This document shows, one piece after another, positions 1-64,000 of a stretch of 64,000 bases of DNA; the stretch's first letter is position 1, and the number at the start of each line of letters is the position of its first letter. The notes under the pieces are model-generated. The model was not told the origin of the DNA, made no database searches, and was given only the letters and a program-made list of their open reading frames with translations. Source of the stretch: Tubulanus polymorphus (lineage: Eukaryota > Nemertea > Palaeonemertea > Tubulaniformes > Tubulanidae); the NCBI RefSeq assembly GCF_964204645.1, contig NC_134035.1:1316001-1380000 (forward strand). Reading direction: 5' to 3'. Position numbers and translations under genes: made by a program.

Positions 1-5
1 GTAAC

Positions 6-54
6 TTCAGGTCGCATAAAATCCTACTAATAGTAGGATTTTATGCGACCTGAA
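6..54. repeat. Perfect 49-nt palindrome
   Basis: Two 24-base arms (6-29 and 31-54) are exact reverse complements around a single base at 30. It lies directly beside the left end of an inverted-repeat element, inside or just downstream of the Ly6 gene at 388-727. It could extrude as a hairpin; no function is evident. Confidence 0.9.
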
Positions 55-55
55 A

Positions 56-277
56 GGCCAAAAAAAATTGAAACCTTGTTTCTCCGCTCTGCTGAGCTTA
101 AATGTTGACCCGGCCGGCCGCCTATCTACCCTATACATTACTTTTTTTAAAGATCGTGATCAATTTCACCATAACAGACCCGGCCGCTATGGAAATGAAC
201 TGTTTATGAATTTTATCATATTTTACAAAAATGACCCGGCCGCTGCGGAGAAACAAGGTATCATTTTTGTTTAGCCT
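56..277. mobile_element. MITE-A copy 1
   Basis: A ~222-bp element whose ends are inverted copies of one another (roughly GGCC/AGGCT, a T- or A-rich stretch, then CCTTGTTTCTCC). It contains four internal blocks of the type GACCCGGCCGC. A near full-length copy in the opposite orientation lies at 59663-59882, a decayed one at 62786-62973 and an end fragment at 36274-36314. There is no coding capacity, so it is a non-autonomous inverted-repeat element of unknown superfamily. Confidence 0.85.
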
Positions 278-387
278 AATCGTCGGGTGGTAAAGAAACG
301 ATAAACCAGTCGCTGATAGTGTACTTAAGATGGTTAAAACTGATCGCAACGTTTACTGCCTACATAAGTGGACATTGTGACACTTAC

Positions 388-727
388 TGAATTTGGTTGT
401 CAAACATCTAACGTCGCATTCTATCTTCTCGGCTATTTCATCCAACTTAGTCAACCTGAAGCAATCCCCTCCGTACTGTCTCTCGCGAGAATCGCAGGAA
501 TAACAACGAACTCCTGAACCTGTGTTAAAAACAACTTGGTCTGGACACAACTAACACGCGATGGTGTTGCCTTCTCGAAGTCGATCAGAAAATTCTCAGG
601 ACCGTATTGAGGGTGGCCACTTTCTGCCCATTATATGCAAAATTATATCACACGATTAAATAACTCGCTTCTTACCGATTCTACAACACACGCTCAGAAA
701 TACGAGTCCTATGAATAAACCATTCAT
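388..727 (-). CDS. Ly6/uPAR three-finger protein, partial (exons 1-2)
   Basis: Exon 1 (727-676, 52 nt) encodes a hydrophobic leader beginning MNGLFIGLVFLSVCC and ends in phase 1 at GTAAGA. Exon 2 (519-388, 132 nt) follows an AACACAG acceptor, encodes GVRCYSCDSRERQYGGDC and onward, and ends in phase 1 at GTAAGT. Exon sizes and phases mirror the complete gene at 6098-6905 (52 and 138 nt, phase 1), so the two are paralogues. Exon 3, which should carry the closing CxC...LCN cysteines, is not found before the left edge; MITE-A and the palindrome lie in that direction. The family gives secreted or GPI-anchored three-finger proteins; the ligand is unknown. Confidence 0.75.
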
Positions 728-1891
728 TTTCCCGGCCGAGTTGACAGAGAGCAGAAAATATTCACCTCCAGACAAATTACATATAATCGCATCGAGTTGG
801 GAAACATTGTGTGCAGAAAAAAATCCTAAATCGTGCCAATGTATGTTTGTTCACAACAAATTAACGCTGGTTTTAATATTTTTGTCAAGGGCAGACAAAT
901 TACATATATATCCATTTGTTACTACATTAAGTTGGGAAAAATTATGCACAGAAAAAATCCTTTTTATTCAGCGGAAATCGCATAATGTACTTTTGTTCAT
1001 GTCCAATAAATACAAATGTCTATTTCAAACTACCAAAACTAACCGAGCTAGATATTAGTATTTTTGTCTCTTTTTTCATCGCTTAAAGTTTGTTTGTTAC
1101 TTTGTTTTCACAGATTCAAAGAAAACGAACATGAAATGTTGCGCAATCAAAAAATTTTCAGGTCTTCTTATGTCGTTGTTCGTCGTTGTAACAATGATTT
1201 ATCATGAAAGATTTTCTGATTCCTTGAATTTTCCTTGAAAGTAAAAAAGTAAATTAAAGAAAACAATTCCGCGTTCATATAATAAATTTACAACAACGCT
1301 ATTGTTTATTGCTCGGCATATTTTACAAGGGATGGTGCAATGGTCACACAATATGTAATAATATCAATTTGTATACATAAAATTTAATTCATCTGAATCA
1401 ATTCATTCAAGCAACTAACAGAATTATATTTAATAAGAGATGAGAAAACTGGTAAAGGATACCATGAAAATTTATCAAGATTCCATAAAACATCTCAAGC
1501 GACTGATCCGATAATTAAGTTTGACACTTCCGTTTTTGCAACGCTGCCGCAATTAACATGAAATAAAAACATTTTCACCGCAGCGTCTGAATATTCAACG
1601 CTTTTGAGCATCTCAAAAAAAGTTTTGGAATCTAAATCTAGGAGCGTCATTCGAGCGTACAGACTAGAATGATCTACAACCGAGATTTGAAACTTAAACG
1701 AAAATATTCTTCATTTCACGAATATCGTTCATGAGAAATGTCTCGATAATTGAAATACTGCCCGCGTCGCTTCGATACGACAAAACAACAATTTATTGTT
1801 AACGAGAAGCGTCCTCGTGCGCCTCGTTCTCCTTTATAAAACCGTAAATACCGGTCTCACTCCGAGCACGGCGTGCTTTAAACGCGAATCT
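728..1891. other. Intergenic, AT-rich
   Basis: No gene is supportable here. It separates the start of the minus-strand Ly6 gene from the 3' end of the minus-strand SR gene. A minus-strand AATAAA at 1797-1792, about 95 bases past the SR stop, is a reasonable poly(A) signal. Confidence 0.6.
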
Positions 1892-4800
1892 TCAAATACT
1901 GGTCGAACGGCTGCGAGACGGTCGCGCGGAACCGTTCCCGTCGACGTTCCTCATCAGGACGCGCGGAGAACGCGATCGACTACGCGACCTCGAACCGCTG
2001 CGCGACCGCGGCGTCATCGAACGTCGCGCGTGTCTCGAACGTCGGCCCGCGCCGACGCGGTCGCGCGAATGACTCCGCGAACGACTCTTCGATCGACTGT
2101 TGCTGCGTCGGCGATGTCGGTCACGAGATCGAGACCTGGAAATAGGAAGCAAAAATAACCCGAATTTACTAAACATCACGTAGATTTTTAGGCCTTAATA
2201 AGCTTTTCCCAAAAAGTAGCACTAAGCAGGACCGAGTAGACGCGCTACAAACTGTATAAAACTTACAAGAAATATTCATTAATAGAAATAAAAGACAATT
2301 CAGCGACTGAATTGCGTAATTTTACCTGCTACGTCTGCTACCTCCACCGATTCGTCGTCTGGGAGGAGGTGAACGACCTCTTCTACCTCCTCCGCCTCCT
2401 CCCATACCTCCTCCACTACCACCTCCTCGTCGCCAGTTCGACTACAAGTAATACGTACAAAGTATCAGGTTATAATATCAGGTTTTGGCTATTTTATACC
2501 GGTTCTTCTGGTGACTAGGTATAATCTGTTTGTATCCAATTTTCCACACTTACCACCGGTCGTCTCGGGTTACCCTTCGCCCATTCGACGATGATCACCG
2601 ATCCGCAGACGTCGCGACCGTTCTCGTATTTCACGGCGTCCTGAAATAAACGTCGTTCGAACGAGTGAATAAAAATTACAGATTCTCTACTCGAGATTCA
2701 TTCGTTTCGACATTCAACACGATATGAGACAAATTATACAAAATACGTTTCTAAGGTTTAAAATAAGAGAAGTTATTTCTCGAATCGATAAAAATCTTGT
2801 ATCGGATTTCATCGAATTTAAGTTTAGCATTTAAATTGCTAGAATTAGAAGATGTTTTCGTAATGTTACATTTTTTTCTTTGTTATGTATATATAATAGT
2901 ATTAACTACAGCAGACTATTGCCAACTCGGCACTCTGGAAATTACTCGAAAAGTCGATTCGATTTCACCGCAGTATTAGAAGTAATTGAAGCGCGCCGAA
3001 GACCCGAAGCACCACCTGGTGGATACTCGCTTGCCACAGCGGCGTTTGCGTACGCGCCGAGTTGGCAAAGAGTCTACTGTAATATCGATTATTATTATTA
3101 AAGAGTAACACTGATACCTTGTTCAACACGCATACACCCGCGGCTCGGAAATCTGACCTGGTAATGGTCATGTTCGGATCACATGAACAGTAGTGGTCAG
3201 GTAGCCTGGCTGGGCGGTATTGAGGGTGGCTTTACAAGTAATGGCAATGGTATGGTGGCGTTGGCATGGTACGGCAATGGTAATGGCGGTGTGTGTGTCG
3301 ACTATGGCGTATTATTGTCGTAGGCTGATGACGACTGATACGGACTGGCGATGGTTTGAAACTGTGGGGCAGTCAGTAACATAATAACAATTAATAAAAA
3401 TATCACATTATATGAAAAAATTACTCATAGATATTAAATATATGAAAATTATTCGCAGTCAAACTCGCTGAAGTCGTCTGTTTATGTTTGAGTCCCAATT
3501 CACTAATTCATCGATTTAGATCCCGGGCTCTTCACTTCTTAGAGTAACATCTATGGAAGGACATACAAAACAACCTTTTCAACTAAAAAAGAATCACGGA
3601 GCCACTTTCAAAAACCCCTTTTTCTCGGATTTCTAGAACCTAGGTTATATCTCATTTCTAACCCCTTAAATTCTTTGAGATTTTGGGAACGTGTATCTGC
3701 GCCCTACTTAGTAGCAGAGAACTGAAGGGCCCGGGAGTTGGATGGATATAAAAATCGTCCCAATTATGACGACTTAGCGAGTTTCACTTTCGGCACAAGA
3801 GAAAATTTGCTTTACGATTCGACAAATCGACGAGCAATTCTGCTAGACGCGTAAACGAAAGTAAATTCATAATCGATTTCATCAAATATTTTGGACGACG
3901 TCAACGCGAAGTTTCGACCGAATGAATTTCATCACAACTCGTTTTTCCCATTTTAAGTAGAATATGAAATTGAAAAATAGCGTCCTTTAAAAATGTAGTC
4001 GAAACGTCGCGATGATTTTGTCATAAACAAGTCACATTGAGAAGAGACCGTACGAACGGTCAATTGTATAAAGCATCGATATTCGTTCGTTCATTTAGTT
4101 TTTTTTTTTTTTAATTTAAGCTCAAAGAAAGTTTTATATCGAAGTACGAACCTCGGCATCGCGACGATCTTCGAAGTCTACAAACGCGTAAGCTGAAAAT
4201 AAACGAGGTTTAAGTCGATGTTTGGTATCCGCAGCCGAGATTTTTGGGACGCGGGGGAGGGTGGAGGAACTCCTAATTGCGGCATTGATTCATCTTTTTA
4301 TAACTCACCCATTTCAGCACCTAAAAAATAGAAAACACAAAAACAATTTATAGTAAGGGTCTTAAAGATTTCGGTCGGACGTAGGTCTACAAGTGGAATC
4401 ATATCTCCTGCTAGCAGACCCTGTGGATCATCACTTGTCACAAGTGGAATCCTCTATCGCCACAGTAGGCGATGTCCTACTGGACATAAGCAGACCCTGT
4501 GGATCATTACTTTGTCATAAGCGGAATCCTCTATTGCCACAGTAGGCGATGTCCTAGTTGATATTCTATCGCACACTAAGCATCGATAGCATACCTAATG
4601 GATACTTACCAGACGAGGTGTGGCCTTACATCCCATGAGGATTTTTTGTGATTCTACTAGATAAATAATAATGAGCTTGCCTTAAGTGTCTGGAAGATTC
4701 CATCTGTAAAGACCTACCCAAGAGTGTCAGAACTCATAATTAGGCCTATCTCTCCTGGACACAGCACTGCTTTCACTAGTTGCTGCGCGCGCTGGCCCCT

Positions 4801-5106
4801 TCCCTCTCGACCTCCTTGGAGGATGGTGGCTATACAGCAATGTAAATATACGTTGAAGGATTATTAGGCCTAGGTAAGGGTCAGCTTTAGCTCATAAGAG
4901 AGCCAGGGAACTAAAAAAACAGCGGGACGGGGTGGGTTGAGTGAGACGCAGTTTATCGAATGTTTCATACTTCAAAACGTACCGTATTTGATGTCACAAC
5001 GGGTAATGTGTCCATATTTCTCAAATATCTCCTCTAGATCACGAGTACACGTATCTTTACTGAGACGCCCTACAAATAAAGCTCCTTCACTTCGACTACG
5101 CGACAT
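1892..5106 (-). CDS. SR splicing factor, one RRM plus RS domain (RS31/RS40-like)
   Basis: Six coding exons: 5106-4983, 4320-4309 (12-nt microexon), 4192-4152, 2640-2554, 2441-2326, 2135-1892. All join in frame to give 207 aa, or 203 without the microexon. The RRM spans about residues 8-90: RNP2-like LFVGRL, RNP1-like YAFVDFED, closing with IVEWAKG. A Gly/Arg-rich hinge follows, then about 80 residues of RS/SR dipeptides. VEWAKG and YAFVDFED resemble the RS31/RS40 type better than the usual SRSF4/5/6 proteins. The expected role is nuclear: binding pre-mRNA and recruiting the spliceosome through the RS domain. The start is the first ATG, read MSRSRSEGALFVG. The last intron boundary leaves AG|G, preserving the first RS dipeptide. 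Identification as an SR protein is firm; the exact orthology is not. Confidence 0.88.
2908..3079. mobile_element. MITE-like inverted-repeat element in SR intron
   Basis: The left end (TTGCCAACTCGGC at 2919-2931) and right end (GCCGAGTTGGCAA at 3056-3068) are exact inverted copies. With flanking bases the match extends to about 24 bp with few mismatches. The element is ~170 bp and non-coding, in the intron between exons 3 and 4 of the SR gene. A low-complexity GGTAATGG/GGCAATGG stretch follows at about 3220-3295. Confidence 0.7.
4309..4320 (-). other. 12-nt in-frame microexon of the SR gene
   Basis: It is flanked by a strong polypyrimidine tract ending TTTTTTAG and a GTGAGT donor. It fits between a phase-1 exon end (4983) and the exon starting at 4192, adding the four residues GAEM (Gly and Ala codons completed across junctions) in the loop between the beta-2 and beta-3 strands of the RRM. 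Skipping it leaves the frame open and restores the usual spacing, so it is probably alternatively spliced. Confidence 0.7.
4412..4556. repeat. Imperfect tandem duplication, ~75-bp unit
   Basis: Two adjacent units share GCAGACCCTGTGGATCAT, then a related TTGTCA-AAG-GGAATCCTCTAT stretch, then GCCACAGTAGGCGATGTCCTA. They lie in the first SR intron. Weakly similar GCCACAG blocks occur at about 3033 and 31090, hinting at a dispersed family. Confidence 0.7.
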
Positions 5107-5283
5107 TTTGTTACGACGACGGATTTCAATTCAATTTACTTTATTGTTATTAAGCCAAGGCACAAAACAAAGTGAAAACCGTTTCTATTATATAAACGGC
5201 TTGAGACTTATTTCTTAGATGAGATTCTTTATCGGATAAGCTTGGAATTAAGCGTTTGAAAGAATAATTCTAATACGGGCAAG

Positions 5284-5796
5284 CCACACTCGACCGTTCG
5301 GTGCTGCCCCTATGTATAACGATAGCGGGATAAATGTGAACTAATAAATTACTCGCTTGCCAGAGTCTTTGAACTGGTGTAATGGACAAACTATTTACCG
5401 ACAGGCGGGCCGGACTCAGGGGAAATTCTTGAAGCATAGATGAACTATACGACTGACATTTCCAATTAAGTAGGTATAGTTCATCATTAGTTATAGTACT
5501 TCAATATTATCCATAGATCTATTTTTTATCAAATAGTTCTAGATGTAACTACTTTAGCCCTAAACCGGCAAGTGCTGCCACTATACTAAACGGTAGCGGT
5601 GAAATGTGAACTAACTTTTAGACTGGTTGCCTGTTCTATCGGTAACCAGTCTAACTAACTTTATACTCGCATGCCGCAGTAAACTAGACCACCAGTTGAG
5701 TTTACTTCTCGTATTTACCGCTACCGTAATCATTAGCGGCAGCACTTGACGGTTAGGCCGGGATCTGACAAGCTTGCGGCAAGCTTGTCAGATCCT
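5284..5796. repeat. Foldback repeats upstream of the SR gene
   Basis: The segment at about 5560-5752 begins and ends with inverted copies of a sequence containing AAGTGCTGCC/GGCAGCACTT and GGTAGCGGT/ACCGCTACC. A related partial copy is at about 5295-5400. A separate short hairpin has exact 16-base arms (5761-5776 and 5780-5795) with a three-base loop. The whole 5107-6097 interval is otherwise without a supportable gene. Confidence 0.7.
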
Positions 5797-6097
5797 AACC
5801 GCGATTTTATCATTCTCGGCAGCGATTTCGCATGTTTCAACTCTATGTCGTTCTTTTGTCTCAATTCCATCAACGGCAAACTGTATCTAGGGGTTATCCA
5901 GGTTATCTTTCCAGTTTTTGATAGTTAAAGCCAACACAAATACCGCCGTCCATTAACATCGTTAATCATCTTCTAGCGACTCATTATTTCACTGTTTATA
6001 CAATGAATGATGAAATGATTATGAACTATCCAATACGCTCACTGGTTATCAAGTTTTTACTGATGATTTGTTATTGCAAACTCGGTACGGCTGAAAA

Positions 6098-6905
6098 ATG
6101 CACGTCGTTTTAGTGGTTTCCGTGTTGGTTTTATGTGGAATAAACGTGGGTGAGTAGAAACTTCAATTAGTTTAATTTCGAGTATTAAGAAATTTCAAAA
6201 TAAGATGTCTGTATGAAAAAATACAAGACGTAGAAAATCCCACCACAAATGCAGAAAAGGCGAAGATTCTGTAGTAAATTTAGAGGGGTCTAGGCGGTGT
6301 CCGTGGGGGTCCGGCCAGACCCCTAAGATTTCGAAATGCATTAAGAATTCCATCCGGAGCTTTCGGCGGGCGGCAATCAAACCCTGGAAAGCGAGGATGC
6401 TTAAAACGCTAGAATTTAGGATTATTTTCTGTTCAAAAATTCTAATCTACGCCGATAATGAATTCAGACGTAGAAAATTCGAAGATAAAACAGAACATTC
6501 ATTATTATGTGTAAAACTTTCCTATGACAGCTGCGGGTGTGGAATGTTACCGATGCGCTTCCACGCGAACTGAATACGGAATCAACTGCTGGAAAGGCGA
6601 CAAATTGGACAAAATTGCAAAAAAAGTTTCATGTCGTTACAAGTGCCTGACGATCTATGCAACGATGGGTAAATATATCTTCTTCATATTCAATGCATAG
6701 GGAAAAACCTGCTTGGTTTTGGTACCTGAGACCCCATTTTGTAATTGGTGTTGTTTTGTTCGTTTCAGTATCGGGTGAACGGCATATCCTTCGAGGCTGC
6801 GGGGGTAGCATTCTTCATCCCAACTGCAGAGAAATGACCGGCTCAAAAGGGGACACGCTTAATTTCTGTACCTGCATTGGACACCTCTGTAATAACTCTA
6901 GCTAA
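6098..6905 (+). CDS. Ly6/uPAR three-finger secreted protein
   Basis: Three exons: 6098-6149, 6531-6668, 6769-6905; both introns are phase 1; product 108 aa. Exon 1 is a signal peptide (MHVVLVVSVLVLCGINVG). Exon 2 has VECYRC, a Cys before WKGDKLDKIA and VSCRYKC. Exon 3 has GCGG, PNC and the closing CTCIGHLCN, the family's CxC...LCN signature. There is no hydrophobic C-terminal tail, so a secreted rather than GPI-anchored form is likelier. AATAAA lies at 7017-7022. Its paralogue sits 5.4 kb away on the other strand, with the SR gene between. The receptor or ligand cannot be told from sequence. Confidence 0.85.
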
Positions 6906-7267
6906 TTCTATACATAGATGATGCAAATGCATATTCTTTGCATATTTTGTGAATACGCGTATTTTCAGACATTTGTGTCTAGCCTGCATACGTTTGTATA
7001 AATATGTCTATATGTCAATAAATATGCTTGAACTCTGACTAACGTGTTTACCATATACTTGTATATGTCAGCGTGGTAGATTACCCCGGACTTTCGTGGT
7101 ATTTTGTAATGAACAAAGAGATAATTGATGAAAACTACCGCGATACAATTCATGTAAATAAATGCTGCAATAATTTCATATTACAAACCTAGATATGGGA
7201 ATGTTGCAACTGCGAGCGAAGCGTCCTAGCATTTACGAGCCTTACATCGCCAGCGAAACCATTGGAA

Positions 7268-7918
7268 ATGTATCGTTTTGTGGCATCGCTGCTGTTCTTC
7301 GCGTCTTTAGCCTGCAATGGCGTGGTTAAATCGGGGAAGCCGAGGACGCCTCGTTGCGAGCCGATTACAACCACGATGTGCCCGACGAGACTTTACAACA
7401 TGACCATACTTCCGAACCTTCCCGGAGAGACGACTCAACAGCAGGCTGTAGCCGCGATGGAGAGGTACTATCCGCTGGTGGGAGGCGGTTGTGGCCAGCA
7501 GTTCAGGTGGTTGTTATGTACGTGGTATTTGCCGGTTTGCACCGTGTTGGAAGACCCGATACCGCCGTGTGAAACTCTCTGTTTAATAGCCAAACAACGA
7601 TGCGAACCGATTATGAATAATTTCGGATTCAGTTGGTCGGATCTAGGCATAGACTGCGCGAAATTGCCTCCAAGCGGACTGTGCGTGAATAAACTGGACG
7701 CGGCTCAGATGAAGAAGATGGGACAGAGTTCCGAACCGCAGCATAAACCTAGCCCGGAACCGCAGCCGACCACGACACCTCGCCCGCCCGCTTATAGACG
7801 AGGAGGTCTTCTGAATTTGAAGACATACGCCGATACTAGAATCAACCAAGCTGTTCGTACGTTGAAAAATCTACGCAAAAGCATTGACGATAAAATCAGA
7901 AAATTGATGAAGGAATAA
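7268..7918 (+). CDS. Secreted Frizzled-type cysteine-rich-domain protein, single exon
   Basis: 216 aa from ATG 7268; the open frame extends to an upstream TTG, but ATG is the plausible start. The signal peptide is about residues 1-18. The FZ domain begins with C30 and C38 and shows all ten expected cysteines in order: CEPITTTMC, GGGC...LLC, LPVC, PPC, TLC, QRC, GIDC and SGLC, plus an NMT glycosylation sequon. A Pro-rich linker (PEPQPTTTPRPP) and a basic, helix-prone C-terminal segment follow. Vertebrate sFRPs have a netrin-like domain after the CRD; none is seen here before the stop. AATAAA is at 7974-7979. The family binds Wnt ligands, so an extracellular Wnt-modulating role is inferred. It converges on the protease at 8149-9890. 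Confidence 0.85.
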   Translation: MYRFVASLLFFASLACNGVVKSGKPRTPRCEPITTTMCPTRLYNMTILPNLPGETTQQQAVAAMERYYPLVGGGCGQQFRWLLCTWYLPVCTVLEDPIPPCETLCLIAKQRCEPIMNNFGFSWSDLGIDCAKLPPSGLCVNKLDAAQMKKMGQSSEPQHKPSPEPQPTTTPRPPAYRRGGLLNLKTYADTRINQAVRTLKNLRKSIDDKIRKLMKE

Positions 7919-8148
7919 ACACGAAATTCGTAACATTTTTGGTCGTAAGATTTGCATGAAATACTAAATCTTAAATAAATACTAAGACTATTTATAATTC
8001 AGAAAACAATACAATTAATTTATCTACAGTTCAATTTCTTTTCTCTTTGAGAGAAACGTTGCTAAAAGTGAACGAAACAAACTTTTCTGTCTGATAAGCA
8101 AAATTATTATATATCAAATTAACACGGTGAATAAACTCAGATAGCCAA

Positions 8149-9890
<1,742 letters not shown>

Positions 9891-11304
9891 GACGACAAGA
9901 AGAAGACCGATGAATGGCTATGTGAAGTATTCTCTATGAAGCACCCCCGACCCATTAGGGCCAGACGATAAAAGCATTCATTTTAACTACCGATAAATAT
10001 TGCTGCAGTTACCATTAAGATAAATAACTATAATCAGCAATAAGATAAAACAGATAATTTATGTGCAACAATTTGAGAAAGATTGATCAACAACGCGCTA
10101 ACAAGTACTGTGGTGGAATTGAAATACGACTGAATTTTATTGCATACAAATATGACAGTTTTCACAATGAATTTTCGGGTATTTTGAATGCCGTGCAGGC
10201 GATCCATATTGATGCATATTGATGTAAGGGTCTGCACGAAAAATTTCCTTCGAATCTAGAGGCTTTTTTAACCAAACAATCTTCATTTGACGACCTATTA
10301 AACGATCCTGATGTTCCGTCAGGTTCCAGTGAGTTTCACTTAAATTTCCAACTATTCCCTGTGCCCCTACTATTCCTATGTCCTAACTGTTTCCAGTGTC
10401 CTAACTATTTATATTTTCTTAACTATTCATAGTGCTTCAAATATATTCATAGTGATCCAACTATTCAAGTGCTCTATATTCAAAGTGTCCTTCACCGGTA
10501 TCTATTCGTTCCGCAGTGGAAATTTTGTCATTTCAAATAAATTCAGGCTATAACTAAAATGAAAACACCGATTCTTTTTTAACATCAGTGAACTATCTAT
10601 CTATCTATCATAGTCCATATTGTTCAATCTAATCTAATGTAATCTAATTTGCAGCGTAGTGTCACTGATGTGGCCGGCGTCAAACACGCAGCACACGGGG
10701 TTTCAATGGCGCTCAATATGAAGCCAAACAAATTGAACTAACGACTGGTGAACCATATCAATGGTTGACTCATTCATTCGTTGATTTCATAGTCGAAAGA
10801 GCTGACTGGTCATTGTCAGTATATATTACAAAGTGTTTATGGTAAACTACGAGAATATCTGGCCGGAAAGCTGTGACGCGTTCTCGGTTATTTGTAGTTG
10901 CTGTTTTTTAACTCTCCCTTTTAAACATCTTATTGAAAATACTGTTTATCGTGTTTGCTATTTTTCTGACGATGAGATTAAGTTAGAATATCAAAACGTT
11001 AGAACAATATTAAATGTACGTAATCATGAATTATCTATTACGATCAATTCATTGTAGGTTCATTTATCGACGAATTTAAAGTGGGTTCGTTTGTCGACTG
11101 GAAAGCTCTGTAGGCCCTAAACTCTGAAAAGAGTGATTACTAGAAATGGTGTCTTCTCGATACTTTCCTGGCAATCGCGGTCTTGGAGAGGTAATTAACG
11201 GTTATAACGGTTAAAAAAGAAAAAGAAAAACAACCCTATGCCCAACGACGATATGACAACGATTAATTATTTTATTCAAAGTCGATGAAAGAATATTCGT
11301 TTAT
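9891..11304. other. Intergenic between protease and GPCR
   Basis: No supportable gene. At about 9497-9555 there is a partial copy of MITE-C (CTTAGTTCTATAGCCAATTC type), and at about 9665-9710 a fragment related to the foldback at 42765-42900. A degenerate repeat of the type CCTAACTATT / GTGATCCAACTATTC covers about 10345-10470. A short TCTA microsatellite lies near 10600. Confidence 0.6.
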
Positions 11305-12288
11305 TCATTTGCTCATTTTTTTTACCCACGGCGCGGAGGCCGTCGTTCTCAAATCGTTGCGGAAATTCCGACTACACAAAAAAATGAAACCGTTCACGAC
11401 GAAGTTCGCATTTTTCAACACGACCGAAACGGAGTTGCAAACGATGACGAATAATCCATACGACAGGTTGTCGCAATGCGTAAGGTAGTACATAGTAGTC
11501 TGAGCGGGATGACCGCGCTCTAACAACAGCAGTTGCGTCAAACAGTTAAAAAACGCAAGCAACAGAAACGACGCCGCCGTCGACACGACTAGAATAGTGA
11601 TCTTTTTAGCGGTGGCTTGTTTGGCGGCGCCGGTCGCCGGACCGTTCCGTACTCCAGCTATTATAAACGCGTTAGCCACTGAGATTAGCACGATCGGTAA
11701 GTACAACGACAATACGTTATTCGCGTAGAAAAAGAACCTTCCGGCAAAAATGCTCTCGACTCGGCAGTTGGTCCACGTGCCCATGAACGCGTTGGGAAGA
11801 TGGAAAGCCGACCATACGACGTGGAAGATAACGAACACGCAGGTTATAGCTATCAGCGCCGTGCGGGCTCGGCCTACGGTGCATAGACGCGCCGCTCGTA
11901 AAGGTGCGGAGACGGCGATCGCCCGATCGAGCGTCATCAGCACCAGAATCCACACGGCTATCTGCGCCGGGCAATTCGTGTGGAAGACCTTGAAGAAACA
12001 CATAGCTCTGTCGAATTGAAGGCGATAATAGTCCATCAAATAGGGCACTTCTATCGATACGATAGCGTAGAGGTCGGCCACGCCCAGCACGAGCATGTAA
12101 AAATGACTGGCGCTCGACGCCGCCTTTTTACAAGTTCCCAAAACGACGACTACAAAACTGATGAAACTGAGAATCGGAAATAGATACGCCGTGTATAAAT
12201 TCAGGTTGACTGTGATGATCGACAACCAGCCGTATCGAACCATGAAACACATCGGTTCCGTCGTCTGGTTACTGCCCGCATCAGCCAT
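11305..12288 (-). CDS. Rhodopsin-class (class A) GPCR, orphan
   Basis: One exon, 327 aa, start ATG at 12288. Seven hydrophobic segments are visible; TM1 is about residues 32-52. An NQT glycosylation sequon is near the N terminus. The TM3 Cys (AMCFF) and the second-extracellular-loop Cys (WTNCRVES) can form the usual disulfide. The DRY motif is LDRA, and NPxxY is replaced by NGFIF after KNANFVV, followed by the amphipathic CSRNFRNDL stretch. The CWxP motif of TM6 is absent. The pattern resembles divergent peptide or chemosensory receptors. The ligand and G-protein are not predictable. Single-exon structure is common in expanded receptor families. Confidence 0.85.
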   Translation of the reverse strand: MADAGSNQTTEPMCFMVRYGWLSIITVNLNLYTAYLFPILSFISFVVVVLGTCKKAASSASHFYMLVLGVADLYAIVSIEVPYLMDYYRLQFDRAMCFFKVFHTNCPAQIAVWILVLMTLDRAIAVSAPLRAARLCTVGRARTALIAITCVFVIFHVVWSAFHLPNAFMGTWTNCRVESIFAGRFFFYANNVLSLYLPIVLISVANAFIIAGVRNGPATGAAKQATAKKITILVVSTAASFLLLAFFNCLTQLLLLERGHPAQTTMYYLTHCDNLSYGLFVIVCNSVSVVLKNANFVVNGFIFLCSRNFRNDLRTTASAPWVKKMSK

Positions 12289-13387
12289 ATCGGAGCCGCC
12301 CTAAAAACAACAAAAGTAAAGTCACGCATGAATACGTACAATATTGTGTTGGGGAAACAATCTATATATGTAGAATATTCTACGATAAAAGAATTAGTTC
12401 TTGAAATATTCTGATTAAAGTGATATACAGAATATCGTGAATGAAAAATCAAAGGTATTCATCATTATATAGGTCTACATTACAGCATTGGAATGAATAT
12501 GGTGAGAAGAATTAAAAAAACTCGTTGGAAATACGTTGGAATATTAAACAAAAACCAATAAACTGCCCGCAAAAAGTAGTAAAATTCTCCAAACTATTCT
12601 ACGCATCTTTTAGCAACGATCAAAACAACAAATAACTGCGCAAAGGCTTACCTTATTTCAGTAACGTACAAAGTAACGGTGATATTTCAAAACGCCTCGA
12701 AATCCTGATCATCGTTTAACACGGAGGCCACCGTGGAGCAACTGCCGCTGAGGACAACAGACTCATCGAAAACTACCTTCCAATGTATAATCATATATCT
12801 CAATATGATAATCACGTCTGATACGCGGCAGTAAGGCCAGAGGGAAGTTATAGATTTTACAAGCTAACCACCGCTTTGCTGCCGAGAATATGTTAGAATA
12901 TCAGCCTCTGGCAAAGTGAACCGATGGGATTTTCTATATTCACGGATATCACGCGGTGTTAAACGGTTAATTTCGAGCACAAACTTGGACGGATTTTCGG
13001 TGTATAATTATCAATATCGCGCGTACGGATCTCAAAGATCAAAGCTTCAGAATTTCAGACTCGAGCAAAACCGAATGATACTTAATTGCAAGGTATGGTG
13101 TTCGTAGAACCAACTCCACCATGCCTCCAGCTTGTCACTTCTCGACAAACTCTAGCTAAATTTCAACGTCGAGTCACAAACTTTTAGGCTATACCTCTCT
13201 AAGGTATCGAGTTCACGGAGAGTTCGCAAACACTGCAAATAAATCTACAGAGTTGGTTTTTTCATATTTAAAACTCGTTGAAAACAAGTGAAACGCCCGG
13301 TAGCATTCATAAACAGAATCACTAAATAAATCAAGTAACGCATTTTCTATACCGTAGATTTATTTCACTCGGTAATTTAGTAACAAT
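12289..13387. other. Intergenic between GPCR and protease unit A
   Basis: No supportable coding exon. The right end (about 13228-13387) is the shared 3'-flank block found after each protease unit, with a minus-strand AATAAA at 13364-13359, 24 bases past the unit A stop. Equivalent blocks are at about 14857-15017, 18893-19057 and 24246-24408. Confidence 0.65.
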
Positions 13388-14325
13388 CTAATTTGAAGAC
13401 ATCGTCGACTTGATCCAGTTAACGTAGTGCGAAACGCGCGTGAAGACGGCCGGTCTGGAACCCGAATCTCTAGGACCGGCAAACGACGCTATACCGACCT
13501 GTACCCATTGACTACCGCGTCGACACGCTAGAGGTCCTCCGCTGTCACCCTGAAAACAAGTGGCATCAGACCACAATTAGGTTAGTAGCTCGAAGATGCG
13601 TAGGGCCGGACCCCAAAAATAGTACCTAGAGTGAAGAAGAGGTTGCCATAATTTCTGCAAATGGGATAGGTAACGAATTTCGGTTATATGTATGAAATCC
13701 ATTGATCCTGAGAGACAGATTGATGATGAAATAAGGGATTCCCTGGACTTTTTTTGCTGTGAGTAAGGGTACCAAACACGGTGGGGGATTCCCTTAGATA
13801 TTTGGCTCGGATGTACTGGCATACCTGTACTGGGATACCCCTACTTTCTAAAGGTTTGATTATTTCAAAAGTTAGGTTGGGTATGTGGGGCGAAACGTCT
13901 TGTTTTTGATAAATTTTTGCTAAGTAAAGTCACAGTGGCCATCTTGGATGACATCATGACCTAGTTTGGTAATGATGATAGATCATTCGATTTCACATTT
14001 TCGAGTGAAAAGTGAAAGCATGGACTATCATAGGAGTTGATAGCCAAAATGTACATTTGAGAATCCATGATCCATACCATCGCTTATACCCTATAGGGTA
14101 CAGCGTTAGCAGGCCTTCGTTCAATGCGGGCTAAAATGATAAATTAAATCTAACGCGTAGCCGTGTTACTGGAGCCGCGGGTAATAGTGTATAAAGTTGC
14201 CGCAGATAAATTTCCTTGAATTTGATTACTAGATACTACTATATAAAACTTATATACGAGGCTTTATACTTACGAGCAGCGAGAATGTAGCAAAATGCAA
14301 TTATACACGTTAACGTGACGCGCAT
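13388..14325 (-). pseudogene. Serine protease array unit A, only first and last exons remain
   Basis: The signal-peptide exon is 14325-14274 ([17 protein letters not shown], phase 1). The terminal exon is 13549-13388, encoding 53 residues from GDSGGPLACRRG to STMSSN. Both closely match units B-D. None of the five middle exons (activation site, His, Asp) is found in the 724 bases between. Joining exon 1 (phase 1) to the last exon (phase 0) would break the frame. The terminal exon has an intact acceptor, GDSGGP and poly(A) signal, so it could still serve as an alternative last exon for transcripts from unit B upstream; otherwise this is a relic. Confidence 0.75.
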
Positions 14326-15017
14326 TGTACTCAAATACATCCACAAAACAGTGTGAAAAAAATTAAAAATCGCAATATCTATAGTGATATTTAGATATCT
14401 ATTAGTTGGAATATATAAATCATAAAAAATGATGATATTTCTTTGATAGCGCGCGTGGGAACAATACTTCATGCGTTTATTTATTTATTTTTTTCATCTG
14501 CAGATACAAATTTCGTGATGATACTAATATAATCTAATCATATACAACAATCATGAGCAACATAGACGTAAGAATTAACGCTAGAAAAATTCGGGAATAT
14601 TTCATTGCTTTTTTTACGAAACGACAGAGTATAAGGGTTTGAATGTCAATGAAGTCAAAATAAAAACTCAGAAAAATCATTCTTTGAAAAAAAAGCGAAC
14701 TGTAGGCCACAAAGTGTTTCTATAAAATGTATAAAATACGTCGATAGGTGCATAGTTTACTATCGATACCAGACTCAATGATTATGTGGTTAAAAGGATG
14801 AAACCAATCGCGTGATAAAACATTGAATTGATTTAGATATCGTGGAGATTCCGCATACACTGCAAACACATCTACAGAGTTGGTTTTTCATGTTTGAAAC
14901 TCATTGAAAACAAGTAAATCGCCCGGTTACATTCATAAACAGAATCACTAAATAAATCAAGTAACACATTTTCTATACCGTAGATTTATTTTACTCGGTA
15001 ATTTCTCTAGTAACAAT
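14326..15017. other. Duplicated intergenic block
   Basis: Contains sequence shared with the equivalent places after units C and D, for instance GAACTGTAGGCCACAAAGTG at about 14698, 18738 and 24083. This shows that the duplication units included flanking DNA. No separate gene is seen. Confidence 0.7.
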
Positions 15018-17536
15018 CTAATTCGAAGATATCGTCGAGTTGATCCAGTCGACGTAGTTTGAAACACGCGTGAAGACGGCCGATTGCGCACCCGGGACCC
15101 CAGGCGACAGCGCAATACCAACCTGCACCCATTCATGACCAGTATGACACACTAGGGGTCCACCACTGTCAGCCTGAAATGCATTATAGCGTTGTTGGTC
15201 CCAGGTATTAATTATCATCATACGATTATCATTAATTGCAAAGTTAAATCGTCGATAGAGAGTTGAGGGAGTTAGATAATCATAGAAGCGTAAACACGAT
15301 GAACAAAAACCCAAAAAGCCGCTACAACGAGCACCAGAAGGTTGAAAAGAAAGAGTAAAACAAGAGGAGACGAAAAGACGAAAAGAAAATGAGGCTCGAT
15401 TCAGGCAATATACAAACCTCACATATGCCTACGCCTATATCAAACTCATAACCAGCGCACAGGTTTATTGCAGTGTCCACTCCACGCTGACTAAAACAAT
15501 CGCGACCAGTTGTGATCGGCAGGCGAATCTCCCTCGCCTTGGAAGTTACAGATTTACCTGTACACACGAGAAACAATATGTTTTACCAGAAATGAAGAAT
15601 TATTATTCCCCCCGTTAGCGCCATCCTGGTAATAAGAATTGAGGAAGTGTTCCGGAAGGGTCCCGGGGACATCATTTACGATGATAGAATAAATAGAATA
15701 AGAGATATTTTTCTTTTTATTTCGAAATTTTCCGTTGAGATCCAAGGCCATCCCCAGGACATCATTTACAAAAAATAAAACTTCGATTTGATTTTTGTCC
15801 AGTTATTATCTCAACATAACTTCAATTTTTTATTAAAGGTAAATGATTTTATGTCGAGAACGTAAATGATTTTATATCGAGATAACAACTCAACAAAGAA
15901 TCGGCAAAACATTTTATTAGTCGTAAATGATATTTGTTGAAACATATCTCGAATGAAAGTTGAATTTTTATTTCTCGTTAATGACGTCCCAATTTACCTA
16001 TAGATCCGGGTTAACATTTCAAATACCCAACTAAAACCCCGAAATAGTATGTTAAATCTCACTGTATTTCATTGATTTCTATCCGTCCTTACGGTAGGTA
16101 TTTACTAGTGAGATGAACGGTTCCAAACATACCGAACCGTCACAACGTTTTTAAAGTTGCATACATTTTATCAAAATCTGTGGAATACTCACCGTCGGCC
16201 GTGCAGCCTCGTCCTTTCATTACACAGGACTGTCCAGGCTCTGGAAATGATGGTGACGTGCCTGGTAACTTGATACTAGCTTTAAAGAAGAATCTTTTTT
16301 CGGCTGGTACCGGTTTCTTCAACTTCACCAGAGCTATGTCGTTCTCCCATTGTCCTGCAATAAGAAAAACGTTATGTATACTATACGTACACGCCATATA
16401 TTTTAAAATGGTGAACTTTGCGGGCGCTCTTTTGAGGACACATACCTCTCCTAATGAAATAGCGAGGATGTAAGATAATCTTTTCGACGTCCATATCCCA
16501 TTCGACCCTGTTGTCCTTCTTGAGAGCTTTACCGAGCCAACCTTTGATTGTACCGATAACGCCAGACTATCATACAAAATATTTAACCATCCGTCACATT
16601 CGGACTAAAGTTAGAGTTAATTTAAAAAGCAGTGATTATTTTTATTTCTTCCTTACGCTCAATTTCGTTGAGGCTGTCCAGCCTTTAGGATCATCTAAAT
16701 CGTACTTGTTGCTGAAAAATTGCGATGGAATTATTTTCAACAGATTTGAGAGCGCCACTGAAATTTTCTCAACGCGGGCAGATGGTAGTTAATTCATTTG
16801 AATCTTACTGGACGAAGCAATGAGCCGCGGTTAAAATCCATCGGTCATTGATGAGCGATCCGCCGCAAGTCCAGGTCTTCTTCAACAGAGGAACGCCAAC
16901 TACTGATGCGGTCGTAAATTTACCCCGTAATGAAACGACCCACGAATCCATATCCTCGCTAGCGATTTCTTTACCGCCGATAATTCGCCAGTCGCCATCG
17001 TCTGCACCAGCGACCGCTTTAAAAATACGAGGAAATCAGCAATTGAGTTATAAAAGCCGAGATATGACACAGGTGTCGGGTTATGGACCAATGACTTCAA
17101 TCTAGAATATGATAACTCATTTATTCGTCAATTCGTCAATTAACCTCACATGATTTAAACCCACTTTGTACAAATCTAAAAGCGAAATCTATTATTCCAA
17201 AAAAATAAAAAATCGAAAATTCGAAACGTCGACTTACTAAGTTAACCACCTTGTTAGAATTAGAATTGAGGATAGAGATTTTAATTCTTTCTTTACGTAG
17301 GTCTATTTAACAAATATCTGAATTAAATCTAGCACGGAACTGTGGCACTGGACCCTGGAGTAGTCTACAAAATGGCCTCAAATAAATTGTGCTTGACTTA
17401 TCCTATCACAGCGATTCAGGATAAAGGCCGAAGCCTTCGAATTTGATTACTAGATATTACTATAAAACGAGGCTTAATACTTACGGGCAGCGAGAATGCA
17501 GCAGAATGCAATTATACACGTTAAAATGGCGCGCAT
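15018..17536 (-). CDS. Serine protease array unit B, oxyanion Gly replaced by Ala
   Basis: Seven exons: 17536-17485, 17016-16809, 16711-16657, 16566-16446, 16354-16193, 15557-15418, 15173-15018; phases all agree; 297 aa. It has a signal peptide ([17 protein letters not shown]), activation site WR|IIGG, His in TAAHC and Asp in NDIALVKL. The catalytic Ser is in ADSGGP, so Gly193, which helps form the oxyanion hole, is Ala. The usual GWG is GRG. Cys191 is present (GICE) but no Cys220 is seen, while an extra Cys follows GRG. The donor of exon 6 is GTTTGT, shared with C and D. It could be a weak protease or a non-catalytic homologue. The AATAAA lies just past the stop as in its sisters. Confidence 0.82.
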
Positions 17537-19057
17537 TGTACTCAAATACACCCAATAAACAGAGTGAAAAAGTGACAATTAATCGCAATATCTGGTGATA
17601 TTTATAAGTGTCAATGAATTAATGTTAACAAATGATAACAATTTTTTGACAACGTGTGGGAAAATATTGTTGTATGCATGTATTTTTTCTCATCTGCACA
17701 CACAAATGACGCCGGATTCGTGATGATAAAATCCACAGAATCTAATCACGTACAAAATTTGACCCACATATTTTAGCGTGTATCGTTAATTCTAATTTCT
17801 AATCAATCAATATTTCACGTATTTTTTCGAAACGGAAGCAAAATGAAATGGTGGCTGATTTGGACCATACTGAAAAAAAATCCGGTACGGCTAGAGGTAC
17901 AATAAAAATGTTAGCATTAGCCTGTGTTTTTGTTGTTTTCTCCCGTTAGAAAACTGATGGGACAATGTTTAAATTTTATATCATGCCGTATAGAATTTTT
18001 TTTTAGTATGGTCTGAATCAGCCACCATAGCATAAGGCTTTGAGGAAAGTAAATAAGACAGCGAATGACTGTAGTGAACTGATATAAATTTCAGTATAGT
18101 TAACGAATAAAAACCCGCAGAAGCTTTGTAGAAAAAGTTTATTTTCTTACAGTTTCGGGGTTAATTCTTAACCTCATCTTCAGAGGAACAAAACATATTA
18201 GAAACTTTAAGAAAATAAACTTTTCTACAAATCTACTGTGGGTTTTTATTTGAAAACAGCGAATATTCATTCTTTGAGAATAGTTACTAGTTAAAGCCGA
18301 TGTGAATCATGTAGGCCGTCAGCTAACAAAGTTCATGTATGTTTTCAAAGGTATCTCATACCAGAGGTCGGTCCCGCTAGTGGCCTCAGACACGGATAAT
18401 TAATCTGAGAAATGCTTTTTATTTCCTCTCGTCCCCGCCTTCACCTACAGATCCACCTGCCATGTTTTGATTTCGATATACGCAACATCAGCGAGTTGAA
18501 TTTAGCTCGTGTTGAACTAAGGACCGCGCTGATTCAATTTCTAGGGTACCCGGCATGATACCAGGGCGTTTGTTCACGATGGAATTGGCAGAGTCAAAAA
18601 TGACTAGGCTGGGAAAGTGGCAGAACAAAAAGTTACGCAATCATCTTAATTGTAAATTGATGGAAAATGCACATTTACATTTGGAAGTAGAATAGCAGAA
18701 CCAGAATTGATGCAGATGTATGTCCCGACCATCTTACGAACTGTAGGCCACAAAGTGTTTCTATGAAATGTATAAAATACGTCGATAGGTGCATAGTTTA
18801 TTATCGATGCCAGACTCAATGATTATGTGGTTAAATGGATGAAACCAATCGCGTGATAAAACATTGAACTGTGATTAGATCGTGGATTTTCTCATACACT
18901 GCAAACACATCTACAGAGTTGGTTTTTCATATTTAAAACTCGTTGAAAACAAGTGAAACGCCCGGTTACATTCATAAACAGAATCACTAAATAAATCAAG
19001 TAACACATTTTCTATACCGTAGATTTATTTCACTCGGTAATTTCTCTAGTAAACATT
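17537..19057. other. Intergenic between units B and C with an inverted-repeat element
   Basis: An element at 18107-18250 has ~45-base inverted ends (ATAAAAACCCGCAGAAG... and ...CTACTGTGGGTTTTTAT), typical of a MITE. The rest is a duplicated flank shared with 22980-24408, e.g. the GAGGTC(G/C)GTCCCGCTAGTGG block at about 18363 and 23590, also seen at 27675. No gene is supportable. Confidence 0.75.
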
Positions 19058-22000
19058 TTAATTCGAAGACATCGTCGACTTGATCCAGTCGACGTAGTTT
19101 GAAACACGCGTGAAGAGGCCCGGTTTCAGGCCCGGGTCGCCAGGCGAGAGCGCAATACCAACCTGCACCCACTCATTACCACGCTGACACGCTAGAGGTT
19201 CACCGCTGTCAACCTGAAATGCATTATAGCGTAGTAAGTCCCTGATATAAATCATCATTATACGATTATTATTAATTTCAAAATTAAATCTTCGATATAG
19301 AGTTGAGGTAGTTCGATAATCATAAAAGTGTAAACACGATGAATCTTATTTTCAGATGAGTAAATAAGTTTATTGATAACGAACGTTTTCGGGAATATTT
19401 CCCCTCATCGGGTATAAAACAAGTGACTGCAAATGGATAACATAGAGGTATACATACAAATCTCTGGTAATGACAAACTATTGAAATCGACTAATTAAAC
19501 ACTTGAAATTAACTGGTTGAATAGATTTCAACACTACTATGGACTAATTGAATATCAACAGTGTTTAATTAGCCAAAGCTATTAGTTTCGTCAGAAATGA
19601 AAAGCCAAAAGGCCGCTACAACGAGCACCAGAAGCAAGGTCCGATCTAAGCACTTGTCCGATTCACCCAGTCCTGGCAGTGGTTGTCTCCACCAGTGATC
19701 TCCGTCGTTCTACGATCCTAGTGTTACCAACTGTGGTACATCAGGGTTTTTGGTGAATTGTCCGATTACTCGGGACAAGTATATTATCATAAGGGCAAGT
19801 AGATTATCATTATCACTTATCCAACGGGCTAGTGCAATTTTATGTCACAAAGCTTTTCCCCACTTGATACAACAGACGATATAGTGCCACCAATCGGACT
19901 GCTTGTGTAGGGCAAGTAGCTTTTGGAATGGCAAGCGAAATTTCAGATATGCTTGCCCCCCCCCCCCCCCCGGGCAAGTGGGTTTCATTCCTTAGATCGG
20001 ACCCTGGGTTGAAAAGAAAGAGTAAAACAAAAGAGAAGACGAAAAGACGAAGAACAAGAAAATGAGGCTACGTAGAGCAAACAATCGATTGAGGCAATAT
20101 ACAAACCTCACATATTCCTTGCTCTATATCCACAAAGTTACCAGCGCACAGAATTATAAAAGTATCTACGGAATTCTTGCTGTAACAATCGCGACCAGTT
20201 GTGATCGGCAGACGAAGCTCCTTCGCCTTGGAAGTTACAGGTTTTTCTGTACACACGAGAAACAAAAACCAAGCGTCATTTTGTTTTACCAGAAATGAAG
20301 AATTATTAGTCCCCCCGTTAGCGCCATCCTGGTAATAAGAATTCAGGAGTGTTGAAGAAGGATCCCGGGGACATCATTTACAAGAAATAAAATTGCGATG
20401 TATCTCAATAACAATAATTAATTTACGATTGATAAAAATTTTTGTCGATTTCATATCGCGAAATAGAATCAGAAATTTTTTTCTTATTTCAAAATTTTCC
20501 CATCCCCGGGACATCGTTTATAAAAGATAAAACTTCGATTTTGTGTCCAGTTATTATGTTGAGTTATTATCTCAACATAAATTCAATTTTTCATCAATCG
20601 TAAATGATTTTATGTCGAGATAACAACTCGACAAAGAATCGGCAAAACTTTTTAATAGTCGTAAATGATATTTTGTTGGGACATCTCAACTCTTTATTTC
20701 TCGTAAATGACGTCCCAATTCACCTATAGATCCACCCCTGGGGTTAACATTTGAAATACCCAACTAAAACCCCGAAATAGTATGTTAAATCTCACTGTAT
20801 TTCATTGATTTCTATTCGTCCTTACGGTAGGTATTTTGCTAGTGAGATGAACGGTTCCAAACATACCGAACCGTCACAACGTTTTTAAAGTTCGTGTGCA
20901 AACTATGCATACATTTTATCAAAATCTGTGGAATACTCACCGTCGGCCGTGCAGCCTCGTCCTTTCATTACACAGGACTGTCCGGGCTCTGGAAATGATC
21001 GTGACGTGTCTGGTAATGTGATACTAGCAATATTGGGTAATTCTGGTCCGAATGGTACCGGTTTCTTCAACTTCACCAGAGCTAAGTCGTGCTCCCATTT
21101 TCCTGCAATTAGAAAAACGTTATGTATACTATACGTACACGCCATATATTTCAAAATGGCGAACTTCGCGAGCGCTCTTTTGAGGACACATACCTCTCCT
21201 AATGACATAGTAGGGATGTAAGATAATCTTTTCGACGTCCATATCCCAGTTGTCATTCTTGAGCCAACCTTTGATTGTACCAACAACGCCGGACTAAATA
21301 TATAATATTTAACCATCCGTCATATTCGAGTTGCATTGACGAACTAGAGTTCATTTCAAAATCAGTAACGAGACGAGTCGTACTGTATGATAGGTTAACT
21401 ATTTATTTGACGCACGAGCTTTCGCTACAAGCTTCATTAGGTGAATGAGTACGGTCAATAGAAAAAAAACATTGACTATACTCATTCACCTCAAGAAGCT
21501 CTATACATTAGTAGCGAAAGCTCGTGCGTCTAATAAACTAGTTAAACTATAAAGTACTATTCTGTCTGGTTGTATTCATTGCTATCTATCTAATACTACT
21601 AGTAGCGAAACTAGTTTGAAACTAGTAGACAACTACTAGCAGAGAAAGCTCGTACTTCAAATAAACTAGTCGAACCTATAAAGTACTATTCGTCTATTTC
21701 TATCTATCTAATACGCTTTCAGTCTGGGATGTTTAATGAAGTAATATTCGTCTATTTCTATCTATCTAATACGCTTTCAGTCTGGGATGTTTAATGAAGA
21801 ACTATTCGTCTATTTCTATCTATCTAATACGCTTTCAGCCTGGGATGTTTAATGAAGAACTATTCGTCTATTTCTATCTTGTTAACTTGTTTATAGACGC
21901 ACGAGCTTTCGCTACTAGTGTATAGTAGCTTCATCGGGTGAATGAGAGATGAAGCTACTATTCATTAGTAGCGAAAGCTCGTGCGTCAAATAAATAGTTA

Positions 22001-22979
22001 ACCTATATAGTACTACTCGTCTCGTTACTTATTTTAAACCAGGTTAACGCGGCTACTCGACGAATAATTTCAAAAGCAATGATTATTTTCATTTCTTCCT
22101 TACGCTCGATTCCGTGGAGGCCGGTCTCACTGTCCAGCCTGTAGGATCATCTAAATCGTATTTGTAGCTGAAAAATTGCAATGGAATAATAATTTTCAAC
22201 AGATTTGAGAGCGCCGCCGAAAAATTCTCAACGCGGGCAGATGGAAGTTAATTCATTTGAATCTTACTGGATGAAGCAATGAGCCGCGGTTAAAATCCAT
22301 CGGTCATTGATGAGCGATCCGCCGCAAGTCCAGGTCTTCTTAAACAGAGGAACGCCGATCATTGACGTGGTCGTAAATTTACCCCGTAATGAAACGACCC
22401 ACGGAGAAATTCCCTCGCTAGCGACGGCTTTAAAAATACGAGGAAATCAGCAATTGAGTTATAAAAGCCGAGATATGACACATTGTCGGGTTATGGATCA
22501 GTGATTTCAATCTAGAAAATGATAACTCGATTATTCGTCAATTAAGTTGACCTCACATGATTTAAACCCACTTTGTACAAATCTAAAAGCAAAACTATTA
22601 TTCCAAAATAAAAAATATAAAAAACGAAAATTAAGTTAACCTTGTTAGAATTAGAACTGGGGACGACTTACTAAGTTAACCTTGTTAGAATTAGAACTGG
22701 GGATTGATATTTTAATTCTTTCGTTATGTAGGTCATTTTTAAAATGAACTATTTAACAAATATCTGCATTAAATCTAGCACGGAACTGTGGTACTGGACC
22801 CTGGAGTAGTAGTCTACAAAATGGCCTCAAATAAATTGTGCTTGACTTATCCTATCACAGCAATGGCCGAAGGATAATGGCCGAAGCCTTCGGATTTGAT
22901 TACTATAAAACGAGGCTTTATACTTACGAGCAGCGAGAATGCAGCAGAATGCAATTATACACGTTAAAATGGCGCGCAT
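19058..22979 (-). CDS. Serine protease homologue, array unit C, activation site deleted
   Basis: Seven exons: 22979-22928, 22427-22268, 22167-22104, 21293-21194, 21102-20941, 20246-20107, 19213-19058; every phase agrees and the frame is open; 277 aa. His (TAAHC), Asp (HDLALVKL) and Ser are present. Exon 2 is exactly 51 nt shorter than in unit D: it reads [10 protein letters not shown] where D has the same start, then the WR|IIGG activation segment. The GDSGGP motif is VDSGEP, so oxyanion Gly193 is Val and a following Gly is Glu. GWG is GRG. A trypsin-fold zymogen without the activation N terminus should not mature, so this is probably a non-catalytic homologue or an early pseudogene. Introns 3 and 6 are swollen by mobile elements. 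Confidence 0.8.
19635..20008. mobile_element. MITE-D copy with C homopolymer
   Basis: Inverted ends GGTCCGATCTAAG (19638-) and CTTAGATCGGACCCTGG (ending 20008). A run of C at about 19957-19970 is flanked by CTTGCC and GGGCAAGTGG. The same element, opposite orientation, is at 42210-42465. It is located in intron 6 of unit C; unit B lacks it there. Confidence 0.8.
21366..22027. mobile_element. Composite 662-bp foldback element with internal tandem repeats
   Basis: The outer ends are inverted copies of ~50 bp (TAACGAGACGAGT...GTTAACTATTTATTTGACGCACGAG and its complement). Inside are two hairpin modules with stems of the GACGCACGAGCTTTCGCTA type (21409-21530 and 21896-21987). Between them is a 58-bp tandem repeat, about 3.5 copies from 21681 to 21885, with steps at 21681, 21739, 21797 and 21855. 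It is in intron 3 of protease unit C (810 bp) while the same intron in unit B is 90 bp, so it inserted after duplication. A degenerate relative lies at about 29255-29360. No open frame. Confidence 0.85.
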
Positions 22980-24408
22980 TGTACTCAAATACACCCAATA
23001 AACAGAGTGAAAAAAGTGAAAATTAATCGCAATATCTGGTGATATTTATAAGTGCGAATGAATTAATGTTAACAAATGATAACAATTTTTTGACAACGTG
23101 TGGGAAAATATTGTTGTATGCATGTATTTTTTCTCATCTGCACACACAAATGACGCCGGATTCCTGATGATAAAACGCGCAGAATCTAATCATGTACAAT
23201 CATGGGTGATTAGAAATTAGAATTAACGATACACGCTAAAATATGTGGGTCAAATATTCCATGTCATTTTTCGAAACGAAAGCAAAATGAAATGGTGGCC
23301 GAATCGGGACATGAAAAAAAATGTTTATATTGGCCCGCGTTTGTTGTTGTTTGCTACGTCGAGAAAACAAAAAATGGTCCAATGTTAAAGTTCTATATAT
23401 TGTCTATACGTTTTAGTATGGTCCGAATTAGCCATCACAGAATAAGGCTTTTATGGTTTGAAAGTAAATAAAACAGCGAATATTCATTCTTTGAAAATAT
23501 GTTACTAGTTAAAGCCGATGTGAATCATGGAGGCCGATTCCGATTCAGCTCACAAAGTTCATGTATTTTTTCAAAAGTATCTCATACTAGAGGTCCGTCC
23601 CGCTAGTGGCCTCAGACACAGATGTCTATTCAGAGAAATGCTTTTTTATTATCTCTCGACCACCAATTTCTAATTCACCAATAGAACCGCCCGCGATGTT
23701 TTGATTTCGATATACGCAACATCAGTTACTAACAACTTGATATCGGACAAATCTTGATATTTGACTCTAGATCGCGGTAAATAACGTAACGCTTACAAGG
23801 ATGCGAGTTAATGGTGCTCGTCCAGGCACTAGCGCGTGTGGGTATCAGGGTTATCACTGGACGTGTTGAACTGGGGACCGTGCTGATTCAATTTCGAGGG
23901 TACCCGACATGTTGCCAGGACGTTTGTCCACGATGAAATTGGGTCAAAAATGACTAGGCTGGGAAAGAAGCAGAACAAAAAGTTACACAATCATCTTAGT
24001 TGTAAATTGATGGAAAATGCACATTTTGGAAGTAGAATAGCAGAACCAGAATTGATGCAGATGTATGTCCCGACCATCTTACGAACTGTAGGCCACAAAG
24101 TGTTTCTATGAAATGTGTAAAATACGTCGATAGGTGCATACGTAGTTTATTTTCGATACCACGCCCAATGATTATGTGGTTTAAAGGATGAAACCAATCG
24201 CGTGATAAAACAATATGAACTGTGATTAGATATCGTGGAGATTCCGCATACACTCAATAACAAATCGACAGAGTTGGTTTTTTCATGTTTGAAACTCATT
24301 GAAAACAAGTGAAACGCCCGGTTAGATTCATAAACAGAATCACTGAATAAATCAAGTAACACATTTTAAATACCGTAGATTTATTTCACTCGATAATTTA
24401 GTAACAAT
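22980..24408. other. Intergenic between units C and D
   Basis: A duplicated flank homologous to 17537-19057 but lacking the inverted-repeat element found there. No gene is supportable. Confidence 0.7.
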
Positions 24409-27174
24409 CTAATTCGAAGACATCGTCGACTTGATCCAGTTAACGTAGTGCGAAACGCGTGTGAAGGCGCCCGGTCGCGAACCAGGGTCGTTAGCTATAG
24501 TGAACGACGCAATACCGACCTGTACCCATTGACTACCGCGCAGACACGCTAGGGGTCCACCGCTGTCACCCTGAAATCCATTTCAAGCGAAGATATATTC
24601 TTCCGAGTTGCGAAAATCAATAGAATCTACAATTTATATCGGTTGACAGTCCAGGTGCAGACTTCGATAGAAGCACGAAGACATTTTTTAAGATTTTTGA
24701 ACGTCCCCAGGACGATTCCGTACTGGTAGAAACTGATTGATAATCTAGTAAAGATCTAGAGGTGAGATGTGAAAAGCCGCGACAACGAACACAAGAAGGT
24801 TGAAAGGAATAAGTTTAACAAGAAAATAGTAGAAGAAAAAGAAAGGGAAGCTACGAGGAACAAACAATCGATTGAGGTCGCATACAAACCGGACATACTC
24901 CCACATTCATGTTGTATTGACCGGCGCATAGTCGTTTATCAGTATCCACGTGCCACATTCTGTAACACGCGCTATCGGATAGGATCGGCAGACGAACCTC
25001 CATCGCCTTGGAAGTCACGGATTTACCTACACATATATAACATAAATCGAGCGTCGTTATGTTTCACCAGAAATTAAGAATCGTCGTGTTAATAGTTCTC
25101 GTAGCCCTGTTAGTGCCATCTCATACCAAGGGTGGGCACGTCAGCTGAACGCGTAAATGATGCCCGAAATGCTTTTTATTTTCTCTCTCAATCCCACCTT
25201 CTAATTTACCTACAGATCCACCCGAGGTTAACATTCTTTAATGGTCAAATAAAACCCCGAAAATGGCGTTTTAATAGTGGCGTCACGGTTCTCAGTGGTT
25301 ACTATCTATTTGCTATAGTGAGACGAACGGTTCCAGACATACCAAACCATGACAACGCGTGTTTAAAGTTCGCGTGCAAACTTAGTTAGTTACCTAATCG
25401 TTGGTGGTAAGCTTTTTATAATCGGATGGGCTTATACCAACGTGGTTTGTGAAAATATCCGATCGTGAAAAGAAAAGAAAAAACACAGACAGGTTACTGA
25501 CTAGTGCAAACTATCCCTACATTTTCCCAACGTCGAATTCAACGTGTAAATATGATGGGTGGAATACTCACCGGCCGCTGTGCAGCCCCATCCAGTCATC
25601 AAACAGGACTGTCCTGGCGCTGGAAATGATGGTGACGAGTCTGGTAATGTGATACGAGCAATATTGGCGAATTCTGGTCCGACTGGCACCGATCTCTTTA
25701 ACTTCATCAGAGCTATGTCGTTCTCCCAACTTCCTGCAATGAAGAAAACGCTATTGGACACGCCATACATTTCAAAATGGCGAATTTCGCGAGCGCTCTT
25801 TTGCGGACATACTTCTTCTATTGTACTGAGGATGTATGATAATCTTTTCGACGTCCATGTCCCAGTTGACCCACTTGTCCTTCTTGAAAACTTTACCGAG
25901 CCAACCTTTGATTGTACCGATAACGCCAGCCTAAATACAAAAGATTAAACCATCCGTCACATTCGGGTTGTATTGACAAACTGCAGTTCATTTTAATATT
26001 CAATCATCTTTATTTCTTTTATTTCATTCATTCCTTACGCTTAGCTTCGTGGAGGCCAGCCTCACTGTCCAGCCTTTAGGATTCTTTATATCGTATTTAT
26101 CGCTGAAAAAAAAAAATAAAACAATTTCGTCCGAAAGATTTGAGAGCGGAGCCGATATTCTTTACACCGAGTGCAGATGGAGTTTATAGTTACTTACTTG
26201 TCGAAACAATGAGCCGCGGTTAAAACCCATCGGTCAATGATGACCGACGCGCCGCAAGTCCAGATTCTCTGCACCAGAGGAATTCCGATCACTGACGTGG
26301 TCGTAAATTTACCCCGTATTGACACGAGCCACGGATAAATTCCCTCGCTAGCGATTTCATTGCCGCCGATAATTCGCCAGTCGCCATCATCAACCGCACT
26401 AGCGACGGCTTTGAAAATACGAGGAAAAAATCAGATGCGTCATAGAAGCCGAGATAAATCGGCCATTTAAAAACCGACAAGCGTGAATTCAAAATACACA
26501 GGTGTCGGTTTATGAACCTTTAGAAAATAACTGGATTATTCATCAGGGTCAAAGGTAACCACTGGACCCAGTTCAAACAGTTCTGGGTTGGGATTTCGAA
26601 TCTTAAGTCAAGTAGGTCACCACTAGCTCCTGTCGCAGTTTACCAGTGTCCTTTCGAAAATGCAATGGCGCAGTAATTTTACAGGGCACTTTTTCAACCC
26701 GTAACTAAGGCAGTGCAGTCTCTGCGGCAGTTTCGAATGAATGATCTAACTCTCAGGACCCAGTTCGACAGTACTGAGTTAAGATTTGACCCTGAGTTAA
26801 CTCATTGAAAATGAACTAACTTAAACTCAGAGTCTCTAACTCACAACTGTGGAACTGGGTCCTGAGAGTTAGGTCTAACGCAGAATTCTAGCTCTAAGGG
26901 GCCGGTTCTATAGTCATGGCTTAGACTTAAGACCAGTCTAAGACCATCTTAATTCTACAGCTAATCTAACAGTGTAAGACCAGTCTTAAGATTTAAGACC
27001 ACTTTTTGACTCAAGTCTTGACTATGGAACAGGCCCTGGACTCTGGTTGTCTGTAAAATGGCCCATACACAGTTTAATGGCGAAGACTCATATTGCCTCC
27101 TTATTAAAGCACAGATACTTACGAGCGGCAAGAATGCAGCAAAATGCAAATAAACCCGTAAAAATGACGCACAT
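24409..27174 (-). CDS. Serine protease array unit D, catalytic residues intact
   Basis: Seven exons: 27174-27123, 26408-26198, 26102-26039, 25930-25813, 25733-25572, 25026-24890, 24570-24409; phases agree throughout; 301 aa. Signal peptide [17 protein letters not shown]; activation at R29|IIGGNEIAS; His84 in TAAHC; Asp154 in NDIALMKL; GWGC; Ser251 in GDSGGPLAC. Position 189 appears to be Gly, so trypsin-like Arg/Lys cleavage is not expected. Cys191 has no visible Cys220 partner; an extra Cys right after GWG could pair with it instead. It lies at the upstream end of the array and is the best candidate for the active member. It is likely secreted; the substrate is unknown. Confidence 0.85.
26744..27039. 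mobile_element. MITE-B and MITE-C, adjacent copies
   Basis: MITE-B (about 26744-26874) has ends CAGGACCCAGTTC and GAACTGGGTCCTG, extended by flanking inverted CTAACTCT/AGAGTTAG. MITE-C (26898-27039) starts GGGGCCGGTTCTATAGTCAT and contains several GACTTAAGACCAGTCTAAGA-type blocks. The same two families lie side by side, in the other order, at 62056-62309. Both are here in intron 1 of protease unit D. Confidence 0.8.
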
Positions 27175-27999
27175 CGCTTACTACACACTGAAAAATGAGA
27201 AACGATCGAGATATCGGGTGATATTTATCAGTTCGAATGAATAAATCATAATACATGATGATAATTCTTTGATAGCGTGTGGGGACAATGTTCTATGCGT
27301 GTATTTTTTTCATCTGCAAATGACGGCGGATTCGTGATGATACATTTCCCACAATCTAATCATATACAGATGTAAGAATTAACGCTAGAAATATTTAGGA
27401 ATATTTCTGGGAAAATCTGGGAGTATATCATTGTTTTTTTTTTCTAAATGAAAGAGCATGAGGCTTAAAGGGTTTGAAAGTAAATTAACAAACTCTGAAA
27501 CCATGAAAATGATTTGTTAATGCCGGTATGAATAATGGTGGCTGGGTTTTTTCTGGACCTAAAAGTTGTTTTCAGTGGGCGCTGATGAAGGCAACTTAAT
27601 GGTCTCAACTAATAGTTCGGCCTGAAAAAGACAAGTTGTTTTTACGAAAGATTTGCTCTCGAAGTATCTCATACTAGAGGTCGGTCCCGCTAGTGGCCTC
27701 TGACACGAATGTTTATTCAGAGAAACGCTTTTTCGTTATCTCTCGACCACCACTTTCTAATTCACCTATAGATCCACCCGCGATGTTTTATATTTCTATA
27801 TACGCAACATCAGTTACTAACAACTTTATATCGAACAAATCTTGTAATTTGACTCTAGATCGATGATGTAACGCGGTAAATAACGTAACGCTTACAAGGA
27901 TGCGAGTTATTATTTACCAATCCATTAGCGGCCTGTGAATGCGTGCGTGCTGCGGTGGACTGCCTAACAGTCCCCGATCCGCGTGTTCCGTCGAAAGAA
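27175..27999. other. Intergenic, upstream of the lectin gene
   Basis: The segment from about 27660 to 27905 repeats the flank seen at 18340 and 23570, marking the right end of the duplicated DNA. The lectin promoter should lie at the right side. No other gene is seen. Confidence 0.6.
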
Positions 28000-30900
28000 A
28001 TGTTTCAATCAAATTCCCTACATCGTTTTATCCATAACCTGATCATCATATCCACTTTCGTCCATTTATCCGAGCAGCATCCGCAGTTTATTCTCACCGG
28101 AATCGAACCTCAGATGTATTTGAAGGAAATGTCTCGATCTTCGACTAGTTACGAGCTACAGTGCGCCGCTGAGTGCAGCCATAAATTCGACTGCCGTGGA
28201 TTCTATCACGATGGATCTACGTGTATTTTATATCAATCTTCGTCCAATTCTTATTCAGGATCTCACAGTATCTGGACAAGTAAGTCATACATGTTTATAC
28301 GCAAGGTGTCTCAGAAAGTGTGTCACCGTAGTTTTTCAAAAATTAACTATTCATTAAAACCTAATTGAAATTCTTCGGAGGGTAAGGTTGGTAGACCTGG
28401 ATCGGTCTGCTCGAGGATGAAATGTTAATGACTGAACACTACACAGCGGTCACCTTACGAACTGTAAACGAAGAGTGCTTTATTTCAGAAAATTAAACCA
28501 GAAATTCTTGTCATTCGATCATTGCAAAGCAAACCTGTCGTTGAACGTATTTACATTAAATCATTACAAAACACTTTGTAAACTTTATTCTATACAGACC
28601 TATGTCAATGTGATAATCATAAGATGTCTATGAAAATTTTCTATTTCCATTCGTCTGTTGAATACTTGTCAATTTCATTCAAAGTTTAATTGTATATCAT
28701 TATAGTTAATCGGATTTATCATTAAAACCACTCGCGCGATAAAACGATGAACTGATTAGATTTCATGCTTTATTACGATATAAATATTGAAAGAACTGAA
28801 ACTGATTAGTCCAGGTAAATTCCTAGCCCACAACACAGAGACGATTCCTTTTTTCATGTTAAACGAAACGAAACTTCTTTATTTATTTATCTCCTTGCCT
28901 CTATTCAGTTACAAGCAACACAGTCGCAACACGTGTTAGATTCAAATCGTTTTTATCACGTAAAACCTGGACTATTGGTGATGTTTTTCATCCTAGAACT
29001 CGCATTCATTCAACGCCTGATTCATTAACGGCTTATAAACCAGTGCGAAACAAACTACAAATCTTTCTTCTTATTCATCTTAATCCTGAAATCACTTTAT
29101 TCAGATTAAGAGCGTAGAAACGTATTGAAAACCGTTCAATTTCCAAAGTTAAGTTCTCGTTGCCAGACAAAGAGGAGTTCTAGATGAGTAGTATGGACCT
29201 AGGGGGGAGGTGTTAAACAATGGGTTTCAGGTACTTCACTAATTCTATAGGAAATCGCGAGCTTTCGTTGCTTAGTGAACGAAAGCTTCATTAGGTAAAT
29301 AGGTATCGTTTTTCATGTACCCGATGAAGCTACAATGCACTAACAGTACAGATTGAAAGCTCTTGATCAAATCAGGAGACCCAAAGTACCTGCTTTCTCG
29401 TTTAAGAGTTTAAAATCTTAATTGTTGCGGTTCCGATCAACCTCGGCAAAAAGTGGAAAACACTTCAAATCCGTTACAGAGCGCGAATGTATTGATTTGT
29501 TTCGTTTACTTCCGTTGCGATTCGAAGCACTCTCTGTTTACGACCGATTCTATGTGCTTCCTTGGTTACAACTATCACAGGCAATGAAACCATTAGACCT
29601 ACAACCACGACGGCGGTTATTGGGACACGTTTCAGGTTTTAAAAAAATATCGTCATCAACGTAGACGATAATATTATGATAAATGATGCCTCGAAACTGA
29701 ATATATTTGTCAGTCTCCCGTATCCATAGAAATACAAATCAGTAGTTAAATAAATAGTTAAATAAAATCCTTATTATTCTTTGAGCCCCTGGCGTGTGTA
29801 CGCATTTTTCTTTGTAACTTATCTTGTATGTAATCAATGAATTCGTCAAATATACCATTTAAAAGCATCGATTTTGATTTGCAGGGACCACTTCTTTATA
29901 GGTCCTTGCAACAAAAGTGCATCCCGCAATCGCTGCCAAAATTGCCTTATATAGCAAGCATTATGGCCCATGGGCAATATTGCTCGAATATAAAAGGTAG
30001 AAATCTTTTCTCTGATTTTTTCCAGGTCTATCGGTGGTGATTTGCGAAAATGATTTACGGCGTGGACTGACGACGTTGACTTGTTCAGGAAACCGAACGT
30101 TGAAAATAGGAAACTATTTCTACGGTCGAATGAATGACGAGACGTGTCCCAGTGAGTTGATACGAACGACTAGTTGCTCTGCTCAACCGAGGCAGCTTAT
30201 TAACACTCTGAACGAGTAAGTCACGTATGAGAATGTATATAGTTTTTCTCTTCAGCATCCTCGCTTGCCAGGGTTTGATTGTCGCCTGCTGAAGCTCACG
30301 CCAACAAAAACCCTGGCCGCAAACCCTACACTGGTCTACTGTGTCGCCTAAGATTGCTTGGGTGGACTAAATATCTAGCCAATCAGATGCGTTTTTAATC
30401 TTAAAATAGGGATTCTCCTTGTTATTCATTTGGTTGGTAAATTTCGTTTGATTTTTTTTTTAATGAGCGTCCCCTATAGACCCACCACACCCTGCCGGGA
30501 GTGAAACAGGGGGTTTGATTTTGAAATCGGAAATCGAAATGTAGATATGATAGTTGTGTGATCGGCGGTCGAGTTTACAGAATTTTTTGTTTAAATCGAA
30601 GCACATAATTGGCATGAAGTTTGCTCTATAAATATGCTACTACGCATCAGATTGGTAAGGTGCATTTCAGGGGTGATGGATCTACCACCTCAGTCATGCG
30701 CGGTATTTTGCCATCGTTGGGAAATAAAAATACCGACACATTTTAGAACATTGAAAAATTCTGAAAATTTATGGAGAACTCCGAATTTTAAACAAATTGC
30801 TTTATCAACTTATCAATCAACTATAGATCTCTTTACCTCATCTTTTAACTTTCATTCCTCGAAAATGGTTTTCAGTTTAAGACGAATGATAATGTAGAAA

Positions 30901-31272
30901 AAAAAATTATATAGATTTCTCAAATGTTTAAAACATTTCATTTTTTCTTTTATTGCGGGTACTTTATACCAGCCTCCGAGTAACATCAGCTTAAACGAGT
31001 TACAAATTTACTACTCAACAATGGAATGCTGGTTAGAGCGGTAGAGGATACTGAAGTGCGACTACTACTAGCGCACCTGGTGGATCGTCGAGTGCCACAG
31101 TAGCATTGTCGCCGGGACTTGATTCGAAATGCAAATACGCTTTTCCAAATTTTGTGTTTTCAGATGTCAGGGTAAAAGATCGTGTAAGCCAAGCATTCCC
31201 GGCTTGGCCGACCCGTGCCAGAACACTTACAAATACGTCGAGTTACAATACGACTGCGTTATCAACAACTGA
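28000..31272 (+). CDS. Secreted PAN-like plus SUEL/rhamnose-binding lectin
   Basis: Three exons: 28000-28279, 30026-30215, 31164-31272, with phases 1 and 2; 192 aa. The first in-frame ATG is 28000; a longer upstream frame begins only at GTG. The N terminus has a hydrophobic stretch (LIIISTFVHL), plausibly a signal peptide. A PAN/apple-like segment follows (YELQCAAECSHKFDCRGFY, then a Cys in STCILY). Exons 2 and 3 form one galactose-binding-lectin (SUEL) domain: ICEND, LTCSGN, YFYGRMNDETCPSE, TTSCSA, then ECQGKRSCKPSI, DPCQNTYKYVELQY and a final Cys. Such lectins bind rhamnose or galactose and act in recognition of microbes or gametes; that role is inferred. Confidence 0.8.
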
Positions 31273-31353
31273 AGATAATCAAACCACGTGATCTATTTCA
31301 TCCAGAATGTACATATTGAGTAAAGACGTTTTTAGAGCTGAAATTGGTCCACT

Positions 31354-31490
31354 GTCTGACCATCCTCCCACGGCAGGGATTCGAACCTGATGGCATCGCT
31401 ACACTCTGCCACGGCACACACCGTGGCAATCTAGATGCCATCAGGTTCGGATCCCTGCCGTGGAGGATGCTGTGTGACACACAGTCAGAC
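31354..31490. repeat. Foldback built from tRNA T-arm-like sequence
   Basis: Two inverted arms (about 31354-31395 and 31436-31490) each contain a tRNA B-box/T-loop-like core (GGTTCGAATCCC or GGTTCGGATCCC) within CGGCAGGGATTCGAACCTGA and its complement. The outer ends GTCTGAC/GTCAGAC also match. It looks like two head-to-head pieces of a tRNA-derived SINE. The same CAGGGATTCGAACCTGATG core is at about 45987-46010 in a GNPTAB intron. No cloverleaf forms, so it is not a tRNA gene. Confidence 0.7.
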
Positions 31491-34400
31491 CCGGTTAAGT
31501 CGTCGTTGTTAGGCTGATCATTTTGTCAGCGACTTTTCCAAATGATGACTTTAACTACTTAGAGAACTGAATATGTATCAAATGAAAATTGGGACGCAGA
31601 TACGATTTCACTATTGTGGCGACTGATGACGCCGAGGCATCTACAATCTAAAGCAATCTAGAACTGCCACCTGCGTCGACAAATTCCGTGTTTTTAGATA
31701 TCAAAATGTAGATATAATTGTCGTTGAAATAATATATTATAATGTTTTTTGCATCTTTAAATCCGTATCGCTAGTTCACCTCGGATAGGTTTTTGACTGG
31801 GGTCATTCATTCTACACTATCGCGACCGGCTCCCGGTGTAGCGTTTGACCCACAAGCTCAGCAGACGACCATAGATCAAAAAACTCCTCAGAAACTACAT
31901 TCATAAGAAAATCGAAACTGCAATTAATCTCTTTTCACAATAGTTTATTTAGAATTTATCAATCATTCGTAAAAATAATTTGCCACAGGTTCCCGTAATT
32001 AGAACAAAAAATATTCCGTTATTTCAAGCGTAACAAAACGCATTAATATGCGAAACATTCACACAAAAAATCGATTTGCCTTTAACTTTTTCATTCAGCA
32101 AATCAAATGAAACCTTTAAGAACTCAGTTCATATTTCATTCTATGTTTTACATTGCCTATAACTTGTCCATTAGAGGTGTTACAATCGATTAGGGTAACT
32201 GAGTTCTATATACTCAATTAATTGACCGTTAAACAAGATAGCACCACTAGCGACACTGTTAAAGTGACTCTGGTTTATGACACAGCACCTATTAATGACT
32301 CAAATCTAATATTCCGGTACAGCATGGACGCTTTCTTACCCTAGTTTGGTGTTTAGTTATCAGAGATCCTTAGTTTAGTGAACACTGTATCTATAAATGG
32401 GCGTCACTTGTTCAAGTATAATCTAGAGCCGGCTTCAGCGACTGGGACGGTGCAATTGATATTTCATCACAGCGGACCCACAATCAGTAGAAGAGAGCAG
32501 TTCTAATTTTTCTGGCAGAATATCTTTGCCCCATATCTAATCAGATTCCGCTACTAGCAGCAGAGAGCCACCATTTTTGGTCGTGTGATGGAATTCTGTT
32601 TTAATGACGATGGTCATTACCAGAGGAAGACGCAAGCTTACAAAAACTAAAAACGTACGTTAGGAAGCGCTCTATCATCTACCTATTACCAAGAATACCA
32701 GTAGTAATTCTTCCTAATACTAACACGGCATCCGTAATATAACAACTTATATTCAATGTGGAATGTTTGTTCATCAATAATCAGAAAAAAAATCCATCGT
32801 CAAAAATTAAGAGATCTCGTAAATTTCGTCGGTCAAAAATAATTTGAAAATGCGAACATTTTTTTCCAGATAATTCTTTTCAACGCGTATAAACTCAAGT
32901 TTCAATCGAGCACCAATAAAGTAATAACGTACGGCTACGTAGAACATTATTGAGAATCTAAATCACAGCAAACTCATCGCGCTGATTTCATACAGCTAGA
33001 ATCTACGTATAAATCATGTTGACTAGAATTATCACTTCAGTTCTTTATACATAACTTACGGTTGAAAGAAAAATAATTTGTTCGCTTAATCTCTGGATGC
33101 TATTTGAAATCCTTAAAATCGAATACCTTTGTTTCCCAGGCTCAAACATTGTACAGCAGACTGCTTGGACTCAGTTAGAACGGTTTAGCTGTTTTTTTAA
33201 ATGAATTACATGAACGATCAAACGATCAAACTTGTACATCCTCCCTCGTCAGGATTTCGCACTTAACACATCAACTACATGGCCATCATGCTGTTTTAAA
33301 TCTTAAAATATGGATTGTCTCATCGGTAGATTTGGTCAGAGTTTTGATTTTGGTGTGCCTTTTACAAACCCACGGGCATCAAGAGTCTACACGGACAGAT
33401 TGGTTACTTTTTTTTTATATGGTTCGCTTTGCTGAGGAAGCCACTCAACACATCACAAGTATAATTTCAAATTCGAAGTGTGGGATTTCTTCATTTATCT
33501 ACAGTTTACACGGATTATAGTGTTTATTCGACAACTAACATCACAAGTAGTTGGCACTTCAACAAATCAAAATATCAATTACTGTAACATGCATTAGCTG
33601 TCCTAGAGCATAGCAATTCACATAAAATAATTTCTGTTACTTTAGTCCTATGAGACCAATCTCGACAATCCAAGCATGAGTAGTTGTGAAATGTCCATAT
33701 TAACTGAATAAAGTCGTTCATGCGTATGATGGTCGACTATGTACTGTCGAGATAGTGGAAAAACAAACTGTAGTTGGAATCCCTGCTGGTGGAGGATGTA
33801 CTTAACCGGAATCTACTCTATCACAAATTGCTACAAAAAGCCTTGCAGCTCCGCTTTTTACAGGGCTGTAAGTGGTTGACATAACGCACGTTAAAATATC
33901 ATCATCATCCGATATTTTACAAACAGTGATTTAGTATCTAACGTATTTTGCAACACGCCAAAAAATCATCACAAATAGCAAAATATTTCACTCTTTCTCC
34001 GAACGATTTAAAACATTGACACAATGTTCAATATAGGTAGACTCTATTCAAATTGTTTAAAAAAATTATTCCATTCATTCTAAAACACTTCCATTCGTTC
34101 AACAAATCACAAACAGTTAATAGAGAGTAGACTCAACTCCAAAATAGGTAAAGGTGGAACCTCCAAAATCAATGATCCTACATGATCCGACATTGTGTCA
34201 TAAAATTCTAAAAGATTCCATCTACTGGTTCAGCCTGTATCTTGTACACAAGAATAGCTATTCAAAAGAACACAAATGGCCGCCAGTCAGCCATCTTGAA
34301 AGGTGAAAGATCCAAAATCAATGGGGTTCTTCGCTACATGATCTGACAACTTGTCATAAATTTCTGAAAGATTCCATCCACTGGTTCGCAGCCTGTATCT

Positions 34401-35654
34401 TGTACACAAGAAACGCCGGATGGATGGTTAAGTCTCCCTCCCACAGAGTGATGGGGACAATGAACATTCTGTCTACAGGGCCAGCGACGAGGCAATCTAC
34501 TCTTGAGGTAAGCGCAGTCTACTCTATATTATAAATAGTCTATTGTACATCACTAAACATCGCAGCAAAAATAAACTTTGTTTGAATATGACCTCGGCTG
34601 AGAACTGAAACGGCCTTGTGAGCTGTGACACTTCTCTATAAGGTATAGTTCAAAATAACAAAGCGTTATCCCTTCACCTGGTTACAATCAACATCTAGAG
34701 GTAGGTAGGCAGCATTGCCTATTTATATCAGAATTCTTGAAACCAGTTCCACAGATCTGAGTTCCGAAATGTTAACTGTACAGTCAAACATCAATCTTCA
34801 GATCTGTGGAACTGGATTTTGTGAAGTCTATCCATTTATATACAAAATTCTCTCATTGGTCTTAACATGAAATGCGTGAGAAGTTGACGATTACATCTTA
34901 CAAAATAAATAATCGGTTTTGTAATTAAATTATCAATTATTTACAAACATATACATGGAATGTCACCATCACAAATCTAAAACGAATGTTTTGTATTTAG
35001 TCTGCTTTTCATGGATGAAATAACACGCGCAAAATTAAGGATCAAAAACGACTGGAGATTCTCGATATTAGAACTGTGAACCCGATAAGAGTTTAGAATT
35101 CCCTCGTACCAGTAAGAGGTTCAACTTTGAGTTTGAAATCCAATCATCTTCATTCCGAATCGAGACTTTTAACCACTTCAACCGAGTCGAATCATCGTGA
35201 TACAAACTAAATTTTACGAGTTACTTACTGGGGCGGATCGAGACAAGAGCATAAGGAGCATGCACACCTGATGCAATTTACCTTGTGCCCTTTTCAAAAT
35301 ACAATTGCAATATTTTTCAGGGCTATTTTCCACCCACAACGAATAAGACAGCAGTCGACAAGATTAAGCTCACATTTTCTTGAATGTCCCGTAAGTGCAT
35401 AAAAATTGCACGCAAACTTTTCAAACACTTGTTTTGGCTGCGTGGATACTTAACTTCCCCTTTTCAGTATATATGCCTTTTTCGTCTGTTTGTGCTCCTG
35501 TCAAAGTCTGCCCGTGGATCCGTACCCGACTTTTGTTCTTAAGCACTGGGCCACAATACGAACGAACTATAAATCACTGTACGGTGTAAATACTGAGCAT
35601 TTCAACGAATAAATTCTAACAATTGAAAACAATTTACATAATCCCGTCCGATCA
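31491..35654. other. Gene-poor interval between lectin and GNPTAB
   Basis: No coding exon with family support or good splice sites on either strand. It contains an imperfect direct duplication of ~110 bp (about 34150-34254 and 34299-34411, sharing AAAGATTCCATC-ACTGGTTC and CCTGTATCTTGTACACAAGAA). A divergent MITE-B relic is at about 34743-34818. The rest is AT-rich and featureless to my reading. Confidence 0.6.
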
Positions 35655-38600
35655 TCAAACGATCAATGGTTTCCCGCGAGTTCGTTGCGTCGTCGTGTTA
35701 ACACTATTATTCGGACGACTTCGCCAAATTTTACGCTTCAAAGCGACCACCTGAAATATGAAGGAAAAACTCTAGAAACGTTTCACAACATTTCGTTTCC
35801 GAAGCCAAAGTCAAGAATGATATAGAAATGCCACGATTGATGGGAAATATCTTGTTAATTTTCTTACACAGGATGATGGCCACTTTTATTAGAGTTTTCT
35901 GCTGCTTTCTCCTAATTATTTTTCCGGAATAATTTCCTCATTTGCTTTGGTTAATTGATATTAGAATTATTGGATCAGGGAGTCGTTTGATGAAGTGTTT
36001 AATCTATTCATCTCCCCAAATGAATAAATAGTTTCTTGAATTACATGGATCAAATTGTTTATTCGACATTTGTTGAGTTTCAACAGAAACAACTATTGAA
36101 ACAACTTGACAACGCGCTGCGCGCTGTTTAATGCTTACCTGATTATTGCAGAACGTTAAAATTGAGACTAGGATGAGAAAGGCGACGGCGACATACATCA
36201 AATTACGAAGCCACTTGCGATCGCGTTTCCTGAAATATAATGAGAATATTTATTCCAATTCACATCGAGAACAAGGCCGCTGCGGAGAAACAAGGTATCA
36301 TTTTTCTTTAGCCTTAAAACTGGCCTTCAAAACATCCAAACCGCGGGGAAAAACTTCTTCACATACGAATAAATCATGAATTGACGAATAGATTTACAAC
36401 TAATCTTCCGAATGTGGAGGTGCCGTGTAAACAGGTAGAACTCGTAGGTCAACTGATTATATCAGAATTATGAATTCCTACTAGTGCATAGTAGCTTCAT
36501 CGGGTCATAAGTTAAAACAGTTGCTACCACCCTTCTTCACCAGAAATATTTCTAGAATTTTTAAATTAACTTTTCAGTCTTTCAACAATTGTCGGATTTC
36601 ACATTCATTGTTTCATCGTATTGCAATCTTACCATTGTTGCAGTTCATCCATGTGTAGAAATCGATTGCGATAAGACGAACCGATTTCGAATTGCGACCG
36701 AACCGGAAACAACGACTCGTAAAAATCGTGTAAAACTGCTTTCACCTGAAATAGAAATTTGAATTCGTAACGAGTGCTAAATCTTAAATCAAAATGTGTA
36801 ATACTCAATTGTAGTGAGAGGGGAAAATAACACAATATCCGTGTACGATGAATATATGTCAGAAATCCCACAATAAATTCAGCTAAAACGAGAAACTTGA
36901 ATAGAAAGTATTTATATTTGCGCAATTGTAGTGCTCGGTTTAAGTCAGGGATTAATTTAGAGAATGGTCTGGGGTCCGGACCTCTACTTTCCCATTCAGG
37001 CTCCCCTTTTGTCATGACAAAGATCTTTATAACCTGTAAATTTGATTTCTGTAATTTTGATATCTAACAACGAGGGTGGAATCCCGATAATAGCCCCTAG
37101 ATGATGCCCTGTACGCCTTAGGTAAGTGGCCACCCTAGATTGAATTCTACACTGGCATATTTGTCATGGCGTACTTGCTGTTATTGTATGCAGTGGGCCT
37201 ATAGAGACTACTGCGGAACAGAGCCTTGATTCTATTCTCGTTCAACTCACTTACCGTCTGAGCACCTTCCGTACCATGTTTAATATTGTCATTTAAACAT
37301 ATAAACTTTCTGCAAAATTGAAAAATGGAATTTTTTTTCATTTCAAAACGATAGCTTTAAATGAGGAAATATGTGTAAAAGCGTACGATCATACTTCGGA
37401 TTTTTACGAATGTCGTCCAACTGAGTTATGACCTTCGATACGTTCGAATGAATCATTTTAAATGCGTTCTCGGAATCATCTAAAATCTCATATCTGAAAT
37501 TCAAAAGCATATGTAACGCTACGAAAGGGGACCCGGTTTCACAGTTCTGGGTCGAGTAGGTATAGACGAAAATGTGAATAGGGAAAATATAGGCGTAAAC
37601 CGCGTTGCCACACTTTACAAACACTTACTGATATTGATTTTCAGTGAGGAAACTCTTACTCATTAAATCAATCAATGGTTCGCAGTAAAGCACGATAGAT
37701 AAGGTCACTTGAGGCTAAAAACAGATACCGGTACAAAATACAACAAATTATCATGGAGTGCTTATCCCAGGATGCAGATTAGGAGGTCCTTAAGTTGTCT
37801 TAAGATGCAGACTGGCAGTAGCTGTCCCAGAAACAGACTACCGGTAGCAGTAACTGTGTGGTAGGATGCCGACTAGGGTCAACCATCCTAAGACACAAAC
37901 TCAGACCTAAAATCGTTGATCGTAGTAGTTTTTGCCAAAAATAAAGGTAATCTGACATCAAAAATAGTAGTTTAACTGAAAATGAACTAGAAATCATTCT
38001 GATTTTTAGTGTATTTTGATATTTTTGGTATCAGTTGAGCTTTTCAAGAGAGTAGAAACTGTAAAAGACAAGGATTTACTAAAGCATGAATGCCATTAAT
38101 CACTGATTCATAGATCGAATTCATATTCACCAGGTTTTTGTCGTAATATTCCTCTCTATATTCAGACGGCACATAGTTCGAACGTCCGGTCTGATTCAAC
38201 TGCGACTGAGAACACGTTTTTATTATCGACTCCATCGACGTTAACTTCTAATAAATACAAATAAACAAACATCGGGTTTTACTTGAACAGATGAAAAAAT
38301 AATTTCATATACTACTGGGATGATGTAGTTAACTATCTGTATAACTGCAGTTAACTTCCCTTACTCGATGGCTTGGCGACGGTAGATATTTTACTGAGTT
38401 GAGCTATAAACTGGATAGCGCATTAAGAATCAATGAAATACGTAGGTTTTCGGAAGTTAAATTCCCCCAAACATGAGTGAGATTAACCATGTTGGCAAAT
38501 AACGGAGTAAGGAGGGCTACTGTAGTTAAAACCAATCCAAGTCCAATTCCACAGTCCAGTTTGTGAGTTAAGAGTTAGTTAAGAGTTAACTCTTGAGTTT

Positions 38601-41600
38601 AAATTACTGGTAGTTCATTTTCGATGAGTTAACTCACAACTTGATCCTGGAACTTGATCAACTTGGAACTGGATCCTGGGGGCCAGTTATCTTTAATCAG
38701 TTTTTGAGCAAATGGCCCTAGGTTGATACATTAAGGAATTATAGCATACATGTACCAAGTATTTTGAACTTACCGTCGAATCAAGGGGCAGTTCGTATAA
38801 TTTTGTTGCTAATGTTCGCAATTCTCGATCGGACAAAACTCTGCGTGATAAAATATGGTTTTTAAGATACTGAAATTTGACTTCCAGAGTCGCAGTAGTT
38901 TAAACAAGAATGCGGCGTTTATTTACCCGGAATGGTCTGTATCCATGTCGCGGAAAATCTTATTGACCGTCAGATTTTTCGGTTGACTCATTAGAAAGTA
39001 GAAATAAGCGAACGAATATTGCATGTCACGCGACGTGCGAACTCGATGCGACGACGTCTCCGCCCAATCTGCTGCAAATCTGGAAATACAAACATCATCA
39101 AACAATCATCTATAAACTGAATTTGAAGATTTGCTTTCCATTTCAACTAAATGCAATTGTCATGAAACTTGAACTCAATACCAACTAGAATGGAGGGGCA
39201 AGAAATTGAAAGTAACCAACATATTGCATACTTAATAAACAGAGAGTTTACTTAATTGTTCACTGACTTAAAAATTGTTGGTGCAAGTTCAGAATAGCTC
39301 AACTCTCAGTAACACCTTAGTTTCATAGAAAAGAAATACATCAAGAATTGCAGGCCGTATCGTGCTAACAAGAAATTCTAGATGGCTGTCCTGGCAGCCA
39401 TATTTTCATTAGGGGTGGAATCTCTGCTCCAATCACTAAGATTCATGGAAATCCAACTAGAAAAGCAACAATTCTTAAGAAATTTCAACTTTCCTTTAGA
39501 CCAATTGTCAATAAGAATTAGGCATACCAAACACTCTGACTAGAGAACATATTCATTTAACGCCTCATATGTTCAACAAATAAAGATGAGAATTGAATAC
39601 TAACTGTTTCTGTAACGCTGTCATCACGTGTCTGTCAATCATATGCGGCATGTGGGCGGGAACTTTACGATTCGTATAACCGAACGCTTTGTTGTAGACT
39701 TTGTTGACGTGTCGCAGTGAATCGGCGTACGTATCCAGTAACCTACGTCTGCCTCCTACTCTTTTCATCTCATACGCAGCTCGCCGGTTTTCAAACAACT
39801 CTTTTTTCTGCGGAAAGCAAAAATAGAAAGCAACTTTTATTTGACTTCCCTATTCCCTGAAATGCGCGTTATTTTCCCTGATATGACTGGATCTACCAAG
39901 AATCCGATCAATTAACACAGTAAAACATGTAAAACAGACGGAAACTGTTGATTTTTTAAACTGTCCTCAACAAATTAACCTGACTTTTCCCTGATTTTTA
40001 GCTTTTTACAAAATTCCCTGATATTTCCCTGATTTTTTTAAAGAAAAGAACATTCCCTGATATTTCCCTGATTTCCTTGAAATTCTAGACTCTAGTATTG
40101 AGCAACACGGCTAATACAGCCCGGATCCACGCCTCGTTCAACCAGATCCTTTAAATTAATATAACTGATTTACCTGTTGTAGCTGATCGAATACATGTCG
40201 TCTCTCCCACGGTAGAAATCCACTCTCATCAAAACTGTTCAATTTCCGCATCGACGCTTTTCCCACGCTGCTTGCATTCGAAGACCGCGGTACAGCTTTA
40301 TCAACGTGTTCGTCGATTTTCTGCGTTTCGCTCGAATCTAATTTTTCTACTTTCATATTGGGTAAATCAACAGGACCATCTTTCGTTCGATTCTGTAAAC
40401 CATCTGCCGCCTCAACGACCTCATTTCCTTTTCGAAGTTTACCAACATCTTCTTGCTGAGGCGCCTTCTTACTTTCAACTAACTTTTCATCATCGGCATT
40501 ATCCCGCAACACCTCATCTTTAACTTCGTTTTCTTGCTCGAGAATTTTAATCTTATTTCGCTCGACGTCTTTAAAATACTGCCTGAATTTATCGTCGTTG
40601 ACCGCGACGGAATCGCGTAGATTCCCTTCTTTCGACGATGAATTTTTCACCAGTGTCGTCGAATTCTTAGATGTCGCTGGTTTTAGCTCAGGTTGCTTGC
40701 CGACCTTTTTCAAATCGCTCACAAACAACGTCCAAAGTTCGTTAGCCTTCTTTTGATAGCCTTGTTTTGTCAATACATCTGAAAAAGAGCGCATGAATAT
40801 AACCTAATCTTTCATAATTTCAATATCCAAAAACGAAAAAAATTTTGATCATGTACCATTTTTGAGATCATCGCGAAGATCGTTGAATTTCTGTTGAACA
40901 GTCGGAGGTAGCTGGTACGAGTCTAGATCAGCTGGAACTGGTACTATATCCAAAACTGCTTTCCTGGAACGTGGCTGAGCTTTTCTACAAATAAAAATAG
41001 ACTGCAGTATTTCCACAGTTGTCAGGAAAATAAACTTATTTCTGCAATCTAATAGAGAGAGTCTGTCGAACTGTGGATCCAGGAGAGTATTATGTGGAAC
41101 TGTGGATCCAGGAAAGTATGTGGAACCAGGAGAGTATGTGGAACCAAGTCGTAGTATGTTGAATTGATGGTAATCCTACCTATTAGATATTGGAATGTCC
41201 GTAAATTTAAACTCCTCCGATGTGTTCACAGGTAATTTCACAGCAATCTTAATTGTGGGTTTCTTAGTAACCGGTGCAGCAGTCGCAGGCTTCACCTTAG
41301 TATTGGCATTGATCGTCAGTTTCACCTAGAAAATAGTACGGAAACACTACAAGCTAACCTGGCAGATCCAAACTAACTGGAATCCTCAATGGCTAAAGAA
41401 GAATGGAAAGCTGGAGTGGATTGAGGGGCAAATTCTGAAGAACTTGGTAGATACCGAAAGGGCACTTGACAGAATGAAAAGGGCACTTAATAAATTTGAT
41501 GGACTTGCACAAGTCTCACAAGTCCCTGGATGCAGCCCTGTAAAAGCACCTCATCACATTCAGATACTAAAGTGACCGTAAGTGTCTCAGATACTTACAA

Positions 41601-44600
41601 CTAAATCTTTTCCCTGCTCATTTTTACCGTTGAATTCAAACGGTAGTTTTACGTCGGTGTAGTTCTCGTGAAGCAGAACGTGGAATGTTTTATGTTTTTG
41701 AGTCAGCGTCGCCGAACGAATCATCTCCGATTCGTTATACTTGCCGACATTAATCGTTCCGTTCGTTCCGAACAGCGACGACAGGTCGATCACAGCGACC
41801 ATTTCACCCGGCGGGAATATCAGCGTGGTTGGGTTCGTCGAGACGTTCGCGCGATATAACTGGTCGAAGTTCGAAGTGCCGCAATCACCGGCGTCGAATC
41901 CGCACGATCTAACGTTACAAGCCTGAAAAATATCATAGGTAACATTTTCGTGAAAAGGTAGATTCTCCGAAATATGAATAGCGAACATTTCTATCAGGTT
42001 AACAGATTACACTATTGCTAGGTAGAGTGTAGAAGAGAATTCTAGAATTGGTAGAGACCAATCGAAACTGGCGAAGAAACACTTGCTATTCAATCTTATG
42101 TTTCTTAGTAAAGAAGGATGGTCTGTAATATGAATAGTGCTTTTTATAGATGACAGAAGAGATACACACTAGCAGACTTTTTGAAATATGCCAATAGTAG
42201 TGAAGTAGTGATCCTTAGACAGGGTCCGATCTAAGGAATGAAAGCCACTTGCCCGGGGTGGGGGGGGGGGGTGCAAGCATATTTGAAATTTTGCTTGCAC
42301 CCTCCAAAAGCTACTTGCCCTACACAGGCAGTCCGAGTGGGAAAAAAGCTTTGTGACATAAAATTGCACTAGCTGGGGGGGGACAAGTGATAATGACAAC
42401 CTACTTGCCCTGATGAGAATATACTTGTCCCGGGCAATCGGACAAGTGCTTAAATCAGACCCTGGTAGATGTAGAATTCGTGAAAGGCAGATAAATTTGC
42501 GCGCAGGAATAGTTGGTTGAATAGAATATACGTACCTGATCGCAATATTTATCAGCCAACCAGTTATTAGCACATCCAGATGTACAATACACTACGAATA
42601 TAGCAAATATAAACGGAGAGATAGAGAGTGCAGATAATCAGAGCAAAATTGTTCAGCATTTTTGAAGTGTGCTGACAAGATGATATTCCTTTTCTATTGA
42701 CCTTATTGATATTGACATTGTCAAAATATTTTTGATTAAGGCAATAAACAGTTGATAATCAGCAAAACCTGCAGTTGATGATATAAACAGTTTATTCTGA
42801 TAGTTTGGAAGTTAAACTGTCATATTCGTTTCTGTAATGAAGTTTAGTCAAAACTTCGAAACTGTCTGGATAAACTGTTATATCAACATCTGTGGGTTTC
42901 GCTCATTAGGTTTGAAATACTGAAATACTTGATATCAGTCTACCAGTCAAATAAACAGTTAAGTATAAATACATGTAGCTGAATAAGCAGTTAGTTCACA
43001 CTGAGATAACGTAGATAGCTGTGACCGGCATCAACTCACTTTTTTGAGCCGCGTGGGCCCAGTTCTGCCCGAAACCGCCCGCGCCGATGTGTTGACCGAT
43101 GAGTCCGGTACCCGGCTTGTTACCGAGGCAATCTCCGCCGTCCCAATCGCAGTCCGACGTGTTACACGACTTGTCGCAGTATCCGTCGCGGATCCAGTTC
43201 GCCGGACATCCGTCGTGACAATTCGGAACCGGCCACGTCAGGTATACCTACAAATACACATTGTTTCATTAGTCATCCATACAATGTAAAAAGGTAATGT
43301 AGACCTCGATGAGTATTTTATCAATTCTATGAAATCTTGGAAAAAGTTTTTAATGAATGACTCCTAGTGACCTCAAACACCCATAAATAGACTGAAGATA
43401 TTCTCAGCGGTAACTGTTTGTTGTCAAGAGGTTCTTCGTGCAAATCATCAAGAGGAAGAACAAGACACAAAATATCTCCAAGACACAAAGACACAGAAGT
43501 TCCCCGAGATTTTCCCTGATTTATAACAGATCAGTCAGAATTCTCCCGTAAGAATCTGTAAGAACCCTGCAACCTCAAGAACAAGACACAAAAAAATTTC
43601 CCTAAGACTTTTCCGTGATCTTTAGCAGAATAAATCCCCCGTAAGAATCCGTAAGAACCCTGAAACCTCGGTACTCATACCTTTTGTCCGCGAGCTTGCG
43701 TATAGAAATCATCAGGCCACACTTCCTTACCGAACAACACGTCGTCGTTCATGTAGATGAATTTATCGGATAATCCGGGAATCCGATGAATATGACTCTC
43801 GATCGCCGGTGAACTGAACGTCGGTAAATGACTACGATTGGTGAATATCTCCTGAAATAAAATAATATCAACGCAAAGTGTAAGCAGCATAGTAGCTTCA
43901 GTTTTCACAGGGTGCTGCCGCTTTCATGTGACATGCCTTTTCCCCCTGACTCCCTGACACGCATGTTGTTTTCCCTGACTAAGTCAGACTTGATCTGCTA
44001 AGAATCCAATCAATCAACTGTGTCAAATATGTAAACTATAGACAGTAACTGTTTGATTTCAAGCACCATCTAGCGATCTCAACAAATTTCCCTGACTTTT
44101 CTCTGATTTTTAGCTTTTTTTTATGAAATTCCCAGACTTTTTTAAGAAAAGAAATCTCCCTGACATTTCCTTCAAGTGGCCACCCTATTAAAGCTAAAAT
44201 AGATAAACAAAACTAGTATGAAGACTAAGGTGAGGCATCTTACCCCTTAAAATATATACACCCTTGAAGGAAGCTGCCTACCTCATGCGTAATCAAACTG
44301 ATTCGTGGATTCTCCAAGTCTAACCAGTACGGTATCTGACCGTTCGTAACGATGTAAATATGTCGAACCCACGGCGCGAATTTCTCCACGGATCGCAGCG
44401 AATATCGCAATTCCTGTAAACAAACAGATACAACACGTCATACCGTATTGTTATATCAAGAATGACGCTTCATCGAAATCATTACTCACTTCATTGTCTT
44501 CAAAACGATGCGACGCGATATCATCGGAAACAGCATTCTAAACAAATATTCAAATACAATTATTTAATACAGTAATAATACTACAGTAACAATACGCTTA

Positions 44601-47600
44601 ATTCAGTTCATTTTTTGATTTGATCAAAATATGGTTAAAACTGATCTGAATTAAGTTAAGTGGGGGTCGACTGTAGAAACAAATTAGGACAAGGATCCAC
44701 GAAGTTATTGCAGACCTGACAGTGTGACTACCCGATATCTTAAATTGTAGTAGTTTTCACAAATATGACCTCAATAAAAGTAGTTAAATTGAAAATGAAC
44801 TAGAAATTATTCTAATTTTTAGTGTATTTTGACATTTTTTGAAGTAATTAAGCTCTAAACGAGTGGAAACTACTCTCAAATAGTGGTCATAGTCAGGTTT
44901 GTCATTGGTTTAGAGTTGAACTATTTCAACTCAAAACACACCTTACCTATGATTTGGGAAATATCTCGCCCAGTTCTTTATTGCTTACCGTCTGTAGTTC
45001 CCACACCAAATTAGCCGCGTTCATAGTCGGTTGTTTTCCGTCAATCGTGAAGTTGCGATCGTCTAAAATTGTGTTCAGATCGGTTTTCTTCGCGATATAA
45101 AGTAACGAAACTCCTTTCTCTACAACCATTTCAACCTGTCAAATAATGAATATCTTAATGTTTTAGAAATCTCCAACTGAAACAGTTCATTCACATACAC
45201 TTATATCTATCTCAACTATAGCCCTTATGACGATATCAACTTGAAGTATTGCCAAAAGGCCTTCATCGAATGAGGTAGCATCGAGACGCTGTTAAATCAA
45301 ATAATTCAAGATTAACAATATATCTCCAAACAAAGGAAACATATTGTTAAACACTCAAATAACTAGGCCACACGATGTCCTCTCTAGCAAAGTTGAAATA
45401 GACATTGCAATAAATGACCAATTCACAAATCTTCATGTGTATACCTCAGTAATGCTGTCTTTATATTTTTTCGGTAGTTTTTCGCGTAGTTGTTCAGTGT
45501 TGTATTTATTTTGAAGGTCGGACATCATGATTATATCGTGCAGCAGGAAACTATGACGAACCGTCCAATCACTAGTCTACAGAAAAATAAATTACATGGT
45601 TGAGAGTTCGGTTCACTGAAAATTCATAACATCACCAGTTATAAATCTAAATGTCAACAGTTTATTGACACAAATATTTTCGGGATCATTTTCCCCTCAT
45701 CAGGTCACATACCAATCAAATAGATAGAACTACAGATTTATATAGATTAAGGGTTATTACCAACAAGCGCTTGAATAACAATATTTGAATACATTAAGGA
45801 TTGGTTTAGTCAGGACTTTATAGAGCTTTAATAAACAGGGACTCAGTAATTCTATAATCCAAGGCATAGGAGCCTTTGTCTAAAATTTTGAAAATACTAA
45901 GATTAAATGCTATCATGAGACTGATGAATCACATTACTCCCAAACAGGAATTTTAACCTGATGGCAATATTGAGACTACGCCACGTTCCTCCCTCACAGG
46001 GATTCGAACCTGATGACATCATGAGACTCTGCCTCACATTCCCTCCTCAGAGAGACTGAATGCTATCATGAGACCCTTCCACACATTCCCCCCTCACAGA
46101 GACTGAATGCTATCATGAGACCCTTCCACACATTCCCCCCTCACAGAGACTGAATGCTATCATGAGACCCTTCCACACATTCCCCCCTCACAGAGACTGA
46201 ATGCTATCATGAGACCCTTCCACACATTCCCCCCTCACAGAGACTGAATGCTATCATGAGACCCTTCCACACATTCCCCCCTCACAGAGACTGAATGCTA
46301 TCATGAGACCCTTCCACACATTCCCCCCTCACAGAGACTGAATGCTATCATGAGACCCTTCCACACATTCCCCCCTCACAGAGACTGAATGCTATCATGA
46401 GACCCTTCCACACATTCCCCCCTCACAGAGACTGAATGCTATCATGAGACCCTTCCACACATTCCCCCTCACAGGAATTACAACACCTGATGCCCCCTGA
46501 AGCAGTACTTACTAAAAATGCGCGTTTGATTGTGTGATTTTTTCCATTCAGTATAATTGAACTGAGTTTCAATAATTCATTCACTACAAAATTAAAACGC
46601 AGCATCATAAAAACCAGTGAAATATGATCGAGTCAAAATCAGACGAATTCTAAAACAACTGCTACCGACCGTCATCGAAATTTTTGAAAGAGACGACTGA
46701 ATTGTTGCCGACGTCTTCGCGATTCGCGGCGAAAACACTCGTCGATCCGTGAAACAGTCCGTGAAACGTTGCCAGTTTCTTGGCGTCGACGCCGGAGTCG
46801 AGATTCGGGTGAAGTACGATCATCTTAGCGGGAACGCATTGAGTGAATTTACATCGATCTTCTTCGCTCTTCGGCGTTTGAGTCCTACATACAGATAAAG
46901 AGATTGTAACCTGATGAATAACTGTTTGTGAAAGCAAAACCCCAATCTGGAGAAAAAAACAATTATCTAACTCTTTCAGTGCGTCTACCGGTACACGCAT
47001 GATGATGTAATACACTGCTTTTGCACTGATTTATAATAAATCAGTGAGGGACTTTGCTAGTACACCAAATTACGGTGTATTGATGTTATTAGTATTTAGT
47101 TTTTATCAAACAGTGAAATATTAGTAACTAGTAGTGATACACCGCACTATGGTGTAGACGCATCATAGAGGTATGTCGTTTTTCAACACACTGGGGTGGA
47201 ATATTTTTTTGGATTTTTATTATCTCCAGCATATTAGGGTTTTTTACCCCTTCAATTTTGATTGCCTGAATTTTAGGTTATTTAAGGAATTTAAGAACCC
47301 GTGGGGAAACCCTGATTCTGCACTAGGCAACAAACATTGTTCGAAGCTATGATCGGAACTTCATCGGTACGTTGAATAAAATCCAGACCAATTACTATTT
47401 GGGCGGACTCTGTTTTATTATACGCACGTAGTTTCATTCACCTCGCGTTCGAGGTCGTGTTGAAGTTTTCGTAATTCGGCCAACAATCGCGGATCCGTAC
47501 CGTTTACCCACGTGTATACTATATCTATAGGAACCGGAAGACATAGTCTGAAACAAAAACCAAGATACGTCTTTTAGTTAATTATTTCATAGCCAGCTTC

Positions 47601-48951
47601 CGACACCGATATCAAATAAATGAATTACCCATATTCATTTTAGGCCTATGTATAAAGCCATAAGGGTTGAGATTAGACAAAATCCAAAACAGTCTTACAA
47701 TTTACTAGGTCTACTAGTTAATGAGTTCATCCTGGAGCTTTTCAGGACTAAGGAACAAAATAAATTTGGCATCTAGTTCGAAGTGGCCTAGGCATGAATT
47801 TTTTTGAAACGATCTTCGTGACTTGCCGCGTAAATCTGAACTCAGCTATCATATAGGTGAATTATCAACATGTTTATTTTAGGCCTATGCTGAAAGCTCA
47901 ATTTTTTTTAGAGGTTTAAGTTCAGACTGCACTGGTCAATAGGTCCTAAAGGCTTAGGCTTAAATCTAGAACTGATCAATGAAAAAAGCTTCAGATTCAG
48001 AAATCAGAACTGTACATATGTTTACTAATATAAGGCCTAAGTTCACATCCTTTGAGCAAACCAATACAAATCTGATCATATGACAGACTTGCTTTGTGCC
48101 ATACAACGATACATGTAACATGGTAACATCTGGAGCAGTATCGAAATTCAATTAACTACACTTGGATTCATGATACAATTCACGACAATACAAAGAACCA
48201 CAGTTTTCAATTTTTACAATCTTCTAATATATAATAATTGTAACAACGCCGCGTAAGGAGTTTTAAATGCGTTAAATATTAATTATACCTTTTCTGGAAT
48301 GATTTTCCGAGAATGTTATCACTGAATGAATTAAATACAGCTGCGTATTTATCACGACTCCATTCAATCGTCATCTACAAAATATATATACATATATATA
48401 TATATACAATTACTTAAACACTATATGTAAACAGGCAGATTTTATAGTATTGTCGACGTGGCAGGCCTACAAGCCACCTGACAGTCTTATCAGATTTGTA
48501 CAGGCTGCTTCTGTAATTGTAGTACTGCTTGTTTTGAAGTGAGATATTTTGCCACCTTTAATAAACCTGAATCATTCAGAATGGAATTAACAAGTGCACA
48601 TCTGTATTTCCAGCAGACAAGAGGGGAAGGACGCCTCAAATAAAATTCAATAAAGTCCATGTTTCTCTCTTCAATTCTGCCTGGTTCTGCCATTGACATT
48701 CTCTACCACTAAATCAACCCCTGTTATCATGAACCCTCTGCTGAGCGACAGCGAACCCGTAAATCTCAAGTCAATATCGAAATATAATTAATTGAATTTA
48801 TGTTGACATTTACCTCTCCGAATTGAAATGCCGAGATAAGAAGAATGAATAAACCGACAATCACCACAAATATACCATAACGATGAGATAATACATCGTA
48901 GGTTTGTCTCTGCAAAAGTTTGCACAATGTCGAATACATAATTGCGTCCAA
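35655..48951 (-). CDS. GNPTAB: N-acetylglucosamine-1-phosphotransferase alpha/beta precursor
   Basis: Twenty-six coding exons, all in phase, 1222 aa. Exon right-hand starts include 48951, 48374, 47547, 46884, 46583, 45576, 45135, 44537, 44413, 43851, 43247, 42591, 41922, 41325, 40984, 40778, 39807, 39079, 38840, 38247, 37714, 37493, 37309, 36745, 36229 and 35750 (ending at 35655). N-terminal KLLQRQTY and an anchor at about residues 25-44; Stealth motifs [12 protein letters not shown] (near 82), RFEDNEELRYSLR (268-280) and FIYMNDDV (348-355); two Notch-like repeats (DCDWDGGDC and CGFDAGDC); a Lys/Glu-rich 605-nt exon ending near RKLNS, just before GFLPWE, where the human precursor is cut by site-1 protease; [11 protein letters not shown]; an EF-hand-like [14 protein letters not shown]; and a C-terminal membrane anchor. 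It transfers GlcNAc-1-phosphate to mannose on lysosomal enzymes in the cis-Golgi. The exon 3 and 4 donors (GTGCGT, GTCGGT) are the least certain. Confidence 0.95.
36274..36314. mobile_element. MITE-A end fragment
   Basis: About 40 bases identical to the right end of MITE-A copy 1 (GGCCGCTGCGGAGAAACAAG followed by GTATCATTTTT and TTTAGCC), in a GNPTAB intron. Only one end is present. Confidence 0.7.
42210..42465. mobile_element. MITE-D copy with G homopolymer
   Basis: Inverted ends CAGGGTCCGATCTAAG and its relative TTAAATCAGACCCTGG. A G-run sits near 42259-42272. It is the reverse orientation of the copy at 19635-20008 and lies in the GNPTAB intron between exons 42591-42536 and 41922-41599. 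Several GGGCAAGT/ACTTGCCC blocks inside can pair. Confidence 0.8.
42765..42900. mobile_element. Inverted-repeat element in GNPTAB intron
   Basis: The left end (GCAGTTGATGATATAAACAG with TTTATTCTGATAGTTT) and right end (AACTGTCTGGATAAACTGTT with ATATCAACATCTG) are imperfect inverted copies of about 45 bases. A fragment of the same family is at about 9665-9710. Non-coding. Confidence 0.65.
46047..46469. repeat. Tandem array, nine 47-bp units
   Basis: Units begin at 46047, 46094, 46141, 46188, 46235, 46282, 46329, 46376 and 46423, and all but the first are essentially identical (TCACAGAGACTGAATGCTAT, then CATGAGACCCTTCCACACAT and a C-run). The preceding ~95 bases (about 45950-46046) hold diverged versions, one with the tRNA-like CAGGGATTCGAACCTGATG. 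The array lies in the GNPTAB intron 45577-46512, ending 43 bases before the next exon. The high identity implies recent expansion. Confidence 0.92.
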
Positions 48952-49013
48952 TTTTCCGAATTTTGGTTAGAAAAATGCAAAAAGCCGACGACTCCACGTA
49001 AACGTCATGGGCG

Positions 49014-49025
49014 CTGCCATGTTGG
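49014..49025 (-). promoter_or_regulatory. YY1-like motif upstream of GNPTAB
   Basis: The minus-strand sequence CCAACATGGCAG matches the AAnATGGC core of YY1 sites, about 65 bases upstream of the GNPTAB ATG. This position is typical for downstream-of-TSS YY1 elements in housekeeping genes. Suggestive only. Confidence 0.35.
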
Positions 49026-50585
49026 ATTCGCCTCCAATGTTGGGTTCGAATCCCAGCGAATCGTCGGGCCGCGCTGGACGATCCGGCGCGCAGTTTACTA
49101 GCTTTAGAGCGGTTACAAGAGTGACTTATTAACAGCACGTGTGAGATAATCCCCTTCCTTAATCCTTCGACCAAATTTCGTAATTAGTGATTTTTAACGG
49201 CGAAAAACCAAAGTTGACACGAACACCTGAAAATGTTATGAAACTTATTACCAGCTGACCACTTTCACCTTTTCAAATTGGAAAGAAACTTTTCACCTGT
49301 ATGAGTGCAATAATAAGCCACAACGCCAAATAAAACCCTTCCGAACAGAAATGATAAATTAAAATTCGAGATTTGAGTTTTATCAAATTTATTTCGACAA
49401 TATCAACAATCATTCATAAATGATTTATCTTTTCATTTGCACAAAATAACCTAAAAGTCAACGGATTCTATATAAGTATTTCAACAACAATCTGTTGGAC
49501 TCATTTCATAACGGTTTTATTTCCGTGTTTCTAATAACGTTCCCAATGATTACAATTATTCAAAATAACTGAGCACAAAAAATAGTCGTCCTTGCATCGA
49601 GATATTTCTGAATTAGATTCCGGGACCCAGTTCCACAGTTGTGAGTTAGAGTTAACTCTGAGTTAAAGTTAGTTCATTTTCAATGTTTTAAACCAGGGTC
49701 GAATCTTAACTCAGAACTGTGGAACTGGGTCCGAGTGTTTATTTTTAACCAATGCATAGTTTATTGATGCGCGGTAATCCCTGCTTAATCCGTTTGATCA
49801 TTTGAGACGGACAGAAATTAATCCGGTTTATAGGAATTTAGGGCGGAAAGTCATATCGTATATACACAGGGTTTCTACTGATGGGTCATTCCTGAATATA
49901 AGGAGTTTTTAAGAAAGGAAATTTCAAATTTTGAGGAAGCCTCTTCATCACTTTCATATCCCAATTAGTGGCACCAAATTAAACCATTAATTTGGCGGTT
50001 TCGTAAGCAAATCTTTATCCTAGTCAGTATAAGACCAAGTCAGTAAACACAAATTTGGTGCTGACTGTATGATTAGGTGACGATGAGGTCACCGTAAATT
50101 ATATCCCGACCAGAACGAAATCCTGATTCAATTCATCTGGATTAAGCGGGTTTGACTGCGCGCACCGACTAATTTAACCTGTTTTTAACATTCCAGATAT
50201 CAAGCCGTGACATTTACTAAATATTACGTTATTGAGCAATAATCGAAATTTACACAAAAATTCAACTCAGCAAACGATGATTTTGTTCGCAGTACGGACG
50301 GCCACAACAGGAGTTCTCTGTCATTTTGAACCTCAATGAAATCGTTCACTTCTAATTTCCTAATCGTTCCCTCCCTGTGGCCTAAGATGCATATATTCAA
50401 GACTTCTCTCGACACAAAATATTTGACACTTAGATTTAGAAATTCACATGCGTTTTGTAATAAACCGCCGATGAAATCTCGAGTGACAATTAGCACATTT
50501 ACACAACATTCTATATGTACAATTTGTGAGATCTACCACAAGCTACTGAAACACGCAACAGGGCTACATTTTTCAAAGCCGTGTA

Positions 50586-50995
50586 TTAACCCTTTCAGTG
50601 TGTCTACATCATAGTGCGGTGTATTAATCAGTCAGTGATGGACTTTGCTTGTACACTGCATAGCGGTGTATTGATGTAATTAGTTATTATTGCTAATGAA
50701 AGATGGCAGCACCTGCCAAACACAGTTAAATGTTAGTATTTAACAATACATCGCTTGCTTTTGACTCAGCGATTACTCTGTATCTCGATGTATAGATATT
50801 AGTAATTGTCTCTACTGAAAGATGGCAGCACCTGTCAAAACATAGTGATATTAGTCACTAACGATACACCGCACTGCTGTACACGCATTATAGTGGTTTG
50901 CCTGATATATGACGCACTGGGATGGAATTTTTCAAATTACATCTAGCACTTCAGGTTGAGAATTAGTCGGCAATGAAAGGGTTAATCTATCCCTG
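50586..50995. mobile_element. piggyBac-type MITE flanked by TTAA
   Basis: The element runs from 50590 to 50991 with inverted ends CCCTTTCA...TGAAAGGG. It is bounded on both sides by TTAA (50586-50589 and 50992-50995), the target duplicated by piggyBac transposases. Internal features include repeated ATGGCAGCACCTG and TACACCGCA-type motifs. Related, less complete copies lie at about 46972-47215 and 54639-54838. No transposase is encoded. Confidence 0.8.
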
Positions 50996-53528
50996 GTTCT
51001 ACCTTCTTATTGTGCTATCTGAAATACAGTAGCAGTCGTTCAGATGAAATAAACACTGCTTTGGAAAATGTAACCATTGGAAAGGCTATCGCACATATGA
51101 CAACATTTGTCTATCTATGTGTATCAAAGGAAAACCGACAATCGAAAGAAAAACTACTGGCATACAAGACAGTTTCAACTCATCAAATACTAGGAGCCAT
51201 TTTCGAAACCATTTTGAATAAGGCTTATTTGAGTTGAGATACAGTAACTCATTTAGTTCTTCTTTCGATTGCAGGCTTTTCTTTTGATTAAAAACATCTT
51301 TAAATATTCATCATTTGATTCGCAATATTATTATCTAACCACTTTTTATAGTAAATAAACTTCATCCTATATGAAACACGTAATAAATGCCTACATTATG
51401 CAGGTTTCACTTGTGTGACGCGACGGTCTTTTTTGCATAAATAAATCTATTATTATATCTACATCCGGTGAGTAAAATAATACATCACAAATCGGAGGTT
51501 CGCGGCGGAGTCGATCGAGACTCCAACTCAAAACGCATCTTTAATATTCAATATTTGATCAAAAATTTGTTGTCGTCTTATCTAGAAAATAATAATGTCA
51601 TGATTTCAACATTTTACGCAACGACGAACACGAAAAAATATAAACATTTATCAATTCGTTCTATATAGAAAAATAATTCAAAGCGTTATCGACACATTTC
51701 TACTGGGTTTAAGTCTCGTTTAGCGTTTTAGGCAACCTAATAAGATATCACTTTAGCAATTACGCTTAACTCACAATTCAACTCAAATAAAGCGTCTTCG
51801 GCAAAAAAGGTTTTAGCACATATCAAGCTGAGCACTTACATAAAGCTTCTGAAGCCTCGATTGTCATTATGAGGAAAGTTAGTTATATCAAGTTGAAGAG
51901 AAAATTCGACTAATTTTAGATGAGTGATTTTTTTTACAAAAGGTGTAAATTACGATGCGGCAGGTCCCGTTTCAAGAAGTTGATCACCGTATTCGTTAGT
52001 CACTTATTGACTTATCATAATACAACTTTCAGTGTTCTCCGCATGGGGTTTTAGAGGGGCAGCAGCCACCTGCGTCATTTTACAGTCACCCCTGCGAAAA
52101 TCAGCCAAAAAATGTTTAAAATTCGCATGAGTTGATGTTAATGTTATATATCACAGCTTACAATGACAAACAGCGATCTACATCAGTGAGATGATAGTAA
52201 GTGACATCAAGCAGCAGGATTCGGTTCCACAATAGTGAATAAGAGCTAACTCAAGAGTTAAAATCAATTTTCGAGTCAAATCTTAACTCACAACTGCGGA
52301 ACTGGGTCCGGATTACTCCACAATCTAGCTTCATTTTCATCATGCTTTTGATGAGACCCCAAACCCCTACTGAAAGCATTCAGCATTGAGAATGTTACAC
52401 TAAATAATGAATGAAACGCCCCAATAATCCCAGCATATTGAAAACACTGACTTCATGAAACAGATCCTTCTAATACTTATCAAAATATAATGTACCTATA
52501 TAGATATAAGGAAACCCGACACATAGAGCCCCGCCCAGTTCTCAGATTGAGTAAAACTATAGTTTCACAGTTCTGGGGCGAATTGCTCAAAAGTTGTTAA
52601 AAGATAAGCATTTGATAAATACTATCGTAACAATGTATTTTGAATTGTCACTATGTCAAATATCCACGGGTTAAATCTAACCAACTATTGAACAAATGCC
52701 GCCCCTGTTCCACAGTTCTGGGTCCAGTTGCTCAAAAGTTGGTTAGAGTTAACCATCGGATGAATACCATAGTAACAATGAACTTTCAATTGTCACTATG
52801 TCAACTGCTGCCGGATATGCCCATGTCGTGAATTAAACTCGATTTAAGAATTAAGTTCAACTCGATTTCACATTTCACAAAAACCGGGTTCAGATGTTAA
52901 TACACATGAAACATCGATTTGATTCACATACGTTTGAAATTTCACCATCGAAGATACAATGATATGATTTGAAAACGATATCGGCGGCAACTGATAACTG
53001 AACACCACCGCGAGTATTACAGGATCTAGCCTCAGAGCTGCCTAAACCAATACAACGCAGTATAAAACCGAAAATCTCTCCGAAGCGACTCGAGGCTAGA
53101 CCTGACTCTGATAACGCGCACAAACATGCTCGCAACGCTAAATAGTGTTTACCGCTATTTCACGTAGTTCGTAAAAACACTAAACAACGGTCACGGTCGA
53201 CGCCGGGTAGTAGTCCAAAGCTGCAGACGCCTCCGTCGTTAGATTCAAACACGTCGTATTAACGAGAAAACATTTATTGGCACGCTCGTTAAAAATACAG
53301 CAGCCGATAACGATCGACACTTGAACGTTCGTTCTCCGCGTTTAAGACATCGTTCAATCAGAAACCTTCGACGTTTTTCTCTTCTCTTTAAAGTAAAAAT
53401 CTTACCACTTCGGATCCGATCCGTTTTTTATAAATCCGCTAACGCGTATATATGAGACAGGCGCGAAATATATACCTAGTAGTAGTGTCTCGTTCACGAC
53501 CTACAGAGGATTATACAGCGAATGACCT

Positions 53529-55207
53529 TCACTTCGCCGCCGAATCCTTGTCATCGTCGTCGCTATCGTCGTCTTCCTCCTGCATTAGTTTTTTCGCTAG
53601 TTGTATCGCGTGGAATTCGTTGTAGTGATCTTTTCGTTTCGCTTCGAACGACTTTCGATGAACTGAGAAAAAAAATCGGAGGAAAGTTCGTTATTGAAGA
53701 TGAATTGTGAAAATTAACACCCGGTACTTGTCAACGTAGAACGGGTCGACACAGTACTGGTCAACGTAGAACAGGTTAACACAGACAGTACTGGTCAACA
53801 CAGTACTGATCAACACAGAACAGGTCAACAGAGTACTGATCAAAATGGTACTGGTCAACACAGTACTGGTCAACACAGAACAAGTCAACAGAGTACTGAT
53901 CAAAATGGTACTGGTCAACACAGTACTGGTCAACACAGAACAGGTCAACAGAGTACTGGTCAAAATGGTACTGGTCAACAGAGTACTGGTCAACAGAGTG
54001 CTGATCTTACCTCGCTTTTCTTCTGTTTCCTCCTCGCTTTCATCATCTTCATCATCGTCATCATCATCAAAATTATGACGGAAAACTTTTGCATCAGTTC
54101 CTTCTTGTAACCTAGAAATTGAACGCCAGAAGACATTAAACATTTTATTGGGGTCATTCCTGAACGTAAAATGTCCAAGCTGAGGTTGGTTCCAGGTGAA
54201 CCAGGGCTTGTTCTAGGATGAGGAGGATGGCTCCATCAGTCTATATGGGGTGGTTCCAGGGATAAGAGGTTGTTCTAGGATGAGAGGATGGTTCCAGACT
54301 AAGAAGGGTGGTTCCAGGCTGCAGACATGTAGCCTATAGGCTTAATACTGGGACTTACTTCTCAGCGACTGAGGCTGGATTGAGAGGCTCTTTTTTCTCG
54401 ATACTGAGCCGGCGTTTAGGCTTATCCGCGTGAACACACTCGTCGCTGCTATCTGCGTCTTTATAATAACTGTACGGCGTTTTAGGTTCCTCGATTTTCA
54501 TGTGTCCGTAATCTTTATCGGCGGGATGATGAGTCGCCAGGATGTTCATCTCGTCCCATTTCATTTTCATCTCTTTATCACCGTGGTGACGATGACTACA
54601 ACAATCGAATAGTGTTATCATCAATTATTGGGCTTTAAAACCCTTTCAGTGCGGTATATTAATCGATGATGGATGTTGCTAGTACACCGCATTACGGTGT
54701 ATTGATGTTATTAGTATTTAGTTTTTATCTCTTTTGGAAGATGGCAGCACCTGTCAAAGACAGTAAACTATAACTAATAATACACCGCACCGCAGTGTAG
54801 ACGTGCTATGTGCGAGTTATTCAACACACTGGGTGAGACACTGATATATATTTTTAAACGGACGACACCAGCTATATTTACGACGTTTCATTCTGATTGG
54901 CTGATTAACGTTGCGCGACTTAGAAAATTTGAAGAAAGTGTGGAGAACGGAGTTAGAGAAAATAGCAGATAGAACTAGACTCGAACCCTAAACTTTAAAC
55001 AAGACTAAAAGGTGTTAGAAGACAGGAGCGAACCGAGAGAATCACCAGATCACATCATCATAGTCATCACCTTCTCTCTTACCCGGCAGCGGTTGTTGTA
55101 TGACATGGTTGAGCTGGTGGCTCTGGAGTATCAAAACTGGAAGAATTCTTCAATATCCCTTTGAGGGATTTGTTTTTTGCCGTTGCAGTCGTCGAAGTCG
55201 AAGCCAT
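53529..55207 (-). CDS. PPP1R2: Protein phosphatase 1 regulatory inhibitor 2
   Basis: Four exons: 55207-55083, 54595-54359, 54111-54011, 53662-53529; phases 2, 2 and 1; 198 aa. Inhibitor-2 landmarks are in order: KGILKN (16-21, the N-terminal PP1 contact), [20 protein letters not shown] and MKIEEP in exon 2, PKTPYS with the threonine phosphorylated by GSK3 in vertebrates, an acidic [14 protein letters not shown] stretch, and KRKDHYNE followed by a helix (IQLAKKL), the segment that covers the PP1 active site. A further acidic C-terminal tail ends the protein. It binds and restrains the PP1 catalytic subunit in cytosol and nucleus. Its 5' end faces SMPD2 across 519 bases. Confidence 0.93.
53728..54000. 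repeat. Minisatellite in the last PPP1R2 intron
   Basis: A short unit of the type TACTGGTCAACACAG / TACTGATCAAAATGG is repeated about 17 times. A higher-order period of ~60 bp is visible at about 53815, 53875 and 53935. It fills most of the intron 53663-54010. It creates long open frames on both strands that are not genes. Confidence 0.85.
54639..54838. mobile_element. Related piggyBac-type MITE relic
   Basis: Begins ACCCTTTCAGTGCGG and contains TACACCGCATTACGGTGTAT, ATGGCAGCACCTGTC and TACACCGCACCGCAGTGTAG, then a degenerate ACACACTGGGTG end. It is shared with 46972-47215 and 50590-50991. It lies in the first PPP1R2 intron. No clear TTAA pair is left. Confidence 0.65.
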
Positions 55208-55726
55208 TTGTCAATATTTTTGACCAGGGCTAAATCGCAATTTGGGTAATGTTTTAGAGCCTAGACAAAATAAATTCAATTTACTATATTATTGAATCCA
55301 CTGGTTGGGTTCGAGTCCCACATGTGAGATAGGTTTGTTTCTTTTTGTTTGTTTGTTTTTGGCTTAAGGTCTCTTGGAAATTGTTATCCCGAGACAAAAA
55401 ATTCGGATTCCGCAGACTCTTGTACTCCTTTTCTAATTTATGTAAAACAACAAAGTTATTGAATTGGATTGCATTGACAGATCGATCAATCACTTCCGGG
55501 TTTAAAAAAACTTTTTTCCTGCCCCCAGGATTTAGCTGTTAAAGTATCTGTGTGTGCAGAATTGCAAGAACCCGTCATCGCTGTCGCTGTGGAGAGAATT
55601 ATTCGGTTCTTCTTCCCCAGACCCCAGGACAAGACTCCAAATCGCTGCTTCAACATTTTTCAGTTTCTCTACTAGGTCGGGTACTCACTACGACTTTTTT
55701 ACGTATAATAAAAGTCCAAAAACATC
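55208..55726. other. Head-to-head intergenic region of PPP1R2 and SMPD2
   Basis: 519 bases separate the two start codons, so the promoters may be shared. A tRNA T-arm-like GGTTGGGTTCGAGTCCCACA lies at about 55302-55321 without a cloverleaf, probably SINE debris. The SMPD2 5' leader lies at the right. Confidence 0.55.
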
Positions 55727-56926
55727 ATGAAAACTGTCGGTGGTAATTTGAAGATCCTGACCCTGAATTGTTGGGGTTTATTTGTGCCGTTTGTTTGTCA
55801 AAAACGACGGGAACGTATGACGGCGATAGCGGCTCGCCTGTCCGAGGGCGAACACGATATCGTCATGTTGCAGGAAGTCTGGTCTCAGTCCGATTACGAG
55901 ATGTTATGTAAGCGAATAACACCGGCGTACGCGTATACGCATTACTTCCACAGTAACTTCATCGGCTCGGGAACGTGCGTGTTTTCCAAATACCCGATCT
56001 ACGAGACGTTTTATCACCGTTACCCGGTGAACGGTCACGCGCATCGGATCCAGCACGGCGACTGGTACGGCGGGAAGGGCGTCGGATTGTGCAAGATCGT
56101 CTACAATGGCGTGCGAATAAACCTGTACGTAACGCACCTTCATGCGGAGTATTCGACGAGTAACGATGAGTACCTGGCGCACCGCGTCGTGCAGGCGTTC
56201 GATATGAGTCAGTTCGTTAAAACGACGAGCGAGACGTGCGACGTCGTCATCGCCGGCGGTGATTTCAACAGTCGCCCGACCGACTGCGGATACTCGCTGC
56301 TCGTTACTAACGCCTCGTTAAAAGACGCGTGGTTGAATCAACGCGAGACGCCCTCTGGTGGCGGCGAGACGTCGGACACGCCCTCGAACCCGTTCACCTG
56401 CAAGAAACATCTGATGGATTTCCCGCTCGGTGAACGCCTCGATTACTTGATGTACCGCGCGAACGCGAGTTTCAGCGTGGACTGCGCGCGTTGCTATCTG
56501 ACGATGGGTCGCGTACCGCGCGAACAGTTCTCCTACTCCGATCACGAGGGGGTCGCCGCCGAGTTGGAGATCAAACGGAACATCACGGCGATGGGCGCCG
56601 AAATCGACTTCGAAAAGCGTAAAGAACATTTGAATCGAGCGTTGAGAATCGTGCAAAGCGGATTCGTTCAGTGTAAAAACGAACGGCTGTATTTCGCGGT
56701 TTATTTCGTAGTGGCGTGCGCCGTGTTGGCGATGCTCGGTTTTACGAGCGCTCCATATGGTCTAGCGATCGTTTGCGGCGTCTTGCGGGTATATTTCACG
56801 TTGTTGATGGCGTACGCCGCGTGGGTCGTGCTCATTATTAAACCGGCCGAAGAGAACGCCTTGTGGAATGCCAAAAAAGACATGTCGAATCTGATCGCGC
56901 AGGAAAAACTTTTATCGCAATTCTGA
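55727..56926 (+). CDS. SMPD2: Neutral sphingomyelinase (Mg-dependent), single exon
   Basis: 399 aa, uninterrupted. The exonuclease-endonuclease-phosphatase fold is complete: LTLNCWG with metal/catalytic Asn14, LQEVW with Glu50, DWYGGKGVG (residues 112-120), THLHAEY, GGDFNSRP with Asp179 and Asn181, GERLDY, and YSDHEG with the Asp272-His273 catalytic pair. Two C-terminal hydrophobic segments (about 322-339 and 345-372) match the membrane anchors of SMPD2. It hydrolyses sphingomyelin to ceramide and phosphocholine at ER/nuclear-type membranes. AATAAA is at about 57189. The absence of introns contrasts with its neighbours and suggests retrotransposed origin or intron loss; a 5'-UTR intron cannot be excluded. 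Confidence 0.93.
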   Translation: MKTVGGNLKILTLNCWGLFVPFVCQKRRERMTAIAARLSEGEHDIVMLQEVWSQSDYEMLCKRITPAYAYTHYFHSNFIGSGTCVFSKYPIYETFYHRYPVNGHAHRIQHGDWYGGKGVGLCKIVYNGVRINLYVTHLHAEYSTSNDEYLAHRVVQAFDMSQFVKTTSETCDVVIAGGDFNSRPTDCGYSLLVTNASLKDAWLNQRETPSGGGETSDTPSNPFTCKKHLMDFPLGERLDYLMYRANASFSVDCARCYLTMGRVPREQFSYSDHEGVAAELEIKRNITAMGAEIDFEKRKEHLNRALRIVQSGFVQCKNERLYFAVYFVVACAVLAMLGFTSAPYGLAIVCGVLRVYFTLLMAYAAWVVLIIKPAEENALWNAKKDMSNLIAQEKLLSQF

Positions 56927-58069
56927 AGTTTGTCTCAATGTTTGGTTCCGCTGGAAATGGAATAATTATAGGTAGTTGGAAAAGTTTACCGGGACAGAAC
57001 AATTCTCGGATCCTTCTAGGAACATAATAATTGCGGAGATGTGTAACAAGCATTTCTACGTTATTGGAAAAGTTAACTGTGAAGGAACAATCCTCTTGAC
57101 TTCTCAGGAACAGATTGATTCCAAAAATGTGGAACACTGGAAAAATGTGGAAAATCTTGAATTGTTATTTTATTGAATCTATGTGTTGTAATAAACTGGA
57201 TAGGTAATTTATTTTTGCTGTGAAAACTTTTGATTCATATATATATTTATTTAGCTATTTTAATATATTTATAAATAATTATTGATGTGTAGAACGGCTG
57301 ATATATATATATATATATATTTGTCAGCGTTGTTTTGTGATAATGTAGGTGCACCAGACATATCTTCTCTTTTTGTCTTTGGATTTTTTTTCCGGTGACT
57401 GTAATTTGTATTGCTAGCACATTGTTGATTATTTCAAAATTGATTATTTCATGAAATCGAAATAAAGATCTCTAGAATCAAATTGCCTTATTGTTGGTTG
57501 TCATAACGATTGTTAGTTTAAGAGCAGACACTCGCATTCTTTCTTTCTTCATTGCCGCTACTGTGGAAACCTCTACCATCCGAGTAATTATCCTGTGTGC
57601 AGGTTTTGTTGTTTGATCAGTTGAGGAACACTTCAGCATTTCTGAGCACTGGTTTTCCGAATGGTTTTGAACCATGGTTGCAACCTGTTCCATCCTTAAC
57701 TACAAGCGCAAAGATAAGGACTGGTTGATTGATTGAGTTTAATAGACTAGACACTCATGTACCAAGGGGTTTAGGCTATTGGGTAGCCAAAGAAAAAAAG
57801 GCATTTCAGTGATTTTTAGCGCATTATTTTGATTGCAAGTCTATAAAACTGTCATGTTGGGTTTGAGAATGATGACGGCGATAAGAAAATGAATAACCAA
57901 TAGAAAAAATTGAATGCGGTAAAAAGAATATTGTTACGGGTATTTTTAGAAATGGTTTGGTCGACTCAATGTTTCAATATTGTTATAACTAACAAGCACT
58001 AATAAAGTTTGATTTGAATTTCTATAAAATTCTGTTAATCGGTTTCGCGCGGTATTCAGTGCGTTCAAA
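56927..58069. other. SMPD2 3' region and CPSF3 promoter
   Basis: Contains the SMPD2 poly(A) signal near 57189, an AT microsatellite (about 57300-57320) and the CPSF3 upstream region. No other gene is supportable. Confidence 0.6.
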
Positions 58070-63727
<5,658 letters not shown>

Positions 63728-64000
63728 GTAGATGTATTTTAATCATGCATTCAAATTGTGTAAAACTTATGATAAAACATTATAGCCGTGGTTGTGACAA
63801 TAATATGTGAAGAATCCCGCAGTAATCATGAAAAAATGATACCAAAGTCCAAAAATGTTTTATTGAGCTATTGGTTTAGTCAATGTTTTGACTATATTCT
63901 ATATACTATGTTTTGAAATATTTCCCATAAGTTGTTATCATTAATTAATTTATTGTGGGATTTTATTCATTCCTGAAGATACTTAAAGATTATAGTCGAA

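Follow-up and report, generated by a model that had tools for sequence, protein, structure and literature searches.

Gene C, one of several S1 (trypsin-like) genes arrayed in tandem in Tubulanus polymorphus, is probably a retained protein-coding gene for a rapidly evolving, secreted S1 pseudoprotease that likely acts by binding. Its structure, the deletion that removed its activation site, the polarity of that change, and the retention of its reading frame are read from the sequence, and from these we infer that the protein is secreted and noncatalytic and that it functions by binding. Dead relatives of S1 proteases are a known kind of protein, and C adds one more. Such pseudoproteases are common; most are old, with the order of their losses blurred. 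At this locus the neighboring genes show the steps, from the intact D to B, in which the active site is damaged and the activation switch is kept, to C, in which the switch is also lost, and the mechanism of the deletion can still be seen. More tentatively, and with somewhat less than even confidence, we propose that an enzyme like D, a damaged form that can still be activated like B, and the switchless C mark an ordered and datable route, with C a young pseudoprotease caught as it loses its switch, its active site being damaged already, and exons outpacing introns. An annotation based on the catalytic triad would label C an active protease.

Organization of the tandem array

The window, meaning the whole stretch of DNA that was analyzed, comprises 64,000 nucleotides of contig NC_134035.1 (C11:1316001-1380000), and positions within the array are counted from its first nucleotide. 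S1 genes lie in tandem on the minus strand of the window, as do the exons and the deletion junction of C described below. The array consists of a divergent S1 gene (~8130-9920), a remnant copy designated R (13217..14603), and the genes B (15018..17536), C (19058..22979), and D (24409..27174). When B, C, and D were rebuilt one exon at a time, each proved to be complete, with seven exons, GT-AG boundaries at every intron, coding sequences divisible by 3 (894, 834, and 906 nt, respectively), and open frames of 297, 277, and 301 codons without a stop. In C, the frame, the start and stop codons, all seven exons, and all 12 splice ends are intact and the six introns are kept, bearing out a preliminary description of this DNA that had reported seven open and correctly spliced exons.

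All three genes match the Pfam Trypsin model, C most weakly. Its match (PF00089, E = 4.3e-32) covers residues 26-270 and profile positions 13-220, extending across the domain and placing C in the S1A group. D has canonical R↓IIGG, GWG, and GDSGGP motifs and Ser214-Phe215, the arrow marking the activation cleavage. B keeps R↓IIGG, has ADSGGP and Arg141, and is without residues 214-215. The start codon and signal peptide of C are encoded by exon 1 (22928..22979), which is 98% identical to exon 1 of B; exon 3 occupies 22104..22167. In the remnant R, the only matches are to exon 7, which is open and includes GDSGGP and GIASF, and to the exon 1/upstream region; exons 2 to 6 are gone.

Loss of the activation site in C

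In S1 enzymes, cleavage frees Ile16, and the amino group of this residue pairs with Asp194, ordering the oxyanion hole (PMC13194640). Exon 2 of C (22268..22427), which keeps Cys42, TAAHC (His57), and Cys58, is 160 nt long, compared with 211 nt in D and 208 nt in B. Our exon models agree with the preliminary description that 17 codons including the WR↓IIGG of D are missing from this exon. The loss relative to D is exactly 51 nt, and it encodes the end of the signal-cleavage region, a short acidic propeptide, and WR↓IIGG. As a result, C lacks the S1A activation site, a basic residue followed by I/V-[IV]-G-G, and with both Ile16 and the propeptide deleted the Ile16-Asp194 switch cannot form, a property it shares with PRSS23-like pseudoproteases. 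Relocation of the motif to another part of C was considered and rejected, as no copy was found in the gene. Within the window, the motif CGACTGGCGAATTATCGGCGG occurs in B and D only.

An activation site of the form R↓I-[IV]-x-G is present in B, in D, and in two distant paralogues, one on contig C6 (R↓IIGG) and one on C7 (R↓IVKG). The site was therefore lost on the C branch. The first of these paralogues lies at C6:3347645-3350100; contig C7 carries two near-identical copies about 18 kb apart (C7:19514632-19516899 and C7:19533873-19534830), with RIVKG in the first. We also scanned the genome with the Trypsin model and checked five other S1 genes in which the match of the first exon begins late in the profile. 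A nearby activation motif was found in all five, reading [RK]↓IVGG or K↓IFGG.

The ends of the missing piece point to how it was lost. In D, the heptanucleotide TCGCTAG stands at both ends, and in C a single TCGCTAG marks the junction (22418..22424). The preliminary description had recognized the repeat at both ends in D but gave it as CGCTAG, one base short of its full 7 nt. Along the whole coding sequence of D, breakpoints for a 51-nt deletion flanked by at least 7 nt of identity number 8 of 845 and fall in one place only, 8 being the number of equivalent positions that a single 7-nt repeat provides. Because no other position in the D coding sequence offers equal flanking identity, this arrangement supports slippage or microhomology-mediated repair between the TCGCTAG copies as the probable origin of the deletion, along the lines of the slippage or recombination between short repeats suggested earlier.

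A junction within a short repeat might also be expected if the 51-nt gap were a misassembly or an allelic polymorphism in the sequenced animal. We consider this improbable. With its 268 Mb in 77 contigs the assembly is contiguous, long reads are not misled by a repeat as short as 7 nt, and exon 2 of C occurs once in the assembly, in a single version, with no second allele, haplotig, or copy of C found when the assembly was searched. Exon 4 (21194..21293) carries two more deletions private to C, of 12 and 9 nt, which the preliminary description did not report.

Order of losses at the active site

Residue numbering was taken from motifs and from an alignment with enteropeptidase. C keeps the full S1A triad, with His57 in TAAHC, Asp102 in the EHDLAL of exon 5 (20941..21102), and Ser195 in VDSGE, and it also keeps Asp194 and the pairs Cys42/58, 136/201, and 168/182, consistent with a folded core. 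The intact triad is a point against reading C as a pseudoprotease. The surroundings of the triad are altered, as the preliminary description had in part noted when it pointed to VDSGEP where GDSGGP is expected. This motif is indeed present in exon 7 (19058..19213, ending in the stop codon), giving Val in place of Gly193 and Glu in place of Gly197, and the codons for residues 214-215 are deleted from the same exon, as they are in B. C thus has neither the Gly193 nor the Ser214-aromatic215 pair of S1A enzymes, and with Val193 and the loss of 214-215, catalysis by C appears very unlikely.

B and C both have Arg in place of Trp141 (GRG in exon 5 of C), lack the 214-215 codons, and are without Gly193. 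Residue 193 is Ala in B and Val in C, which could reflect one change followed by another, or an independent change in each gene. The Ser214-Phe215 codons missing from B and C are present in D, in the C6 and C7 paralogues, and in remnant R, which is informative at positions 193 and 214-215 only. As B keeps IIGG yet shares the catalytic losses of C, damage to the active site in the B/C ancestor appears to have preceded loss of the switch on the C branch. The preliminary description had treated loss of the activation site as the key event; the loss itself stands, but its primacy does not, since B together with four other copies points to earlier catalytic damage.

Retention of H57, D102, S195, and D194 would also suit a single-chain protease that is active without proteolytic activation, its Asp194 being satisfied by Lys156 or by the N-terminus of a partner. 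Position 156 is Lys in C, Arg in B, and Met in D (register from a gapless alignment), and Lys156 gives single-chain activity in the tissue-plasminogen-activator lineage. However, this residue is not diagnostic, being present in normally activated trypsins too, and Val193, Glu197, Arg141, and the 214-215 loss harm the oxyanion hole and the substrate strand. The switch, moreover, normally moves the equilibrium 10^6- to 10^7-fold toward the active state (PMC13194640). On these grounds we regard a single-chain enzyme as highly improbable.

Frame retention and divergence

A codon model with a free omega for each branch was fitted to B, C, and D, with and without exon 6. Estimates of omega were 0.73 for B, 1.58 for C, and 0.66 for D with all exons, and 1.02, 1.25, and 0.63, respectively, without exon 6. 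Neither B nor C differed from 1, and only the D branch leaned below 1 (P = 0.046 with all exons and 0.051 without exon 6). The codon model thus gives no evidence of purifying selection on the amino acids of C. An omega indistinguishable from 1 does not prove that C is neutral, because its reading frame is kept.

Indels reveal this retention most clearly. Between B and C, the introns differ by 38 indels, 27 of which are not multiples of 3, and the coding sequences differ by 6, all of them multiples of 3. At the intron indel rate, 14 frameshifts would be expected on the B and C branches together and about 7 on the C branch by itself, where there are none (P = 0.0008, or 0.006 under a low rate bound). 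The three deletions private to C (51, 12, and 9 nt) are all in frame. For stops, the expectation on the C branch is 1.9, and their absence is a weak result when taken alone (P of none, 0.14). In sum, about 9 disabling changes would be predicted along the entire C branch, and there are none.

One alternative is that C is a very young pseudogene, whose function ended, through the 51-nt deletion or because expression ceased, so recently that the frame is still unbroken. The omega of about 1 on the C branch, the three private deletions, and the changes at conserved positions (V193 and E197) would all fit such a history, and remnant R shows that copies in this array decay. On the other side, no frameshift or stop interrupts C, its splice sites are sound, and none of its introns has been lost, and we estimate that an intact C is about 10 times less likely under this history than under retention if the onset of decay is assumed to be uniform over the branch. 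Frame retention argues against a long neutral decay of C and makes an early end of its function on the C branch unlikely; as an average over that whole branch, it is compatible with a recent onset of decay, and it is possible that function ended recently. We therefore view a young pseudogene as unlikely, while giving it appreciable weight. The preliminary description had offered either a nonproteolytic role or a very young pseudogene for C and had looked to dN/dS for a test. The pair was a reasonable one, but dN/dS does not choose between its members; it is frame retention that favors the first.

B and C diverge more in exons (12.7%) than in introns (7.2%; P = 1.6e-5). Nonsynonymous divergence exceeds intron divergence both with exon 6 (P = 0.00015) and without it (P = 0.009), and synonymous divergence likewise lies above that of introns. 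Hypermutable CpG sites were rejected as the source of the raised exon divergence, non-CpG sites alone giving 11.6% versus 6.3%. Divergence is highest of all in exon 6, which encodes Cys168, Cys182, and Cys191: between B (15418-15557) and C (20107-20246) it differs by 21-24%, compared with 7-9% in the flanking introns. Silent sites of this exon are strongly diverged as well (0.445), so replacement of a segment appears as likely as positive selection. The fast B-C exons in general could be explained by positive selection, by replacement of exon segments with those of other copies, or by a combination of the two. The 400 bases 3' of C (18660-19057) match those of D (24010-24408) at 91.5% and those of B at 84%, the reverse of the gene body, in which C is nearer to B. 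Units of the array have therefore probably been mixed by conversion or unequal exchange.

A possible route to C and its nearest relatives

If C is a retained pseudoprotease, the B/C ancestor would first have lost Trp141, the Ser214-aromatic215 pair, and the oxyanion-hole residue Gly193. A deletion between the two TCGCTAG copies would then have taken out the propeptide and Ile16 on the C branch. With the signal peptide off, no new N-terminus would arise to pair with Asp194, and the domain would be expected to stay zymogen-like; the mature chain is predicted to start near SEGISPW or EGISPW and to be too short for Asp194. The A-x-A signal-cleavage site of B and D went with the deletion, leaving a cleavage site in C that is noncanonical by eye. 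By analogy with other S1 homologues, C might serve as a decoy, an inhibitor trap, or a cofactor within a rapidly diversifying tandem family.

In a phmmer search, the solved protein nearest to C was human alpha-tryptase, which is not an orthologue. Like C, alpha-tryptase is impaired and belongs to a young tandem cluster of S1 genes. Its pocket is defective near residue 216 and the processing of its propeptide is impaired, and unlike C it keeps its activation motif.

By analogy, the nearest precedent for C is PRSS23, in which the triad is kept, the Ile16-Asp194 switch is absent, and no activity is detectable (PMC13194640). As predicted for C, the vertebrate S1 pseudoproteases PRSS23 and PRSS35 have a secreted S1 domain without this switch (PMC13194640), and His57, Asp102, and Ser195 are common to PRSS23 and C. 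However, PRSS23 is an old conserved gene with a prodomain that lost Ile16 and Asp194 by substitution, whereas C appears young and fast evolving, lost its propeptide and Ile16 in one deletion, and still has Asp194.

Invertebrate serine protease homologues, such as the clip-domain cSPH35/cSPH242, CLIPA14, and masquerade-like proteins, also have noncatalytic S1 domains, as we propose for C, and are kept for cofactor or regulatory roles. The classical serine protease homologue is defined by the absence of one or more triad residues (PMC1761132); the homologues named here lack such a residue, often Ser, and carry clip domains. In contrast, C has no extra domain and retains all three triad residues. 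Exons that diverge more than introns are known from venom gene families (ASSET; PMC2711939), and the S1 paralogues B and C resemble snake venom serine proteases in this respect. In B and C, unlike in the venom proteases, silent sites are raised too; no venom context is known, and we do not infer venom.

Insertions and repeats

Large insertions in C lie in introns 3 and 6, and the exons are free of them, a distribution that agrees with retention of the gene. Intron 3 contains a 684-bp inverted-repeat mobile element (21355..22038) that is absent from B and D; the inverted repeats measure 39 nt (100%) and 34 nt (88%), and the element is a dispersed repeat with 90 matches in the genome. The element holds a 58-bp tandem repeat, and its last 158 bp recur on many contigs. 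The insertion in intron 6 measures about 640 bp. Intron 1 of C contains an exact 32-nt direct repeat with a spacing of 40 nt (22632-22703), and elsewhere in the window, at 53691-54212, there is a long repetitive open frame built from a short tandem repeat.
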